Both the position numbers and the translations under genes were made by a program. Source: Phototrophicus methaneseepsis (GTDB lineage: Bacteria > Chloroflexota > Anaerolineae > Aggregatilineales > Phototrophicaceae). Taken from it: a stretch of DNA of 64,000 nucleotides. The DNA lies in contig NZ_CP062983.1 in the NCBI RefSeq assembly GCF_015500095.1, positions 3,100,001-3,164,000 on the forward strand, in the 5' to 3' direction. The number at the start of each line of letters is the position of its first letter. The stretch's first letter is position 1. Below, one piece after another: positions 1 through 64,000 of this stretch. The notes beneath the pieces are model-generated. The model searched no databases, was not told the DNA's origin, and saw only the letters and a program-made list of their open reading frames with translations.

Positions 1-1536
1 GAAGATGACAGGCGTGGTCTGATAGGCGCGAGGCTCAAAGGTTACCTCTTCCGTGAACCCGGTCATCCAGCCGACTGCATCCAGGAATAAGGTGCTGTTC
101 CCAGCAGGTGATTGCACACGGCCATTTGTCAGGAAATCGCCATCGCCAACGAGGACGACTTTCGCATTTGTTTCTTCGTCAAAGGCCCATCCGACTGTGG
201 TCAGTGGCCCAGGTGTATCTGTGGCGGAATCAAACGAGAATTGGTTTTGTTGGAAAATCGCGGCCCAATCACGTTCGCCCCAGCTTTCGTTGCTGGTCAT
301 GATGATACGGCCATTTTGGACGGGCGGCTCATCATTAATTTCTACGGCGCGCGCAATATGGAACAGGGTGGCCGTTTCGGGCTGTCCTTCCAGGTTGATA
401 TTTGCCCCGATGCTGTTATTAGCAAAGACTTGTGCGCTGAGGATACTAAGCTGGCTTTCGCTGCTAGAGACCAGATCCACGGCGATCATGTCGGTCATAC
501 GTAGGCCATAATGATCCCACATATATTGATTAAACTCAGAATCCGGCGCCATGAACAGATCATCCGTTAGCATCGCATCAGCAGCGATGAAGACGCTGCC
601 GCCATTAGCCAGATAGGCATCCAGAATGGCGATTTCTTCGCTCGTCATCTGGCGGCGCGGCTGGGCGATCACCAATGCAGATGCATCAACCGGCATTTGT
701 TCCCCGGTCGCAGCTAGTTCTGATAGGCTAACCGGATTCGTAACGAGGCCATTCTGCCGCATGATGTTATTCAGTAAGGACATCCCTTGCTGTTGATTAT
801 CCAGCGGGTCCAGTTCGCCCATTCCTGTTTCGAAGTAAACAGTAAATTGTCCGGATGCCATCAAAATTGATAAGGCCTGAGCGATGTTTTCTTCTTGGAG
901 GCCCGTTATTTGAACAGGGATTGTATCTCCCAGGCTGCCATCTGGCTCCACAAAGGAAGCGAAAACATAATATTCACTCATTAGCGCATTAGCATAAGGG
1001 GCTGCCAAACCGGGTTGTTCTTCAGGGTCAATATAGACGACATGCAGTCGTCCCTGGCTGGCTTCTTCAAAGAGCTGGAAGTACTGGTCATCGACTTCTC
1101 GTAGGGCGATATCCCCGGCACTATAGAAGGCTGTGATTTGAATATCGCGGGTATTTCGTGCGACTGCATCCATCAAATCCAGGGTTATGTCAGAGAGGCT
1201 GAAGCGCTCGTCAATCGTCATGTCACCGACGATATTTGCTCTCTGGACGACCACGTAGGCTGTTGTAACGATGCCGATGAGAATGGCCGTGCTGAGAATG
1301 GCAAGTGTGCTCTGGCGCATTTGCCGGCCAGTGAATAAAGCCTGGACTTCTTCTGGCAGGATGATAGCCCATAAGACCAGGGCAATGATTGCAACGACGA
1401 GCGCGCCAATTGTCAGCGTGTTTAGCCCGCCCCATAAAAAGCTTACAAGGGCCAGAATAAGGCTGACGCTGCCTATCAGGATACCTATTTGCCCGATTTG
1501 CCCGCGTGTAATGCGGACGGAATTACGTTCAGACAT
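1..1536 (-). CDS. GldG-like ABC transporter auxiliary protein (3' end outside window)
   Basis: The frame is open from an ATG at 1536 to the window edge, giving 512 residues with no stop. Three hydrophobic segments sit near the N-terminus (about residues 13-35, 41-61 and 76-98). A long soluble region follows that fits the GldG/ABC_transp_aux family of predicted extracytoplasmic partners of ABC exporters. The start overlaps the stop of the upstream permease as TAATG, so the two are translationally coupled. The third operon member is the ATPase at 2277-3182. In Bacteroidetes this family acts in gliding, but homologues are widespread and the substrate here is unknown. The C-terminal end, where a last membrane helix is usual, lies outside the window. 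Confidence 0.85.
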   Translation of the reverse strand, partial: MSERNSVRITRGQIGQIGILIGSVSLILALVSFLWGGLNTLTIGALVVAIIALVLWAIILPEEVQALFTGRQMRQSTLAILSTAILIGIVTTAYVVVQRANIVGDMTIDERFSLSDITLDLMDAVARNTRDIQITAFYSAGDIALREVDDQYFQLFEEASQGRLHVVYIDPEEQPGLAAPYANALMSEYYVFASFVEPDGSLGDTIPVQITGLQEENIAQALSILMASGQFTVYFETGMGELDPLDNQQQGMSLLNNIMRQNGLVTNPVSLSELAATGEQMPVDASALVIAQPRRQMTSEEIAILDAYLANGGSVFIAADAMLTDDLFMAPDSEFNQYMWDHYGLRMTDMIAVDLVSSSESQLSILSAQVFANNSIGANINLEGQPETATLFHIARAVEINDEPPVQNGRIIMTSNESWGERDWAAIFQQNQFSFDSATDTPGPLTTVGWAFDEETNAKVVLVGDGDFLTNGRVQSPAGNSTLFLDAVGWMTGFTEEVTFEPRAYQTTPVIF

Positions 1537-2261
1537 TAGCGCCACCTCCGCGAAGATACGACCTGTATCGCGACGAAGAGAGCAATCGCGATAATGCCTG
1601 CATAATAAACGAGATCTTCAGCGCGTAAGACACCAATGGCGAAGGAAGCCATGAAGTGGCCGCGTAACGTCAGATTAAAGAGGACATCAGCAACACGCAC
1701 GTCACTGATAAGTTGGCTGATGTTATCGCCATAATAAAGGATAAAGAGCGTTGTTAGACTGAGAAAAGCGGCCAGAATCTGGTTTTCTGTGGTCGCACTA
1801 AACAACGTCCCGATTGCGAGAGTGGCCCCACCATAAATCCAGATGCCTAGATAGCTGCCTAGCATATGGCTGATATCAGGGAAGGAGATGCTTATAGCAA
1901 TCACCTGATAAATCAGTGTGAGCAAGAGCAGTATTGTATAGAAGGCCCAGGCACTCAAAAACTTACCTATGACAATGCTGCTATCTGTCACCGGGGCAGT
2001 CAACAGCAGCTCCATTGTGCCTTCACGCTCTTCTTCTGCGAGGAGGCGCATTGTGAGTAATGGCGAGAACAAAATAAGGATGCTGGCAAGTAGGGACGGC
2101 ACAGCAGCAGGGTCAAGCGGTTTGACGCTGATGCTTGCGAGTAAATCACTGTTGAACGTGATGCCCGTCAGCAGCAAAAAAGCTGCACCAATTAAATAGG
2201 CCATAGGCGATGTGAGGTATTGCCCCATCTCTCGCCTGAAGATCAGCCAAGTTGCGCGCAT
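1536..2261 (-). CDS. ABC-2 type permease (GldF/NosY-like)
   Basis: This is a 241-residue protein with about six hydrophobic segments. A cytoplasmic EEEREGTMELLL segment near residues 77-88 is typical of ABC-2 permeases of the GldF/NosY type. It would form the membrane channel driven by the ATPase encoded 15 nt upstream (2277-3182). Its stop overlaps the start of the GldG-like gene (TAATG). Length matches the family (about 240 aa). The substrate cannot be told from the sequence. Confidence 0.88.
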   Translation of the reverse strand: MRATWLIFRREMGQYLTSPMAYLIGAAFLLLTGITFNSDLLASISVKPLDPAAVPSLLASILILFSPLLTMRLLAEEEREGTMELLLTAPVTDSSIVIGKFLSAWAFYTILLLLTLIYQVIAISISFPDISHMLGSYLGIWIYGGATLAIGTLFSATTENQILAAFLSLTTLFILYYGDNISQLISDVRVADVLFNLTLRGHFMASFAIGVLRAEDLVYYAGIIAIALFVAIQVVSSRRWR

Positions 2262-2276
2262 AATGGCTCCAGAGGG

Positions 2277-3182
2277 TTAGTTCACTAATTGCATGAAGAT
2301 GTCTTCCAGCCGGGTATCGACCGGACGCATTTCCATAAGGTCCAGGTTGTTTGCCGCGACGGCGTTCATAAGGGTATGGCGGATTGCGTCATTATCTGTG
2401 CCATGCACGATAAAGCCGCCTTCATGGGCCTCAACACTGTTGATGCCGGGTAAGGCTGCTAACATCTCTCCGAGTTCGCTTGTGTCACCAGCAAACTTGA
2501 CGTAGAAATTCACGCCGTGCTGGTACTTTTGCCGGAGAATATCTGTACTGCCTGCCGCGACAATGTGCCCCTTATCGATGATAACGACTCGGTCGCAGAT
2601 CTGCTCGACTTCTGACAAAATGTGGCTACTGAACAGAATCGTATGCTGGCTTCTCAGGCTCTTGACGACATCACGAACTTCAACCACCTGCTTCGGATCA
2701 ATGCCAATCGTCGGTTCATCCAGGATAATGACAGGTGGATTGTGTACCAACGCCTGTGCCAGACCAAGCCGCTGCCGCAGGCCTTTAGAAAGGCTGCGTA
2801 CCAGCTTTTTGCGCCGATCAAGTAGGCCAAATTGCGTTAGCACCTCCTGTGTGCGAGCTTTCGCGTTTTGTGTGCGACGCAGCCTCGCCCAGTAGAGGAC
2901 ATAACTTTCAACGGTCATATCCGGGTAGATAGGTACTTGTTCTGGCATATAGCCGACGCGCTGTCGCACTTGCATCGAATCTTCCATGACATCGAATCCG
3001 TCGACTTTCACCGTGCCAGAGGTGACAGGCATGTAGCCTGTCAGCACGCGCATCGTTGTGGTTTTGCCTGCGCCATTGGGGCCGAGCAAGCCGACGATCT
3101 CGCCGGGGTTTGCACTAAAGCTGATGCCGTCGACAGCGGCCACGTTGCCGTATTTCTTCACCAGATTTGTGACTTCAATCAT
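2277..3182 (-). CDS. ABC transporter ATP-binding protein (GldA-like)
   Basis: This 301-residue ABC ATPase has Walker A GPNGAGKTT near residue 34, the signature LSKGLRQRLGLAQ, Walker B VIILDEPTIGID and an H-loop in FSSHILSEVEQ. The C-terminal extension of about 80 residues is the DUF4162-like tail common in ABC-2 exporters. It is the first gene of a minus-strand operon with the permease and GldG-like protein. An AGAGGAA ribosome site lies 9 nt before the ATG. The upstream region has an 11-nt direct repeat (3258-3283) that may be an operator. Confidence 0.92.
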   Translation of the reverse strand: MIEVTNLVKKYGNVAAVDGISFSANPGEIVGLLGPNGAGKTTTMRVLTGYMPVTSGTVKVDGFDVMEDSMQVRQRVGYMPEQVPIYPDMTVESYVLYWARLRRTQNAKARTQEVLTQFGLLDRRKKLVRSLSKGLRQRLGLAQALVHNPPVIILDEPTIGIDPKQVVEVRDVVKSLRSQHTILFSSHILSEVEQICDRVVIIDKGHIVAAGSTDILRQKYQHGVNFYVKFAGDTSELGEMLAALPGINSVEAHEGGFIVHGTDNDAIRHTLMNAVAANNLDLMEMRPVDTRLEDIFMQLVN

Positions 3183-3257
3183 CTTGAGGTTCCTCTACTG
3201 CTGGCCCAGAGCTGTCTTTTAGTGATCACTATCTTCATAACACGCTTTGCTCTGCCA

Positions 3258-3283
3258 CGTTAGGAAAATCATCGTTAGGAAAA
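3258..3283. repeat. 11-nt direct repeat upstream of the ABC operon
   Basis: CGTTAGGAAAA occurs at 3258-3268 and again at 3273-3283, 15 nt apart start to start. It lies in the 5' region of the minus-strand ABC operon, about 75-100 nt from its start codon. It may be a regulator site or a chance duplication. No regulator gene is adjacent. The rest of 3183-3400 holds no gene I can support. Confidence 0.4.
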
Positions 3284-3402
3284 CCGTTATTCTATAGTGA
3301 CGAGTATAAGATAGTCTGCCACAGGCAACTCTCAAGATATGTTATGTAGATGTAAATTTTGCACTCTCTAACAACTTCTCAACAATGCCTTATGGGGATA
3401 GG

Positions 3403-3433
3403 TTGCATTCTCGCACAGTTAGAATTGGATAAT
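3403..3433 (+). promoter_or_regulatory. Possible sigma-70 promoter of the arg leader
   Basis: TTGCAT (3403-3408) and GATAAT (3428-3433) are separated by 19 nt, at the long end of the usual range. Transcription from here would start near 3440 and run through the leader mini-ORF and terminator into argC. The match is moderate and other starts are possible. Confidence 0.35.
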
Positions 3434-3551
3434 CTGCACAATGAAATTCACAAAGTGCCTAATATTTTGCCAGATGTTTGACATGACCTCTGTTCTGGCT
3501 TACACTTTCGCGAATTGTTTGATCAACACAGATGAGTCACATTTTCGAAGC

Positions 3552-3632
3552 ATGAGTTTTTTGCCGCGCAACTACCGACGTCGTCTTCCCTACGATAATG
3601 AGGTCGTAACGGAACTGTTGCGCTGCGTCTAA
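3552..3632 (+). CDS. Putative Arg-rich leader peptide of the arg operon
   Basis: A 26-codon ORF begins ATG AGT TTT and ends TAA at 3630-3632. It has five Arg codons, three of them consecutive (CGA CGT CGT, 3576-3584) after CGC at 3567. It lies 31 nt before a strong intrinsic terminator that itself sits just ahead of argC. No plus-strand gene upstream would need that terminator. The same frame opens at 3441 (63 codons), so the true start is uncertain, and the ribosome site before 3552 (GAAG) is weak. The layout fits ribosome-mediated attenuation by arginine supply. This is an inference; the ORF could also be fortuitous. Confidence 0.45.
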   Translation: MSFLPRNYRRRLPYDNEVVTELLRCV

Positions 3633-3663
3633 CGCACTGCGTCGATATTACACAAGTACCGTT

Positions 3664-3702
3664 AACCCTGACCTCAGTTATGATTGAGGTCAGGGTTTTT
3701 TT
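3664..3702 (+). terminator. Intrinsic terminator / probable attenuator before argC
   Basis: A perfect 13-bp stem (AACCCTGACCTCA, 3664-3676, with TGAGGTCAGGGTT, 3685-3697) encloses an 8-nt loop and ends in seven T (3696-3702). It is 17 nt before the argC ATG, with only the AGGAG ribosome site between. The segment GACCTCA (3670-3676) can also pair with TGAGGTC at 3599-3605. That would disrupt the terminator and give an antiterminator. Confidence 0.85.
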
Positions 3703-3719
3703 ATGTCAGGAGCATGTGA

Positions 3720-4724
3720 ATGAGCGATAAAATCCGGGTCGGCATCTATGGGGCTGCTGGTTATGCCGGGCAAGATATGGTCGAGCTGATGCTGCGGCAT
3801 CCGAATATCCGTCTGGTGTTTGGGACTTCTAGCACGGATGCAGGTGAGTTTATTCCCTATACCGATCTTCGTTATATTCCGCCTGAAGAAGCGATTATCG
3901 AAGATGCGGACCTTGTTGTGCTGGCATTACCTCATGGCGCATCTGCACAAGTCGCCAAGCAAGCGCTGGATGCTGGTGTCCGCGTGATTGACCTATCGGC
4001 TGATTTGCGCTTGGATACGCCGGAAGCCTACAAAACCTGGTATGGCCTGGATCATCCTTATCCTGAATTGTTGAATGCACCTTATGGCCTGCCTGAAATC
4101 AACCGGGATAATATCCGGGGCACATTGGCTGTTGGCGCTCCTGGTTGCTACCCGACAACGACACTCCTCGGCCTTTATCCGTTATTAGCGACAGAAGCGC
4201 TTGATCCTGGTGCACCTGTGATCGTCGATGCCAAGTCCGGCGTTACGGGGGCAGGGCGCTCTCCAAAAGCAAATACCCACTTTGTCGAAGTTTATGGCAA
4301 TTTAACGCCTTATAAAACAGGTCGTAAGCATCGCCACGTCGGCGAAATTGAACAGGAGATGCATAAGATCACAACCCAGTGTGGGCCGCTGATCTTTACC
4401 CCGCATTTGCTGCCTGTGGCTCGTGGTTTGATGGCGAGTATCTATGTCACGCTGAACCCGACGATGACGAGTGATCGTGTTCATAGCCTGTACACCAATC
4501 ACTACGCTGATGAACCGCTGGTTAAGGTGTTGCCCCTGGGCGCAGATGCCACGCTGCGCGATGCCGTCCTGTCGAATCATTGCGCTATCAGCATTACACC
4601 TGTGACGGAAACGCATGTGCTCATCACCAGCGTGACCGATAACTTGCGTAAGGGTGCTTCTTCGCAGGGGTTACAGTGCTTCAATCTGATGTATGGTTTT
4701 GAAGAGACGTTGGCGCTCATATAA
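3720..4724 (+). CDS. argC: N-acetyl-gamma-glutamyl-phosphate reductase
   Basis: This 334-residue NADPH-dependent enzyme reduces N-acetylglutamyl phosphate to the semialdehyde, the third step of ornithine synthesis. The N-terminal Rossmann motif GIYGAAGYAG is present. The catalytic cysteine is Cys143 in GAPGCYPTT, and KHRHVGEIEQE carries the conserved His region. An AGGAG site lies 7 nt before the ATG. It is the first gene of argC-argB-argD-argJ (gap of 10 nt to argB) and sits directly behind a terminator-containing leader, so expression of the whole set is probably controlled there. Confidence 0.97.
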   Translation: MSDKIRVGIYGAAGYAGQDMVELMLRHPNIRLVFGTSSTDAGEFIPYTDLRYIPPEEAIIEDADLVVLALPHGASAQVAKQALDAGVRVIDLSADLRLDTPEAYKTWYGLDHPYPELLNAPYGLPEINRDNIRGTLAVGAPGCYPTTTLLGLYPLLATEALDPGAPVIVDAKSGVTGAGRSPKANTHFVEVYGNLTPYKTGRKHRHVGEIEQEMHKITTQCGPLIFTPHLLPVARGLMASIYVTLNPTMTSDRVHSLYTNHYADEPLVKVLPLGADATLRDAVLSNHCAISITPVTETHVLITSVTDNLRKGASSQGLQCFNLMYGFEETLALI

Positions 4725-4734
4725 GGTGTGATGC

Positions 4735-5523
4735 ATGACTGAAACATGGGTAATCAAGATCAGCGGGCATGAGTTGGGTGATGAGGACTTCCTGGCAACA
4801 TTTGCCCAGACCATTGCAGATTTGCCGCAGAATGTCGTCATCGTGCATGGCGGCGGCAAAGAGATCAGCGAATTACAGACGCGCCTGGGCATTGAAACAC
4901 ATTTTGCGGATGGCGTCCGTATCACAGATGCGGATTCCCTGGCGCTGGTGGAGATGGTGCTCTGCGGTGTCGTCAATAAGCGGCTGGTGCGGGTGCTGTT
5001 AAATGCAGGCGTGCAGGCTATTGGCCTGAGCGGTGTGGATATGGGTATGGTGCAAGCGACGAAATTGGTGCACCCCACGATTGATATGATTTACACCGGG
5101 CAGGTGGCATCGCTTCATATTGATCCGCTGCGACGATTCATCGAACAGGGTCTGACGCCTGTTCTGGCCCCAATCTGCTATGGTGGCGCACATAACTACA
5201 ATGTCAATGCCGATCACGTCGCCGGGGCACTGGCGGCAGCACTCCATGCGGAGCGCGTTGTCTTCATCAGTAATGTGCCGGGTGTGCTTGTCGATGAAGT
5301 TGTGATGCCACAGGCAACGCCTTCTGAGGTGGATGCCCTGATTGCGGATGGCACCATATATGGTGGCATGATTCCCAAAGTTCAGACAGCGTTGCACGTC
5401 CTGCAAGACGGGGTGCCTAGTGCGACGATCACCAATTTAGACGGTTTGCGGCAGCAAACAGGGACGACTTTTATACAAGAAGCGGTTCAAGAAGAGCAAA
5501 AAGAGGTTGAAGAGAATGAGTGA
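4735..5523 (+). CDS. argB: Acetylglutamate kinase
   Basis: This 262-residue amino-acid-kinase-fold enzyme phosphorylates N-acetylglutamate. Visible motifs are the N-terminal KISGHEL lysine loop, the glycine-rich VIVHGGGKEIS segment and the C-terminal GGMIPKVQTAL segment. The last 20 residues are rich in Glu and Gln. I see no N-terminal extension of the arginine-sensitive hexameric type, so feedback inhibition by arginine is uncertain. The 3' end overlaps argD by 8 nt, which suggests translational coupling. Confidence 0.96.
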   Translation: MTETWVIKISGHELGDEDFLATFAQTIADLPQNVVIVHGGGKEISELQTRLGIETHFADGVRITDADSLALVEMVLCGVVNKRLVRVLLNAGVQAIGLSGVDMGMVQATKLVHPTIDMIYTGQVASLHIDPLRRFIEQGLTPVLAPICYGGAHNYNVNADHVAGALAAALHAERVVFISNVPGVLVDEVVMPQATPSEVDALIADGTIYGGMIPKVQTALHVLQDGVPSATITNLDGLRQQTGTTFIQEAVQEEQKEVEENE

Positions 5524-6721
5524 AAACACGGATGCACAAGCCGTTATTCAGGCTGAACATGATTATCTCGTACAGACATATGTACGGCCTGATTTTGTGT
5601 TGCAGCACGGTGACGGTATGACGCTCTATGATGATGCCGGGAATGCTTATACCGATTGGGTGGCTGGGATTGCCGTTAACGCGCTTGGCTATAACGATGC
5701 TGGGATTGCCGCTGCGATGCAGCAGCAGACCGCGACAGGCATTATCCATACCAGCAACTTATATTTCACAGAGCCACAGGTGCGCTTAGCAAAGGCCCTG
5801 GTGGAAAAATCATTCGCTGATCGTGTTTTCTTCAGCAATAGCGGCGCGGAAGCCAATGAAGGCGCGCTCAAATTCGCTCGGCGTGTCGCTTATGACAGCG
5901 GCAATGCCAATAAGGTCGAGGTCGTCACCTTTAGTGAAGCGTTCCATGGACGGACGTTAGCAGCGCTTTCCTTAACGCCTAAAGAAAAATACCAGAAGCC
6001 CTATAAACCGCTGATGGATCATGTTGTTGTGGCGGAGTTTAACAATATCGAGAGTGCTAAGGGCGCTATCAATGCCAATACTGCTGCTGTCATTCTGGAA
6101 CCGATCCAGGGTGAGGGCGGTATCAATGTTGCGACAGATGCATTTTTGCAGGTTGTGCGTGATCTGTGTGATGAGCATCAAGCTATCCTCATCTTCGATG
6201 AAATCCAATGTGGTATGGGGCGTAGTGGCACCTTATGGGCTTATGAACAAACCCCTGTTGTGCCGGATATTATGACGCTGGCAAAGCCCTTAGCCGGTGG
6301 GCTGCCTATCGGTGCGATTCTCTGTACAGAAGAAATTGCCTCACATCTGAAGCCAGGGGATCATGGCTCGACATTTGCGGGTGGGCCGTTGGTCACGAAT
6401 GTTGCCAGCTACATCCTTGAACGCATCAGCCAACCACAATTCCTGGCACACATTAAGGAAGTGGGGGATTACCTTCTTGAACGACTGGAAGAACTGAATA
6501 GCCCGTTGATTGTAGATGTGCGTGGGCGTGGTTTGATGTGTGCGATGGAGCTTAAGGTAGAAGTCGCACCCGTTATCAAAGCAGGTTATGAAAACGGCTT
6601 GCTGATGGTCAATGCGGGGACCAATACAATTCGCTTTGTGCCGCCGCTCATCGCTGAAAAATCCGATGTTGATGAACTCGTTGAAAAAGTGACTGCCATT
6701 TTGGAGGTTGTCCATGCCTAG
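5516..6721 (+). CDS. argD: Acetylornithine aminotransferase
   Basis: This class III PLP aminotransferase converts N-acetylglutamate semialdehyde to N-acetylornithine. The PLP lysine is Lys257 in TLAKPLAGG. NSGAEANEGALKFAR binds the cofactor phosphate, and FDEIQCGMGRSG is the conserved Asp region. I chose the ATG at 5516 (401 aa), since GAGG lies 9 nt before it. An in-frame TTG at 5507 would add three residues. It overlaps argB at the start and argJ at the end. Members of this family can also act on N-succinyl-diaminopimelate or ornithine, but the operon argues for ArgD. Confidence 0.95.
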   Translation: MSENTDAQAVIQAEHDYLVQTYVRPDFVLQHGDGMTLYDDAGNAYTDWVAGIAVNALGYNDAGIAAAMQQQTATGIIHTSNLYFTEPQVRLAKALVEKSFADRVFFSNSGAEANEGALKFARRVAYDSGNANKVEVVTFSEAFHGRTLAALSLTPKEKYQKPYKPLMDHVVVAEFNNIESAKGAINANTAAVILEPIQGEGGINVATDAFLQVVRDLCDEHQAILIFDEIQCGMGRSGTLWAYEQTPVVPDIMTLAKPLAGGLPIGAILCTEEIASHLKPGDHGSTFAGGPLVTNVASYILERISQPQFLAHIKEVGDYLLERLEELNSPLIVDVRGRGLMCAMELKVEVAPVIKAGYENGLLMVNAGTNTIRFVPPLIAEKSDVDELVEKVTAILEVVHA

Positions 6722-7955
6722 CCCTGTGAAAACGACGGACCTGATGAATACGATTGAATCGGTTGCTGGTTTCCATGTGGCGGGTGTGCATGCAGGCCTT
6801 AAGAAGAATGGCAAGCTGGATTTTGCTATTATCGCCAGTGATGTGCCCTGCGTTGCGGCAGGTGTCTTCACCCAGAATACTGTGAAGGCAGCGCCTGTAT
6901 TGTTGAATATGGAACGTCTGGCTGCCTCCGCTACCGATAAACGCGCTGTAGCCATCAATACAGTCAGCGCTAATGCTTGTACAGGTGAGCAGGGTATGCA
7001 GAATGCACGACGCATGTCGGAGCTCGTCGCGGAGGCGATTGACGCCAGCGCAGAGCAGATTTTCGTCATGTCAACCGGTGTCATTGGCACGCAATTGCCC
7101 ATGCAGAAGATTGAGCAGGGCGTTTCGCTCGCATCTCAGGCATTAGGGGACGACTGGCAAAGTGCGGCAGCAGCAATCATGACCACAGATACGCGCCCCA
7201 AACAAGCCGCTATAACAGTGGAAACAGAACAAGGCAGCTACACCATTGCGGGTATTTCAAAAGGCTCCGGTATGATCGCGCCAAATATGGCGACGATGCT
7301 GTGCGTTGTGACGACGGATGCCGAGTTATCTCCGGCACTGGCTCAGTCTTCATTGGGGGCAGCTGCAGATGTGAGCTTCAATCGGATTGTTGTGGATGGC
7401 GATACGAGCACCAACGATATGGTGATTTTGTTGGCGAACGGACAGAGTGACATCACTGTAGAGGGTGATGCGATGAGCCAGCAGTTCCAGGCGGCTCTGA
7501 ACGAGGTGTTGACATCTCTTTCTAAGCAGATCGTCCGGGATGGTGAAGGCGTGAGCAAATTCATCAGCCTGCATGTGGAAGGCGCTCATAGTGATGAAGA
7601 TGCTTTGCAGATTGCGCGTACGATTGCGACATCCCCGCTGGTGAAGACGGCGTTCTATGGCAATGATGCCAATTGGGGCCGTATTATCGCGGCGGCAGGC
7701 CGTGCAGGTGTTCCCTTTGATCCTGACAAAGCGGCGTTATACTTTGCGGTGGGCGAAGATGCTGTCGATGGCAAACTGTGCCTCTTCGCTAATGGGCAAG
7801 TCGCCGCCTATTCAGAAGAAGATGCAACGGCCATTATCACACAGGATGATGTGACTGTCTCCCTGGATTGCGGCAATGGTGATGGAAGCTGCCACATCTG
7901 GACCTGTGATCTGAGCCATGAATATGTGTCGATCAATGGCGATTATCGCAGTTAA
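6714..7955 (+). CDS. argJ: Bifunctional glutamate N-acetyltransferase / N-acetylglutamate synthase
   Basis: ArgJ moves the acetyl group from N-acetylornithine to glutamate, so the pathway is cyclic and needs no separate deacetylase. The autocleavage motif GMIAPNMATML is present with the nucleophile Thr194, predicting alpha and beta chains. The ATG at 6714 (413 aa) is 6 nt after GGAGG; an in-frame TTG at 6708 is less likely. It overlaps the end of argD by 8 nt. No argA is seen here; whether this ArgJ also uses acetyl-CoA cannot be decided by eye. It is the last gene before a 169-nt gap to carA. Confidence 0.95.
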   Translation: MPSPVKTTDLMNTIESVAGFHVAGVHAGLKKNGKLDFAIIASDVPCVAAGVFTQNTVKAAPVLLNMERLAASATDKRAVAINTVSANACTGEQGMQNARRMSELVAEAIDASAEQIFVMSTGVIGTQLPMQKIEQGVSLASQALGDDWQSAAAAIMTTDTRPKQAAITVETEQGSYTIAGISKGSGMIAPNMATMLCVVTTDAELSPALAQSSLGAAADVSFNRIVVDGDTSTNDMVILLANGQSDITVEGDAMSQQFQAALNEVLTSLSKQIVRDGEGVSKFISLHVEGAHSDEDALQIARTIATSPLVKTAFYGNDANWGRIIAAAGRAGVPFDPDKAALYFAVGEDAVDGKLCLFANGQVAAYSEEDATAIITQDDVTVSLDCGNGDGSCHIWTCDLSHEYVSINGDYRS

Positions 7956-8039
7956 CAGAGTTTGCTATAGCAAAACGCGGCATTCTTTCGCATGATGGAG
8001 ATCTGAGAGAGAATCTCGAAATAACCCAAATGATAGAGG

Positions 8040-8091
8040 GTACGTATCCCACGTACAAAAGGCGTACACGGTACGTTGATGACAAACGTAC
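8040..8091 (+). promoter_or_regulatory. Cluster of five CGTAC/GTACG elements upstream of carA
   Basis: GTACGT or its core occurs at 8040-8045, 8051-8056, 8063-8067, 8071-8076 and 8086-8091. Two adjacent pairs form compact hairpins: GTACGT-ATCCC-ACGTAC (8040-8056) and CGTAC-ACG-GTACG (8063-8075). The cluster ends 33 nt before the carA ATG. It could be a set of operator half-sites or a structured leader. No known regulator site is recognised. Confidence 0.5.
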
Positions 8092-8124
8092 ACCAACAGC
8101 TTTACAGAGCAATCGAGGAGTACA

Positions 8125-9261
8125 ATGAATAACGCGGTACTGGTGCTGGAAGATGGGCGCGTATTCCCGGGGACGGGATTTGGCGCGCAAGGGGTGATGA
8201 CGGGCGAACTTGTCTTTAACACCTCTATGACGGGCTATCAGGAAATTCTGACAGACCCTTCATATCATAAACAAATTGTCACTATGACGGTGCCACACGT
8301 TGGCAATACTGGCATCAATGCGGAAGATGTGGAATCCCGCAGGGTGTGGGTGGCGGGGTTCGTCATTCGTTCGTTAAGTCCCATCGTCAGTAACTGGCGT
8401 AATCGAAGCAATCTCGATAGTTATCTGCGCGATCAAGGTGTCATTGGCGTCGCTGATGTGGCGACCCGTGCCCTGGTGCGCCACATTCGCAGCAAAGGCG
8501 TCATGCGGGCGGCGATTGCGCATGGCTATGGCGCGCAGAATATCGACGCACTGATTGATATTGCGCGCAACTCACCAGATATGTCTGGCTGGAATCTTGT
8601 CGATGATGTGACGACCGCAGAGCCTTATAATTGGTCTGAGCATAGCGATGTACAGTGGTACAAGCATACGGATAACGCGGTCAGCGGGCCGCTAGTCGTC
8701 GCTTATGACTATGGCATCAAGAGTAATATCCTGCGCATGATGACAGACCGTGGTTTGCGCGTGACGGTCGTCCCGGCGCAGACCCCCGCGGAAAAAGTAT
8801 TAGAGATGAAGCCGTCTGGTATCTTCCTGAGTAATGGCCCCGGCGACCCCGCAGCTGTTGATTATGCCATTGACAATGTGCATAACCTGCTCGGCAAAGT
8901 GCCTATCTTTGGCATCTGCCTGGGACACCAGATTTTGGCCTTGGCCATGGGTGGTAAGACCGAGAAGATGCCTTTTGGGCATCGTGGCGGTAACCAGCCT
9001 GTCAAGAACCTGCTGACGGGCAAAGTCGAGATTAGCTCTCACAATCATGGTTTTGCTGTTTCGGCGGATAGCGATCTTGGTGGCGCAGAAGTAACCCACA
9101 TCAACCTCAATGATAAAACCATTGAAGGCATCCAACACAAAGGTATGCAGGCTTTCAGCGTGCAGTATCATCCTGAAGCTTCGCCTGGGCCGCATGACTC
9201 ACTCTATCTGTTTGACGAATTCGTCAACGCGGTCAAAGACCCGACACCGATTGAAGAGTAG
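8125..9261 (+). CDS. carA: Carbamoyl-phosphate synthase small (glutaminase) subunit
   Basis: This 378-residue subunit releases ammonia from glutamine for CarB. The N-terminal CarA domain (about 1-140) is followed by a class I glutamine amidotransferase domain. The triad is Cys265 in FGICLGHQ with His349 and Glu351 in QYHPEASPG. GAGGAG lies 4 nt before the ATG. carB follows after 64 nt. The pair supplies carbamoyl phosphate for both arginine and pyrimidine synthesis; linkage to arg genes suggests arginine is the main reason for its position. Confidence 0.97.
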   Translation: MNNAVLVLEDGRVFPGTGFGAQGVMTGELVFNTSMTGYQEILTDPSYHKQIVTMTVPHVGNTGINAEDVESRRVWVAGFVIRSLSPIVSNWRNRSNLDSYLRDQGVIGVADVATRALVRHIRSKGVMRAAIAHGYGAQNIDALIDIARNSPDMSGWNLVDDVTTAEPYNWSEHSDVQWYKHTDNAVSGPLVVAYDYGIKSNILRMMTDRGLRVTVVPAQTPAEKVLEMKPSGIFLSNGPGDPAAVDYAIDNVHNLLGKVPIFGICLGHQILALAMGGKTEKMPFGHRGGNQPVKNLLTGKVEISSHNHGFAVSADSDLGGAEVTHINLNDKTIEGIQHKGMQAFSVQYHPEASPGPHDSLYLFDEFVNAVKDPTPIEE

Positions 9262-9325
9262 TGGAATTAGGTTCCAAGCATAGACACCCAATAAGAGAGC
9301 GCTAAAGAACACGGAATAAAAACCT

Positions 9326-12300
9326 ATGCCCAAACGCACAGACATTCAGACGATTATGATCATTGGCTCCGGCCCGATTGTCATCGGGCAAGCCAGTGAA
9401 TTTGACTACAGCGGTGTGCAAGCCTGTAAGGCCTTGCGGTCGCTTGGCTATCGGGTGGTATTGGTCAACAGCAATCCTGCCACCATTATGACGGACCCGG
9501 AATTTGCCGATGCAACTTATGTCGAGCCGCTGACCGTCGATATTGCTGAACAAATCATCGCGACAGAAAAGCCCGATGCTTTATTGCCGACAGTAGGCGG
9601 GCAGACCGGGCTGAACCTGGCTCTGGCCCTGACTGAAGCTGGCGTGCTGGAAAAATACAACGTTGAACTCATCGGCGCGTCCATGGATAGCATCCGCATT
9701 GCCGAAGACCGCGAGTTGTTCAAAGAGACCATGACAGAAATTGGTCTGAAGTCCCCAGCTAGCCAGATTGTTGGCTCAGTTGACGAGGCCCTTGGCTTCG
9801 TAGACCAGATTGGCTATCCAGCGTTGATTCGCCCGTCATTTACATTAGGCGGCAGCGGCGGCGGTGTTGCCTATAACGAAGATCAACTACGCGAGATTGT
9901 TGCTCGTGGTATCCGGCTTAGTCCGGTGCGGCAGGTCTTATTAGATAGGAGCCTGCTTGGTTGGAAGGAATACGAGTTGGAATTGATGCGCGACGGTGAA
10001 GGCAACTTCGTTGTCGTCTGCTCGATTGAAAACCTCGACCCGATGGGTGTACACACGGGCGACAGTATCACCATCGCCCCGGCACAGACCCTGACCGATA
10101 AAGAGTTGCAGCGCCTGCGTAATATGTGCCGTGCTATCTTCGATCGTATTGGCATCACGACAGGCGGCGCGAACGTCCAGTTTGCAATTAACCCCGCTGA
10201 TGGCGATGTCTTTGTTATCGAGATGAATCCGCGTGTGTCGCGTTCATCAGCGCTCGCCAGTAAAGCAACTGGCTTCCCGATAGCGAAGATCGCAGCATTA
10301 GTCGCTGTCGGCCTGACGCTGGATGAAATCCCGAATGACATTACCAGAGAAACCCCTGCCAGCTTCGAGCCATCGCTGGATTACGTGGTGGTCAAGATTC
10401 CGCGCTGGGACTTCAAAAAGTTCGCAGGTGTGGATCAGGTGCTCGGCCCGCAGATGAAAGCCGTGGGCGAGGTCATGGCGATTGGCCGGACCTTCCCGGA
10501 AGCGCTGCAAAAAGCTGTGCGTTCGCTGGATATCGGCATTGATGGTCTGGGGAGTAAAGTCGATCCTATCGCGAACCCGGCTATGCTGCGTATCCCAACA
10601 GCACAACGGCTTTACCAGGTGGCCTCTGCTTTACATGAAGGCGTGACGCCGGAAGAGATCGTGCAGGAGACGGAGTTCGACCCCTGGTTTGTACAACAGA
10701 TGGTCGATACGATGCAGATTCATGATTCTATCCTGCAAAAGCACCTGAAGCTGACTGACCTTGATGCAAAAGATATGCTCAAGCTTAAGGAATATGGCTT
10801 TAGCGATGCCTATATTGGCCTATTAACGGAAGAAACAGAGCCTGCTGTGCGCGCTCATCGTAAGGCACTCGGCATTGAGGCGAACTTCTACCGTGTCGAT
10901 ACCTGTGCGGCGGAATTTGAAGCACAGACGCCTTATCTGTATTCGACTTATGAAGAAGATGATGAAGCAACACCCAGCGATAAGCGTAAAGTCATGATCC
11001 TTGGCGGCGGGCCGAACCGCATCGGCCAGGGTATTGAGTTCGACTACTGCTGTGTGCACGCATGCTTCGCGCTCAAGAACGAAGGCTATGAGACGATCAT
11101 GGTCAATTGCAACCCTGAGACGGTCAGCACCGATTATGATACGGCGGATCGCCTTTATTTTGAGCCGCTGACGGCAGAAGATGTCATGAACATCATCGAT
11201 AAAGAAAAGCCGGATGGTGTGCTTGTGCAGTTTGGCGGGCAGACTCCGCTCAATATTGCTCGTGAGTTGCAGGACTATGGTGCGCCTATCTGGGGTACGT
11301 CTGTTGATACCATTGACCTGGCAGAAGATCGTGAACGCTTCAATGAGTTGATGCAAGAATTGGGCGTTCAGCAACCTCCAGGTGCCACCGCCATGAATCG
11401 TGAAGAAGCTGTCGTTAAAGCGGCTCAGATTGGTTACCCCGTCTTGGTACGCCCCAGCTACGTGCTCGGTGGTCGTGGTATGTCGATTGTCTTTGATGAA
11501 GATCGTCTGAAAGAATGGATTGATGAGCACATCGAATGGACAGGGCACCCGGTCCTGATTGACCACTTCCTGGATGATGCCTTCGAAGTCGATGTCGATG
11601 CTCTGGGCGATGGGGAACATGTGACGATTGGCGGCATTATGCAGCACATTGAAGAAGCCGGTGTGCATAGTGGTGACTCGGCTTGTGTGCTGCCGCCTTA
11701 TAAAATCAGTCAGTATCACCTGGATATCATCCGCGACTACACACAGCGCATTGGCAAAGCAATGGGCGTGAAAGGCCTCTTCAACATCCAGTTTGCTGTG
11801 AAAGACGATGAAGTTTATGTGTTAGAAGTCAACCCGCGGGCCAGCCGGACAGTGCCATTCGTCAGCAAGGCGACAGGCTTCCCGCTTGCCAGCTATGCCG
11901 CGCGCATTGCAGCCGGCGCGACCCTGACAGAGTTGGGCTATCTACAGGAGCCGAAGGTCGATGGCTTCTTCGTGAAGGAAGCTGTGCTGCCATTCCAGAA
12001 GTTCCCGGATGTGGACGCGCTGTTGGGGCCGGAGATGCGCTCTACGGGTGAGGTGATGGGTCATGCGAGTAGCTTTGGTCACGCCTTTGTTAAAGCGCAG
12101 ATGGCCGCTAATATGCCTCTGCCGCAGTCTGGGACTGTCTTCATCAGTGTGAATGACTTTGATAAAGGGACGGTGGCCCGCATTGCGCGCGATCTTTATC
12201 AGATGGATTTCAAGATCGTGGCAACGGAAGGGACAGCCCAATATCTTAATCATGCTGGCATCCCGGCTGAACGCATCAATAAAGTGGCGGAAGGCTCGCC

Positions 12301-12550
12301 GCATGTGGTGGATGCCCTCCGCGAAGGCAAGATTGATCTTGTTATCAATACGCCGCTGGGTATGCAGGCCCATGAAGATGGTGCATCGATCCGCAGCATG
12401 TGTTATCAGGTGAGTGTGCCCATCATCACGACGATGAGCGCTGCTATGGCCTCGCTGCAGGGTATCAAGCGGCGTCACCAGGCACCGCTGCGCGTGCGTA
12501 GCTTGCAAGCACATCACGCGAATGCGCATCATGCAATCGGTGCAAGTTGA
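9326..12550 (+). CDS. carB: Carbamoyl-phosphate synthase large subunit
   Basis: This 1074-residue protein has the full double architecture. There are two homologous ATP-grasp halves (about 1-400 and 550-940), an oligomerisation region between them, and a C-terminal MGS-like allosteric domain (about 945-1060). Repeated signatures such as [17 protein letters not shown] and [17 protein letters not shown] mark the two halves, and [20 protein letters not shown] is the ATP/metal-binding segment. The C-terminal tail is rich in Arg, His and Ala. The stop overlaps the start of the following membrane-protein gene. Confidence 0.98.
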
Positions 12551-13160
12551 TCGCACTGAGCCGCTGCTGTATACGGCTTTAAAGCGCCATATGCTTGCCT
12601 TGTTCGGGGCGAGCGTGGCAATGGCGCTGCATATCTATCTCTCTTTTGATAATCAAGGTTGGCTTGCCCTAGCGCGGATTGGTACTGCGTTAGGGCATGG
12701 CCTGCTCTTTGGTCATGTCGTCGCCCTATTGGTGACTGGCCTGCTTGTGATGATCCCCCGTATTCAATTCATCGTGTTACGGATATGTGCGGCTTGTCTT
12801 TGGGGTGTTGCCTTTGGGACGTTGGCGTGGTGGGTGCATGTCGGGTTATTGTTGCAGCAGCCCACGCCTGATTTTGGCGTATTGCTGATAGGCGGCGTGG
12901 CGCTTTCTGCTGGGTTTATCCTGTGTGGGCTGCGCAAGCTGCCATTCTGGCTGCGAATGCTCATCACGGCAGGGCCTCTATTCGTGGTGATTGTCGTCAC
13001 CTATCAGAATTATTTTGCTACTTTAGCGCAGCCTTCCCCAGAGACAGCACTGCTTTACTTCCGGCCAGATTACCCCAATATGGTCTGGTGGGTTGGTGGT
13101 ATTTTCTCGTTACTAATTGCGTTCTTTGGTACGGTGGGATGGGGGCGTCGCTCGTTCTGA
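12531..13160 (+). CDS. Unrecognised membrane protein
   Basis: This ORF of about 209 residues has roughly six hydrophobic helices and a short basic C-terminus. It overlaps the end of carB by 20 nt from this ATG; an ATG at 12522 would add three residues. Overlap and direction make it a co-transcribed downstream gene. I do not recognise the family. Its last 48 nt overlap the 3' end of the convergent HEAT-repeat gene, which is unusual. Coding is supported by length and a consistent membrane pattern, but function is unknown. Confidence 0.7.
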
Positions 13161-14336
13161 GCGATTGCTGAGCTTACCACTACCTAGCAAACTGGCATTC
13201 ATTGCCATGCCTTCATATGCATCAGCCTTATACTGTGCGACTGTGCCTGTGCGTTCTCGTTCTGAATAAATCTTTGCAGCGGCTTCGTGGACTTCTTCTT
13301 GCGTGCTATTAATCGCATCCGCCAGAATTTGCTCGCTGACTTCAGACATGAGGCCAGCACCGATGCGCACAATGTGCGCTTTGACTTCTGGTTCCGTTTC
13401 CAGACGATAAGTCTTCAGCAGGATTTTAGGCGTGCGCTCATGCCGCAGCCATGCTAAGGGCCATGTGGCGGCTTTGCGTACGGCGACACTTTCATCGAGC
13501 AGGGCTGTTTCCAGCGCATCAATCATCAGGTCCGCACTGTCAGAATTTGCGACGTCAATTTTGAGATAATTTGTAGCGTGGAAGAATGCTTTCAGCACTT
13601 GTTCTAAGGTGTTGCCCGTTGTGCGCCCGATGACACCTGCAAGTTCGCTCAGCCAGCCCTCACCAGCCAATTCCAGCAAGCTCAATGTCGCAGAATATTT
13701 GACATCAGGCTCACGGTCGTTCATTGCTTCGCGCACAATAGGCATGGCTTGCGGTAACCCGCACATGCCGAGTGCTTCCAGGGCTTTGATGCGCACTTCA
13801 GCGTCTTCTGCATCCAGGACAATTTCAAGCACGGGCAGGGCTGCCGGGTCGCTGGTTTCTCTCAGGCCAAAAGCAGCGGCTTCCAACACGCTATCAACTT
13901 CGCCTTTTAAGGCTGTTTCCATGAGTTTGTAGGCAGCTAGCTCTTTGAGATCGCAGAGGGTATAGATAGCGGCTTCGCGTACACGAGGGTCTTCATCTTT
14001 CAGCGCCAGCTTGATCAGGCTTTCTGCACTGAACCAGGTTAGGCCGTATAAGTGGCGGGCGATGCTGGCACGGGTGCGTGCATTGCCTGTATGGAGGGCA
14101 CTTTCCATGAGCTTACGTGCGTCTCGGTCGCCGCGTTTGCTTAATAATTTGGCAGCGTTATAACGCACAAAGAAATCGTCACTTTGTAGCATCTCGCGCG
14201 TGGCATCCAGGGAAACCGCGGACGGTGAAAGCATGTTTAGCATGGTGCCAAGCCGCCTCAGCGAGAGCCGACGCTTGCCTTTGTCGTTTGTTGGCAGCCC
14301 GCCCAGGCTCGGTTCACGTCTTGTGATGTTGGTCAT
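13113..14336 (-). CDS. HEAT-repeat protein
   Basis: A 407-residue protein made almost entirely of HEAT/PBS-lyase-like helical repeats from about residue 40, with units such as VREAAIYTLCDLKELAAYKLMETAL. Such solenoids act as protein-binding scaffolds. I chose the ATG at 14336; a TTG at 14396 in frame would add 20 residues. The gene lies 60 nt behind an Hsp70-like gene on the same strand, so the two may be co-expressed. The C-terminal 40 residues are polar and lack repeats. No catalytic motif is visible. Confidence 0.85.
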   Translation of the reverse strand: MTNITRREPSLGGLPTNDKGKRRLSLRRLGTMLNMLSPSAVSLDATREMLQSDDFFVRYNAAKLLSKRGDRDARKLMESALHTGNARTRASIARHLYGLTWFSAESLIKLALKDEDPRVREAAIYTLCDLKELAAYKLMETALKGEVDSVLEAAAFGLRETSDPAALPVLEIVLDAEDAEVRIKALEALGMCGLPQAMPIVREAMNDREPDVKYSATLSLLELAGEGWLSELAGVIGRTTGNTLEQVLKAFFHATNYLKIDVANSDSADLMIDALETALLDESVAVRKAATWPLAWLRHERTPKILLKTYRLETEPEVKAHIVRIGAGLMSEVSEQILADAINSTQEEVHEAAAKIYSERERTGTVAQYKADAYEGMAMNASLLGSGKLSNRSERATPPSHRTKERN

Positions 14337-14396
14337 AATCGCCCCCGTGATTATTCTCTGTGAGCACTTTTGCGCAAAATACGACCGCAATACCAA

Positions 14397-15998
14397 CTAT
14401 TGTAAGGTGGCAACGGCAACTTTTTCTAATAACAGTTTGTTTGTCTGTAAATCGAAGACAGTCATCATCAAACGGCGGCGAGCATCAATTGTGAACTGCA
14501 CATGCAGACGATCCGTCCCTGGTTCGCCGGCAGGCTGTAAAGGCGCCAGATATTTGATGGCATCTTGTTCATTCAACAGGACGATACGCTGACCCGATTC
14601 GGCGGCATTCGCCACAAAGACGGCCTGCCCATCTTCATATTTGACTTCGATCATATTGACAGCGTCCGTATCAATTTCCCCAATGACGAACTCCACCTCT
14701 TGCTGGTTTGGGTGGGCCGCTCCTAATACGACGTCAATTGGGTTGTCAATCGGGTAGGAACTGCCCATGGGTACGATCTCGTCCCAGGCATGTTCGCCCG
14801 TCGCATCATCCAGATAGCGCAGACCGTAACTATGCACGAGGTAATCTTCCAGGCCATAACCAGCGGCTAATTGCAATGCGCCTTCCGCCACGGCTGTAAA
14901 AGGCTTATCGGCACGGACAGCCATATCCGTAAAATAAGTGCTAAGGGTACGCTGAACGCTTGGCATCAGCGATGTACCGCCGACCATCAGCACATAACGA
15001 ATATCTTCTTTAAATAGCCCTCGCTGACGAGAAACATGCATGACCTTATCAACAACACGACGCAGCGCCTCATAAAAACCGTTCGCTTCTAGCAAAGCTT
15101 CGAGTTCAGCCCGTGTCATCGTGACGTGATGCAGCTTGCCAGCGACTTCAAAGCGGATATCCGTTTGAAGTTCCGTAGAGAGTGTGATTTTGGCTTGTTC
15201 GCACTGTGTCAAGAGTGGCGTGTATTGGTTGCCGAGTTGCTCGGTGGTGACCTGTGTCCGTTTAAGGACCTCAGCCAACAGCCATTGATCAATATCGCTG
15301 CCGCCGATGACGCGCCCGGCTTTTGCGATGACACGCGCCGCATTTTGTGAGGCGTTGCTGCTGACGAGCTTCCTCAAAAAGCCACCTGTTTTACGCTGAT
15401 GTTCTGGCAGCTGCACGAGTGATAAGTCCAGCGTGCCGCCCCCAAAATCAAAGACCAGAACGGCAGCCCCCGGTTCTGTGACTGCATAGCCCAGGGCGGC
15501 TGCTGTTGATTCATCCACAACACGGATTTTATCGGGCGCGATGTCATCAATGACGTCATTAAGCCACGCCAGATAGCCTTCAAAGGCGGCTACAGGGGCC
15601 GTGAGGACGAGTTGTTCGATGTCGTCATCATCGTAGGGTAGGGCTTCCAGCAGATGTTTAATGAATGCACTACCTGCGTCTCGGTCTGCGAAAGGAATCG
15701 CGTCAATGGTGCGGGGTTCAGGTGCTGGTGTCGCCACAATCCCGCGCTTAAAGTTGCGAAACAACCGATTATTTTTTTGCACATGGAGCTGGCTGGTACG
15801 TACCAATTGCCCAATCGTGAACTTTTGGGCTTGGGCATCGTTAACATATAGCAGGGAAGGGATAATTGGCGGGCGACCTGGCACAGAGGCATCACTGATA
15901 TAGGGTGTCTTGGTGATGGTGGGGCCATTTTCAACATCGTCCCAACATGCGACGACGCTGTTGGTCGTGCCAAAGTCTATGGCCAGTTTATAGCCCAT
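14397..15998 (-). CDS. Hsp70-like ATPase (short DnaK relative)
   Basis: This 533-residue protein has an Hsp70/actin-fold ATPase: phosphate-1 motif LAIDFGTTNSVV at residues 5-16, phosphate-2 VFDFGGGTLDLSLV and adenosine motif VLMVGGTSLMPS. It is about 100 residues shorter than DnaK and has only a reduced beta-rich C-terminal region (about 400-533) with no DnaK lid. It is therefore probably a specialised Hsp70 rather than the main chaperone. The ATG at 15998 follows AGGAG by 5 nt; a start at 16028 is less likely. The HEAT-repeat gene follows, and no dnaJ or grpE is nearby. Confidence 0.9.
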   Translation of the reverse strand: MGYKLAIDFGTTNSVVACWDDVENGPTITKTPYISDASVPGRPPIIPSLLYVNDAQAQKFTIGQLVRTSQLHVQKNNRLFRNFKRGIVATPAPEPRTIDAIPFADRDAGSAFIKHLLEALPYDDDDIEQLVLTAPVAAFEGYLAWLNDVIDDIAPDKIRVVDESTAAALGYAVTEPGAAVLVFDFGGGTLDLSLVQLPEHQRKTGGFLRKLVSSNASQNAARVIAKAGRVIGGSDIDQWLLAEVLKRTQVTTEQLGNQYTPLLTQCEQAKITLSTELQTDIRFEVAGKLHHVTMTRAELEALLEANGFYEALRRVVDKVMHVSRQRGLFKEDIRYVLMVGGTSLMPSVQRTLSTYFTDMAVRADKPFTAVAEGALQLAAGYGLEDYLVHSYGLRYLDDATGEHAWDEIVPMGSSYPIDNPIDVVLGAAHPNQQEVEFVIGEIDTDAVNMIEVKYEDGQAVFVANAAESGQRIVLLNEQDAIKYLAPLQPAGEPGTDRLHVQFTIDARRRLMMTVFDLQTNKLLLEKVAVATLQ

Positions 15999-16123
15999 GT
16001 GCGCTCCTGATCCGTGCGATGTGAACAAGATAGGCCCCAGCCGGAGGGCCTACCTTGTTTATTGTAAGGCACAGTATGAGGATGGCGCATTAACGTCTGC
16101 AACGTTATGTACTGCAATGTGGC

Positions 16124-17872
16124 TTAAAGCACCATCGCTTTACCAGGATGATAATCGTGCAGGATGGATCCCCCGATAAATTCACGCAGGAGTGACGTAT
16201 CCGGTATATGGCTGGCCTGCAGAGTTGTTAAAGGTGTTACCCAGCGTAAAAATGAGAGCAAACGATTGGCTTCGATGTGCTGTGGCGTGCCAGGTGTCAC
16301 CTGTAACAGCAAAGGTTCCGCCAGGGGCCGCAGGGCAGGGAGTTCATACGTCAATGCAGAGTTGAACATGACATCTGCGTTTTCCTGGTATGGGAAGATA
16401 TTTTGCTTTTCGCCACGGCGGACGCTCTCCCATCTGGTGAGGGTTGCTGTCGCATCATAACCCCGATGCGTGGCATCGCGCACAATACGGCGGATCAAGC
16501 GCACATCCGTTGTCGATACACGATTGTGCAAATCAATGTTGAGCTGCGTTAATGCAGAAACGTAAATGCGGAAGATTCGCTCCGTTGGGATAGCAGGCAC
16601 AAGATTAGGATTCAGCCCATGGATGCCTTCTACGATGATAATCTGCTTATCTCTGAGCTGGACTTCCTGGCCGGGTTCACTTTGACCATTATAAAAATTA
16701 AAGCGCGGTAACTGCACCAGTTCACCATTCATCAGGCGGATGAGGTGTTCATTGAAAAGCGGCAGATTCAAAGCGCCGAGTGCTTCAAAATCATATTCAC
16801 CATATTCATCACGTGGTGTGAGCTCACGGTTGACGAAGTAGTTATCAAGCTCCAGCGTGAATGGATGCAGGCCATGTGCCAGTAGCTGAATCGCCAATCT
16901 CTTTGAAAATGTCGTTTTGCCCGATGAAGACGGCCCCGCAATCAGGACGAGCCGGGTACCTGCATCGTGTCGCTGCCGAATCTGATAAGCAATATAGGCG
17001 ACATTTTGTTCGTGTAAGGCTTCTGCGACCAGGATCAGTTCTTGGATGCGGTCTTGCGTTACAACCTGGTTCAGGCGGCCAATATCTTCAACGCCAAGGC
17101 GTTCCAGCCATTCGTCCGCCTGCTGGAAGACTTTGCTCAGTTTGCTATATGTGACGATAGGCTGGAGCGTTTTAGGCTCCGCACTATGGGGATATTGCAA
17201 GATAAAACCCCCATTTGCACCCAACAAACTGAATGTCTGTAGATACCCCGTTGAGGGAACCATATAACCATAATAATAATCATCACGCTCCCGCAGCCGG
17301 TACATCGTCAGCGTGTCCTGGTGACGGTATTGCAATAAGCGCACCTTGTCATGGTCATGGCGTGCTTTGAAGAGCGTCTGTGCTTCTTCAATGCTCACGG
17401 TCCGTTTGGTGATGGGTTCGTCTGCCTCTACAATCTGGCGCATATGCGCTTCGAGTTGCTTAAGCTGGTCTTCGTCCAGTATGCGATCTTCAATTTCGCA
17501 GTAGTAGCCCCCATCTGGCACCGCATAACTGACCCGAACCGTCGCGCCCGGCCATAGCTCATCGGCAGCAGCGACCATCAACAGGACGAGTGAACGCCGA
17601 TAAATGCGCCCCCCGTCACTATTGTCTAAGAGCACAGGTATGACGCTAATGTCTTTTTCGACAGGGTAAGTGAGCTCGCGTAGTTTGCCATCCACAATGG
17701 CAGCGACGACAGGCGCTTCGTGATTGGTATCAGCGGTTTGCTCGCTGGTTTTGACGAAGTCTTCTAAAATTGTGCCACGTGGGCCTGATAAGATCAGGTT
17801 CTTATTAAATGTGACGCGTACTTCGTCTCTTGGCTCTGAAATAACGATATTGTCTTTATTCATGACTGACAT
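16124..17872 (-). CDS. Uridine-kinase-family nucleoside kinase with TGS/SAD-like N-terminus
   Basis: This 582-residue protein has a P-loop kinase domain in its C-terminal half (GPSSSGKTT near residue 312, followed by DNYFVNRE and VEGIHGLNP), typical of the uridine kinase/phosphoribulokinase family. The N-terminal part (about 1-210) resembles the TGS plus SAD-like region of threonyl-tRNA synthetase, an arrangement known in a group of bacterial nucleoside kinases. The substrate is unproven. The ribosome site is weak, and the second Met (MNKDN) is an alternative start. It is divergent from the FHA gene across 87 nt. Confidence 0.85.
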   Translation of the reverse strand: MSVMNKDNIVISEPRDEVRVTFNKNLILSGPRGTILEDFVKTSEQTADTNHEAPVVAAIVDGKLRELTYPVEKDISVIPVLLDNSDGGRIYRRSLVLLMVAAADELWPGATVRVSYAVPDGGYYCEIEDRILDEDQLKQLEAHMRQIVEADEPITKRTVSIEEAQTLFKARHDHDKVRLLQYRHQDTLTMYRLRERDDYYYGYMVPSTGYLQTFSLLGANGGFILQYPHSAEPKTLQPIVTYSKLSKVFQQADEWLERLGVEDIGRLNQVVTQDRIQELILVAEALHEQNVAYIAYQIRQRHDAGTRLVLIAGPSSSGKTTFSKRLAIQLLAHGLHPFTLELDNYFVNRELTPRDEYGEYDFEALGALNLPLFNEHLIRLMNGELVQLPRFNFYNGQSEPGQEVQLRDKQIIIVEGIHGLNPNLVPAIPTERIFRIYVSALTQLNIDLHNRVSTTDVRLIRRIVRDATHRGYDATATLTRWESVRRGEKQNIFPYQENADVMFNSALTYELPALRPLAEPLLLQVTPGTPQHIEANRLLSFLRWVTPLTTLQASHIPDTSLLREFIGGSILHDYHPGKAMVL

Positions 17873-17959
17873 TACGATCTATACATATGATGATTGATGT
17901 CTTATGTTATACTGAATTCGTTAAATTATGGCCCAATAGTTTTCTAACCAGGATGTTAT

Positions 17960-19510
17960 ATGCCAGATGAGTTGAAGTCTAACCCGTCTCGCGGCGAGGC
18001 GTCTCTCGATGCTGAGCAAAAGCCGGACATTGATACAGACCAACTTATAAGCGATGATGCCAAGCTTGGGCCACTTGCTGACGCCGATACGGATAAACTA
18101 ACAGGGCCGGATGCATCCCAGAGTGATCCGTCAGATGACCCCAACCAGACTGAATCGTACAAAAATGGCGTCAATTCAGCAAGCGCGAAGCCAGATTCGC
18201 CTTCTGCGAGTAAACTCGCGCCGAAGGTAAAATCCGCACGGGCGATTCCATCACTGCCCAAGGCAGATGACCTCAAAGCGGCTTCTCGCGATCAATCAGA
18301 CGATGACAAGATTGATGATGACGACTTAGAAACTGAACCGCCAGCGATGATAACACCTGCTCGCTTACCGTTTGATCCCCCACCGACACAAGGGAAGCGA
18401 TTTAAGGAAATCCGTTTGTCACATGACGATGAAGTCGAAAAAACGGCAGTTCCGGTACCGCCTGAGGATCAGCCGAAGGTTAGTGCGTCTACTGCGAAAG
18501 AAACTTCCGAAACGTCATCTGATGCGGAAAAGTCGAAAGATTCAACCCTGGAGGCCTCACAACCTGCTGAGGTCGCTGCCAGGAAGGAGCCATCTGGCGA
18601 CGACGATGCACCCGCAATGCCGGCTGTCTGGCTGGAAGATGCGACAGACCGCCCAGATACAAACCCACTGCATCCCTCGACACGCCAGCCACGCCGACCC
18701 TATAACTGGCAGTTGCAGCGTAATGCGCTTGAAAATGACGCTGATGCGAGCGCACAAGCGGAAGAATCCAGCGAACAACAGGCCCTGGCTCCTGAAGCGC
18801 GTGCGACCGGCGATACATCTAGCGATACACCTAAAGAGAAGCCAGAATCTACGACGGACGAAAATCAGGCGCCCGCTGTTAAGATTGATCTCTCTCAGCT
18901 TGATGCCGATAAGACAGCGCCTTCTGTTTCAGGGGCTAAAGCTGTTCCGGGCATGCCCGCATCAGCGGCAGCGACAGAGCATGATCGCGGTACAAGCGAT
19001 TTAACGAGCCCATCTACGAATCCGCCAGGGCAGGATAGCGAGCCGCCTCGTTCAGCATTTACCTTTTCGATGGATGAGGAAGAACTGGGCAACGATACAG
19101 CCGTTCTTTCTAAAGAGAACCGTACGTTCCAGCGTGCCATCAATAAGCAAGAGCCTGCTGTTGGTACATCAACCCTCGGTGAACAGCGTGAAGTCATTCT
19201 CGTCATCCGTGGGATGATTGAGCGCCTAACGATTACGGAAAAGATGCCCTTTACATTGGGCCGTTTTGAGTTGGGGCGTAAAGAATCTACAGAAGTTGAT
19301 CTGACGCCTTATGGTGCCCTGGACCGCGGTGTATCGCGTGTACATGCCCAACTGCACCTGAAAGGCGACCATCTCTTTGTGACGGACCTGGGTAGCACAA
19401 ATGGGACTTATCTGGCTGGTGCACGGCTAGAACCAAATGAGCCTAAACTCCTGCGAAAAGGTGATGAACTATTGATCGGTCGCTTGTCGGTCCAGGTTAT
19501 GTTCCGCTAA
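17960..19510 (+). CDS. FHA-domain protein with long acidic disordered N-terminus
   Basis: This is a 516-residue protein. The first 420 residues are low-complexity and rich in Asp, Ser, Glu, Pro and Ala, and are predicted disordered. Residues about 425-515 form an FHA domain with LGRFELGR, SRVHAQL and DLGSTNGTYLAG, which in this fold bind phosphothreonine peptides. It is probably an adaptor of Ser/Thr kinase signalling, but no kinase or phosphatase gene is in the window. AGGAT precedes the ATG, and a TATACT element lies at 17908-17913 without a convincing -35. Confidence 0.88.
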   Translation: MPDELKSNPSRGEASLDAEQKPDIDTDQLISDDAKLGPLADADTDKLTGPDASQSDPSDDPNQTESYKNGVNSASAKPDSPSASKLAPKVKSARAIPSLPKADDLKAASRDQSDDDKIDDDDLETEPPAMITPARLPFDPPPTQGKRFKEIRLSHDDEVEKTAVPVPPEDQPKVSASTAKETSETSSDAEKSKDSTLEASQPAEVAARKEPSGDDDAPAMPAVWLEDATDRPDTNPLHPSTRQPRRPYNWQLQRNALENDADASAQAEESSEQQALAPEARATGDTSSDTPKEKPESTTDENQAPAVKIDLSQLDADKTAPSVSGAKAVPGMPASAAATEHDRGTSDLTSPSTNPPGQDSEPPRSAFTFSMDEEELGNDTAVLSKENRTFQRAINKQEPAVGTSTLGEQREVILVIRGMIERLTITEKMPFTLGRFELGRKESTEVDLTPYGALDRGVSRVHAQLHLKGDHLFVTDLGSTNGTYLAGARLEPNEPKLLRKGDELLIGRLSVQVMFR

Positions 19511-19556
19511 AAGCTTCGCCAACACCTGCATTGCTTTGGGTGCCGTTTCTGCTTCC

Positions 19557-19608
19557 GTATCTTACGTTCTGTATCTTACGTTCTGTATCTTACGTTCTGT
19601 ATCTTACG
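19557..19608 (+). repeat. 14-nt tandem repeat, 3.7 copies
   Basis: GTATCTTACGTTCT repeats without error at 19557-19570, 19571-19584 and 19585-19598, followed by a partial copy to 19608. It lies between the FHA gene and hpt, 26 nt upstream of a TATAAT element. Perfect copies suggest recent slippage expansion, so copy number may vary between strains. It would lie at or upstream of the -35 region of hpt. Confidence 0.9.
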
Positions 19609-19633
19609 CATCGCGCCGCCAGAGTGCCCTTGC

Positions 19634-19639
19634 TATAAT
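19634..19639 (+). promoter_or_regulatory. Consensus -10 element of hpt
   Basis: TATAAT lies 26 nt before the hpt ATG, preceded by TTGC as a possible extended element. No good -35 hexamer lies 16-18 nt upstream; that region is just after the 14-nt tandem repeat. Confidence 0.45.
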
Positions 19640-19665
19640 AGGCGTGCATCTAAAAGGCGGAGTTT

Positions 19666-20229
19666 ATGGCACAAAATTACCAAACATTTCTCAAAGAAGT
19701 CCTCATCGACGAAAACACGTTGCAAGCGCGCATTGTGGAACTGGGCAAACAGATTTCCGCTGATTATGCTGATTGCGATGATCTGTTGTTGTTATGCATT
19801 CTCAAAGGCGGGGTCATGTTTTTGTGTGACCTGGCGCGCCATATTGAGGTGCCCCATGCAATGGATTTTATGGCAGCCAGCAGCTATGGTATCGGGGCGC
19901 GTGCGACAACAGGCTCTGTACGCATTGATATGGATATTACGGTGCCCGTTAAAGACCGTCATGTGCTCATTGTAGAAGACATCATCGACAGTGGTTATAC
20001 GCTCAGCTTTGTGATGGATACGCTCAAAGTACGTAACCCGGCCAGCCTCAAATTGTGTACGCTGCTGAATAAGGCATCACGTCGTGAGGTGGATATTATG
20101 GTCGATTATGTGGGCTTCGAGATTGAGAATAAGTTCGTCTTTGGGTATGGCCTGGACCTAGATGAGAAGTATCGTAACCTGCCTTTCATCGGTGTGGTTG
20201 ACGAGGATGCCCTGAAGAATGATGCATAA
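19666..20229 (+). CDS. hpt: Hypoxanthine phosphoribosyltransferase
   Basis: A 187-residue type I phosphoribosyltransferase for purine salvage, making IMP or GMP from hypoxanthine or guanine and PRPP. The PRPP loop VLIVEDIIDSGYTLS is present near residues 102-116, and KGGVMFLCDLAR lies near residue 45. Length is typical. GGCGGAG precedes the ATG. Its 3' end overlaps the start of the tRNA nucleotidyltransferase by 11 nt, which indicates an operon. Confidence 0.95.
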   Translation: MAQNYQTFLKEVLIDENTLQARIVELGKQISADYADCDDLLLLCILKGGVMFLCDLARHIEVPHAMDFMAASSYGIGARATTGSVRIDMDITVPVKDRHVLIVEDIIDSGYTLSFVMDTLKVRNPASLKLCTLLNKASRREVDIMVDYVGFEIENKFVFGYGLDLDEKYRNLPFIGVVDEDALKNDA

Positions 20230-21676
20230 TCCTATGCCTGATATGACACCCCATGCCCCTGCGCGCTGTCCGCTCCTCTGGCCGGATTGGGTGCTGGATT
20301 TACAGGAAGTGCTGCTGGCCCAGGCGGACGTTCCCCCTGTGTATATTGTGGGTGGTGCAGTGCGTGATGCGCTCAGGGGCCAGCCTGTCAAAGATGTGGA
20401 CCTGACCACTCAAAAGGGCGCTATCCGCCTGGCACGTATCATTACCAATGCGCTGGATGGCGATATCTTCATCATGGATGAAGAACGTGGCGTGGCGCGG
20501 GTCTTTTATCGCACAGTGGATGGCGAGCAGTTAACGCTAGATGTGGCGGATTATCGTGGCGATACCTTCTCCGATGATCTGATTGATCGCGACTTTACAA
20601 TTAATGCGATGGCGGTGGACTTCTTGGGGGATATGTCCCTGCTGGTTGATCCTCTCAATGGTGAGAAAGATTTATTCGATGGCTTGCTGCGTCGCTGCCA
20701 TCCGCAGGCGATAACGAAAGACCCTATACGGGCATTGCGTGGTGTGCGCCAGAGCGTGCAGTTTAATTTGCGCATTGAGCCACAGACGCTAATCGATATG
20801 CGCGCCCAGGCTGCTTCAATCCCGCAAACATCGCCGGAGCGGGTTCGTGATGAAGTGTTCGGTCTGTTGGCCTTGGCGCGTCCGCATAGTGCATGGCGTA
20901 TTGCCAGGGTAGTCGGCATTCTGGATGTCATTTTACCGCCTATGCAAACTATAACGGGCGAGGCGTGGAATCGAACGTTAAATGCGATAGAGCGCCTGGG
21001 GGATATTCTGCTTGCGATCAGCCCACGGCGAACCGATAACACAGCGGCTGTCTTCGACCTGGGGATGATGGTGATGCAGTTTGACCGTTACCGGGCGGAG
21101 ATCAATCGTTACGTTGATGAATTATGGCCTAATAATCGCTCAACACGGAGTTTGCTGCTGCTGGCAGCCCTATTGCATGGTCTCAATGATGATGAGCAGG
21201 GCATTGCCAATGTCGAGGATTGTATTGATGCGTTGCGCCTGAGTGTGCCAGAAAAGAAACGTATTCTGGCGTGCTTACAAGGGGCAGAACACGTGCTGGC
21301 GCTCGACGAAGCATCTGATTTAACGGTACATCGCTTCTGGTATCAATGGGGTGACGCGGGACTTAGCGCTGTCCTGATCGCGCTAGGACTTTATCGCGCG
21401 CACCATAGTATCGAATTCCAGCAAACTGCATGGTTAGAGTTGATTGATCGGACGCGGTCCATTCTGGCTGCTTACTTTGATCTACATGATGAGATTGTGT
21501 CCCCACCTATACTGGTTGATGGTAATGACCTCATTGAGACTTTTAAGCTCAAGCGAGGCCCGATCATCGGCCAATTGCTCACGCTTATCCGGGAAGCCCA
21601 GGTGACCAAACAGGTCCAAACGGCCCAGGAGGCGCTGGACCTCGCGGCTGTGTATCTGGCCCAACGCGCTAACTGA
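20219..21676 (+). CDS. CCA tRNA nucleotidyltransferase / poly(A) polymerase family protein
   Basis: This 485-residue class II nucleotidyltransferase has YIVGGAVRDALRG and the catalytic DVDLTT pair near residues 40-63, then the RDFTINAMAVDF segment. DPIRALRGVR is the neck motif. A C-terminal helical region follows. Such enzymes add or repair the tRNA 3' CCA. That role fits here because the initiator tRNA at 60613 has no encoded CCA. A C-terminal HD-type motif is not obvious. The gene overlaps hpt by 11 nt and converges on rsmD with a 9-nt gap. Confidence 0.9.
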   Translation: MMHNPMPDMTPHAPARCPLLWPDWVLDLQEVLLAQADVPPVYIVGGAVRDALRGQPVKDVDLTTQKGAIRLARIITNALDGDIFIMDEERGVARVFYRTVDGEQLTLDVADYRGDTFSDDLIDRDFTINAMAVDFLGDMSLLVDPLNGEKDLFDGLLRRCHPQAITKDPIRALRGVRQSVQFNLRIEPQTLIDMRAQAASIPQTSPERVRDEVFGLLALARPHSAWRIARVVGILDVILPPMQTITGEAWNRTLNAIERLGDILLAISPRRTDNTAAVFDLGMMVMQFDRYRAEINRYVDELWPNNRSTRSLLLLAALLHGLNDDEQGIANVEDCIDALRLSVPEKKRILACLQGAEHVLALDEASDLTVHRFWYQWGDAGLSAVLIALGLYRAHHSIEFQQTAWLELIDRTRSILAAYFDLHDEIVSPPILVDGNDLIETFKLKRGPIIGQLLTLIREAQVTKQVQTAQEALDLAAVYLAQRAN

Positions 21677-21685
21677 ATAGGCTTA

Positions 21686-22252
21686 TTAACCCGAAGTACC
21701 AACGCGTTCATAGAAGATCAGCAGCGTGCTGCCATACACACGCCGATCATACTCCTGAATATGATCGAAGTAGGCGGTTTCGTCTTCGCTCGGGTCAATT
21801 TGTACGATGATAATCGTCTCATCGTTAATCCAGGCGGGCGTTTCGTCTATTGCGCGCAGGACGTTTATCCAAGTGCCTTTATACTGCGGTGGTGCAATGT
21901 AAATATAGTCAAATGCTTGTGTAGGGCCGCGCTTGATGAGGCTGAGTGCATCCATCATGCTGATCTCTGCCTGGTCTGCGAGGCCTGTGGTTTGTAGATT
22001 TTCGCGGATCGTTTGCAGGGCTTTTCTATCCAGTTCGTTGAATAGTGCCATCTCTGCGCCGCGGCTGAGCGCCTCAATACCGACGCTGCCCGTTCCTGCA
22101 AATAAATCCAGGAATTTGCTCCCAACGACATACGAGCCGAGGATGCTAAACAGGGCCTCTTTGACACGATCCATGATAGGGCGCGTGCTATCGCCTGGGA
22201 CGAGCTTCAAGCGTTTACCTTTTGCGCTCCCGGCAATGACTCGTATTGGCAT
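21686..22252 (-). CDS. rsmD: 16S rRNA (guanine966-N2)-methyltransferase
   Basis: This 188-residue SAM-dependent methyltransferase begins MPIRVIAGSAKGKRL and has RPIMDRVKEALFSIL, both diagnostic of RsmD. SAM motif I is FLDLFAGTGSVGIEALSRGA (residues 47-66). The usual (D/N)PPY/F active-site motif reads APPQY (residues 120-124), with Ala in place of the acidic or amide residue. The start overlaps the upstream gene's stop as TAATG. Confidence 0.88.
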   Translation of the reverse strand: MPIRVIAGSAKGKRLKLVPGDSTRPIMDRVKEALFSILGSYVVGSKFLDLFAGTGSVGIEALSRGAEMALFNELDRKALQTIRENLQTTGLADQAEISMMDALSLIKRGPTQAFDYIYIAPPQYKGTWINVLRAIDETPAWINDETIIIVQIDPSEDETAYFDHIQEYDRRVYGSTLLIFYERVGTSG

Positions 22253-23241
22253 TAGTGCATGTCTCTTTCTACGGCATCACGTGCCGCCTGTATATTGGAT
22301 AGCGGGCATGTTACAGGGATAGGACCCCCTGCACCCAGAATAAACCGCCGATGTTGCGTTTCCGCTTGGGCGTGGCGAGCCGCATCTCGTATGATGGCTG
22401 GTGTGCCATGATGAAGATGTGCATCGGCAGAAAGCCCCCCCATGACGGATCCCGTAAAGACACTACGACCTGTAATCAGATTTGGGTCTGTGCCTTGGTC
22501 ATCCCAGGTAAGCACCTGTGCCGGATAGCTGGAGACATAGGTCACCAGTGGGGCGGTGCCTCGTAGTTCCGCCATATTGAGCCATAGGCGAGGTAGTAAT
22601 GCGTCGAAGACGGTCCAATCATAGGGCGCGCCGAACTCGCCATATTCACTCTGGGATAAATAGCCCAGGTCGGCATTCTCCATAATATAGTATATGCCAG
22701 CAATGCGAGTCCGTTGTAGGGCTTCTATCACGCGCAAAACACTCTCTGTGAGGATGCTCAGCCCTGTCTTGACGCGCTCTGGATAAGTGCGGAGATGTCT
22801 CAGCAGTTGATCTGGCCCTGCGAGTTTCGCCGCTAAACTCAGTGGGCTATATACCTGGAACAAGAGGGGAATCTCTTCGCTGACGGCATTTTCCAGCAGG
22901 TTGACGCAGGCGATCTGTTGAGACAGAGCACCTCTCGTCGGTTCCAGCGTGCGTAACTCAGTCCATCCCAGGGAGCGGCTGATGATGTGCTTGGTAATCT
23001 GGCGCATGCCGCTGGTATGGCCTGTCCATGCATCCTGAACGCCATAGTCGATGACGCTATAGTTTGCGGATGGCGTGATGATGAGCGCATCCCAATCATA
23101 CTGCTGTTGGAAGAGTATGTGCGCGCGTGCCAGGTCTGCGGCGCGCTGATCATCCCCCGGCCAGTAGCGATACAAAATTGCGGGTGCCCGATCAACGGCG
23201 TCACCCGCAATGCTCGCTTTTAAGCGTTCTTGTTTATTCAT
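22252..23241 (-). CDS. URO-D superfamily protein
   Basis: This 329-residue protein resembles the uroporphyrinogen decarboxylase/MtaA-type fold: N-terminal NKQERLKASIAGDAVDRAPA, a central YIMENADLGYLS segment and C-terminal FILGAGGPIPVTCPLSNIQAA. The RQAGRYLPEY motif of true HemE is missing, so a heme-pathway role is doubtful; a methyltransferase-like or unknown role is possible. It is coupled to rsmD by a TAATG overlap. No corrinoid protein or heme gene is adjacent. Confidence 0.8.
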   Translation of the reverse strand: MNKQERLKASIAGDAVDRAPAILYRYWPGDDQRAADLARAHILFQQQYDWDALIITPSANYSVIDYGVQDAWTGHTSGMRQITKHIISRSLGWTELRTLEPTRGALSQQIACVNLLENAVSEEIPLLFQVYSPLSLAAKLAGPDQLLRHLRTYPERVKTGLSILTESVLRVIEALQRTRIAGIYYIMENADLGYLSQSEYGEFGAPYDWTVFDALLPRLWLNMAELRGTAPLVTYVSSYPAQVLTWDDQGTDPNLITGRSVFTGSVMGGLSADAHLHHGTPAIIRDAARHAQAETQHRRFILGAGGPIPVTCPLSNIQAARDAVERDMH

Positions 23242-23289
23242 GCAGATCGATATTCACGCAATCCGCTCAGGTTACAGATCAAAAAGCGT

Positions 23290-23655
23290 CTACTCTGCTT
23301 CTGCAGGCGCTTTGACCTCATCCAGACGCTGGTTAATCATACGAACCAGCATCAGGTAACGGTCATCTTCGTATGTGTCGAGGTCGTTGGAGCCATGATG
23401 ACCATCGACAACAGAGGTCACATCGACAGCCTGTAAAGAGGCTTTTGCGAGGTCCAGCGCTTTGGTGAAGGCTTCTGCGGCACCCGGCTTATCCCCCGTG
23501 CTGACCAGAGATAGCCCCTTGCCATAAAGTGCGTCGATGTTGTTTGGTGTCTTACGCAGGATTTCCTCGTAGATATCGAGCGCAGCTTTATAATCTTTTT
23601 GGCGATGCAAAGCCCAGGCTTGCCCAATTCGCTCTTCAGTCGGCATCGTTGACAT
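23290..23655 (-). CDS. Small TPR protein
   Basis: This 121-residue soluble protein has about two TPR units (residues 7-70: IGQAWALHRQKDYKAALDIY and the following repeat) and a C-terminal helix. It probably mediates protein contacts. It lies 48 nt upstream of the URO-D-like gene on the same strand, so co-transcription is possible. Specific function unknown. Confidence 0.75.
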   Translation of the reverse strand: MSTMPTEERIGQAWALHRQKDYKAALDIYEEILRKTPNNIDALYGKGLSLVSTGDKPGAAEAFTKALDLAKASLQAVDVTSVVDGHHGSNDLDTYEDDRYLMLVRMINQRLDEVKAPAEAE

Positions 23656-23784
23656 AGTAAACCCCTTTGACGGATGTGTTGAAGTTTCTACTTTTCCATA
23701 GAGTGGTGCCTATTGTACAGAGCGATGCATATGATGACAAGCAAAAGGGTGAGTCCACCAGAAGAAGGGTCGCCTGATAAGAGG

Positions 23785-26076
23785 CTATTCGACAGTAATG
23801 ACCTGCGGTACGGTCAGTTGGCTGCCCAGGATACTCCCGGCTCGGTCGAAGAACGTCAGTGCGTCAATATCACTGCATACGTCATTTGTGCATTCTTGTA
23901 TTTCCATGCTGAGGATATAACGCCCCGGCGCTAAACCAGCCGGAATCGCGACTTCTGCTGTGTCCGCGACCGTGCGGCCACGTATCCATCGCCGTGTTGG
24001 GATTGAGCTGAGGGAGGTCATCGGGCTTTGCCACGGCGTATTGCCACTGGTCACATCGCGTAAAATCAAGCGGCGTTGATAGTTGCCTGTTAGAAAGCGA
24101 CTGCTGCGCCAATATGTCGTCACCGTGAGGCTGTCGCCGGGTGAGACGACCGTTTTACTTAGGCGGGCTGCTATGGCATCCAGTCCAACATCTGTACGGT
24201 TATCCATACGGATTGCACCCTGAAGCGTATAATTAGGCGAGGCACGCAGTGGCAATAGATTGTTGGGGGCATTTGCCAGGGCGACCAAGCCTAAAAATAG
24301 GATGATCACCAGGCTTGCCATTCTTCTGTCATCAGCATTAAGCAGTGCATCATCATAGTAACGGCGTGGCCCTGCTTGACGTAAGCGACGCCTCAGCAGC
24401 AGGATAGCCAGTATGAGTGCGACTGCTGCGAGCAACCATGCTGCCGTCCGAGTTGTTGTTGAGCCTAAAAGAATCGTCAAAGTGCTTGTTGTACGAATCT
24501 CCGGCAGTGAAATTTCCAGAAGGCCGTTATTAGCACGGCGTGATATGGGCAGGGCTTGCCCTTCGAGATAGGCTTCCCACCCAGGGTAGTATGCTTGCTG
24601 TACTTCAACAAGTTGGGAAGCGAACGAGCGAATTTGGTATGTTTGCTCGTGCGTCCCATTGCTTAAGAGGGTCGTCAGGCTCTGGAGCTGGCGTCTATCA
24701 CTGCCCCCAAAGCGGTTGATATCGTTGGCTAGATAGCCATTTTGTAAAGTCAGGCTCATTGGTAGGGTGGGTTCATGCGCGATGGGCACAGGCTGCCAGG
24801 GCGGCAAAGTCGCTATGCCGTAGCCTTGCTGCTCGTACTGAAAGATGCTTTGTGCGTCGATGCTGGTCATGCTGTTCGTCGGCTGTGGGAGGAAAAAGAC
24901 AGGAACCGAGAACAGCAACACGGATAGCAGGACCGCCCCAAAGAAGATGCGCGTGGTGCGCAATGGTAAAATTTGCCGCCAACCTAAGATGCCTGCCCCG
25001 CTAACAGCATAACAAAAGCTTATAGGGCCTAATAACCAGCTTGCATCTGGGAGCCACAGAATGGCTATTAGCGTTGTCGTAAAGCCAATCAGGAAATATG
25101 TCAGCGAAGGCGTGATATATTGCTTCTGAACCCAGGCCGTGAGAGCCAGGATATTGCATAAGATGAGTGCCCAACCGAGCGTCATCTGTGGCTGAATGAG
25201 CAAGAAGGCCGGGTCTACCTGGATAAGTGGTGCGAGCAAATTGCCCAGGTTCAGCGGTGGCCGCTCAAACGTTGGCGATTGTGCGACCCAATACACAGCG
25301 TTATATTCGCTCAGAGCTGGCAGCCAGTAAAATGCAGCCAACAGGGCCCCGATGCTTAGTGCCCCTATAGCGGCCTTGAGCCGCTGCGGAGTTGTGTTGA
25401 AGCTTAAGGGGATGCTCAATACAAGGGCTGCCATGGCATAACGAGGTTCTGTTAGCAGTAGGGCCGCGCTCAAGCCGATGACAATAATCTGATCATAAGG
25501 TTCATTTTGTTTATAAAGCCGGCTTATCGCCCATAAGAAACCGGGTAACAGGGCCATTGCGACGCACGCTGAGAGATCCCCTAATGCATAGGGTGCTGTC
25601 AGGCCAAGGTAAGGGCTGGAAACATATAATAAAGCTGCCAGGAGCCCTGCCGCTGCGTTGGATTGCTTCATGACAAAGCTGTACATGCCCATACTTGCGA
25701 GGCAAATCGCCATAATATAGATGATGCGTACAGCCTGACTGGCATCTTCTGTGATGAATAATTGGATCATGGCTGCTGCGTAAGTTGCGCCAGGGGGGTA
25801 AAATTCAGGAATGGGCGCACCATAACCGTCGGCGCTATATGCGGACCATCGCGGATAGAGCCGTCCTTCACTCAGGCTTTCTGCTGTTTCCCACGTGCGG
25901 TAAACAGCACGTTCGCTGCCATTCTGGATCGGCAAGGTGGGGTAGCGGACGAAGGGCCATGCAACCGCGAGCCCGAATAAGAGGGCAAGCAGCACGCCCC
26001 AATCTGTGCCACGCGAGGCGCGTCGCATCCAATCCGGTTGTTCGTGTTTAGGGATGACGGGTACCGTGCTCATCAT
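23785..26076 (-). CDS. Large multi-pass membrane protein (GT-C/YfhO-like)
   Basis: This 763-residue protein has an N-terminal cytoplasmic segment, about ten to twelve membrane helices to roughly residue 370, an external region, one more helix pair (about 540-610) and a C-terminal beta-rich domain. Motifs such as RLYPRWSAYSADGYGAP and FYPPGATY resemble the first loop of GT-C-type or YfhO/6-pyruvoyl-tetrahydropterin-related membrane proteins. This suggests a role in surface polysaccharide or glycolipid assembly. No lipid-carrier motif is certain. Start may be the second Met. Confidence 0.75.
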   Translation of the reverse strand: MMSTVPVIPKHEQPDWMRRASRGTDWGVLLALLFGLAVAWPFVRYPTLPIQNGSERAVYRTWETAESLSEGRLYPRWSAYSADGYGAPIPEFYPPGATYAAAMIQLFITEDASQAVRIIYIMAICLASMGMYSFVMKQSNAAAGLLAALLYVSSPYLGLTAPYALGDLSACVAMALLPGFLWAISRLYKQNEPYDQIIVIGLSAALLLTEPRYAMAALVLSIPLSFNTTPQRLKAAIGALSIGALLAAFYWLPALSEYNAVYWVAQSPTFERPPLNLGNLLAPLIQVDPAFLLIQPQMTLGWALILCNILALTAWVQKQYITPSLTYFLIGFTTTLIAILWLPDASWLLGPISFCYAVSGAGILGWRQILPLRTTRIFFGAVLLSVLLFSVPVFFLPQPTNSMTSIDAQSIFQYEQQGYGIATLPPWQPVPIAHEPTLPMSLTLQNGYLANDINRFGGSDRRQLQSLTTLLSNGTHEQTYQIRSFASQLVEVQQAYYPGWEAYLEGQALPISRRANNGLLEISLPEIRTTSTLTILLGSTTTRTAAWLLAAVALILAILLLRRRLRQAGPRRYYDDALLNADDRRMASLVIILFLGLVALANAPNNLLPLRASPNYTLQGAIRMDNRTDVGLDAIAARLSKTVVSPGDSLTVTTYWRSSRFLTGNYQRRLILRDVTSGNTPWQSPMTSLSSIPTRRWIRGRTVADTAEVAIPAGLAPGRYILSMEIQECTNDVCSDIDALTFFDRAGSILGSQLTVPQVITVE

Positions 26077-26151
26077 GTATTCTAGTGTAAGGCGTAACCT
26101 GTTACTTGGTGCGCAAAGAAACGGTCAGTTCGCTAGAAAAGTTGTTATATT

Positions 26152-26628
26152 TTGCCTGCCTCGATTGAAATTGTACCTGCTCAATTGGAGCATCTTCACC
26201 TTTTATCGGAATTTTGGTATGACGCTCTTGTGCTTCGTCAGCAGATGAGCCGAAAATACCCCTTGCCGCCTCAGCCACGCCAGGGCTGGGAATCTGCTGC
26301 TGCGGAATGGTTAAATAATGAGGATATTTGTTTTCAGGTTGCTTTTTTGCGGGGGGAGCTGATCGGTTGTATACAAGCCGATATCGTGCAGGATGTACCG
26401 CAATTGCCTTATGGGCGTATTAATCAGTTGATATTGGATATGCATGCACAGCAAGCCGTCCACGGGCTTGGGCAAGCGCTGGTAGATGTTGCCAAAGCGT
26501 GGTTGGCTGAGCGGGGCATCACACAGATAATGATTCACACGCCGATGCTGACGCCAGTTGAACAAGCTTTCTGGCGGGGGGTAGGCATTACGAAAAAGGA
26601 CGACATCTTTTGGCTGATGATTGGTTGA
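26152..26628 (+). CDS. GNAT-family acetyltransferase
   Basis: A 158-residue GNAT-like protein. The acetyl-CoA motif region reads QLILDMHAQQAVHGLGQALVD (residues 93-113), with a relaxed Q/R-x-x-G-x-G/A. The start is a TTG with no clear ribosome site, so the N-terminus is uncertain. It overlaps the next GNAT gene by 19 nt, and the two look like a duplicated or co-working pair. Substrate unknown. Confidence 0.68.
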   Translation: MPASIEIVPAQLEHLHLLSEFWYDALVLRQQMSRKYPLPPQPRQGWESAAAEWLNNEDICFQVAFLRGELIGCIQADIVQDVPQLPYGRINQLILDMHAQQAVHGLGQALVDVAKAWLAERGITQIMIHTPMLTPVEQAFWRGVGITKKDDIFWLMIG

Positions 26629-27110
26629 TCCGTCCGGCACGCATAGAAGATACCCAGGCCATAGGGCTGTTATGGGAGCAGCTTGTTGCATTCCATCGTG
26701 AGCGTGATACGGCGATGCCGATCGCAACCTCAGATGGTGCATATCGCTATTCGCAGCGCATTGCAAACCGTTTGCATGATCCTTATGTCCATACGCTTGT
26801 CGCTGAGTATGATGGCGAGGTGGTGGGCTATGTCCTTGGGAATATTATTGATTTGCTGCCGGAGATGTTCGAGGCTGAGAGGGCTGGCTTCCTGGCAGAT
26901 ATTTATGTGGTGCCAGGATTGCGTGGGCAGGGTATTGGGCACGGGCTGGTTAAGGCGCTAATGGCCTGGTTTCGTGGGCGTGGTATTGAGCACGTGGAAT
27001 GGTATGTGGCATCAGCAAATCCGGATGGTATTGCTTTTTGGGAATCTATAGGTGGGCGAGAAGTCATGCGCCGGATGCGTGTGTCGCTCAAAAATGATGA
27101 TGCATCGTAA
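26610..27110 (+). CDS. GNAT-family acetyltransferase
   Basis: This 166-residue protein has a classic GNAT motif A (DIYVVPGLRGQGIGHGLVKAL) and a C-terminal EWYVASANPDGIAFWESIG segment. TTG start with AAGGA 9 nt upstream, inside the preceding GNAT gene. It transfers an acetyl group from acetyl-CoA to an unidentified amine. The motif is better preserved than in its neighbour. Confidence 0.85.
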   Translation: MADDWLIRPARIEDTQAIGLLWEQLVAFHRERDTAMPIATSDGAYRYSQRIANRLHDPYVHTLVAEYDGEVVGYVLGNIIDLLPEMFEAERAGFLADIYVVPGLRGQGIGHGLVKALMAWFRGRGIEHVEWYVASANPDGIAFWESIGGREVMRRMRVSLKNDDAS

Positions 27111-27175
27111 TGCTTGCATCGCATATTTGCTTGACGGGTATTGTAGATTGATACGCACTGAAGAGGGCTGAACGC

Positions 27176-27889
27176 ATGACCGATCTAATTTATCAGACAC
27201 AGAGCTATCAGCAGCAGATGACAGCTACCGTGACGGCTGTTGATGAAGATGCAAATGGCGTCTATCTCAGCGAGACCATTTTTTATCCTGGTGGGGGTGG
27301 TCAGCCTGCTGATGTGGGGACACTCACGGATAGCAGCACAGGGACTGTTTACAATATCACAAGCGCCAAACGCGGTAACATCCATATCATTGAAGGTACT
27401 TTGCCTGTCGTGGGGACTGAGGTCGTCGGCCAGATTGATTGGGATCGACGTTATAAGTTGATGCGTACCCATACCGCGATGCATGTTTTGTGTGGTGTCG
27501 TCTGGAAGGATTACGGCGCACTGGTCACAGGTAGTAATATGGATGTGCTAACGGGACGGATGGACTTTGAATTTGAGCGCATGCAAAAAGAATTGGTCCA
27601 GGAAATAGAAGCGCGCATCAACGAAGAAGTGGCAAATGCACACGACGTAGAAATTAAGATTCTGCCGCGAGAAGAAGCCTTCCAAATCCCGGATCTCATC
27701 CGTACGAAGATTAATTTGCTGCCGGAAGGCATTACTGAAGTGCGTACAGTGAACCTTGTTGGCCTGGATTTACAGGCTTGTGGGGGCACGCATTTAAAGA
27801 ACACGAGCGAGATTGGGCCAATCCGCGTGACAAATTATAAAAGCAAAGGCGGGATTAATAAGCGCCTTTACTTTGAACTGGAGCCATAA
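27176..27889 (+). CDS. AlaX-type alanyl-tRNA editing protein
   Basis: This 237-residue protein matches the second additional domain (SAD) family of free-standing AlaX editing enzymes. The zinc ligands are visible: His99 and His103 in THTAMH, and Cys202 and His206 in ACGGTH. FYPGGGGQPAD (about 36-46) is the conserved N-terminal Gly-rich motif of the AlaRS-like editing module. It probably hydrolyses Ser- or Gly-tRNA(Ala). The gene is followed by an unknown gene after 12 nt, which suggests a functional pair. Confidence 0.9.
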   Translation: MTDLIYQTQSYQQQMTATVTAVDEDANGVYLSETIFYPGGGGQPADVGTLTDSSTGTVYNITSAKRGNIHIIEGTLPVVGTEVVGQIDWDRRYKLMRTHTAMHVLCGVVWKDYGALVTGSNMDVLTGRMDFEFERMQKELVQEIEARINEEVANAHDVEIKILPREEAFQIPDLIRTKINLLPEGITEVRTVNLVGLDLQACGGTHLKNTSEIGPIRVTNYKSKGGINKRLYFELEP

Positions 27890-27901
27890 GCCGGAGCTGT
27901 T

Positions 27902-28591
27902 ATGCGTTATTTAAACGCTATTGCCGCCCACGAAATCTTCGTCGCAAGCGGGATCTATCGGCGTTATATCGGTGATAGCATCTCAGAATATAGTGAATCC
28001 TGGACGCAGCATGATGTTGGTGGTGGGGCCATCCTCACTCGCATAGATCAGGATGCGCGCTTCACGGAAGGGTGGAGCCGATTGGCTGAAGTGCTGCAAA
28101 ACCCTGAAGGTGGTATTGAACGCGTCAAAATTCAGACGAACCATAGTGGTGTCAATGCGCCTTTCCGCATGATGAAGTCCGATTACAGCTTCCTCGATGG
28201 TTATGTACAGATTGCGCGCACGCTTAATGGTAAAGTCTCTTATGATGAGATTGACCTGCCGGAGGGGACCTTTGTCCGCCTATTGAGCTTTTTGCTCTTC
28301 TGGGGGATGGCTTTACAGCGTGCTCAGGCTGGTGATATAGAACAGCTACCTGTTTTTGTGCCATTCCATAAGCCCAATTTACCCCCTGGGCGCGTGACAA
28401 TAGGTAAGCTCCCCACGATCGAGAATGTTCTGCCGGAAACTGTAATGATTAATGGTCGGGAACGTTATACTGTGCGTTATGTGACCCTGGGCAAGCGGGT
28501 CATCTGGCTGGATAATCAGGGCGTACCATTGAAATTTAATCACGCGACCGGGCAATTCAGCGATATTCTGCATGATTATGCCCATCGTTAA
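27902..28591 (+). CDS. Unrecognised protein downstream of AlaX
   Basis: A 229-residue, mainly soluble protein with no family I recognise. One hydrophobic stretch (FVRLLSFLLFWGMALQRA, about 122-139) could be a buried helix. The C-terminal 60 residues look beta-rich (TVRYVTLGKRVIWLD). The 12-nt gap to the AlaX gene implies co-expression. Good ORF length and consistent composition support coding. Confidence 0.7.
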   Translation: MRYLNAIAAHEIFVASGIYRRYIGDSISEYSESWTQHDVGGGAILTRIDQDARFTEGWSRLAEVLQNPEGGIERVKIQTNHSGVNAPFRMMKSDYSFLDGYVQIARTLNGKVSYDEIDLPEGTFVRLLSFLLFWGMALQRAQAGDIEQLPVFVPFHKPNLPPGRVTIGKLPTIENVLPETVMINGRERYTVRYVTLGKRVIWLDNQGVPLKFNHATGQFSDILHDYAHR

Positions 28592-28649
28592 GTGATAAAG
28601 AGCAGTCGCAACAGCAAAGTCAATTTGCTAGAAAGACCATAACAGTCTC

Positions 28650-29663
28650 ATGCTTGACCAGTTTCGTTATTTCTTAGGCCCTTCCCGTTTCAGGGCACTT
28701 GTCCTGCTCCTGGTGATTACAGGTGGAATCAGCATCTTCTTGACGTTTATCCCTGGGGAGATCGCGGTGCTGTTGCAGTCCGCGCTGGTGTTGATCTTTG
28801 GGGTTGGCGCTGCTGTGATCGTTGGCGGTCGTATGAACAACGAGGAGCGGTTGCGCTGGCTGGCAATCATTGCCCCCGCATTGGGCCTGTTTTTGCTGGG
28901 CATGTTCTTTGAATCGTACCGGGCGATTTTCTTCGGCGGGTCGATTGGCTGGGTGATTGTTGGTCTGCTTACTTTTGGGCGTGCCCGTGCGCCGATGCAG
29001 TACCGCGAGGCCATTAAGGCCATGCGCAAGAACAACTACAAAGAAGCTGTCGATATTATGACGGACCTCATTAAGGCCGAGCCGGATGTGGCGAATCATT
29101 ATCGCTTCCGGGCGAATCTCCTCATGCTATGGGGTAAGTATGATCGTGCCCGCCGGGATTATCAGTATATTATCCATGCAGCGGCCAATGATCCGGCAGC
29201 CTTGGTAGAAGGCTATGATGGCCTTTCTGGCCTGGAGATGCAGCTAGGGAAATATGACGCAGCCCTGGAAGCAGCTAAGAAGGCTTATGAGTTGGCCCCT
29301 GATGAATGGGTGACAGCCTATAACGTGGGCTTGCTGCAAGATCGTCTGCACCATCCTGAGCAGGTCTTAGAGTTCCTTGGCCCACGCTTGACGGCCCATG
29401 TGCCTGATTCAAGGCATCGTCTGCTGATCGCGTTGTATAAGATGCGGGCCTATGCGCGCCTGGGAGATTTAACCGCGGCAGAAGCAGAGTTGCCCCACAT
29501 GCGACATGAAAAAGGTGGCCTCAATGAGTGGCAGCGCATTCTGGCGAGTGACCAGGCTGCAACGCTTCGGGATAATTTTGCAGAGGATGTCGCGCTCGCT
29601 GACGCCTTATTACAGGGTAAAACGGCGGTTTCTGAACTTGCGCCGGAAAGGATGCCTCTGTGA
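28650..29663 (+). CDS. Membrane-anchored TPR protein 1
   Basis: A 337-residue protein with about four N-terminal hydrophobic segments (to residue 110) and a cytoplasmic-type TPR region (about 120-300), including YKEAVDIMTDLIKAEPDVANHYRFRANLLM. First of five genes in tight succession; its stop overlaps the GTG start of the next gene by 4 nt. Likely a scaffold for a membrane complex. Substrate or partner unknown. Confidence 0.8.
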   Translation: MLDQFRYFLGPSRFRALVLLLVITGGISIFLTFIPGEIAVLLQSALVLIFGVGAAVIVGGRMNNEERLRWLAIIAPALGLFLLGMFFESYRAIFFGGSIGWVIVGLLTFGRARAPMQYREAIKAMRKNNYKEAVDIMTDLIKAEPDVANHYRFRANLLMLWGKYDRARRDYQYIIHAAANDPAALVEGYDGLSGLEMQLGKYDAALEAAKKAYELAPDEWVTAYNVGLLQDRLHHPEQVLEFLGPRLTAHVPDSRHRLLIALYKMRAYARLGDLTAAEAELPHMRHEKGGLNEWQRILASDQAATLRDNFAEDVALADALLQGKTAVSELAPERMPL

Positions 29664-30544
29664 GTCGTAGACGGTTATTGGCCTGGGGAATTGTTTATAC
29701 ATCGGCTGTGCTGGCTGTCGTCGGCTTCCTTGTCTTCGTCATCGGGCTTGTGGTTGAGTTCGTTGATACGCGCCGTATGCCCCTGGAAGGTGATGAATTT
29801 TCTCCTGTCATACAAATTGCCCTGGGCGGGCTTTGCCTGAGTGGGTTCACGGTTTTATTGGGCTTTATTCTTGTGGGGTTGCTGCTTGCTCGGCAATCTC
29901 GTAAGCAGGCCCCTGGCTATGGTGATGCTTACCGATTTATCGAATCCTTGCAATTTAGTCAGGCGATTCCATTGTTAGAACGCGCCGTCCGTGATGGCCG
30001 TGAAACGGCTGATGTGCTTATGATGTTGACGACGGCCTACGCTTTCAATGGTCAACTCGCGAAAGCTCAGGCCATTGCTGACCGTGCTGTTCAGCTTTAT
30101 CCAGATGATCCGGCTTCTTACCTGACGCTAGCAAATGGTTACCGCATGCAGGCGAGTTACGAAGAATCTGCACGCGCATTGCAAACTGCGACAGAGCTTG
30201 CACCAGATCAGCCGATTATGTGGGCGGAACTGGGTTTTGTGCAGCAGTCGGCGGGGAATAAAGATGCTGCCCTGAAAGCGTTCCAGCATGCTGCGGAGCA
30301 GCCCATGCCCCCTATGTATAGTGTGCGAGTCTACTATCATCTGGCGCAGGCTTATGCAGCCGCACATCAGGTTGAAAAGGCTGTCGAAAGTACCGCCAAG
30401 ATGATGAGTGCCCGTCATGGGCTTGATGCATGGCTGCCCATGCAGCAGGCAATGGAAGGCACCGTTTACGGACAATCTCTCCATTATGAGATAGAAAATA
30501 TCGCCAGTGCGATTGAAGCCGCTGATGCAGCCAGCCTCAAGTAG
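29660..30544 (+). CDS. Membrane-anchored TPR protein 2
   Basis: A 294-residue protein with a GTG start overlapping the upstream stop (GTGA). Two hydrophobic segments (about 8-32 and 48-72) precede TPR units (about 90-250), including DPASYLTLANGYRMQASYEE and MWAELGFVQQSAGNKDAALK. Architecture matches its two neighbours, so the three probably arose by duplication or act in one complex. Confidence 0.8.
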   Translation: MSRRRLLAWGIVYTSAVLAVVGFLVFVIGLVVEFVDTRRMPLEGDEFSPVIQIALGGLCLSGFTVLLGFILVGLLLARQSRKQAPGYGDAYRFIESLQFSQAIPLLERAVRDGRETADVLMMLTTAYAFNGQLAKAQAIADRAVQLYPDDPASYLTLANGYRMQASYEESARALQTATELAPDQPIMWAELGFVQQSAGNKDAALKAFQHAAEQPMPPMYSVRVYYHLAQAYAAAHQVEKAVESTAKMMSARHGLDAWLPMQQAMEGTVYGQSLHYEIENIASAIEAADAASLK

Positions 30545-30568
30545 TTTGTTTTAAGGTCGATCATTAAA

Positions 30569-31372
30569 ATGGGCATTCTGGCTGGCTTTATACGACAATT
30601 TCGCACGTGGGACCTGGCTTCGCGGATCAGCTTCGTGATGGCGTTGATTCTATTCTGGTTGGCGCTGGGGGTTCTTAGCTTTGGCCCGGATGCGATACGT
30701 GATTATGCGCTTGCGGGTGTTGTTGGCCTATTGCTTGTGATGCAGCTCATCGTCTTATGGGGAAATCGCACGATGGTTACCCCTTATACTCAGGCTCAGC
30801 GACACTATATGGCTGGTGAGTTCCAGGCAGCGCGCGATGTCTTAGAAGCCTCCATTGAAGAAATGGGCCATGCTCGTAAAAAGACTAGCTCAGAGACGCT
30901 AACCCTCCTTGGTAATGTCTATCGTCAGCTTGGCGACCTCACAAAAAGCCAACAATTGTTAAGAGATGCTCTCAAAATAAGTCCTAAATCTCATTTTTCG
31001 CACTATGGTTTCGGGCGTACACTGTTAGCGCAGGGTGATTATGCGGCGGCTGTTGATCATATTCAGCAGGCCATAGCATTGGGGGCACCGCCTGTTATTG
31101 AGTTTGATCTTGGACATGCTTATGTGCGTCTGGGGGAGCGAGAGGCAGCTGTTACTGCCCTGCAAAATGCGCTGGACCATACGGATGAAACGCATCGGCG
31201 GTTGATGGCCTTGTTTTGGCTGCATCAGATGGGCCTGAGCGAGCAACCTGATGTGGACTTGATACAGGCTGGTTTGCCATTCTGGCAGCAGGAAGCCCAC
31301 CAGTTTGCGAAGACGCCGTATGGCCGACAGTTGAAAAGCGATATCGACTTGTTGACGCCCTATATAGATTGA
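30569..31372 (+). CDS. Membrane-anchored TPR protein 3
   Basis: A 267-residue protein with two N-terminal hydrophobic segments (about 18-38 and 46-66) and at least three TPR units, including LGNVYRQLGDLTKSQQLLRDAL and LGHAYVRLGEREAAVTALQNAL. It follows TPR protein 2 after 24 nt and precedes a small membrane protein after 18 nt, so it sits in the middle of the cluster. Confidence 0.8.
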   Translation: MGILAGFIRQFRTWDLASRISFVMALILFWLALGVLSFGPDAIRDYALAGVVGLLLVMQLIVLWGNRTMVTPYTQAQRHYMAGEFQAARDVLEASIEEMGHARKKTSSETLTLLGNVYRQLGDLTKSQQLLRDALKISPKSHFSHYGFGRTLLAQGDYAAAVDHIQQAIALGAPPVIEFDLGHAYVRLGEREAAVTALQNALDHTDETHRRLMALFWLHQMGLSEQPDVDLIQAGLPFWQQEAHQFAKTPYGRQLKSDIDLLTPYID

Positions 31373-31390
31373 TCCAGAGGAGCCGTATTT

Positions 31391-31936
31391 ATGCAACTCT
31401 TCTTAGATAAAAAAGGCAATTTATCGCCTTTTCGCACCAGCTTGACGGCTGGCGCATTTGGACTCCTGGTGCTGGTGATTAGCGCCGCCGGATTTTTCAT
31501 TGATCAGGAATCTCGGCGTACACCTTATTTCCCACCTGTACCCAATGGTGCAGAGACCTGGGGGTATCCACGCTCTGGCTTTGGCCCGACCAACCAGTTT
31601 GTCTATTATCGCATACAGAATAGCGACCCCGCAGCAGTCGCTGCATTCTATAACAACCAGCTCGAAGAATTGGACCCACAAGCTGATGGGGCACGCTGTG
31701 AGCGATTCCCTGCAACAGGCACCTTTGCCGATCCGCAATACAATAGCTTAGGGCAGCGTATTCAGGTGGAGTACAACCCTGAGACACAGCCTGCTTACCA
31801 CTATGCTTGTATGTTTGATCGTGGCGGCTTTAACACCACCCAGTGGACGCAGGTGAATATTTATCCCAACTTACCTAGCTTCCCGGAGACGGAAGGCTAC
31901 ACTGTCATAGAGTATGAGCAAACCTGGTCGAGTTAG
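31391..31936 (+). CDS. Single-pass membrane protein of the TPR cluster
   Basis: A 181-residue protein with one N-terminal membrane helix (about 17-37) and an extracytoplasmic domain with two cysteines. A FVYYRIQNSDPAAVAAFYNNQLEELD segment resembles GRDTWVYTVPQDVQMLASFYESE in the next gene, so the two may be diverged paralogues. AGAGGAG lies 9 nt upstream of the ATG. A 9-bp hairpin without T-run (31944-31966) follows. Family not recognised. Confidence 0.72.
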   Translation: MQLFLDKKGNLSPFRTSLTAGAFGLLVLVISAAGFFIDQESRRTPYFPPVPNGAETWGYPRSGFGPTNQFVYYRIQNSDPAAVAAFYNNQLEELDPQADGARCERFPATGTFADPQYNSLGQRIQVEYNPETQPAYHYACMFDRGGFNTTQWTQVNIYPNLPSFPETEGYTVIEYEQTWSS

Positions 31937-32002
31937 GGACTATGAGGCGGGTTTTATACCTGCCTCGCCTTCATCCTCAACCATTTAAGATCAACCATCC
32001 AA

Positions 32003-32515
32003 ATGAACCCCGAACCCATATCATCTGACGAATCCCTGGATGACGAAAACGATCTTGCCATCCACCCAATGTGGTGGATTGGCTTGGCGCTGCTGATATT
32101 GTTAGCCATATTTGTCGCTGTAAAGGGGATTGGCTTCTTTTTGACAGTACTTTCGCCACCGATGCCGCCTTTACCTGTTATAGCTGAGGAATTCAGCCAT
32201 GATTCAGAATATCATGGCCGTGATACCTGGGTTTATACGGTGCCCCAGGATGTGCAGATGCTGGCCTCCTTTTATGAATCAGAGGGTGGTGTTTGCCATT
32301 TTGAGCCAACCTGTACACGTACTGAAGCGACACAGGACAACGGGTGTGGCTTGGTGAAGGCGATTTGCCAGGGGCAGTATAGCGCTGCCACAGTTAATAT
32401 TTTTTGGGAAGCGGAGGCTATGCCGGCTGATCCTCAAGGCGAAACATCCAGGCTGACCCTCATCCGCCTGATTGATTGGTCCGGCACAGGCGCTTTGAAT
32501 GATTTGGACAAATAA
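32003..32515 (+). CDS. Single-pass membrane protein, possible paralogue of the preceding one
   Basis: A 170-residue protein with an acidic N-terminal 25 residues, one membrane helix (about 31-53) and an external domain with several Cys (near residues 98-125), perhaps disulphide-bonded. It shares a DxxxVxxFY-like pattern with the preceding gene. It ends the five-gene cluster. No ribosome site is evident. Family not recognised. Confidence 0.68.
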   Translation: MNPEPISSDESLDDENDLAIHPMWWIGLALLILLAIFVAVKGIGFFLTVLSPPMPPLPVIAEEFSHDSEYHGRDTWVYTVPQDVQMLASFYESEGGVCHFEPTCTRTEATQDNGCGLVKAICQGQYSAATVNIFWEAEAMPADPQGETSRLTLIRLIDWSGTGALNDLDK

Positions 32516-32564
32516 CGATTGTTTTACCGCGTGATAAGCTATCGACCACGAGATTACCCCTACC

Positions 32565-32708
32565 CGTAAACTCTCGTTTACGTCATAATAATTCTATCCG
32601 TTTGTTATGAACAACCGAAAGGTGGTGTTAACGTGACGTCAATCGTGTCACGGGTCATTTAAGGCTTACCAGTCCTCTTATGCATTGCTGTGATATATCC
32701 TGACCCGT
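32565..32708 (+). promoter_or_regulatory. Structured leader of ileS, T-box-like
   Basis: The 263 nt before ileS hold several complementary segments: CGTAAAC/GTTTACG (32565-32571/32576-32582, loop TCTC); TTGTT/AACAA just before AAAGGTGGT (32618-32626); and CGTGAC/GTCACG (32632-32637/32647-32652). The last arm overlaps ACGGGTCA (32650-32657), which can pair instead with TGACCCGT (32701-32708). These two pairings exclude each other. AAAGGTGGT resembles the T-box core, whose UGGU would match the ACCA end of tRNA-Ile. The rest of the T-box consensus and a specifier loop are not clear. Confidence 0.4.
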
Positions 32709-32778
32709 CGTTGTAGTCAATCACATCATCGGTGCTTTTCATAACGCACTGTTTAACAACCATGGAGCAAAACGAGTC

Positions 32779-35700
32779 ATGTTCAAACCTGTTGACCCCA
32801 AGGTCGATATCCAAAAAGTGGAAAAAGAACAGCTCGATTTCTGGCGATTGAATCGCGTCTTCAAGCGCACCACAGAGGGCCGCGAAGATGCCCCGCGCTA
32901 TGTCTTCTATGAAGGCCCCCCAACTGCCAATGGTAAGCCGGGCAGTCATCATGTGCTGGCGCGTGCCTTCAAAGATATGTTCCCACGCTATAAAGTGATG
33001 AACGGTTTTTACTGCCTTCGTCGTGGTGGCTGGGATACGCATGGCCTGCCTGTAGAAATCGCTGTTCAAAAAGAACTCGGCCTCACTTCAAAAGAAGAAA
33101 TCGAGGAATACGGGGTTGCGGCATTTAACGAAAAATGCCGTTCCAGTGTATTCCGTAATATCGCTGATTGGGAGAAGCTGACAGAGCGCATCGCTTTCTG
33201 GGTAGATCTCGATGATGCTTATGTTACCTTCACCAATGATTATATTGAGAGCGTCTGGTGGATCCTCAAGAGCTTGTGGGACCAGAATTTGCTGTATCGT
33301 GGCTATAAAGTCGTCGCATACAGCCCGACCTCTGGCACACCCTTGAGTAGCCACGAAGTTGCCCAGGGCTATAAAGAAGTTAGCGATCCCAGCGTCTTCG
33401 TCCGCTTCCCTGTTAAGGGCGAGCGCGATGTTTACTTCCTGGCATGGACGACAACACCCTGGACTTTGCCGGGTAATGCCGCATTAGCCGTCGGCGAAGA
33501 CGTGGATTATGTCCAGGTCGAAGGGCCGATCCCGCGCGGTGAAGGCACAGAACAGCTCATTCTGGCGGAATCGCTGGTGGAGAAAGCGCTGTTCAACTCA
33601 GAAGAATACCGTGTGGTCAAGCGCTTTAAGGGCAAGGATTTGCTCGGCAAGCGTTACAATCCGCTGTATACCTTCCTGCCGACTGAAAAAGACCATGCGT
33701 ATGTCGTGTCTGGCGATTTCGTCAGCACCACGGATGGTACGGGGATTGTGCATATTGCCCCGGCCTTTGGTCAGGATGACTCCGAGATGGGGCGCATCCA
33801 TGATCTGCCGATCTTCATCACCGTCACAGATGATGGGCGGATGATCGACGCTGTGGATAAGTTCAAGGGCATGTGGTTCAAAGACGCGGATCCTGAGATC
33901 ATCAAAGATCTTAAGGACCGTGGCTTGATGTACCGCTCTGAAAAGTACAAGCACACATACCCGCATAACTGGCGTGATGGCGCGCCGTTGATGTATCTCG
34001 CTCGTGAGACGTGGTTCATCCGTGCAACGGAATACCGCGAACGCATGGCAGAACTCAACCAGACGATCAAATGGGTGCCGGAGCATATCCGTGATGGTCG
34101 CTTCGGCAACTGGCTGGATGACCTCAAAGAGTGGGCCCTGGGCCGTGAACGCTTCTGGGGGACGCCGCTGCCTGTCTGGGTTGATGATGTGACCGGAGAA
34201 ATGCTGTGTGTTGGCAGTGTGGATGAACTCAGCCAGCTTACAGGCCGGGACTTGAGCGAATTGGATTTGCATCGCCCCTATGTGGATGACATCACCTTCC
34301 CGAACCCGAAAGGTTCTGGCGGTACCATGCGCCGTGTGCCAGAAGTCATCGACGTCTGGTTCGATAGTGGTGCGATGCAGGTGGCGCAGTGGGGCTACCC
34401 GCAGAAGAACAAGGAAGAATTCCAGCAGCAGCATCCGGCGGATTATATCTGCGAAGCGGTGGACCAGACGCGTGGTTGGTTCTATAGCTTGCATGCCATC
34501 TCGACAATGCTGTTTGACGAAGTAGCCTTTAAGAATGTGATCTGCCTGGGCCTCATCCTCGATGAAGAAGGGCAGAAAGCCTCCAAGAGTAAGGGCAATG
34601 TCGTTGACCCTTGGGATGTGCTGGATGCCCATGGTGCCGATGCATTCCGCTGGTATCTGTATACATCTGCGCCTCCAGGGGAGGCACGCCGCTTCTCTGT
34701 GGATTTAGTGGGGCAGGTCATCAGCAAATTTTATAACACGCTGTGGAACACGTACCGATTCTTCGTAGAGTATGCCAATCTCGATGGTTGGACGCCGAAG
34801 AAACCGGCTCCGCCAGTTGCCGAGCGCGACCTGCTGGACCGCTGGGTGCTTTCTGAGTTAAATGCCTTGGTAGTCCGTGTGACGGCTGCCTACGAAGATT
34901 ACGATGTGACCAATGCGACGCGGCCCATTGAAGAATTTGTGGAATCGCTGAGCAATTGGTACGTTCGCCGTAGTCGCCGCCGCTTCTGGAAGAGCGAGAG
35001 CGATGCTGATAAGCTGGCCGCTTATGCCACATTGTATGAATGCCTCGTCACTGTGACGCATCTGTTGGCCCCGGCGATGCCTTTCCTGGCGGATGCACTC
35101 TATCGCAACTTGGTGGTTGAGATGGATTCTGATGCAGTCGATAGCGTCCACCTCTCGACATGGCCGAAGGCGAATGAGGCGTTGATTGATAAGCAGCTCA
35201 ATACCGATGTTGCCCTCGTTCGTGAGTTGGTGAGTATCGGCCTGGCGGCTCGTAATAACGCACGCCTGGGTGTACGTCAGCCGCTGGCTAGCGCCACGTT
35301 CGGCGTCATCAATGCCAGTGAACGCAGCGTCGTCCGTGCTTATGAGGACATCATCAAGGATGAGCTGAACGTCAAGGCCGTCAATCTGCTTTCAGAAGGC
35401 GACCACGTAACCAGCTATAGCTTGGCGCCTGTGTTCTCCAAATTGGGGAGCAAGCTCAAAGGCGATATGCCCAAGGTCAAGAATGCCCTGGAGAATGCAT
35501 CGCCGGAAGATGCTGAAAAATGGGGTCGTTCGCTGATGAATGGCGAGGGTATCTCTGTCACGTTTGGCGATAAGACTGTTGACCTAGCTGCTGATGAAGT
35601 TGAGGTGCGCCAAGAGGCCGCTGAAGGCTTCGTCGTCTTTGAAGAACGTGGTTATGTCGCTGCGCTGGATGTAGCCCTGACGGATGAGCTTATTGGTGAG

Positions 35701-35970
35701 CGTATTTCTCGTGAAGTCGTGCGTCGTATTCAGGACTTGCGTAAGGATGCTGACTTCGACATTGATGATCACATTGCCGTCACCTACACTGCGACTGATC
35801 GTTTCGCAGAGGCGATCAAGAAGCACAAAGCTTACATCACCTCAGAGACCCTGACAGACGAACTCAATCAGGGCCAGCCGAATGGTGATGACCATGTTGG
35901 GACCTTTACCTTTGAGCGCGAGCTTGAAGGCGAAGAGATTACCATTGGTGTTCGTCGCCTAAAATCCTAG
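32779..35970 (+). CDS. ileS: Isoleucyl-tRNA synthetase (long type, GxHH signature)
   Basis: This 1063-residue class I synthetase charges tRNA-Ile. The second signature is KASKS (residues 600-604), and the CP1 editing domain (WTTTPWTLPGN region) is present. The first signature, normally HxGH, reads GSHH at residues 55-58 (after PPTANGKP). Length and the absence of a C-terminal zinc finger suggest the IleRS2 type. In CP1, the usual YCPRCGTPLS zinc segment reads YSPTSGTPLS, with cysteines lost. GGAG lies 13 nt before the ATG. A structured leader precedes it and a terminator follows at 36021. Confidence 0.97.
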   Translation: MFKPVDPKVDIQKVEKEQLDFWRLNRVFKRTTEGREDAPRYVFYEGPPTANGKPGSHHVLARAFKDMFPRYKVMNGFYCLRRGGWDTHGLPVEIAVQKELGLTSKEEIEEYGVAAFNEKCRSSVFRNIADWEKLTERIAFWVDLDDAYVTFTNDYIESVWWILKSLWDQNLLYRGYKVVAYSPTSGTPLSSHEVAQGYKEVSDPSVFVRFPVKGERDVYFLAWTTTPWTLPGNAALAVGEDVDYVQVEGPIPRGEGTEQLILAESLVEKALFNSEEYRVVKRFKGKDLLGKRYNPLYTFLPTEKDHAYVVSGDFVSTTDGTGIVHIAPAFGQDDSEMGRIHDLPIFITVTDDGRMIDAVDKFKGMWFKDADPEIIKDLKDRGLMYRSEKYKHTYPHNWRDGAPLMYLARETWFIRATEYRERMAELNQTIKWVPEHIRDGRFGNWLDDLKEWALGRERFWGTPLPVWVDDVTGEMLCVGSVDELSQLTGRDLSELDLHRPYVDDITFPNPKGSGGTMRRVPEVIDVWFDSGAMQVAQWGYPQKNKEEFQQQHPADYICEAVDQTRGWFYSLHAISTMLFDEVAFKNVICLGLILDEEGQKASKSKGNVVDPWDVLDAHGADAFRWYLYTSAPPGEARRFSVDLVGQVISKFYNTLWNTYRFFVEYANLDGWTPKKPAPPVAERDLLDRWVLSELNALVVRVTAAYEDYDVTNATRPIEEFVESLSNWYVRRSRRRFWKSESDADKLAAYATLYECLVTVTHLLAPAMPFLADALYRNLVVEMDSDAVDSVHLSTWPKANEALIDKQLNTDVALVRELVSIGLAARNNARLGVRQPLASATFGVINASERSVVRAYEDIIKDELNVKAVNLLSEGDHVTSYSLAPVFSKLGSKLKGDMPKVKNALENASPEDAEKWGRSLMNGEGISVTFGDKTVDLAADEVEVRQEAAEGFVVFEERGYVAALDVALTDELIGERISREVVRRIQDLRKDADFDIDDHIAVTYTATDRFAEAIKKHKAYITSETLTDELNQGQPNGDDHVGTFTFERELEGEEITIGVRRLKS

Positions 35971-36020
35971 CTAAAGGGGCTAAAAACCCGTTTTAGTCAA
36001 AGTAGCTAATCAATCCGAGG

Positions 36021-36048
36021 GCCGTCCATGAAATATGGGCGGCTTTTT
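36021..36048 (+). terminator. Terminator after ileS
   Basis: GCCGTCCAT (36021-36029) pairs with ATGGGCGGC (36035-36043), nine pairs with one G-U, around a GAAAT loop, followed by five T. It lies 50 nt after the ileS stop. Confidence 0.85.
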
Positions 36049-36084
36049 CTTGTTTTTTGTATAATTCGCTGTATAGTATAGGAC

Positions 36085-36108
36085 ATGCCCATAAATGACA
36101 GCGGGCAT
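36085..36108. promoter_or_regulatory. Dyad upstream of PucR-type regulator 1
   Basis: ATGCCC (36085-36090) and GGGCAT (36103-36108) form an inverted repeat with a 12-nt spacer, about 55-78 nt before the regulator's start. It could be an autoregulatory operator. It is short enough that chance cannot be excluded. Confidence 0.3.
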
Positions 36109-36162
36109 TTTGTGTATTTTTGTCTATAAACCCTATCATATAGCGAATGATCTAAGGTCATT

Positions 36163-37827
36163 ATGGTGACGCCTACATCGAGCAATCTCACCACATCGAA
36201 CAAAAACACGGCGACGCTCCGTTCACTTTTGCGCTACGCGCTCCCGCTTAATTCAACAATTGCGGTTGGTGATCCTGATACAGCCATCAATTGGGCTGTT
36301 GTTGTGCGCGCTCAACCCGCCTCTTACCCAGAAATTTATGGCGGTGAGTTGGCCCTGCTATCCATGGAAGTCTTGCGTATCTATGAAGCTCGCATCACAT
36401 TGCAAAATGTGATCCGCACTCTGGCCGATTCTGGTATTCAGGCGATTGCGGTTGAAGGGGATATGACGCAGCAAGACATGGATGTGGCTACGGAATGTGG
36501 CGTTGCGCTGCTCATGCTGCCAGAGGGTACAGGGCTTGCCAGTGTCGAGCGTGCTGTAAACCGCCTTATTGTGAATCAGTCGGCACAGGTGAATGAACGC
36601 GCAATTGATATTCAGCGTCAGCTTACCCGGCTCGCCGCGGAAAATCGCGATTTGAGCAGTTTACTCCAGGTCATGGTCCGTGCGACGACTAAACCTATGG
36701 TCGTCCATGATGACGCAGGCGTCTTGATCGCACAGGCTTATCCGGCTGTTGGGCGGCGTGCGACAGGGCGTAACCTGGTACAGAGTGTGCCGTACAGTGC
36801 TTTCCAGAAGTGGCTCAAAGGGGATGCCCCTACATCACAGGGGACGATCTCATCAAGCCCGATAGGCTATACAACCGTCCTAAAAGTTGAAAAGCGCGTG
36901 GCAGGTTATCTGTCTTTGCTAGAGCAGGGTGATGATCTGGATGAGTTCGATCAATTGGTTTTGACGTATGGCGCGGATGTTTGTGCCATTGAGTTAGCTA
37001 AGAACCGCGCTATTTCCGCCGCTGTTGAACAGGCCCGCGGTGACTGGATCCAGATGTGGCTGAGCGGCACTCCCGCGGATGATGATTTGCTGCGTACACG
37101 TGCACAGCAGTCCGGCTTTGATCCGAATGTTCCTTACGTCGTCTCTGTTTTCCGGGCTGTATCTGCGAATGGGCAGACGCTGCCGCTGGAATCACTTATC
37201 TCACTGGTGCGGGATGATATGGCACGGCGACAGGTTGAGGGTGCCGTTGGGCAGTATGTAGATGTCATTGTGACGCTTTACCCGATGGAAGATGCGAGTA
37301 GCCTTGCCCGCATTCGCATTGCTATTGACGAATTACGCCAGCAGCTTGCGACGCGCACACCGTCTGGACTTGTTGCGGCGGGTATCAGTCGGCCTGCTGA
37401 AGGCCTCAGTATGCTGCGCGATGCCTATCGTGAAGCCAAAGATGCTGTCAGTATCGCTGGTGAACTCAATGACATGGAGCATACGACATTCTATGGCGAC
37501 CTCAAGCTGTATCAACTGCTCCTGGCGCTGAAAGAACGCAGCCTCACGAATTTGCACCAATTTTACGAGGAAACGCTCGCCCCGTTGGTGGAGCATGATG
37601 AGCGTAAACAGTCGGATCTCATCCGCACATTGGATGGCTTTTTCAATGCGAATGGCAATCTGGCGAAGGCCGCTCAGGACCTGGACGTACACCGTAACAC
37701 GCTCGTCTATCGTCTGGAACGCATCAGCGAGCTAACCAACCTCGATCTAAACGATGCTGATAATCGATTGATCTTGCACCTCGCACTGAAAGTGCAGCGT
37801 GTCTTGTCGGCAGTTCGCGTTAACTAA
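36163..37827 (+). CDS. PucR/CdaR-type transcriptional regulator 1
   Basis: This 554-residue regulator has an N-terminal PucR-like sensory region (about 40-150), a GAF-like middle (about 170-290), a GGDEF-like CdaR region (about 300-420) and a C-terminal PucR helix-turn-helix (about 495-550: NGNLAKAAQDLDVHRNTLVYRLERI). The family controls purine, sugar-acid or amino-acid use. It is convergent with gltB and is the paralogue of the regulator at 43044-44699, so control of glutamate synthase or nitrogen metabolism is plausible but inferred. No ribosome site stands out. Confidence 0.87.
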   Translation: MVTPTSSNLTTSNKNTATLRSLLRYALPLNSTIAVGDPDTAINWAVVVRAQPASYPEIYGGELALLSMEVLRIYEARITLQNVIRTLADSGIQAIAVEGDMTQQDMDVATECGVALLMLPEGTGLASVERAVNRLIVNQSAQVNERAIDIQRQLTRLAAENRDLSSLLQVMVRATTKPMVVHDDAGVLIAQAYPAVGRRATGRNLVQSVPYSAFQKWLKGDAPTSQGTISSSPIGYTTVLKVEKRVAGYLSLLEQGDDLDEFDQLVLTYGADVCAIELAKNRAISAAVEQARGDWIQMWLSGTPADDDLLRTRAQQSGFDPNVPYVVSVFRAVSANGQTLPLESLISLVRDDMARRQVEGAVGQYVDVIVTLYPMEDASSLARIRIAIDELRQQLATRTPSGLVAAGISRPAEGLSMLRDAYREAKDAVSIAGELNDMEHTTFYGDLKLYQLLLALKERSLTNLHQFYEETLAPLVEHDERKQSDLIRTLDGFFNANGNLAKAAQDLDVHRNTLVYRLERISELTNLDLNDADNRLILHLALKVQRVLSAVRVN

Positions 37828-37855
37828 CGACCCACTTTGTGAATAAATGTGAATA

Positions 37856-37882
37856 AAAAAGAGGCCCTGGCGGCCTCTTTTT
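37856..37882. terminator. Bidirectional terminator between regulator 1 and gltB
   Basis: AAAAAGAGGCC (37856-37866) pairs with GGCCTCTTTTT (37872-37882) around a 5-nt loop. A-run and T-run flank the GC core, so it can work on both strands for the two convergent genes. Confidence 0.88.
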
Positions 37883-37903
37883 GCTTTAAGTTATTGCTTG
37901 GCG

Positions 37904-40900
37904 TTAATTGATGCGCATGGGTGGTGCGATCTTGACGAAGTAATTTTGCGGACGTTGCAGCATCTTGTAAAGATGTTCGACCGCTTCCGCTTGATGGTTG
38001 AGTTCCAATACCTGGATATAGGTGTTGAGCAGGTCACGCACTTCTTGAGCGCTACCTTCATCCAGCGGGAAGATATCCACCTGTGAGCCAGGGGCGAGGC
38101 GGGCACGAATGGCTTCCAGCGTCAGGTTCATCTCTGTTTGGACGCGTTGGTAGATAACACCGCCTGTCATGCCTGCACAGATCCATGGGCCAGGATCGCC
38201 CAGGACGAGGGCGCGGCCACTGGTCATATATTCGAAGGCGTAGCCCTTAAGGTTGGCACGCGCGCCGATGCTGCCCATCTGATCTTGCAGCGGCGTTTCA
38301 ATTTCACCGCCAAAGATGACATCCGCGCCGCTCATACGGATGCAAGCACGTGTGTCTGCATTGCCCTGGACGATGAATGTGCCGGCTTGTGCCCCATATG
38401 CGAAGCTCTTACCCACGGAGCCATCCAAGCGGACACCGTTATGATTGAGGCCTTTTAGCACGCTGATGGTGCCACCTTTAGCGCCTTTAGCGACGCCATC
38501 CTGTGCACCACCTTCCACCAGGATATGAACGGGGTCATTGATGAAGACGCCCAGGCCATTCCCTGGAATAGCAGAGTTGCTGAAGCTGAGAGTGACAGCT
38601 TGTAATGCCTGTGCATTCGGCACCTGCCCGCGTGCGATAGCGCCACAGAGATGTGTCCCTAGCGCGCGGTCCATCGCCATGACTTGTTCGTCATCATAGG
38701 TCAGTTCATAGTCGCCACGTGCCACGTATTTGCTGACTTCTTCCGTAATCTGGCGGCTAACCACATTGCGCGGGCGGCTCAGGCGGCGACCACCTGGCTG
38801 AGCAATCCGCTTGGGCTGATGTGGAACGGGCTTCAGCAGGGTAGAAAGGTCGATGCGGTCGTGTAGGTCAGCTTGTTCGAGCAGATCAGCACGCCCAACA
38901 AGGTCCTGAGCATTTTTAAAGCCGAGCTTGGCGACCCAGTTGCGGACGTCTTCTGCCAGCATATCAAAGACGCGGACGATGCCTTCCGGTGAGCCTTTTT
39001 CTTCGAAGGGGCGGAAAGCTTTGAAGCCCTTAGCCGTCGCTTCTTCAATCGTCTTGACATGTGTCGTGATGCCAACATGGCAATCACCATCCTGGCAGCC
39101 ACGGCAGATGGTACAACCGACGGAGACCATTGCCATCGTACCAAAGCCGACGCGATTCGCACCCAGACACAGCATCTTAACGACATCGCGGCCGCTCTTC
39201 ATACCGCCATCGACCCAGATTTCGACATCATCACGTAGTTCGCTGCCGATGAGCGAACGATGCGCCAGCCACACGCCAATTTCTGCGGGTAAGCCCACAT
39301 GACGCAGCGAATGCGCACGTGCGGCGCCTGTACCGCCTGTATAGCCTGTGATGGTGATAATATCTGCGCCAGCTTTTGCCACACCCACAGCAATAATGCC
39401 GATGCCGGGTACAACTGGCAACTTGACGCTCACTTTTGCCAGCGGATTGGCTGTCTTCAACTCATCAATGAGCTGGGCAAGGTCTTCGATAGAATAGAGG
39501 TCATGGTTGTTGCTCGGTGAGATGAGCGCGACACCTGGGGTAGTATTGCGCACAGCTGCGATTTGTTCTGTGACTTTAAATCCGGGTAGATGTCCACCTT
39601 CACCGGGCTTGGCGCCCTGGCCGATCTTGATTTCGATGAAATCCGCGTTGTTGAGCAGGTCAATATTGACGCCGAAGCGACCTGACGCAACCTGTTGACC
39701 TCGGTTACGGCGATATTTGTTCGTTGCCAGGATGTCTGGCAGTTCGCCACCTTCACCATTCATACAGATGATGTTCAGCATGTGAGCTGCTTCCAGGTAA
39801 GCACGATAGGCCAACTCACCCTGCGAGCCAAACGACATCGCACTGATGAGCATGGGCATACTGTGCCCGCCGATGCTCAGATCAACGTCATCTGGCGAGA
39901 TTTTGCTCTCTTCATCGGGCACTCTGAAGTCGATCAGATGACGGATGCTGACAGGCGTCTTACGTTCCAGGTCCAGCATGTGTTCGCTGTATTCTTCCAG
40001 GTTCATCTCGCCCTGGGCAACGCTTTCAATCTTCTTCCACATCTTCGGGTTGAAGCGATCCGGGTTGACCATTCGGGCACGCGTTTCGCCGCGCATTTCA
40101 GCCGCGCGTTCTTCAGCTTCTGCCTTCATGGCACCCCATGTCAGGCCGCGACCTTCACTGCCGAAGTAATTTGGCGTCCCAAAGATTGATGCAACGCCTT
40201 TTGAGAGGCCAATCGAACTGAAGGAATGCCCATAGCCGCGTAATTCATGGCAGCCGATTGTGGATGTCACTTTTTCCAGGCCGACGTTCAGTGCCTTAAG
40301 GGTGTTACTGGTATGCGTGCGGATGAAGTCCGGTTCCAGTTCCGCATTCCGGCCCTTAGGGGCAACGCCGAGGCCAACAGCGAAAAGACCGTACGGCGCG
40401 ATTGCGTTGGCACCCAGGCTGATGCATAGGGCCAGATCGTGCAGATCTCGTAAGCCGCCTGAGCGTACGACAATGCCGACACGGCGGCGTAAATTCGGTT
40501 CAAAGTCTGCCTGCCGCAGTGCTTTATCGACGGCGGCTGTGACGAGTAAGGGGTCTAGCCATAGGCGCTGACCTTCTAACGCATCGTTGTCATCCAGTAC
40601 GAGGCATTGTGTGTGCTTGATGACGGCTTCTACGGCTTCTGCCTGGATGCGCTCAATCGCAGCTTCAAAGCTTTCATCCAGCGATGCGCTCATGGAAATA
40701 ACGTGTGTGCGATCTTCAAAGACCTCAAGCAACTGGCTGAACGTCATTGTGCCATGTTCCTGGGCAATTTCGCGGAGTAGGCTATCTTCGCCCAGGTCTG
40801 TATGGCCGCCTGCAAGGAGGGGCATCTGCAATTGAACAAGTCGATCATCATCTGAGCGCTTGTGTGCAATATCAGGCCGTGCGCCGATAATCACCTGTGT

Positions 40901-42637
40901 GCTGAACTGGCTTTGCTCGCGTTCGCGGTCGATAGCCGGGTTGGTCACGACAGCAACAGTTTCCTTGAAGTAATCCGCCATGTTCATGCGGGTATTGCTC
41001 ATTGCGGCGAGCGCGCCATCCCAGCCGAGGCTGCCGATGAGTTCTTTGCCTGCTTGCGCCATAGCTTCGATCAACCCCACATGGAAGCGTTCCCATCCAA
41101 GGCCGCTCATGACAGCAGCATTAAGCTTGATATCTTCTTTGCGATCAATCATAGCTGCGATGGCGGGCACTGTTTGAGGGGCTGTATTTTCATCCAGAAC
41201 AGCTTCTGCAACGGCAACAGGTGCTGGTGTGGGTTCGTATTCTGTTCCGTTACCACTGTCGCCGCGCTGTGAGCGAATATTGCCAACAGGAGGCTCCGGT
41301 TGACTGAATGCCCAGAAGCTCGGTGTAAAGTCGCTGTTTTGTTGAGGGTTGCGCGTCATATAACGATCATAAACATGACGTTGGATGGCCGGGTAATCCA
41401 TGACTTCGATCTGGCGTCCTGGCTGGATCTTGAGAGCGATTTTTTCACCCGGTGCCATCGGCTTGGGGTTAGCTGCCATCGCGTCCAGCGGATAAACGCC
41501 GCGCTCCGATGAGGCGAAGAATTCTTTTTCTGTCTCGCCAAACCACAGCGGGCGCAGGCCGAGTGCATCAACGCTGAATACGAGTTCATTACCCAAGCGG
41601 GCGGCGACTGCTGCCGGCCCCTGCGCGAAGTGCCCGAATGACTGGCGCATTTCTTCATACATCCGATGAATATCGGGTGCATTCTGGATCAGATCATGCG
41701 AGTAGGGCGGGAAGATCAATTCCATTGCTTCGATCAGGTCCAGCCCATAGCGGGAACACAGTGCCAGCAAAACGCGGTCAACATCCTGGGAATCGGAGCC
41801 GTTCGGCGTCAGCGGAATATCGAGCATCTCTGCTTCTATGCGGAAGCGTGAGATGGTATTGAACTCGCCATTATGGCCCAGCACACTGAAAGGCTGTGCC
41901 CGTTCGAAGATGGGGTTTGTGTTCGTGCTGTAACGTGCATGGCCCATCGTCACGGTTGAAGCATAATCCGGGTCGCGGAGTTCCGGGTAGTACCGACGCA
42001 AAATCTCGATGGTGCCCTGAACTTTATAGACCACGCTGTGGGATGAGAACGAAGCAAAATGAACGCCCAATTCAGCTTCTAGCTGAACCTGGAGTTCAAA
42101 TAATGTGGATTCCAGCTTATCGGAATCAACTTGCCCATTGATACCGGCAATTTGCCAGAAGAGCGGTTCGTTTTTTTCAGCATTCGGGCCGAGTACTGTG
42201 CTGTTCACTTGGCCTTGGCGATCAGCCAAGATGTGCAGACCTTCTTCGCTGATGGTGTGCTGAATCTGGTTGATGAGGTGTTGCGCGCGGTTACGATCTT
42301 CCGCCGGGATCATAATGTGAGCGACCCAGAAGTTGCGATCTGTTGCCAGGGAAGAAATTAAGCCTTTTTCTGCCAGCCACTTGGACCATAACTGACGGGG
42401 AATATCTGTTAAGATGCCGACGCCATCGCCCTCGCCATTGATATAGCCAGTACGATGACCCATCCGAGAGAGCGCCTCGATTGTGCGCTTAACGTTCCCA
42501 TGTGTTGCCTGGCCGCCTTTACGAACGGAGCAAATGAGCGCACATGCATCGCGATGATCCGTATCAATCTGGTGAAGTTCGATATCCGGTGCAATGGCTT
42601 TCGCGGTGCGCGCTGCTGGTTTGTTCTGTGCTGTCAT
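37904..42637 (-). CDS. gltB: Glutamate synthase large subunit
   Basis: This 1577-residue enzyme makes glutamate from glutamine and 2-oxoglutarate. Order: class II glutamine amidotransferase (probable nucleophile Cys32 in DACALICS after a 31-residue propeptide), central domain, FMN/2-oxoglutarate domain (PVVPGIGIIAVGVAKAGAD, then GYTGGTGAA), 3Fe-4S cysteines in GCTICRGCQDGDC (C-x5-C-x4-C plus one extra Cys), and a C-terminal beta-helix (GXXG). AAGGAG lies 7 nt before the ATG. No gltD lies next to it, so it may be ferredoxin-dependent or use a distant small subunit. Confidence 0.95.
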   Translation of the reverse strand: MTAQNKPAARTAKAIAPDIELHQIDTDHRDACALICSVRKGGQATHGNVKRTIEALSRMGHRTGYINGEGDGVGILTDIPRQLWSKWLAEKGLISSLATDRNFWVAHIMIPAEDRNRAQHLINQIQHTISEEGLHILADRQGQVNSTVLGPNAEKNEPLFWQIAGINGQVDSDKLESTLFELQVQLEAELGVHFASFSSHSVVYKVQGTIEILRRYYPELRDPDYASTVTMGHARYSTNTNPIFERAQPFSVLGHNGEFNTISRFRIEAEMLDIPLTPNGSDSQDVDRVLLALCSRYGLDLIEAMELIFPPYSHDLIQNAPDIHRMYEEMRQSFGHFAQGPAAVAARLGNELVFSVDALGLRPLWFGETEKEFFASSERGVYPLDAMAANPKPMAPGEKIALKIQPGRQIEVMDYPAIQRHVYDRYMTRNPQQNSDFTPSFWAFSQPEPPVGNIRSQRGDSGNGTEYEPTPAPVAVAEAVLDENTAPQTVPAIAAMIDRKEDIKLNAAVMSGLGWERFHVGLIEAMAQAGKELIGSLGWDGALAAMSNTRMNMADYFKETVAVVTNPAIDREREQSQFSTQVIIGARPDIAHKRSDDDRLVQLQMPLLAGGHTDLGEDSLLREIAQEHGTMTFSQLLEVFEDRTHVISMSASLDESFEAAIERIQAEAVEAVIKHTQCLVLDDNDALEGQRLWLDPLLVTAAVDKALRQADFEPNLRRRVGIVVRSGGLRDLHDLALCISLGANAIAPYGLFAVGLGVAPKGRNAELEPDFIRTHTSNTLKALNVGLEKVTSTIGCHELRGYGHSFSSIGLSKGVASIFGTPNYFGSEGRGLTWGAMKAEAEERAAEMRGETRARMVNPDRFNPKMWKKIESVAQGEMNLEEYSEHMLDLERKTPVSIRHLIDFRVPDEESKISPDDVDLSIGGHSMPMLISAMSFGSQGELAYRAYLEAAHMLNIICMNGEGGELPDILATNKYRRNRGQQVASGRFGVNIDLLNNADFIEIKIGQGAKPGEGGHLPGFKVTEQIAAVRNTTPGVALISPSNNHDLYSIEDLAQLIDELKTANPLAKVSVKLPVVPGIGIIAVGVAKAGADIITITGYTGGTGAARAHSLRHVGLPAEIGVWLAHRSLIGSELRDDVEIWVDGGMKSGRDVVKMLCLGANRVGFGTMAMVSVGCTICRGCQDGDCHVGITTHVKTIEEATAKGFKAFRPFEEKGSPEGIVRVFDMLAEDVRNWVAKLGFKNAQDLVGRADLLEQADLHDRIDLSTLLKPVPHQPKRIAQPGGRRLSRPRNVVSRQITEEVSKYVARGDYELTYDDEQVMAMDRALGTHLCGAIARGQVPNAQALQAVTLSFSNSAIPGNGLGVFINDPVHILVEGGAQDGVAKGAKGGTISVLKGLNHNGVRLDGSVGKSFAYGAQAGTFIVQGNADTRACIRMSGADVIFGGEIETPLQDQMGSIGARANLKGYAFEYMTSGRALVLGDPGPWICAGMTGGVIYQRVQTEMNLTLEAIRARLAPGSQVDIFPLDEGSAQEVRDLLNTYIQVLELNHQAEAVEHLYKMLQRPQNYFVKIAPPMRIN

Positions 42638-43043
42638 TGTTGCGCTCCTTCATTCATAGCACTAAGTGGCTGTATGACACGTCAGGCAGGGAAATGACCT
42701 GCCTTTGCAAGTTTTTCTGGATTATTTTTTCGCTGAGGTCGGTGCTAGAAAGTGCCTGTTTTGTACATTCATAACAGGCAACTGGCGAGTTTCTTATCTA
42801 CTCATGACGAAAAGAAACGTTGGAACCCGATCCCCCGTACGTTAATGTATCACGCTGATGGGGGAAGGGGTATGTTTATGGCGTCCGTTCTTTTTTATGG
42901 ACATTGCACAAAAGAACGAGCCAAATTGCAGTTATTTAAGCTATTATGCAGGATGCACAAATATAGGGTCTGTTCATTCGTTATTATCAACGCCAAATAG
43001 GCAATTGATAGCCTGAATGACAAATTCTAGCGTTCTGTATACA
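42638..43043. other. 406-nt intergenic region upstream of gltB
   Basis: Noncoding region between the 3' end of regulator 2 and the gltB start, on the same strand, and AT-richer than its neighbours. The gltB promoter must lie here unless it is read from regulator 2. I see no convincing -35/-10 pair, no strong hairpin and no gene. Confidence 0.5.
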
Positions 43044-44699
43044 TTAATTCATGCTCAGAAGGCGACGAATTGTAATCGCCAGGTGCAAAGCCAGGCGTGT
43101 TTCCGGCCGATTCAGGTCAATTTGTGCAATCTCATTGATGCGATTCATACGATATAGTAGCGTATTACGATGCACAATCAAAACATCTGCTGTCTGGGAT
43201 AAATTCCCATGACAATTGAAGAAGGCTTCCAACGTTTTGATTAAATCGGCATTCTGGCGCATATCATAATCGACAAGCGGCCCTAAAGTACGCTCGCAGA
43301 ATGAGACGAGCTTATCGCGGTCGCTCAGGCTCAGGATAAGCTGGTATACACCCAGGTCCCCAATGTAGAGTGGTGCATCTGTTTGCAGCCGGACGGCGAG
43401 TTCCATAGCCTGCACAGCATCGCGGTAGCTGGTACGCCAGGAGGCGATGTCTCTGGCAGGCTGACCCAGGCCCATCGCAATATGCTGGTTCTGGTACATG
43501 CGTCGTATCTCATTTGAGAATGCTTGCCCAAGCTTGAGGCTGGTATCTATCGGATCTTCTGGATTTGTGGCGTGGAAGACAACAACTTCCCGTTCTTTTT
43601 CACGAATCCAGACCAGGGCATTTGCTTTTTGCTGCTCAATCAGGCTGTTTACTGTGGTTTCCAGGCGGCGCATAGAAGGGGTATTATCGCCCCGCCATGC
43701 CAAGACCATCGCGACATGGGTCTGTGTCATGTCATGCTCGAAGCGCTCTCCCTGGCGAATCGCCTCTTGTTGGCTGACGTCACCAATGAGCAAACGGTCC
43801 AGGAAGGTACCGCGCAGGCGCTTTTCCGTCTCGCTAACGGCCTTGAGCTTTGCCATTTCTAGGGCACAGGCGGCTGCACCATGTTCCGCGACGAGCAGGT
43901 CAATGTCGTCCAGGTCGTTATCATGACCGATAATGGAGAGATAGCCACGTCCCACACTTTTAGTGACAACAGGTGCTACCAACCGTGCCATGCCTGTGAT
44001 AGGCAGCGATTGCATGAGTACGGGCTGGTCAATATCCGCCACACGGTGGCGATCCTGCATCTCGACGGGCAGGTTATCCATCTTACGTAAGAAGCTTTCA
44101 ATGTCTTCCCACATGGCCACAAATTGCGGCTGTAAGGTGTGCTCCGTCACATGCAGGCGTTTATCCTGGATGACCACAGCTTTGTTCGTCAGGCGGGCCA
44201 TCGCATTGATCAGTTCTGCCATGCCTTCGTTGCGCGATGAAATCTGCGTGAGCTGCTTATAGATTTGTGTGCCGCGGCGCTCAATCTGTCCTTTGCGGTC
44301 AACGAGCAGGCTCACAACTGTTTTTTCTACCATGCGGATGCGGCTGTCTGGCGGCAGGATCAGCAGCGGGATGTTATATGCCTTGGCTTCAGCAATTGCA
44401 CTCGGCGAGGGCATATCACTTAGCACAACGGCGGATGCTTTGCTATCTGCGGCCCAACGCACAATATCAATATCCGTACTGCCTGGTTTTGCACGTCCAT
44501 TTGTGCCAGCAACGAGCACCACTTCATCCTGTTGCAGGCTCTTATTCGCCAGCGGGTCTTCAGGATAAATCACTGTGGTCCAGGTGGCTGTCCGGCCCAG
44601 TAAACCATCACCAGCAATGACGCGGGTCCCAAGCGGCAGTGCGAGCTTGCGTATATCTTCTACAGTAATTGTTGTGCTTACGTCGTTCATTTTGCCCAT
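43044..44699 (-). CDS. PucR/CdaR-type transcriptional regulator 2
   Basis: This 551-residue regulator has the same layout as regulator 1: PucR-like N-terminus (about 10-130), middle sensory region, CdaR GGDEF-like region and C-terminal helix-turn-helix (NCHGNLSQTADVLIVHRNTLLYRMNRI). The two share the segment RHNADLIKTLxxFFN/RKQSDLIRTLDGFFN before the helix-turn-helix, so they are paralogues. It lies directly upstream of gltB on the same strand. Ligand and targets are unknown; glutamine, 2-oxoglutarate or a purine compound are candidates. Confidence 0.87.
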   Translation of the reverse strand: MGKMNDVSTTITVEDIRKLALPLGTRVIAGDGLLGRTATWTTVIYPEDPLANKSLQQDEVVLVAGTNGRAKPGSTDIDIVRWAADSKASAVVLSDMPSPSAIAEAKAYNIPLLILPPDSRIRMVEKTVVSLLVDRKGQIERRGTQIYKQLTQISSRNEGMAELINAMARLTNKAVVIQDKRLHVTEHTLQPQFVAMWEDIESFLRKMDNLPVEMQDRHRVADIDQPVLMQSLPITGMARLVAPVVTKSVGRGYLSIIGHDNDLDDIDLLVAEHGAAACALEMAKLKAVSETEKRLRGTFLDRLLIGDVSQQEAIRQGERFEHDMTQTHVAMVLAWRGDNTPSMRRLETTVNSLIEQQKANALVWIREKEREVVVFHATNPEDPIDTSLKLGQAFSNEIRRMYQNQHIAMGLGQPARDIASWRTSYRDAVQAMELAVRLQTDAPLYIGDLGVYQLILSLSDRDKLVSFCERTLGPLVDYDMRQNADLIKTLEAFFNCHGNLSQTADVLIVHRNTLLYRMNRINEIAQIDLNRPETRLALHLAITIRRLLSMN

Positions 44700-44764
44700 C
44701 TGTCACATTGCATAGCCTATATGACTTGTAACGCATCCTATCCTTTCTGTCAATATGCACAAAG

Positions 44765-44789
44765 AAACCTCGTCAAATCGACAAGGTTT
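44765..44789 (-). terminator. Probable terminator of the small membrane protein gene
   Basis: AAACCTCGTC and GACAAGGTTT form a 10-pair stem with one C-A mismatch around a 5-nt loop. On the minus strand it lies 36 nt after the stop at 44825 and is followed by TTTCTTT. The T-run on the plus strand would also work, but no plus-strand gene ends here. Confidence 0.5.
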
Positions 44790-44824
44790 TTGGTCAGGAT
44801 ATACGCTTTTGAATTAATGTTTCG

Positions 44825-45202
44825 TCAGCTTTCGTTGCTGATAATCCCGTAAACGATCACCACAACGGTCGCAATGAGAGAGATGAGGATAGGATCGAAG
44901 AATTGAATGCTTACGCCGATCTCTGGTTGGGCAAAATACCAGGTTAAACCGCCCACTACTAATAGGACAGCTCCTACAATCCATGTTAAGGGACTGATGC
45001 GCCAACCGTTTTGATATTGGATGAATCCAGAAATAAATAAAATCGCGCTGATGGCAATTGGCACCCAATAACCGGGGTAGGTGAGGCGCTCATCCAGGCT
45101 GATTAATATGAAGATGACGACCATTGCGAACCAGGTAAAGCGCTCGACACGGGCTTCCTGGCGTGACTTACGGTTGCGGTTGGTATTTCGACTTCTTGCC
45201 AT
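44825..45202 (-). CDS. Small multi-pass membrane protein
   Basis: A 125-residue protein with a basic N-terminus (MARSRNTNRNRKSRQEAR) and four hydrophobic helices. The ATG at 45202 is chosen; a TTG at 45217 would add five residues. Family unknown. It is divergent from the lipoprotein gene. Confidence 0.68.
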   Translation of the reverse strand: MARSRNTNRNRKSRQEARVERFTWFAMVVIFILISLDERLTYPGYWVPIAISAILFISGFIQYQNGWRISPLTWIVGAVLLVVGGLTWYFAQPEIGVSIQFFDPILISLIATVVVIVYGIISNES

Positions 45203-45382
45203 AGGTTCTGCGATCAAATAAGTTGCATGCTGGCCCCATTATAGACCAAGTTGTGGCAAAGCCCAGGTCAGTCCGCCGTGGTTTAGGCGGAAGATTGCCC
45301 TATGCGCTCTCTACAGTTACTATACAATGGGTATCAGCTATGAAAATTGTTCGCTATATCGGCCTGGATACTGCCTGGATTT

Positions 45383-46318
45383 ATGCGTCGATTTGTCCTA
45401 TTTATCCCGATGATGATCGCTGTTGCTGTGATGCTTGCAGCCTGTTCAGAGGCTGCTGTCGTCACTCAGCCTCGCCTTGTGGCTCAATCCACTGTTGAGC
45501 CAGAGAGTGTTTCTTTCCCGACGGCTGTTCCGACAGTGACTATTATCCGTCCGACCCAGGAAGTTCAGTCTCCATTGGAAAATATCACTGTTGAGGCTGA
45601 ATTCATTCTTGTGACGCCGACGCTGCCGCCAAGCAAAACGCCGACACTGACACCGACGATCACACCATCTCCTACAGTAACACCCTCGCCAACGCAGCCT
45701 GTGACCTCCACAGCGACCACATTTTTACTGCCAACGAGTGAAATCGTCGCTCTGACGGCACCTGCTCAGCAGCCGATCCCGCGTGTATGTGATAGCACTT
45801 GGTTCTTCATCGAGCCACGCCCTGCGAGCTGCCCATTGAACCCCCCATTGGCGAGCCAGGGCGTCTATCAGACGTTCCAGAATGGCTATATGGTGTGGGT
45901 TGGTAGCCAGGATGCCATTTATGTGCTCTATAACGATTCCCTTCATCCGCGCTGGCAGGTATTCCGCGACTATTTCAACGAGGGGATGCCGGAAGATTCG
46001 TCCCAGTTCACGGCAGCGCCCCAGGCTGGCTTATGGCAGCCACGACGGGGTTTTGGGATGTTATGGCGTGGCAATACAGACGTCCGCAACCGGATTGGCT
46101 GGGCAACATTGGAATGGGAGCAACCTTATAGCGTCCAGACACAGACCTCGAATGATGGCTCGATCTTCTTCAATACCCCCACAGGCGCTGTCTTTACACT
46201 ACTACCGGGGAATGTAGAATGGCGCAATATGACGGTCGCGGGAGGTGGCTTGCCACCGATCTATGGATCCCAACCAACGCCAAATAATGGCCTGGCCCCT
46301 ATCTATCCAACGCCCTAA
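45383..46318 (+). CDS. Lipoprotein with Thr/Pro-rich linker
   Basis: A 311-residue predicted lipoprotein. A signal peptide runs from the ATG at 45383 to lipobox LAAC (Cys21). A Thr/Pro/Ser-rich linker follows (about residues 75-125: TPTLTPTITPSPTVTPSPT), then a folded domain of about 180 residues with several Trp and Tyr residues (YMVWVGSQDAIYVLYND). Such linkers are common on surface proteins in Chloroflexota. An in-frame TTG at 45347 is less likely, since it would lengthen the signal peptide. It precedes the LCP gene by 15 nt, so the two are probably an operon. Confidence 0.78.
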   Translation: MRRFVLFIPMMIAVAVMLAACSEAAVVTQPRLVAQSTVEPESVSFPTAVPTVTIIRPTQEVQSPLENITVEAEFILVTPTLPPSKTPTLTPTITPSPTVTPSPTQPVTSTATTFLLPTSEIVALTAPAQQPIPRVCDSTWFFIEPRPASCPLNPPLASQGVYQTFQNGYMVWVGSQDAIYVLYNDSLHPRWQVFRDYFNEGMPEDSSQFTAAPQAGLWQPRRGFGMLWRGNTDVRNRIGWATLEWEQPYSVQTQTSNDGSIFFNTPTGAVFTLLPGNVEWRNMTVAGGGLPPIYGSQPTPNNGLAPIYPTP

Positions 46319-46333
46319 GGGACGGAGCACAAC

Positions 46334-47227
46334 ATGGTTGAAGTCTATCATCCACCTACGCGCAGGCCGCAGCGTCGGCGGTCACCCTTGTTCTATGGGT
46401 GTGCTGCTCTGTTTTTGCTGGCCTGGCTGCCTTTTATGATGTGTGCGTGTACGCTCCTGTTTTATGCAGTTGTGCCTACGCCACCGACGAATGTGATCAT
46501 CATGGGGTTGGATTCTCGCCCAGGCGAGGGGAGCTTTACACGCACAGACAGCCTGGTCTTATTAGGTGTCAAGGGTGTGCGGGTGGCTGCTTTGTCGATC
46601 CCGCGCGATGTGTTTATCAACGTGCCGAATTACGGCTCCCAGCGCGTGAATACCGTAAATGTCCTGGGAGAAACGGACGAAGCGACCACAGGGCCGGACT
46701 TGCTGAAGGAAAGCCTTGAGTTGAGCTTTGATATCCAAGTTGATCGCTATGTGCGCCTAAACTTCGCCGCGTTTGAAGCTCTTGTTGATGCTCTCGGCGG
46801 GATACAGGTTGATGTGCCCTATGCCATCACGGACTATCAATATCCCACGTCGGATGGTGGCACCATAGAGGTCTATTTTGAACCAGGTGTGCAAACGATG
46901 AACGGCGAGCGTGCTTTGCAGTATGCTCGGACACGGCATGCGGATGATGATTATCGCCGTGCAGAGCGCCAACAACTGGTTATTTCTGCATTGGTGCGTA
47001 AGCTGATTAACCCTTTCGTCTGGCCGGCTGCGCTTCATGCGATTACCTCCAATATGGAGACAGACCTGACGATCATTGATATGGCGAGGATTGCGCCGCC
47101 TCTGTTAGTGAGCGGTGGCAACTTTGAGGCACTCATTATCAACAGGGATTATGTCCTGCCTGGGCAAAATGGCGTCGTGCCAGATTATGAAAAGTTATCT
47201 ACATGGATACAGGACCATATGCGCTAG
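46334..47227 (+). CDS. LytR-CpsA-Psr (LCP) family protein
   Basis: This 297-residue protein has one N-terminal membrane helix (about 25-47) and an extracytoplasmic LCP domain: NVIIMGLDSR, RTDSLVLL, SIPRDVFINVPNYGSQRVN, ALGGIQVDVPY and ALQYARTRHADDDYRRAERQQ. LCP proteins attach glycopolymers to peptidoglycan or to proteins. Key Arg and Asp residues of the family are present. It is co-directional with the upstream lipoprotein. Confidence 0.93.
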   Translation: MVEVYHPPTRRPQRRRSPLFYGCAALFLLAWLPFMMCACTLLFYAVVPTPPTNVIIMGLDSRPGEGSFTRTDSLVLLGVKGVRVAALSIPRDVFINVPNYGSQRVNTVNVLGETDEATTGPDLLKESLELSFDIQVDRYVRLNFAAFEALVDALGGIQVDVPYAITDYQYPTSDGGTIEVYFEPGVQTMNGERALQYARTRHADDDYRRAERQQLVISALVRKLINPFVWPAALHAITSNMETDLTIIDMARIAPPLLVSGGNFEALIINRDYVLPGQNGVVPDYEKLSTWIQDHMR

Positions 47228-47260
47228 GGGCGTAACGCCCGACGCTTATCTAGGAAACAA

Positions 47261-47286
47261 AAACGGGGCCTATATGTGCCCCGTTT
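47261..47286. terminator. Terminator after the LCP gene
   Basis: AAACGGGGC (47261-47269) pairs perfectly with GCCCCGTTT (47278-47286) around an 8-nt loop, flanked by A-rich and T-rich sequence. It lies between the LCP gene and the convergent unknown gene and may serve both. Confidence 0.8.
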
Positions 47287-47317
47287 CTGTTTTGGTTCAT
47301 GCAGCGAGAGAAGCCGC

Positions 47318-47743
47318 TTAGCTTTTTTCTGGCTCTTCGACGAGCTTATCGTAAGCGCCTTCCCAGGTGGATGCATTGCGCATCATCTTATTAATCTGGA
47401 TATCAGCGACTTGTGGCAGCAATTTCACCATAAAATCTGGCAATTGTTCCCAGGCATCTGTACGGACCATCTTCTCGATGTTGTTTGCCATCTGGCTGGC
47501 CCACCACCACTTCTGCTGGAAGTCATCGGCCTTCTTCCAATAATTACGCTTTTCCCAGGCTTCAATGGATTCCAACACGGTGCTGTCGATCTCTCGTAAT
47601 GAGAAAACGATCATAGCGACCATATCACGTACTTCATCATCGATTTGGGATTTCTGGCTAAGACGGCGCAAAATTTCAGCGATGGTACGCATATGAAATG
47701 AACGACGTTTGCCAGGGCTATTGGTGTTGATGACACGTCCCAT
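47318..47743 (-). CDS. Unrecognised helical protein of the 47-50 kb locus
   Basis: A 141-residue protein, predicted almost all helical, with a Trp-rich centre (QKWWWASQMANNIEKMV) and acidic C-terminus. The start may be at the later Met (HMRTIAEILRRL). It is the third gene of a minus-strand set with 47840-48373 and 48377-49948, separated by 96 nt. Not recognised; the position suggests a shared role. Confidence 0.72.
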   Translation of the reverse strand: MGRVINTNSPGKRRSFHMRTIAEILRRLSQKSQIDDEVRDMVAMIVFSLREIDSTVLESIEAWEKRNYWKKADDFQQKWWWASQMANNIEKMVRTDAWEQLPDFMVKLLPQVADIQINKMMRNASTWEGAYDKLVEEPEKS

Positions 47744-47839
47744 AAACGGCTCGTACTCCTATGAATGGCTTCTGTTTGATGACGATCAAGATGACCATGA
47801 CCCCTGTAGAATCAGGTTATGGCCGGATAAGATGGCAGT

Positions 47840-48373
47840 CTATCCTAGATCAATGGGACGAATACCGCGATACACTTTGATACCCCCCAGCGTCTTTAAT
47901 ATGGTGCTGGCAGGGCGTTCTGTGAGTGGTTCCAATTCTTGTGGTGAAAGCGGTTTGTTCCCATTTTTCAAAAACACGCGGAAGACGCTGTCTACCAGCG
48001 AAATCTGTGCGTTGATGAAGTCTTCATCTTTTGCAGCTTCTTGTAGCGCCAGTCCCAGCGCATCTAGACGAAAGACCTCGCCCGTTTCAGGATCAACATA
48101 ATCGATCTGACGGTCTTCGGGCATTTCTTCCAGGTTTTCGCGTTCTTCCTGGGGAAGGTGAGATAGCAAATACGAGCGCAGCTCAATATCGCTATTGGTA
48201 TCCCACCATTCATAGTCAATGTGGAACTTGGTATCTAGCTTTGGTTTGAGTAATGGCCCTGGTATAGAGGGCTTCGGCTTTTGTACAGACATGGCCTTCA
48301 TCATTTCCTGGTTGGTTTTGTACTCAGCATTCTGCTTAACGGTGTGCCCGACAGTCAAGGCGTCAGGCGACAC
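47840..48373 (-). CDS. Unrecognised protein with winged-helix-like C-terminus
   Basis: A 177-residue protein starting with GTG, 3 nt after the stop of the upstream gene, so certainly the same operon. A Trp/acidic middle (FHIDYEWWDTNSDIELRSYL) is followed by a C-terminal 45 residues (VFRVFLKNGNKPLSPQELEPL, then a turn ending GGIKVYRGI) that look like a small winged helix with a hairpin wing. Possibly DNA-binding together with its neighbour. No family recognised. Confidence 0.75.
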   Translation of the reverse strand: MSPDALTVGHTVKQNAEYKTNQEMMKAMSVQKPKPSIPGPLLKPKLDTKFHIDYEWWDTNSDIELRSYLLSHLPQEERENLEEMPEDRQIDYVDPETGEVFRLDALGLALQEAAKDEDFINAQISLVDSVFRVFLKNGNKPLSPQELEPLTERPASTILKTLGGIKVYRGIRPIDLG

Positions 48374-48376
48374 TGG

Positions 48377-49948
48377 CTAAGATTCACTTAACTTCCAGTA
48401 GTGGTTGCCAACATATTCAAAGTCCGGGTTGGCTTGCAGCAGGGCAAAGACAGCACCCGGCGGGCAGCGGCGCAAGACGTTGAGCGCACTGTATAGCGTC
48501 ACCGCATGAACGGTATTCTGGGGCGAGAGTTTGCCCAGTTCTGCGATTAAATTCCGCAGCAGCGCGGCCATGGTCTTGTCTTTTTGTGCGGCAACCAGTT
48601 TATCGAGTGCTGCCAGATCATCGACGCCAATAACCATCAATTCATCGTACTCAGCACCGATAGCGCGTTTCTTGGTTTCGAATGCGATCTGTGTTTCGCT
48701 GGGCACGAACAGGCGAATGTACTCGGTACGTGGTTTATAAGCCTCGTGCGAGATGACATATTGGCCGTCTTTTTCGCCTCGTTCAATCTGGACGATAGCG
48801 CCAATGGGCAGGCGGTGCTTAGTATAGTAATCCAGCAGGCCATAGACATAGCGATGTTCATGGACGACCCAACCGTTGTACTCGGTACCGTCGATGCCAT
48901 CAATCAATTGCATATGGATGCGTGGTGAACGGCCTGATGGGAAAATCTGGCTGTTTTTTGCGTTGAGGGGGAGTGTCCCGGCACGACGATGAGGATAGAT
49001 CAACGTTGTGGTGGCGCGGCGAATGTTACCATCGAACTCGATTTCCGTTAACTCATCGTCGAGTTCTGTTTCTAGTACGATCATCTCGTCTGTGATGAGA
49101 TCCTCATTGTATGGAATATCCCTATAGCGCAGCCAAGTGGGGACTTCGCGCACGCCTTCCGGCTCCATACGGTTCAAGAACCAGAGAATTTCACCTGTTG
49201 GGCCAACTTCATCGAAGCGATCATCGCGGCTCATGGCGAGATTCAACGAGAACGATTGCAACGTTTCCGTACCGGCCCCCAGGCCACCGATTTGTGTAAT
49301 AATCTCATCAGTTTCAAGTGGCCCACCCCCAGCCATATCAAGGACTGCTTCCGCCAAGTGCAGCGTGCCAATGTCAAATTCGATGACGAGGTCCTTAGGG
49401 AACCAATAACCACCCACACGTGTCAGAGCTTGATGGTCGATCAGCGCGAGGTGAACTTGGCGGACAATGCTGCCGCGCGTTTCCTTGATGATATCCATCG
49501 CTGTCACATCGCTTAGCTCATCGGCCATAGCCGTGGCAGGTTGTTCGCTGAGTGTGTGTTCACCGGTAAAGTTCGCTGCGAACTCGCGGGGTTGATTTCC
49601 TGTGTTGAGCTTGGCGTCATCAAATTCAACGGTGATGACGTTGAAATCATCGTGTTGTGGGTTATCACCGGGGCGGACGTCTGTCACGGTTGCCGTTGCA
49701 TAGTCCATGGCTGTAAAGACCAGACGCTGACCGACTTTATAGTTGTCGGCTGGCTGGTAGGGTGTCGTATCCTGGTATTGTGCCTGGAGTGAATTGCGTT
49801 CTTCGTCCAGGCGGCGTTCAACCAGGGCCAGGGCGAGCTCGGTACTCGTCATCGGTTTTTCCTGCTCGAGCAGCAGGTTCGTCAGATAGTCGAGATCGTC
49901 ATCGGCAATTTCGAAGTTACGTGCCCACGGAAAGCCTATCATCTGCAT
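48377..49948 (-). CDS. Large unrecognised protein with HARE/winged-helix-like segments
   Basis: A 523-residue acidic protein that I do not recognise. Its N-terminus (about 14-55: DDDLDYLTNLLLEQEKPMTSTELALAL) and C-terminus (about 475-523, ending NPDFEYVGNHYWKLSE) resemble HARE-type winged-helix units, as in RNA polymerase delta. The middle (about 300-450) looks beta-rich. A chromatin or transcription role is possible, but this is only a visual resemblance. It is the first gene of the three-gene locus. Confidence 0.72.
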   Translation of the reverse strand: MQMIGFPWARNFEIADDDLDYLTNLLLEQEKPMTSTELALALVERRLDEERNSLQAQYQDTTPYQPADNYKVGQRLVFTAMDYATATVTDVRPGDNPQHDDFNVITVEFDDAKLNTGNQPREFAANFTGEHTLSEQPATAMADELSDVTAMDIIKETRGSIVRQVHLALIDHQALTRVGGYWFPKDLVIEFDIGTLHLAEAVLDMAGGGPLETDEIITQIGGLGAGTETLQSFSLNLAMSRDDRFDEVGPTGEILWFLNRMEPEGVREVPTWLRYRDIPYNEDLITDEMIVLETELDDELTEIEFDGNIRRATTTLIYPHRRAGTLPLNAKNSQIFPSGRSPRIHMQLIDGIDGTEYNGWVVHEHRYVYGLLDYYTKHRLPIGAIVQIERGEKDGQYVISHEAYKPRTEYIRLFVPSETQIAFETKKRAIGAEYDELMVIGVDDLAALDKLVAAQKDKTMAALLRNLIAELGKLSPQNTVHAVTLYSALNVLRRCPPGAVFALLQANPDFEYVGNHYWKLSES

Positions 49949-50404
49949 TCCATGCCTCCCGTTCGTTTTCTAGGTAAGGATAGGATAGGTAAGGGATTAT
50001 CGAGAAATTGAGGTAGATCGAATTGAGCAGTCGTGATAGCAAGGGATGGAATTAGCGGGGAAAGGCTTAAGCGCTCTTTTTTCAGCTTACCATCGATTTG
50101 GCTATGGATGAAATGAGTGTCAGTCGTCATAATCGCGAGGCGCGCCCGGCCTTGCTCATCACCTGTTTCATTGTTTAACGGTTGAGTGGCGCAAAGTATA
50201 TCATAGTTTATGGCCTAGTTGAACCGACGATTACACGAACAGAGCCGCCATAACAGAGCCCTAACATTGTATGGAGCCTCGCATGGGGCCTCTTAGGGAG
50301 CTATGGCAAGCTAGACAGCGCTATGATTGGGAAAACGGATGTGTAAACGGCATCAGGGGTAAATTGATGGCTAGACAGGTCGCTCTATGATAGATAAACT
50401 TGGG
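49949..50404. other. Intergenic region upstream of rpmH
   Basis: Noncoding region between the divergent unknown locus and rpmH. It holds a direct repeat, GCTAGACAG at 50310-50318 and 50370-50378, each followed by a similar CGCT..TATGAT segment. I see no DnaA boxes, so no origin is claimed. A minus-strand ORF of 63 codons (49939-50130) is not convincing. Confidence 0.5.
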
Positions 50405-50433
50405 TTGACCCTAATAGCCACGTCCATTATACT
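50405..50433 (+). promoter_or_regulatory. Strong sigma-70 promoter of the rpmH operon
   Basis: TTGACC (50405-50410) and TATACT (50428-50433) are separated by exactly 17 nt, 42 nt before the rpmH ATG. This is a near-consensus promoter for the ribosomal protein and RNase P genes. Confidence 0.75.
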
Positions 50434-50474
50434 ATTTGGCTGTTAAACTTCATTAGAGATCAAGGAAAACACTC

Positions 50475-50654
50475 ATGTCTACTAAGCGTACCTGGCAACC
50501 TAAGGTTCGCCGTCGCAAGCGTGTGCATGGCTTTCGCGCTCGTATGAACAGTAAGGGTGGCCGTAAGGTCCTCAAGGCTCGTCGTTCGCGTGGCCGTCAC
50601 CAGCTTACCGTGACGCCTAACCACGTCAAAAAAGTCAACTGGAATGCTTCCTAA
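50475..50654 (+). CDS. rpmH: 50S ribosomal protein L34
   Basis: A 59-residue, highly basic protein: [10 protein letters not shown] start, then [14 protein letters not shown] and [14 protein letters not shown], the L34 signature. It is a component of the large ribosomal subunit. AAGGA precedes the ATG, and a near-consensus promoter lies 42 nt upstream. It is followed 18 nt later by rnpA, the universal order. The N-terminal MSTKRTW replaces the usual MKRTY, a variant seen in some lineages. The ORF is shorter than 60 codons and easily missed. Confidence 0.97.
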
Positions 50655-50672
50655 GCTCGTAAGCACGTATGA

Positions 50673-51023
50673 ATGCGGCGTGAACTGCGGCTTCGGCGGC
50701 CACAAGATTTTCAACGTCTAAGGCGAGAAGGGCGGGTATATCGCCGCCCTGGTTTGCTTCTTAGTATCGCTCCCAACGATTTATCACATAATCGATATGG
50801 GATTATTGTCGGCAAGCGTATTGGCAATGCCGTCCAGCGCAATCGCCTGCGCCGCCAGCTTAGGGCCGTCCTGACCACGTTTCATCCACAGCTCGAGCCG
50901 GGGTTAGATATGGTTTGGATTGTGCAAAAACCGCTCAAAGGGCAACCCTATCCTGTTATCGTCCGTACAGTAAATGATTTACTGCTACAAGCTGGACTAG
51001 TAGATGGGACCGTTATACCATGA
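50673..51023 (+). CDS. rnpA: Ribonuclease P protein component
   Basis: This 116-residue basic protein helps the RNase P RNA process tRNA 5' ends. Diagnostic motifs are the N-terminal [14 protein letters not shown] and the RNR motif region [15 protein letters not shown] near residues 51-65, where the usual RNRxKR reads RNRLRR. It overlaps yidD by 4 nt (ATGA). Position behind rpmH confirms the call. Confidence 0.95.
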
Positions 51024-51238
51024 AATGGCTGGCGCTACGGACTATCATGTTCTATAAGCGCTTTATCTCACCCGTCTTGCCCTCAGCATGTCGTTTTGAG
51101 CCAACCTGTTCAATGTATATGTACGAAGCCATACAGATTCACGGTGTCACGCGGGGTGGTTGGATGGGCCTCAAGCGTCTTTGGCGTTGTCAGCCCATGT
51201 ATCCCGGCGGTTATGATCCCGTGCCACCGAAGGAGTAA
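51020..51238 (+). CDS. yidD: Membrane protein insertion efficiency factor
   Basis: A 72-residue YidD homologue: [28 protein letters not shown] and the C-terminal [14 protein letters not shown] are family hallmarks. It aids YidC-dependent insertion of membrane proteins. The start overlaps the rnpA stop (ATGA). The gene after it is a beta-propeller lipoprotein instead of yidC itself. Confidence 0.95.
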
Positions 51239-51241
51239 TCG

Positions 51242-52441
51242 TTGACTACCACACAACACCGCAGTAGCAGCCGTCGTTATCTCGGTCGCCTGTCACTGCT
51301 TGCGCTGCTTGTCGTTCTCATTTCCGCAGGGTGTGTGGGGGCCCGCATCGATGTGAGCTGGCCCGCCCTGGATGTGGTTGAGCTAAATGGCAGCCCGAAG
51401 ATCCTCATCGCATATAAAGACCGCATTGATGCGGTCGATCCGGTTAATGGTGCGGCAGCGCGCCTCACAAACAGCGATGGCGAAGCCCGCGTCGATTCCG
51501 AGGGTAACCCGCGTTTGTGGCGCATTGACAGCAGCCAGACCGAGAGTGCCCAACAGTACTTCGCCAATCCGTTGGTTGATGGCGAAACTCTGCTATTCCC
51601 CACATATTCCAGCACCATTGTTCCAATCGATACGGTGACAGCCTCGTTAGGTGGCACGCTACAACCGCTGCCCGGCCAGGTTATTGCGCCGATGGTGACG
51701 GATGGCGATCTTTACTTCATCCCTATTCGGTCACAGGGTGTTGTCGCGCTTGATCCTGAAACAGACGATGTTGTCTGGCGGATTAACTCTACCCGTGAGG
51801 GGATTGGGGCCTGGGCAACGCCGTTACTGGTTGATGAAGTTTTGTATGTGCCGCTCTTTGATCACTATTTACATGCGGTGAACGCGCAAACTGGCGAAGA
51901 AATCTGGGAACCGCTCGACCTGGGTGGTGGTGTGGTGACAACACCGTTGTTGTATGAAGATTATCTTTATGTCGGTACGTTTACCCACAAGCTGTATAAA
52001 ATCTCGCTCGATGGTGAGATCGTTGGTGAATACGAAGCTCATAACTGGATTTGGGGCACACCAGTTGCTTATGATGGTACACTCTACATTGCGGACCTGA
52101 GCGGCTATGTTCACGCCGTTAATCCGGAAACAATGGAGGCTGTCTGGTCGCAGCGTGTAGCGGAACGCGGTATTCGCCCTGCACCTATTGTTACGGATGA
52201 AAACGTCGTCGTTGCATCACGTGATGGCAAGGTTTACTGGCTTTTCCGTCAGGATGGCTCGCTTGCCTTTGAACGGGAAATCGATGGCCGCCCGGAAGTT
52301 TTGTCAGATATGCTGTACATCGAAGCAAACGAAGAAAATCGACTGTCTGAAGATATGATTGTTGTGGGTACGAAAAACCTTGGACGTTTGGTCGTCGCCT
52401 ATAATCTTGACGGTCGCGAGCTGTGGGTATTCGGACGTTAG
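51242..52441 (+). CDS. PQQ-like beta-propeller lipoprotein
   Basis: A 399-residue protein with a TTG start, AGGAG upstream, a signal peptide and lipobox LISAGC (Cys31). The rest is built of repeats typical of PQQ/BamB-like propellers, for example GVVALDPETDDVVWRI, YLHAVNAQTGEEIWEP and YVHAVNPETMEAVWSQ. It lies between yidD (3 nt) and yidC (26 nt), so it is probably co-expressed. It may act in extracytoplasmic protein insertion or folding, an inference from position. Confidence 0.85.
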   Translation: MTTTQHRSSSRRYLGRLSLLALLVVLISAGCVGARIDVSWPALDVVELNGSPKILIAYKDRIDAVDPVNGAAARLTNSDGEARVDSEGNPRLWRIDSSQTESAQQYFANPLVDGETLLFPTYSSTIVPIDTVTASLGGTLQPLPGQVIAPMVTDGDLYFIPIRSQGVVALDPETDDVVWRINSTREGIGAWATPLLVDEVLYVPLFDHYLHAVNAQTGEEIWEPLDLGGGVVTTPLLYEDYLYVGTFTHKLYKISLDGEIVGEYEAHNWIWGTPVAYDGTLYIADLSGYVHAVNPETMEAVWSQRVAERGIRPAPIVTDENVVVASRDGKVYWLFRQDGSLAFEREIDGRPEVLSDMLYIEANEENRLSEDMIVVGTKNLGRLVVAYNLDGRELWVFGR

Positions 52442-52467
52442 CAGCGGACATTATGGAGTAACTTTGC

Positions 52468-53394
52468 ATGTGGGATATTTTCATTAACCCAGTTGTCACG
52501 CTGTTGACGTGGCTCTACGCTTTACTGGGCAACAATGTTGTTCTGGCGATTATCTTTCTGACGTTTGTCTTCCGTCTGCTGACTTACCCGCTTTTTGCGC
52601 GTCAGCAGAACTCTACGAAGCAAATGCAGGAGATGCAGCCGGAACTCAAAAAGCTCCAGGAAAAGTACAAAGATGACAAGGAAAAGCTGAACCAGGCAAC
52701 AATGGAGCTGTACAGCAAGTACGGTGTCAATCCATTGGCAGGCTGTTTGCCGGTCTTCATTCAGTTCCCGATCATTATTGCCCTGTATCAGGCTGTGATC
52801 TTTGCTCTGGCGGCCACGCCGGACCAGCTCGTTGATCTTTCTGAGCGCTTGATTGTGCCAGGGCTGGATCAACTGATCCCGCTGCAGAGTGTCTGGCTGG
52901 GTATGGACCTGACACAGCCGCCCACACCGCCGCTGAATCCGACTTATGCGCTGATTCTGCCGGCATTGGTGATGTTGACGCAGTGGTTGAGCTTCCGTAT
53001 GACGATGTCTCGCTCAAATGCCAACCAGGACGATGATAACAACAGTGGTGGTCAGGCCGCCGCGATGTCGCGTTCTATGGGGACTGTGATGCCCGTGATG
53101 TTCGGCATCTTCGCCCTGTCTTTCTCAGTTGGTATTTCGATCTACTTCATCACCAGCAGTGTGGTGAGCATCGTTCAGTACTATCCGCCTTTCAAGCGCG
53201 TTCTGGATCGTATTTTCCGCGTGAGTAGTGGGCCATCTGACGAGAAGCCTGATACAATTTCGCTGGAAGCTGCGAAGAAAGGCTCACGAGGTCTGGGCGA
53301 TACAGGGGGCAAAGGTGGCGGTAAAGGCGGTGGGAAACCCAGCAACAAAGCCGGGAAGCCCAGCACAGGGAAAACATCGCGCAGCAAAAGCTAA
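52468..53394 (+). CDS. yidC: Membrane protein insertase YidC/Oxa1 family
   Basis: This 308-residue insertase has five membrane helices (first about 15-35) and the hydrophilic loop QMQEMQPELKKLQEKYKDDKEKLNQA typical of Oxa1/YidC. GCLPVFIQFPIIIALYQAV is the conserved groove segment. It lacks the large periplasmic domain of proteobacterial YidC. The C-terminal tail is basic and Gly-rich (KGGGKGGGKPSNKAGKP), likely to bind ribosomes. It is followed by a terminator at 53481. Confidence 0.95.
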   Translation: MWDIFINPVVTLLTWLYALLGNNVVLAIIFLTFVFRLLTYPLFARQQNSTKQMQEMQPELKKLQEKYKDDKEKLNQATMELYSKYGVNPLAGCLPVFIQFPIIIALYQAVIFALAATPDQLVDLSERLIVPGLDQLIPLQSVWLGMDLTQPPTPPLNPTYALILPALVMLTQWLSFRMTMSRSNANQDDDNNSGGQAAAMSRSMGTVMPVMFGIFALSFSVGISIYFITSSVVSIVQYYPPFKRVLDRIFRVSSGPSDEKPDTISLEAAKKGSRGLGDTGGKGGGKGGGKPSNKAGKPSTGKTSRSKS

Positions 53395-53480
53395 GCGTTG
53401 ATGAGATTTTCATCCCTTCGCACCTCGCTTTGTTAATCTGTATAATAGTATAAAATCGCACAACATTATCGCGCGAATCC

Positions 53481-53518
53481 GGCGGGCGGTCTGTATCAAG
53501 CACAGCCGCCTGCCTTTT
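53481..53518 (+). terminator. Terminator after yidC
   Basis: GGCGGGCGG (53481-53489) with CTGT pairs with ACAG and CCGCCTGCC (53502-53514), with one bulged T and one G-U, followed by TTTT. It separates yidC from khpB, so khpB probably has its own promoter in 53519-53613; I see no clear one. Confidence 0.75.
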
Positions 53519-53613
53519 AGAACGAATGACATGGACAACCGCGCCTTGTATAAATGGTTGTGTTGATACTTATGTTTTAAGAGACAACCCATTTATGTAT
53601 TAGGGATAATGAA

Positions 53614-54540
53614 ATGGAAATTATAGAAAAGACTGGCCCGACAGTTGAAGCTGCCGTCAAAGCGGGTGTCGAAGAATTGGGTGTGACCCCTGCCGAAGTT
53701 ATGGTAGAAGTTCTAGAAGAACCTAATCGTGGCCTGCTGGGTATTGGGGCGAAGCCAGCGCGCGTGCGCATTATCTTCATGGGTCAGCGCCCATCTGCAC
53801 AACCACCAGCGCCAAAACCGGCGACAACTTCTGAAGATGATCAGCAGTCTCGCCGTGAGCGTTCCTCAGGTGGCGAAGACCGCCGCAATGATCGCCGCCA
53901 GGTTGATCGCCGTGGTAATAACCGCCGCGACAATGATCGTCGTGATAATAGCCGTGGTCGTCGTGGTGGTGATCGTCGCCGCGATTATGATCGCGGACGC
54001 TCGCCGCGCCAGATGGAAGATACATTTACAGAGCCAGCGCCGGATGAAATCCCGGATGCAGAAGCCCACGAAGATGCGCTCGCTGGTAAGGCTGTCCTTG
54101 TCCAATTATTAGAAAAAATGGGCATGGCAGAAACCCATGTCGGCATTCGCAAGGCTGAGCCTACCCGTGAGGACGAAGAATTGCATTGGGTGCTGAATGT
54201 CTCCGGTAAGAATGTCAACCGCCTGATTGGTCGCCGTGGCGATACGCTCGCTTCTTTGCAATACATCACACGTTTGATCGTCAGCCGCACGCATGATTCC
54301 CATGTGAACCTTATCGTAGATGCGGGCCAGTACAAAGATCAGCGTTCTGAAAAGCTGGAAGACCTGGCTGTCCGTATGGCTGACCGCGCTGTGGAGCAGC
54401 AGCGGACCATTACCTTGGAGCCAATGCCGCCCAACGAGCGCCGTATTATTCACCTGGCGCTGCGTGAGCGCGATGATGTGGAGACCAAGAGCGTTGGCGA
54501 AGGCCATTCGCGTAAGGTTACCATCAACCCGGTGTTGTAG
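53614..54540 (+). CDS. khpB: RNA-binding protein KhpB (Jag/EloR)
   Basis: This 308-residue protein has the Jag N-terminal domain (residues 1-52: MEIIEKTGPTVEAAVKAGVEELG), an R/D/N-rich linker (about 84-133), a KH domain (about 190-235 with GRRGDTLASLQY) and an R3H domain (about 240-305, ending PPNERRIIHLALRERDDV). In other bacteria it forms an RNA-binding complex with KhpA and controls cell elongation or sporulation mRNAs. The linker repeats DRRD/NRRD motifs, which is longer and more charged than usual. Confidence 0.93.
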   Translation: MEIIEKTGPTVEAAVKAGVEELGVTPAEVMVEVLEEPNRGLLGIGAKPARVRIIFMGQRPSAQPPAPKPATTSEDDQQSRRERSSGGEDRRNDRRQVDRRGNNRRDNDRRDNSRGRRGGDRRRDYDRGRSPRQMEDTFTEPAPDEIPDAEAHEDALAGKAVLVQLLEKMGMAETHVGIRKAEPTREDEELHWVLNVSGKNVNRLIGRRGDTLASLQYITRLIVSRTHDSHVNLIVDAGQYKDQRSEKLEDLAVRMADRAVEQQRTITLEPMPPNERRIIHLALRERDDVETKSVGEGHSRKVTINPVL

Positions 54541-54545
54541 AATCC

Positions 54546-55394
54546 ATGGCCACAATTGATTATTTGCTGCTTGGGCACATCACCGCTGATATTGCCCCGG
54601 AAGGGCGTACGCTGGGAGGCACCGTCTCTTATGCTGCGCCCATTGCCAGCCAATTTGATCATCAAGTTGGCATTCTCACCAGTGCTGCCCCAGATGAGCC
54701 GTTGCTGTTCCAGTTAATGGATGCCGCGACCTTATCTGTGCGTGTTGCTAAAGCAACCACGACCTTCGAAAATATCTATCCTCCGAATGCATCACGTATC
54801 CAATATGTGCATGCTTTAGCATCCAAACTCACTTACGAAGACATCCCAAGTGGCTGGGTGAATGCCCCGCTTGTGCATTTGGCCCCGTTGGTGGAGGAAG
54901 TTCCGCCAGAGATTGTGCATCGCTTCCCAGATTCTACTGTGATGCTTACGCCGCAGGGGTGGCTGCGCCAGTGGGATGAACAGGGTAAGGTGAGCTTTAA
55001 GCGCTGGTACGACGAGGATATTTTGAGTGCTGTTGATATTATCGTCTTTAGCAAGCCAGATGTTGCTGCCGCACCGGAGATGGAATATGAATTTGCGCGG
55101 GCGGTCAAACATTGTCTGGTGACTGATGGGGCTGATGGCGGCATCTACTACTATGAGGGCCAGCCAATGCCTTATCGAGCGGACCCCGTTCAGGAAGTGG
55201 ACCCGACCGGGGCAGGGGATGTCTTTGCGACAGCCCTGCTGGCTAGTTTGCCACTGCTTGACCACAATATGCAGGCGGCGATCAAAGTCGCTATCCGGCT
55301 TTCAGCAATTTCTGTGACACATCCCGGTGTTGTGGTCTTTACGCCGGATGATATTAACCAAGCTATCGAGGCTGCGCGCCAGGAATTCTTATGA
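54546..55394 (+). CDS. PfkB-family carbohydrate/nucleoside kinase
   Basis: This 282-residue ribokinase-fold protein has the anion-hole motif DPTGAGDVFATALL with the catalytic Asp near residue 224, and a Gly-rich N-terminus GHITADIAPEGRTLGGTVSYAA. The substrate is unclear; sugar, inositol-type or nucleoside kinases share this motif. Only 5 nt separate it from khpB, and the next gene overlaps as ATGA, so it is read with the amidohydrolase. Confidence 0.88.
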   Translation: MATIDYLLLGHITADIAPEGRTLGGTVSYAAPIASQFDHQVGILTSAAPDEPLLFQLMDAATLSVRVAKATTTFENIYPPNASRIQYVHALASKLTYEDIPSGWVNAPLVHLAPLVEEVPPEIVHRFPDSTVMLTPQGWLRQWDEQGKVSFKRWYDEDILSAVDIIVFSKPDVAAAPEMEYEFARAVKHCLVTDGADGGIYYYEGQPMPYRADPVQEVDPTGAGDVFATALLASLPLLDHNMQAAIKVAIRLSAISVTHPGVVVFTPDDINQAIEAARQEFL

Positions 55395-56995
55395 TCGATC
55401 GTATTCTGTTCAACGGTCATATTCATACGCTGAATGCATCACTGCCTCATGCGACGGCTATAGCAATCAGCTATGGGCGTATTGTAGCTATTGGCACAGA
55501 TGACGATGTGCTGCCGTTGGCTACCGCTGGTACGATTCGTCAGAATTTAAACGGTAAGACGGTCCTTCCGGGTATGGTTGATGCCCATGTTCATTGGGAA
55601 TGGACATCTAAGGCTATGCACTCGGTTGATGTTGAGACATCGACAAAAGAAGAAGCGTTACGCCGGATAGCGGATTATGCGGCAGGTGTGCCCGATGGCG
55701 AGTGGATTACGGGTTGGGGATGGGCACAGGATCTCTGGCCGGACCGCGCTTTCCCAACGGCGGCTGATCTGGATGCGATTGTTCCTGATAAGCCTGTATT
55801 CCTGCGCGCCAAGAGTGGTCATGCGGCCTGGGCCAATACACTGGCTCTGCAGCTCGCTCATGTGACCGGAGAGACGCCTGTCCCGGCAGGTAGTGATGTG
55901 ATGTTGGATACCTCTGGCGAGCCAACAGGTATCCTTTTAGAAGCGGGTGCCATCGACCTCGTTGATCAACATGTGCCGCCCATCTCTGCGGAGCGTCTGG
56001 CGTATATGATGCAGGTCGCCCAGGAGCGCGCGCATAAAGGCGGCCTGACGGGGCTGCATGATTTTGACGATCCATCTTGCCTGTACGCTTTGCAGATTCT
56101 TCGTGAGCGCGGGCAGCTCGGTTTGCGCGTGCTCAAGCAGATTAATAAGGACTTCCTCCCTGCGGCGATTGAATCCGGTATCCGCAGTGGCTTTGGCGAT
56201 GAATGGTTGCGGATCGGCAATTTGAAGATGTTCGCTGATGGGGCCTTGGGGCCGCGTACCGCATACATGGTTGAGCCATATGAAAATGAACCGGAAAACT
56301 ACGGCATTGTCATCCTCGACAAAGAGCAGATGTACGAGGCGGCATCGGCTGCCAGTGCGGCGGGGCTTGCCACAACGATTCATGCAATTGGCGACAGGGC
56401 TGTCCATGATGTGCTCGATGTGTTTGAATCCGTACGTGAAGAAGAAAAGCAGCGTGGTGAATTGACTTCGCAGCGCCGCCACCGCATCGAACATGTACAG
56501 ATCATTCACCCCGACGATCGGCATCGACTGGCAGAACTGGATATTATTGCTTCGATGCAGCCAAATCATGCTACGTCCGATTGGTCTGTGGCGGATCGCT
56601 GGTGGGGTGCTCGCTCTCAGTGGGCTTATAATGCTCGCCTCCAGATTGACCAGGGCGTCAAGGTTGCTTTTGGCAGCGATTCCCCCATCGAAGCAATTGA
56701 GCCGATCCCGAACCTGTATGCGGCTATCACACGGCAAGATCGACATGGTATGCCGGAGGGTGGTTGGTACCCAGAATCCCGCTTGTCCATTGATGAGGCT
56801 ATCCGTGGTTTTACCTTAGGGCCTGCTTATGCGGCCCGGTTGGAAGATCGCCTGGGGCAACTTGCTGTGGGCTATCTGGCTGATTTAGTCGTCTTGGACC
56901 GCGACCCCTATGCGATAGACCCATCGGAATTGCTGGCAATGCAGGTTTTGGCGACCATGGTTGATGGAGAATGGCGTTATACGACCATCGACTAG
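55391..56995 (+). CDS. YtcJ-like amidohydrolase
   Basis: This 534-residue amidohydrolase has the metal motif HVHWEW (residues 66-71), then HAIGDRAV, RRHRIEHVQ and FGSDSPIE. These match the Amidohydro_3/YtcJ group of binuclear metal hydrolases. A C-terminal beta-sandwich carries LADLVVLDRDPYAI. Substrate unknown; relatives hydrolyse formamides or cyclic amides. Its start overlaps the kinase stop (ATGA), suggesting a joint catabolic step. Confidence 0.9.
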   Translation: MIDRILFNGHIHTLNASLPHATAIAISYGRIVAIGTDDDVLPLATAGTIRQNLNGKTVLPGMVDAHVHWEWTSKAMHSVDVETSTKEEALRRIADYAAGVPDGEWITGWGWAQDLWPDRAFPTAADLDAIVPDKPVFLRAKSGHAAWANTLALQLAHVTGETPVPAGSDVMLDTSGEPTGILLEAGAIDLVDQHVPPISAERLAYMMQVAQERAHKGGLTGLHDFDDPSCLYALQILRERGQLGLRVLKQINKDFLPAAIESGIRSGFGDEWLRIGNLKMFADGALGPRTAYMVEPYENEPENYGIVILDKEQMYEAASAASAAGLATTIHAIGDRAVHDVLDVFESVREEEKQRGELTSQRRHRIEHVQIIHPDDRHRLAELDIIASMQPNHATSDWSVADRWWGARSQWAYNARLQIDQGVKVAFGSDSPIEAIEPIPNLYAAITRQDRHGMPEGGWYPESRLSIDEAIRGFTLGPAYAARLEDRLGQLAVGYLADLVVLDRDPYAIDPSELLAMQVLATMVDGEWRYTTID

Positions 56996-57054
56996 CCTCA
57001 CGAAACATGTTTCTTTAAACAGGCTCACCCAATAAACATGGCTATTGTGCAACG

Positions 57055-57089
57055 ATGACAGGGACGTTAAGCTCGTCTCTGTCATTTTT
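57055..57089 (+). terminator. Terminator after the amidohydrolase gene
   Basis: ATGACAGGGACG (57055-57066) pairs with CGTCTCTGTCAT (57074-57085), 12 pairs with one G-U, around a 7-nt loop, followed by five T. It lies 22 nt before the M29 aminopeptidase ATG, so some leader function is conceivable. Confidence 0.82.
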
Positions 57090-57110
57090 ATATGGATTTA
57101 GGAGTCCCTG

Positions 57111-58214
57111 ATGGCTGATATTCGCCAGCAAAAACTCGCGCATTTACTGGTTAATTATTCAACCTCCGTACAACCTGGAGAATGGGTTGGCTTGCTCGGT
57201 AACATTGAAGCCATGCCTGTATTGCGCTATGTCTATGAAGAGGTCCTCAAAGCAGGGGGCTATCCCTCGCTGATCCTCAACGATGAATATATGGATCGTG
57301 CTTTCTATCGACTGGCAAATGATGCTCAGATCGAATGGCTGGATCCCATGCTGCAAGACTACTACGAAAAAGCTGATGTCTATATTCGCATCAATGGGGC
57401 AGGCAACACACGCGCCATGACCAATATCCCTGCCAAGAAGGTGCAGCAAGTTCGGGCCGCACAAAGCAGCTTCCTCGATACTCGCCTGAGCCGGGCCGCC
57501 GAGGGAACTTTTAAGTGGGTTGGGACGCGCGTCCCAACAGAAGCCGCGGCGCAGGAAGCCAATATGAGCCTGGAAGAATACGAAGACTTCGTCTATGGGG
57601 CTTGCTTCTGCGATTATGATGACCCGGCTGAAGAGTGGCGTAAGCTCAGCAAGATGCAGCAGGGTAAAGTCGATTATCTCAAGGGCAAGAAGAATGTCGT
57701 GCTCAAAGGCCCCAATATTGATCTCAAGCTCGGCATTGAGGGCCGCACATTCATGAACAGCGATGGCAAACGCAATATGCCCAGCGGCGAAATCTTCACC
57801 GGCCCGGTGGAGGATAGCGTCAACGGGTGGGTGCGTTTTACTTACCCCAGTATTGTGGGTGGGCGTGCTGTCAGCGGCATTGAACTGCGCTTTGAAGAGG
57901 GTAAAGTGGTTGATGCCTCTGCTGAGCAGAATGAAGAATTGTTATTCGCCCAACTCGATACGGATGCGGGGTCGCGCTATCTGGGTGAATTCGCCGTTGG
58001 GACGAACTTCGGCATTGATAAATTCACAGGCAGCATCTTGTTTGACGAAAAGATTGGCGGCACCATCCATATGGCTGTCGGCAAAGGCTACCCTGAGACG
58101 GGCAGCAAGAATAACAGCGCTGTTCACTGGGATATGATTTGCGACATGCGCCAGGATAGCGAAATCCACGTCGATGGTGAACTCTTCTACAAAAATGGTG
58201 CGTTCACCGTCTAG
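57111..58214 (+). CDS. M29-family aminopeptidase
   Basis: This 367-residue metallo-aminopeptidase is of the thermophilic AmpS/PepS type. Probable metal ligands are visible: Glu in PSGEIFTGPVED, Glu in LGEFAVG, His in GTIHMAVGKGY (with the conserved Tyr) and His/Asp in SAVHWDM. It removes N-terminal residues from peptides in the cytoplasm. GGAG lies 7 nt before the ATG. It is convergent with uvrB. Confidence 0.92.
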   Translation: MADIRQQKLAHLLVNYSTSVQPGEWVGLLGNIEAMPVLRYVYEEVLKAGGYPSLILNDEYMDRAFYRLANDAQIEWLDPMLQDYYEKADVYIRINGAGNTRAMTNIPAKKVQQVRAAQSSFLDTRLSRAAEGTFKWVGTRVPTEAAAQEANMSLEEYEDFVYGACFCDYDDPAEEWRKLSKMQQGKVDYLKGKKNVVLKGPNIDLKLGIEGRTFMNSDGKRNMPSGEIFTGPVEDSVNGWVRFTYPSIVGGRAVSGIELRFEEGKVVDASAEQNEELLFAQLDTDAGSRYLGEFAVGTNFGIDKFTGSILFDEKIGGTIHMAVGKGYPETGSKNNSAVHWDMICDMRQDSEIHVDGELFYKNGAFTV

Positions 58215-58256
58215 GTATCTCCTATTTTAAGCGGCTCTTGCTTGGGGACTGCTTCA

Positions 58257-58298
58257 AAATAAAAGGAGCGTGACAAACTTGCCACGCTCCTTTTATTT
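58257..58298. terminator. Bidirectional terminator between M29 and uvrB
   Basis: A perfect 16-bp stem (58257-58272 with 58283-58298; core GGAGCGTG/CACGCTCC) surrounds a 10-nt loop and is flanked by A- and T-rich arms. It serves both convergent genes and ends 16 nt from the uvrB stop. Confidence 0.92.
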
Positions 58299-58313
58299 CT
58301 CTTGGCTGTGCAG

Positions 58314-60350
58314 CTAAGAGCCGATGAGTAGATCGCCATCAGCCCCTTGTTTTTCCGCTAATGTGCCACGTAATTCATAAATCTGGTCGCGTAAGGCCGC
58401 TGCTTTCTCAAATTCGAGGGCTTGTGCTGCTTTCTTCATCTCGCCTTCGAGTTCTTTGATCATCTTATGCAGACGGTCTTTTGGCAGTGCATGCATATCG
58501 ACCGCGACCGCACCTTCTGGCACTTCTTCGTCGATGACATCATCTTCCATCATGGCCCGGACACGGTCTGTCAGGTCACGGACCTGCTTCACGATCGCCT
58601 GTGGCTCGATACCATGCTCAACATTATAGGCATGCTGCTTCTCGCGGCGGCGGTTTGTCTCGTCAATGGCGCGTTCCATACTGCCTGTGACGTGATTCGC
58701 ATACATAATAACCCGGCCTTCTAGATGGCGAGCGGCACGGCCAATCGTCTGGATGAGGGCGGAGTCACTACGTAGGAAGCCCTCTTTATCTGCATCCATG
58801 ATCGCGACGAGACTGACTTCTGGTAGGTCGAGGCCTTCTCGTAGCAGGTTGATGCCGACGACGACATCATAAACACCCATACGTAAATCGCGCAGAATCT
58901 CGACGCGTTCAATCGTATCAATTTCGGCATGGAGATATTGGCCGCGAATGCCCATTTCATTGAGATAGCCAGCCATTTCTTCTGCCATGCGCTGGGTGAG
59001 TGTTGTCACCAGGACGCGCTGTTTGTTCTTCACACGGATGGCAATCTCTTGCAGCAGATCATCGACCTGGCCTTCAATAGGCCGGACTTCTACTTCTGGG
59101 TCCAAAATGCCCGTCGGGCGAATGATCTGTTCCACGACATGCGTGCTGACTTGCTGCTCATAAGGGCCGGGTGTGGCACTGGTATAGATGACCTGGTGCA
59201 TGCGCTCTTCGATTTCATCAAATTTGAGCGGGCGGTTATCCATCGCGCTCGGCAGTCGGAAGCCATATTCTACCAATGTACCCTTACGTTGACGGTCACC
59301 GTTGTACATACCACGTAGCTGCGGCACAGTCATGTGGCTTTCGTCGATGACCATGAGGAAATCTGACGGTAGATAGTCGAGCAGGGTATAGGGCGCGCTG
59401 CCGGGTGCACGTCGATCAAAGTGACGGCTGTAGTTTTCGATACCACTGGCATAGCCAACTTCTCGCAGCATGTCAATATCATAACGGACGCGCTGCTCAA
59501 GGCGTTGTGCTTCTACCAATTTGTCTTCACTACGGAATATCTTGAGCTGTTCTTCTAATTCTTGCTCAATATCATGAATAGCCTGTCGCACGCTATCTGT
59601 ATCTGCGATGTACTCACGCGAGGGGAAGATCGTCACGGCTGGATGCTGGGAGATCAATTCACCTGTGAAAGGATCAAACTCCGTGATGCGCTCAATCTCA
59701 TCGCCAAACATCTGGATGCGATAAGCCATTTCACTGTAGCCGGGGATGATTTCCAGGGTGTCGCCGCGCACACGGAAAGAGCCACGCTTGAGGACCTGAT
59801 CGTTGCGTGTGTATTGAATACGTACCAGATCGCGCAGGATACGATCGCGCGAGACTTCTGTGCCGACCTGTAAGGGAACGGATGCATTCTTCCAATTTTG
59901 CGGGTCGCCCAGGCCATAAATGCACGATACAGAGGCTACAATGACCACGTCCCGGCGAGAAAACAGGGATGCCGATGTTGAGAGGCGCAGGCGCTCAATC
60001 TGATCATTGATCTGTGTTTGCTTCTCGATGAACAGATCGAAGCGGGGGACATACGCTTCTGGCTGATAGTAGTCATAGTAGCTGACGAAGTATTCAACGG
60101 CGTTGTTCGGGAAGATTTCTTTAAACTCCGCATAGAGCTGAGCTGCTAGCGTCTTGTTATGCGCTAGCACGATAGTGGGTTTCTGCGTCTGCTCGATGAC
60201 GTTGGCAATCGTAAACGTTTTGCCGGTGCCCGTCGCACCAAGCAGCGTTTGATGGCGGACGCCATCGTGAACATTTTGAACAAGCTGCGGGATCGCTGTG
60301 ACCTGGTCGCCAGTCGGGTGATAGGGCGTCTGAATCTTGAGTTCGGGCAT
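58314..60350 (-). CDS. uvrB: Excinuclease ABC subunit B
   Basis: A 678-residue DNA repair helicase-like subunit: Walker A GATGTGKT at residues 38-45, beta-hairpin YYDYYQPEAYVPRFDLFIEKQTQINDQIERLR, helicase motifs including GINLLREGLDLPEVSLVAI, and a C-terminal UVR motif (EKAAALRDQIYEL). It loads onto damage handed over by UvrA and guides UvrC. I chose the start at 60350 because GAGG lies before it and an SOS-type box lies just upstream; an in-frame ATG at 60542 would add 64 non-homologous residues. Confidence 0.97.
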   Translation of the reverse strand: MPELKIQTPYHPTGDQVTAIPQLVQNVHDGVRHQTLLGATGTGKTFTIANVIEQTQKPTIVLAHNKTLAAQLYAEFKEIFPNNAVEYFVSYYDYYQPEAYVPRFDLFIEKQTQINDQIERLRLSTSASLFSRRDVVIVASVSCIYGLGDPQNWKNASVPLQVGTEVSRDRILRDLVRIQYTRNDQVLKRGSFRVRGDTLEIIPGYSEMAYRIQMFGDEIERITEFDPFTGELISQHPAVTIFPSREYIADTDSVRQAIHDIEQELEEQLKIFRSEDKLVEAQRLEQRVRYDIDMLREVGYASGIENYSRHFDRRAPGSAPYTLLDYLPSDFLMVIDESHMTVPQLRGMYNGDRQRKGTLVEYGFRLPSAMDNRPLKFDEIEERMHQVIYTSATPGPYEQQVSTHVVEQIIRPTGILDPEVEVRPIEGQVDDLLQEIAIRVKNKQRVLVTTLTQRMAEEMAGYLNEMGIRGQYLHAEIDTIERVEILRDLRMGVYDVVVGINLLREGLDLPEVSLVAIMDADKEGFLRSDSALIQTIGRAARHLEGRVIMYANHVTGSMERAIDETNRRREKQHAYNVEHGIEPQAIVKQVRDLTDRVRAMMEDDVIDEEVPEGAVAVDMHALPKDRLHKMIKELEGEMKKAAQALEFEKAAALRDQIYELRGTLAEKQGADGDLLIGS

Positions 60351-60370
60351 GGGCAAAACCTCACAGATGA

Positions 60371-60382
60371 GAACGTGCGTTC
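60371..60382 (-). promoter_or_regulatory. LexA/SOS-type box upstream of uvrB
   Basis: GAACGTGCGTTC is a perfect GAAC-N4-GTTC palindrome, the LexA box of Gram-positive bacteria and related groups. On the minus strand it lies 7 nt downstream of a TATAAT -10 element (60390-60395) and 20 nt before the uvrB ATG, overlapping the expected transcription start. Repressor binding would block initiation, released by DNA damage. No lexA gene is in the window. Confidence 0.7.
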
Positions 60383-60389
60383 GATGGTT

Positions 60390-60395
60390 ATTATA
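60390..60395 (-). promoter_or_regulatory. -10 element of uvrB
   Basis: The minus strand reads TATAAT, 39 nt before the uvrB ATG and just upstream of the SOS-type box. A -35 element at normal spacing is not convincing. Confidence 0.55.
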
Positions 60396-60612
60396 GCCTG
60401 AAACGGGTCCAATGGATAGAAGCAACTCGCGTTTCTTGTGATCTTTATAGGACGTTCTTATAGGCTGTCCATAAGCTATCAACACAGGATCATGGAGGTT
60501 ATGCAGGGTTTGTTCTGAGGCAATGACGAGCACGAATTTCATCAGAAATGCATCAACATTCTAGCTGACCGTTGACACATAAGCATGTCACTGATAGTAT
60601 GTATCCTCGTAG

Positions 60613-60684
60613 TGCGGGGTAGAGCAGTGGCAGCTCGTCGGGCTCATAACCCGGAGGTCGGAGGTTCGAATCCTCCCCCCGCGA
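60613..60684 (+). tRNA. tRNA-fMet (CAU), initiator
   Basis: A full cloverleaf: acceptor TGCGGGG/CCCCGCG, D stem GAGC/GCTC, anticodon stem TCGGG/CCCGG with loop CTCATAA (anticodon CAU), T arm GGAGG-TTCGAAT-CCTCC, and discriminator A. Three G-C pairs (GGG/CCC) next to the anticodon loop and a weak first pair (T1-G72) mark it as the initiator. The 3' CCA is not encoded (CAA follows), so a CCA-adding enzyme is needed. Confidence 0.93.
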
Positions 60685-60691
60685 CAAACAA

Positions 60692-60768
60692 GGTGATATA
60701 GCTCAGCTGGTTAGAGCGCTTCACTCATAATGAAGAGGTCCCTGGTTCAAGTCCAGGTATCACCACCA
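60692..60768 (+). tRNA. tRNA with CAU anticodon (elongator Met or Ile2)
   Basis: Cloverleaf with acceptor GGTGATA/TATCACC, D stem GCTC/GAGC, anticodon stem CTTCA/TGAAG with loop CTCATAA, T arm CCTGG-TTCAAGT-CCAGG, and discriminator A. CCA is encoded (60766-60768), unlike in the tRNA 7 nt upstream. Sequence alone does not decide between elongator Met and a lysidine-modified Ile2. Confidence 0.88.
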
Positions 60769-60774
60769 ACGAAG

Positions 60775-60795
60775 AGGCCCCGCAGGGCCTTTTTT
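60775..60795 (+). terminator. Terminator of the tRNA pair
   Basis: AGGCCC (60775-60780) pairs with GGGCCT (60785-60790) around CGCA, followed by a six-T run. It lies 7 nt after the second tRNA. Confidence 0.88.
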
Positions 60796-60834
60796 GTTTC
60801 TTTTAAAGTTGTAGCTGCTGCATTGCCTATGTGG

Positions 60835-62079
60835 CTAAATTTCCCCGTGCAGCAAGTCTTCCCAGGATTCTCGTTGGCGTGTGATCTGCCAATTTTCCCC
60901 GTCTTCTTTGACGACAATTTCTGCTGGGCGAGGGCGTGCATTATAGTTGCTAGCCATCACCATGCCATAAGCCCCGGCGGTGAGGATCGCCAGTTCATCC
61001 CCAGGTTGTAAGGTGGCGGGTAAGTCGATGTTTTCTGCCAGAATATCGGTTGTTTCGCATACTGGGCCGACGACTTGCGTTGGAACCATGGGGCTATCTT
61101 GCTTTTCGATAGGCACAATGTGATGGTAAGCCTGATAAAGCGCTGGCCGAATCAGATCGGTCATGCTGGCGTCGATGATCGCGATGCGTTGGCCGGATTG
61201 TTCTTTGATGTAAAGCACTTTGCAGATGAGTATGCCCGCATCAGCGATGATTGAACGGCCGGGTTCCATGAAGATGGTATAGCCCTTGAGCAAGGGCGTG
61301 AGCATCTGTGCGAAGCTTGTCAGGTCTGGCAGCGTTTCATCTGGATGATAGGCGGCAGGCAATCCGCCGCCAATATTAACGGTGCGGATTGTGGCATAAG
61401 GTCCGATGAGGTCTAACGCTGTTTGCATCGCCATTTGGGTTGCCTGAGTATCATGTAGTTGGCTGCCAATATGGATATGAATGCCTGCGAAGCTTAGCTG
61501 AGGATAGTTAGCCTGATTTTGCAGTAAATCTCGGATGACGGGCGCGCCGAGGCCGAATTTTGCTTTTCCATGGCCTGTCGCAATGTGATGATGGGTGCTG
61601 GCCTGTACATCTGGGTTAAGGCGCAAGGCGACTTTGACGCCTTGTTTACCAAGTGACGCTGCAATGGTGTTGATATGGTCAAGTTCTGCCACGTTCTCTA
61701 CATTGAACCAGCCCACGCCGTTTTCGATAGCGAAGCGTATATCCTCAATCGATTTACCGACCCCTGCAAAGACAATATCTTCACTAGCAGCACCTGCTTT
61801 GAGCGCACGATAAATTTCTCCCCCGCTGACTGCGTCAATACCAGCTCCTGCGTTGATGAGAGCGCGTAGAACAGCTAAATTGGCGTTGGCTTTGGCGCTG
61901 TAATGAATATGAGGCGAGAGAGCTGCAAATGCCTCTTTGATGGCTTGATAATTTGCCAGGGCACGCGGCAAGCTGTAGATATAAGTGGGTGTGCCAGCCT
62001 GTGCGATGATCTGTGAAATTGGCTGTTGATCGACATAAAGCTGCTTTTCAACGTAGTGAATAGACGCGTTCAATACCAT
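60835..62079 (-). CDS. lysA: Diaminopimelate decarboxylase
   Basis: This PLP enzyme of the alanine racemase fold makes L-lysine from meso-diaminopimelate. The PLP lysine is Lys63 in HYSAKANAN. HIHIGSQ, the phosphate loop GGGLPAAYHP, EPGRS and GPVCETTD follow in order. I chose the ATG at 62079 (414 aa), since the extension to 62157 has no family similarity. AGGA lies 10 nt upstream. An ornithine or arginine decarboxylase is less likely given the CETTD motif. No dap genes are adjacent. Confidence 0.93.
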   Translation of the reverse strand: MVLNASIHYVEKQLYVDQQPISQIIAQAGTPTYIYSLPRALANYQAIKEAFAALSPHIHYSAKANANLAVLRALINAGAGIDAVSGGEIYRALKAGAASEDIVFAGVGKSIEDIRFAIENGVGWFNVENVAELDHINTIAASLGKQGVKVALRLNPDVQASTHHHIATGHGKAKFGLGAPVIRDLLQNQANYPQLSFAGIHIHIGSQLHDTQATQMAMQTALDLIGPYATIRTVNIGGGLPAAYHPDETLPDLTSFAQMLTPLLKGYTIFMEPGRSIIADAGILICKVLYIKEQSGQRIAIIDASMTDLIRPALYQAYHHIVPIEKQDSPMVPTQVVGPVCETTDILAENIDLPATLQPGDELAILTAGAYGMVMASNYNARPRPAEIVVKEDGENWQITRQRESWEDLLHGEI

Positions 62080-62333
62080 ACTTTGACAATCCTGGTGGTT
62101 TAAATCGCTGTTTCCTACATCATTATGATGTTTTTTGTGTAGGATGAAAGATAGCATCTATCAGGTTTTAGCTAGGTCAGGGTATTGATTGGACAGATGA
62201 CGATCATCTTGCCCTGGGATTGTGCTAGGCTACAAATCAAGCTATTCTTTGGTGAATTGATGCACGTTATGTGCGGCCATTTTATGATTCAAATAGACTC
62301 AATCAGTGGATGGGTAGGCCATCTTGACCACGA

Positions 62334-64000
62334 GTACAGATAACCGTCTCGCGCAGGATTACGAGGCACTCAGACGGCGAGAATACACGCTTATTGATGA
62401 TCTGTTGGGCGTGCTGCCGAAAATTGAAAAGTTAGGTGAGGACCGCGTGGGGCAGGTGCGTGATGCCATGTTCCATGCCGATCACCCCTTCTTGATGGTG
62501 TTTGTGGGGCCCTTTAGCTCGGGTAAATCCAGCCTGATTAACGCCTTACTTGGCGCGAAGGATTTGCTCAAAATTGGCCCGACGCCCACCACAGATCGCA
62601 TCAGTATTTTGCGCTGGGGCGATGAACCCCAGGATATGAACTCCGGCAGCCGGGTGGATACTGTCTTTTACCCATCGCCGCTGCTGCGTAAAGTCAGTTT
62701 TGTTGATACGCCTGGTTTGGAATCTGTCTTCCAGCACCATGAAGAGACGACGCGTCGTTTTTTGCACCGCAGTGATGTCGTTATGCTGGTCATGCTGGCG
62801 ACGCAGGCCATGTCACAGGCCAACATTGATTATATGAAGACACTCCGTGAGTATGGCAAGAAGATTATCATCGTCATTAATCAGTCTGATTTGCTCAGTG
62901 ACGAAGACCGTGAAACTGTGCGCCAATATGTAGCCGATCAATGCCGCGATCTGCTAGGTATTGAGCCGCCTATCTGGCTGGTGAGCGCTAAGCAGGGCAC
63001 ACAGGCTCGTAGTGCGGGTACCTTTGACGAAGCGCTCTGGAAGCAAAGCGGAATGCAGCAATTTGAGGATTACATCGAGAAGCAGCTCAGTGACGCTGAT
63101 CGCTTGCGCCAGAAGCTGCAAACGCCGCTGCAAATCGTCCAGAATGTGCATGGCGCTGCGTTGGAAGCCGTGAAGGATAACCAATCGACTTTTGACCAAT
63201 ATCGCAGCATCAGCGATAACATTGACCAACAGCTAAAGTCACAGCGGCGCGGCCAGGAGAAGGCCGTTCGTGAAGTTATGGCGGAGGTCGAAGCGCAGTT
63301 CAAGGATACCGCTGATCGCAGTGGTGAAGCGCTGCACGATGTTTTCAGGATGGGGTTGGCTCTACCATCATTCGGACGTGGTGTGTTGGAGTTGTTCGGC
63401 ATTGCCCGTTTGTTCCGCCGTAATGATGCGCCATCGCACATGGAACAGGCCTTTAGCAAATATAAGGTCTTTGAGCCAATTGATAACCTGCCAGAAGTGG
63501 TTGATAAATTAGCCCCACGCCTCGAAGCGCAGGATATGCAGGATATTGATAATCTGGTTCGCTACGGCCAGGGAGAAATCCAAAAGTTGCCGGAAGAACT
63601 GCGCAGCAAGATCATCGGACGGATTCAGGCGCCTGCGGTTTATGATCGTAAAGAATTGCTCAACTTACGCGAGCCGCTGGAGTTGATAGAGGATGAGGCA
63701 CGCGTCCTTGAGACTGAGAAGATCGAGCAGGCTCGTCGGACGACCTTGCTCTATCTGGCAATCTGGGAACTGATTTCTTTTGTGTTGTTGATTGCGCTGT
63801 TAGGGGCGTGGGGCGCGCTGGATGCAGCCAGTGATTTGCCACTCAATATCATTATGCTCATTGTGGTGTTGGGTGCGATTGTCGGCGGCTTTGCGGCGCT
63901 GCCGCTGCGCGGACGTATGCTGCACGTGCAATATGTGAACCGGCTGCACAAGTTGCAGAATCGCTATGTTGAAGCCCTGCGCCAAGCCGCAGACCGGCAG
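62334..64000 (+). CDS. Dynamin-like GTPase (3' end outside window)
   Basis: About 555 residues are visible from a TTG start; an in-frame stop at 62325 rules out a longer N-terminus. The GTPase domain has P-loop GPFSSGKSS (62-70), DTPGLES (128-134) and NQSD (186-189), in dynamin-family spacing. A long helical stalk follows (about 240-460), then two hydrophobic segments (about 470-495 and 505-530) that would anchor it in the membrane. It probably remodels or protects membranes. It is divergent from lysA. Confidence 0.87.

What the first reader, a model, noticed from the sequence alone, without database searches (positions are those of the whole stretch)
3420..3719. Putative arginine-responsive attenuator ahead of argC-argB-argD-argJ
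A 26-codon ORF (3552-3632) with three consecutive Arg codons precedes a perfect 13-bp terminator (3664-3702) that sits 17 nt before argC. No other plus-strand gene could use that terminator. TGAGGTC at 3599-3605, just after the Arg codons, can pair with the terminator 5' arm GACCTCA at 3670-3676. GACCTC at 3485-3490 can in turn pair with GAGGTC at 3600-3605. This gives the mutually exclusive 1:2, 2:3 and 3:4 order of trp-type attenuators. A stall at the Arg codons (3576-3584) would leave region 2 free about 15 nt downstream, favouring antitermination. Arginine attenuation by leader peptide is not a mechanism I know for this phylum; weak points are the poor ribosome site and uncertain start.
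Basis: partly seen in the sequence, partly recalled or inferred. Interest (0 to 1): 0.82.

Follow-up and report, generated by a model that had tools for sequence, protein, structure and literature searches.

The report
Arginine leader-peptide attenuator before argC
The arginine-making genes of this bacterium sit behind a built-in RNA on/off switch that appears to read how fast a ribosome gets through a few arginine codons; the same switch recurs in related bacteria in which the usual arginine repressor was not found.

Summary
Before argC-argB-argD-argJ-carA-carB lie a sigma-70-like promoter (3478-3506), a 26-codon ORF with CGA CGT CGT (3552-3632) and a 15-bp terminator (3664-3702). In 42 of 48 argC upstream regions of the order a terminator, an Arg-rich short ORF and an antiterminator match occur together, against 4 of 480 dinucleotide shuffles. 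Own-partner antiterminator duplexes average -24.0 kcal/mol, cross-family ones -17.2; 0 of 2000 partner permutations reach the observed sum (43 loci). Other orders of the class: 45 of 82 against 7 of 410; outside the class I accept four loci from two of 48 sampled families. argG has terminator plus Arg ORF in 12 of 30 against 10 of 300. The ArgR C-terminal domain matched none of 61 order genomes. No Rfam family matched, and the papers searched do not describe it. It works like a trp-type attenuator with arginine specificity. The arginine response is untested.

The parts
3435..3463 (+). conserved upstream motif TGCACAATGAAAT...AAAGTGCCTAAT, possible operator of an unknown regulator; not part of the attenuator
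   Evidence: TGCACAA in 14 of 30 same-family argC upstream regions vs 32 of 600 shuffles; exactly 43 nt before TTGAC in six of them, the window included
3478..3506 (+). sigma-70-type promoter: -35 TTGACA (3478-3483), spacer 17, -10 TACACT (3501-3506); transcription start inferred near 3513
   Evidence: in 43 order loci the best site has TTGAC in 36 and a 17-nt spacer in 39 (the score cut-off used there is also reached by 217 of 430 shuffles, means 7.79 vs 6.46)
3552..3632 (+). leader peptide ORF, 26 codons, MSFLPRNYRRRLPYDNEVVTELLRCV
   Evidence: ATG at the same distance from the Arg codons in the same-genus relative L002
3576..3584 (+). three consecutive Arg codons CGA CGT CGT (proposed stall site); further Arg codons at 3567-3569 and 3621-3623
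   Evidence: Arg runs with synonymous codon variation, AGG and AGA included, in relatives
3563..3584 (+). region 1 (protector arm), overlapping the Arg codons; pairs with 3598-3606 and 3617-3626
   Evidence: minimum-energy folds of the window; moderate support only across relatives
3595..3616 (+). region 2 (antiterminator 5' arm), contains TGAGGTC 3599-3605
3655..3681 (+). region 3 (antiterminator 3' arm; its 3' part is the terminator 5' arm)
3664..3702 (+). intrinsic terminator, 15-bp stem 3664-3678/3683-3697, T-run 3696-3702 (regions 3:4)
3720..4724 (+). argC, N-acetyl-gamma-glutamyl-phosphate reductase
   Evidence: TIGR01850, 334 bits, over cut-off
4735..5523 (+). argB, acetylglutamate kinase
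   Evidence: TIGR00761 over cut-off
5507..6721 (+). argD, acetylornithine transaminase (ORF start as listed)
   Evidence: TIGR00707 over cut-off
6708..7955 (+). argJ, ornithine/glutamate acetyltransferase (ORF start as listed)
   Evidence: NF003802 and TIGR00120 over cut-off
8125..9261 (+). carA, carbamoyl-phosphate synthase small subunit
   Evidence: TIGR01368 over cut-off
9326..12550 (+). carB, carbamoyl-phosphate synthase large subunit
   Evidence: TIGR01369 over cut-off

Best explanation
It is a ribosome-mediated transcription attenuator of the trp/his type that reads Arg-tRNA supply. Transcription starts near 3513. When Arg-tRNA is plentiful, the ribosome passes the Arg codons to the stop (3630-3632); region 2 is covered or re-paired with region 1, the terminator 3664-3702 forms, and argCBDJ(-carAB) is not transcribed. 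When Arg-tRNA is short, the ribosome halts on 3576-3584, covering region 1; region 2 (3595-3616) captures region 3 (3655-3681) before region 4 emerges, the terminator cannot form, and the operon is read. Supported by comparison: the Arg run, the terminator, and the antiterminator whose two sides change together. Inferred: the stall, the arginine signal, the details of region 1:2, leader translation, and cotranscription of carAB.
For: Terminator + Arg ORF + antiterminator match: 42 of 48 order argC upstream regions vs 4 of 480 shuffles; other orders of the class 45 of 82 vs 7 of 410. ORF with at least 5 Arg in 6: 22 of 48 vs 3 of 960 shuffles (order). Antiterminator in 43 order loci, not chosen for complementarity: own partners -24.0 vs cross-family -17.2 kcal/mol, 0 of 2000 permutations reach the observed sum; the 45 class loci give the same result but had been chosen for a high match score. 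Before region 4 is made the window folds into the antiterminator, 12 bp + 9 bp. R2:R3 pairs in the nascent fold: median 20 in 43 order loci vs 13 with region 2 shuffled. Arg codons near the run vary synonymously: CGT 101, CGC 79, AGG 6, CGA 4, CGG 1, AGA 1. Covariance model R1, built from 25 same-family leaders, finds 36 of 61 order genomes at argC; 25 of these trained it, 11 did not, and one of the 11 (G011) had never been aligned. A second copy in G015 (E 1.7e-10) lies just upstream of argG. argG: terminator + Arg ORF in 12 of 30 vs 10 of 300 shuffles. The operon is arginine biosynthesis. ArgR C-terminal domain: 0 of 61 order genomes, 8 of 14 controls. Of 35 argC loci titled as other phyla, 3 have terminator + Arg ORF and 1 the match too.
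Against: No expression data. SD-like motif in only 10 of 43 leaders (shuffles 47 of 430), so leader translation is assumed. The protector helix is not distinguishable from shuffled region 1 by minimum-energy pairing in the order (40 of 43 vs 400 of 430; medians 15 vs 14); a two-part helix in 25 same-family leaders pairs in 85% of cells with only weak covariation. The cut-off of 8 R2:R3 pairs is reached by 43 of 43 order loci but also by 327 of 430 region-2 shuffles. Within the window's family the antiterminator hardly varies, so covariation there is slight; the strong signal is between families, and I counted no independent events on a tree. The frame counts (192 Arg in-frame, 29 and 6 in the other frames) are on ORFs chosen for Arg runs and are no test by themselves. 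Five same-family argC loci lack the element (L005, L022, L027, L029, L031).
Confidence: 0.9

Rival explanations
1. Arrest-peptide switch: the nascent Arg-rich peptide itself, or peptide plus free arginine (as in the fungal arginine attenuator peptide, recalled), stalls the ribosome, so the signal is not tRNA charging.
For: Within the family the peptide looks conserved beyond Arg (RRPxTxEVxxGxL in many members).
Against: The non-Arg residues follow the RNA pairing: PxT and EV are encoded by the protector/region-2 bases, and in other families (RRTTSHRSGW, RRPRRRPAP, RRERRSRP) the peptide differs while region 2 still matches its own terminator. An arginine-induced stall would also give the wrong sign for a biosynthetic operon.
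Confidence: 0.04
2. Translation-independent terminator (constitutive, or controlled by a protein or small molecule); the Arg-rich ORF is a by-product of RNA sequence constraint.
For: SD-like motif in only 10 of 43 leaders; the Arg codons of the window overlap a predicted helix.
Against: Runs of 5 Arg in 6 codons are far above shuffles (22 of 48 vs 3 of 960) and Arg persists with AGG/AGA codons in L004, L007, L021 and L023; an ATG start is available in 41 of 43; argG leaders of different sequence also have Arg runs.
Confidence: 0.05
3. The attenuator acts mainly on translation of argC (hairpin hiding its ribosome site) rather than on transcription.
For: The terminator T-run ends 17 nt before argC in the window.
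Against: In the window the stem is followed directly by T; the distance from hairpin to the argC match varies from 19 to 135 nt among the relatives in which one search found one, and the argG hairpins of the window's genus are 172-175 nt before the argG match.
Confidence: 0.04

Closest known systems
Classical amino-acid leader-peptide attenuators (trp, his, leu, thr, ilv, phe)
   Same: Short ORF with a run of codons for the end product, antiterminator and intrinsic terminator sharing one arm, ahead of the biosynthetic operon
   Different: Arginine specificity; Chloroflexota; few leaders with an SD-like motif. PMC3766115 (passages seen) lists his, leu, thr, trp in Rfam plus ilv and phe described elsewhere; the word arginine does not occur in its main text
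Salmonella speF orf34 (PMC6386406, abstract and other passages seen)
   Same: Consecutive Arg codons in a leader ORF sense arginine and change mRNA folding
   Different: Ornithine decarboxylase, not arginine biosynthesis; output is Rho termination, translation and RNase G decay, not an intrinsic terminator with antiterminator
S. aureus rbfL (PMC13009471, passages seen)
   Same: Leader peptide whose Arg codons report arginine shortage
   Different: Rare AGA/AGG codons, translational control of rbf by blocking its ribosome site
carA leaders of Pseudomonas (PMC4997734, passages seen)
   Same: A leader peptide before carA in P. aeruginosa and predicted attenuation of carA in P. syringae, a gene shared with arginine synthesis
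   Different: carA rather than argC; the passages do not describe Arg codons, and no possible leader start codon was seen in P. syringae DC3000
T-box
   Same: Reads tRNA charging for amino-acid operons; reported in Chloroflexi (Dehalococcoides) for ile and trp genes (PMC2494555, passages seen)
   Different: No T-box found by Rfam here; a T-box needs no leader peptide (general knowledge)
ArgR / ARG box repression
   Same: Usual arginine-dependent control of arg operons (general knowledge)
   Different: No ArgR C-terminal domain match in 61 order genomes
cysS uORFC-8-2 motif (PMC8632094, passages seen)
   Same: Attenuator candidate with tandem codons of the cognate amino acid
   Different: Cysteine, alpha-proteobacteria

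Membership tests
Ribosome-mediated (trp-type) transcription attenuator | Short leader ORF with several codons for the pathway's product | tested here: met
   Arg run plus terminator in 43 of 48 order argC upstream regions; 24 of 480 shuffles
Ribosome-mediated (trp-type) transcription attenuator | Intrinsic terminator between leader ORF and first structural gene | tested here: met
   44 of 48 with hairpin of -8 kcal/mol or better plus T-run; shuffles 82 of 480
Ribosome-mediated (trp-type) transcription attenuator | Antiterminator mutually exclusive with the terminator, kept by covariation | tested here: met
   0 of 2000 permutations; its 3' arm overlaps the terminator 5' arm. No tree-aware test was run
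Ribosome-mediated (trp-type) transcription attenuator | Region 1:2 protector hairpin blocked by the stalled ribosome | tested here: inconclusive
   Present in the window fold; not above shuffles in the order by minimum-energy pairs, weak covariation
Ribosome-mediated (trp-type) transcription attenuator | Controls genes of the matching amino acid | tested here: met
   By position; argG in 12 of 30
Ribosome-mediated (trp-type) transcription attenuator | Read-through rises when the amino acid is scarce and depends on leader translation | not testable with these tools
   Needs RNA or reporter data
T-box | Match to the T-box covariance model | tested here: not met
   Rfam gathering scan of the window and 14 further sources: only tRNAs
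Known Rfam leader families (Trp, His, Leu, Thr, Phe) | Match to a model at the gathering score | tested here: not met
ArgR-controlled operon | ArgR (PF01316 + PF02863) in the genome | tested here: not met
   PF02863 0 of 61 at E 0.001 or better; PF01316 8 of 61 at that level, 4 over its cut-off, all partial matches in family f8; the window's genome has one match below the cut-off (22.8 of 27 bits)

The most novel reading that the evidence does not exclude
Arginine attenuation is the old arginine control of a deep branch of Chloroflexota: inherited across Anaerolineae and also present in Herpetosiphon/Roseiflexus-type lineages outside that class, acting on at least two transcription units (argC operon and argG), standing in for ArgR at least in the window's order, and driven by leaders that are mostly translated without a Shine-Dalgarno sequence.
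Probability: 0.5. Interest if true: 0.72.

Novelty: new member of a known kind. Interest (0 to 1): 0.62.

Why it matters
No paper found in the searched library describes a leader-peptide attenuator for arginine biosynthesis. One whose parts recur and change together across many families of a deep-branching class, with no ArgR found in the order examined, suggests how these mostly uncultured bacteria control arginine synthesis and adds arginine to the attenuator specificities. [quoted passage not shown] this shows the principle at work far from there.

Tried and rejected
Protector by minimum-energy pairs: no better than shuffles in the order. Strict terminator finder missed bulged stems and was replaced. 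The third comparison (56 loci, with unusable energies) was discarded. Order-wide column count: 42 of 43 rows used (L046 had no core); it picks best matches per row and for some rows, L001 included, not the antiterminator, and its shuffle does not pick anew, so I do not rely on it. Alignment A3 misaligns the terminator of other families; only A2 was used for pair counts and the model. CM matches away from argC and the G015 argG copy are G030 (three), G027, G028, G032, G036, G060, and in G000 the reverse strand of the terminator plus two weak ones. I looked at the first residues of long frames around eight of them (G030 three, G027, G036, G028, the two weak G000 ones) and saw no arg gene I recognised, without a family search; G032 and G060 were not looked at. 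I treat them as chance.

Sampling. Order: one search covered 61 genomes, 54 with a match; 50 upstream regions were read; L049 and L050 (ArgC paralogues) were dropped before all order counts, leaving 48. G011 (split gene), G003, G013, G030 and the genomes without a match were not read. Class: 82 best-scoring matches outside the order (one partial match, G209, skipped). Outside the class: 60 loci, one to four per family, 48 families, from the capped list: the automatic test gave 5 of 60 vs 0 of 300 shuffles, six printed; I accept the two f78 loci (in L273 it had picked another hairpin) and add two f103 loci it missed; the other four printed I did not accept or study further; L274, L275, L277, L278 show no such element by eye. 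argG: 30 of 33 loci over the cut-off were fetched. Named collection: 78 of 80 loci scored (L097 and L101 were left out, having little or no upstream DNA); many duplicate the G genomes, so I count only the 35 titled as other phyla.

Literature: ten searches, eight on this subject. Papers were seen as listings or passages, none read whole. An argC attenuator in Streptomyces clavuligerus is recalled, not seen; the Lopatovskaya 2010 survey was seen only as a reference.

Full report
What is there. The window is G000:C1:3100001-3164000 of a 5.63-Mb genome, itself unnamed. Contigs of related genomes match in length with named MAG contigs of Anaerolineae (Chloroflexota): for example G018:C191 (14260 bases) and PGTJ01000032.1 'Phototrophicales bacterium', or G052:C225 (42540) and JARKNX010000210.1 'Aggregatilineales bacterium'. 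The operon is argC, argB, argD, argJ, then carA and carB, each over the cut-off of at least one fitting NCBIfam model. Upstream lie two ABC-transporter genes on the minus strand. Between them are a promoter TTGACA-17-TACACT at 3478-3506, the ORF 3552-3632 and a 15-bp terminator with a T-run.

Conservation. I read the argC upstream DNA of 48 orthologues of the order in seven families (two paralogous loci dropped). 43 of 48 have a terminator and a short Arg-rich ORF (shuffles 24 of 480). With an antiterminator match added the count is 42 of 48, against 4 of 480 dinucleotide shuffles. In other orders of the class 56 of 82 have terminator and ORF (shuffles 19 of 410) and 45 of 82 the match too (7 of 410); these 82 are the best-scoring matches, not all. 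Of 35 argC loci from records titled as other phyla, 3 have terminator and ORF and 1 the match. Outside the class but in the phylum, 60 loci from 48 families gave 5 of 60 against 0 of 300. On inspection, two f78 loci and two f103 loci have the element; three of the four have uninterrupted antiterminator helices of 9 to 11 bp. One f78 locus is on a contig of 6,346,587 bases, the chromosome length of Herpetosiphon aurantiacus in the abstract of PMC3368417; one f103 locus is on a contig of 5,801,598 bases, and Roseiflexus sp. RS-1 is given as 5.80 Mb in the same paper. Four inspected loci of f106 and f68, one on a contig whose length (5.26 Mb) fits Chloroflexus aurantiacus, do not have it. These species names are inferences from length, and their class (Chloroflexia) is recalled. 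Five same-family loci lack the element (L005, L022, L027, L029, L031); L005 comes from the same genus as L019, which has it, so it was probably lost there.

Codons. In the eight codons ending at the last Arg of the run, 43 leaders hold 192 Arg codons: CGT 101, CGC 79, AGG 6, CGA 4, CGG 1, AGA 1. Because the ORFs were chosen for Arg runs, the frame counts (29 and 6 in the other frames) and the constant second base of that codon are no independent test; the test is the shuffle control: ORFs with at least 4 Arg in 6 in 41 of 48 vs 104 of 960, with at least 5 in 22 of 48 vs 3 of 960. AGG/AGA codons in L004, L007, L021 and L023 show arginine kept where the RNA sequence is not. The non-Arg residues (PxT, EV) are encoded by pairing bases and change between families together with the terminator arm.

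Antiterminator. Region 2 and the terminator 5' arm change together: TGAGGTC/GACCTCA in the window's family, CGGTCTGG/CCAGACCG in f4, TGAGGTTCG/CGAACCTCA and TGGGGTTCG/CGAGCCCCA in f8, CGGGTCCG/CGGACCCG in f3, GGTCTGGA/TCCAGACC in f7. For the 43 order loci, chosen for terminator and ORF but not for complementarity, own-partner duplexes average -24.0 kcal/mol, cross-family ones -17.2, and none of 2000 permutations of partners reaches the observed sum. For a typical locus 5% of cross-family partners bind as well as its own; for 14 of 43 none does. The 45 class loci behave alike (-24.1 vs -18.1, 0 of 2000), but they were chosen for a high match score, so that result is biased. Permutation takes no account of the tree; I did not count independent events. 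Within the window's family alone covariation is slight because region 2 hardly varies (90.4% of cells paired; 2 of 500 shuffles as high). In the window the RNA before region 4 folds as 3595-3606:3669-3681 (12 bp) and 3607-3616:3655-3664 (9 bp); with region 4 present the terminator is the more stable form, so antitermination must be kinetic, as in trp (general knowledge).

Region 1. The window fold pairs the Arg codons 3576-3584 with 3598-3606 and 3563-3572 with 3617-3626, so a ribosome halted on the Arg codons would cover region 1 and leave region 2 free. In 35 of 42 rows the GRTY core begins 13-19 nt after the last Arg codon (that script's pairing is unreliable for some rows), just beyond a stalled ribosome's edge (about 10 nt past the A-site codon, general knowledge). 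Across 25 same-family leaders a two-part helix CCC/GGG + GACC/GGTC pairs in 85% of cells with 3 of 7 pairs changed on both sides (14 of 500 shuffles as high), but minimum-energy counts do not beat shuffled region 1 in the order (40 of 43 vs 400 of 430; in the class 39 of 45 vs 323 of 450). I rate this part as likely but not proven.

A second target and a missing repressor. The covariance model R1 was built from 25 same-family leaders, the window's included, so its match to the window leader (E 5.7e-22) is by construction. It matches 38 of 61 order genomes at E 0.01 or better, 36 of them at argC; 11 of the 36 were not in the model. In G015 a second match (E 1.7e-10) lies just upstream of argG. 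Of 30 argG upstream regions 12 have a terminator and an Arg-rich ORF, against 10 of 300 shuffles; 9 of 30 also have the antiterminator match, against 4 of 300. In the window's own genome the argG leader reads MMNLNRVRRPRLMQPAHMVPGDFGLV, with a terminator 175 nt before the argG match; the same-genus relative has a different stem at nearly the same place (ACCCCTGTCGCCAGGGGT and AACCTCTGTCACCAGAGGTT). These two, and the G015 copy, score below the antiterminator cut-off (14.5, 13 and 11.5), so by that measure they are weaker cases. The ArgR C-terminal domain PF02863 matched 0 of 61 order genomes and 8 of 14 controls. PF01316 matched 8 of 61, passing its cut-off in 4, all partial matches in family f8; the window's genome has one match below the cut-off. 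ArgR was not sought outside the order.

Weak points. Few leader ORFs have an SD-like motif (10 of 43; shuffles 47 of 430; argC 35 of 43 by a wider window), although 41 of 43 have an ATG start available. No expression data exist here. The statistics use my own detector with thresholds set while looking at the order; the class, phylum and argG sets were scored afterwards with the same code.

Known or new. Rfam 15 has no match at the leaders scanned. In the held library, eight searches on the subject found no arginine-biosynthesis attenuator with an Arg leader peptide and none for this phylum. PMC1262725 (passages) reports no conserved RNA structure upstream of arginine operons in Actinobacteria and mentions arginine T-boxes elsewhere; PMC3766115 (passages) lists his, leu, thr, trp, ilv and phe. 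PMC4997734 (passages) mentions a carA leader peptide in Pseudomonas aeruginosa and predicted carA attenuation in P. syringae. The nearest functional relatives are speF orf34 and rbfL, with other outputs. Subscription papers could not be searched, so priority is not certain. I file it as a new, arginine-specific member of the trp-type attenuators; one defining feature (region 1:2) is inconclusive and one (response to arginine) untested.

Noticed in passing
window 3435-3463: Motif TGCACAATGAAAT...AAAGTGCCTAAT, 43 nt before the -35 in six same-family loci including the window; TGCACAA in 14 of 30 same-family argC upstream regions vs 32 of 600 shuffles, and in 4 of 30 argG upstream regions. May be the operator of an unknown regulator.
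   Followed up: partly
G000:C1 about 3463340-3463480 (outside the window; L242): argG of the same genome has its own Arg-rich short ORF and terminator, followed by 175 nt with a TTGCACA motif before the argG match.
   Followed up: partly
L226-L229: Four genomes of family f8 have a 112-aa open frame with a partial Arg_repressor N-domain match but no Arg_repressor_C match in the genome.
   Followed up: no
L060 (JAHHHY010000001.1): The record is titled Pleurocapsa minor, but its length (1020678) equals G016:C22 of the window's family and it carries the same argC leader: the title probably misnames a Chloroflexota MAG.
   Followed up: no
window 1536-3182, minus strand: GldA/GldF-like ABC transporter pair, below the cut-off of those models, divergent from the arg operon.
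   Followed up: no
window 60613-60765: Two tRNA genes in tandem, followed at 60774-60791 by a short hairpin with a T-run.
   Followed up: no
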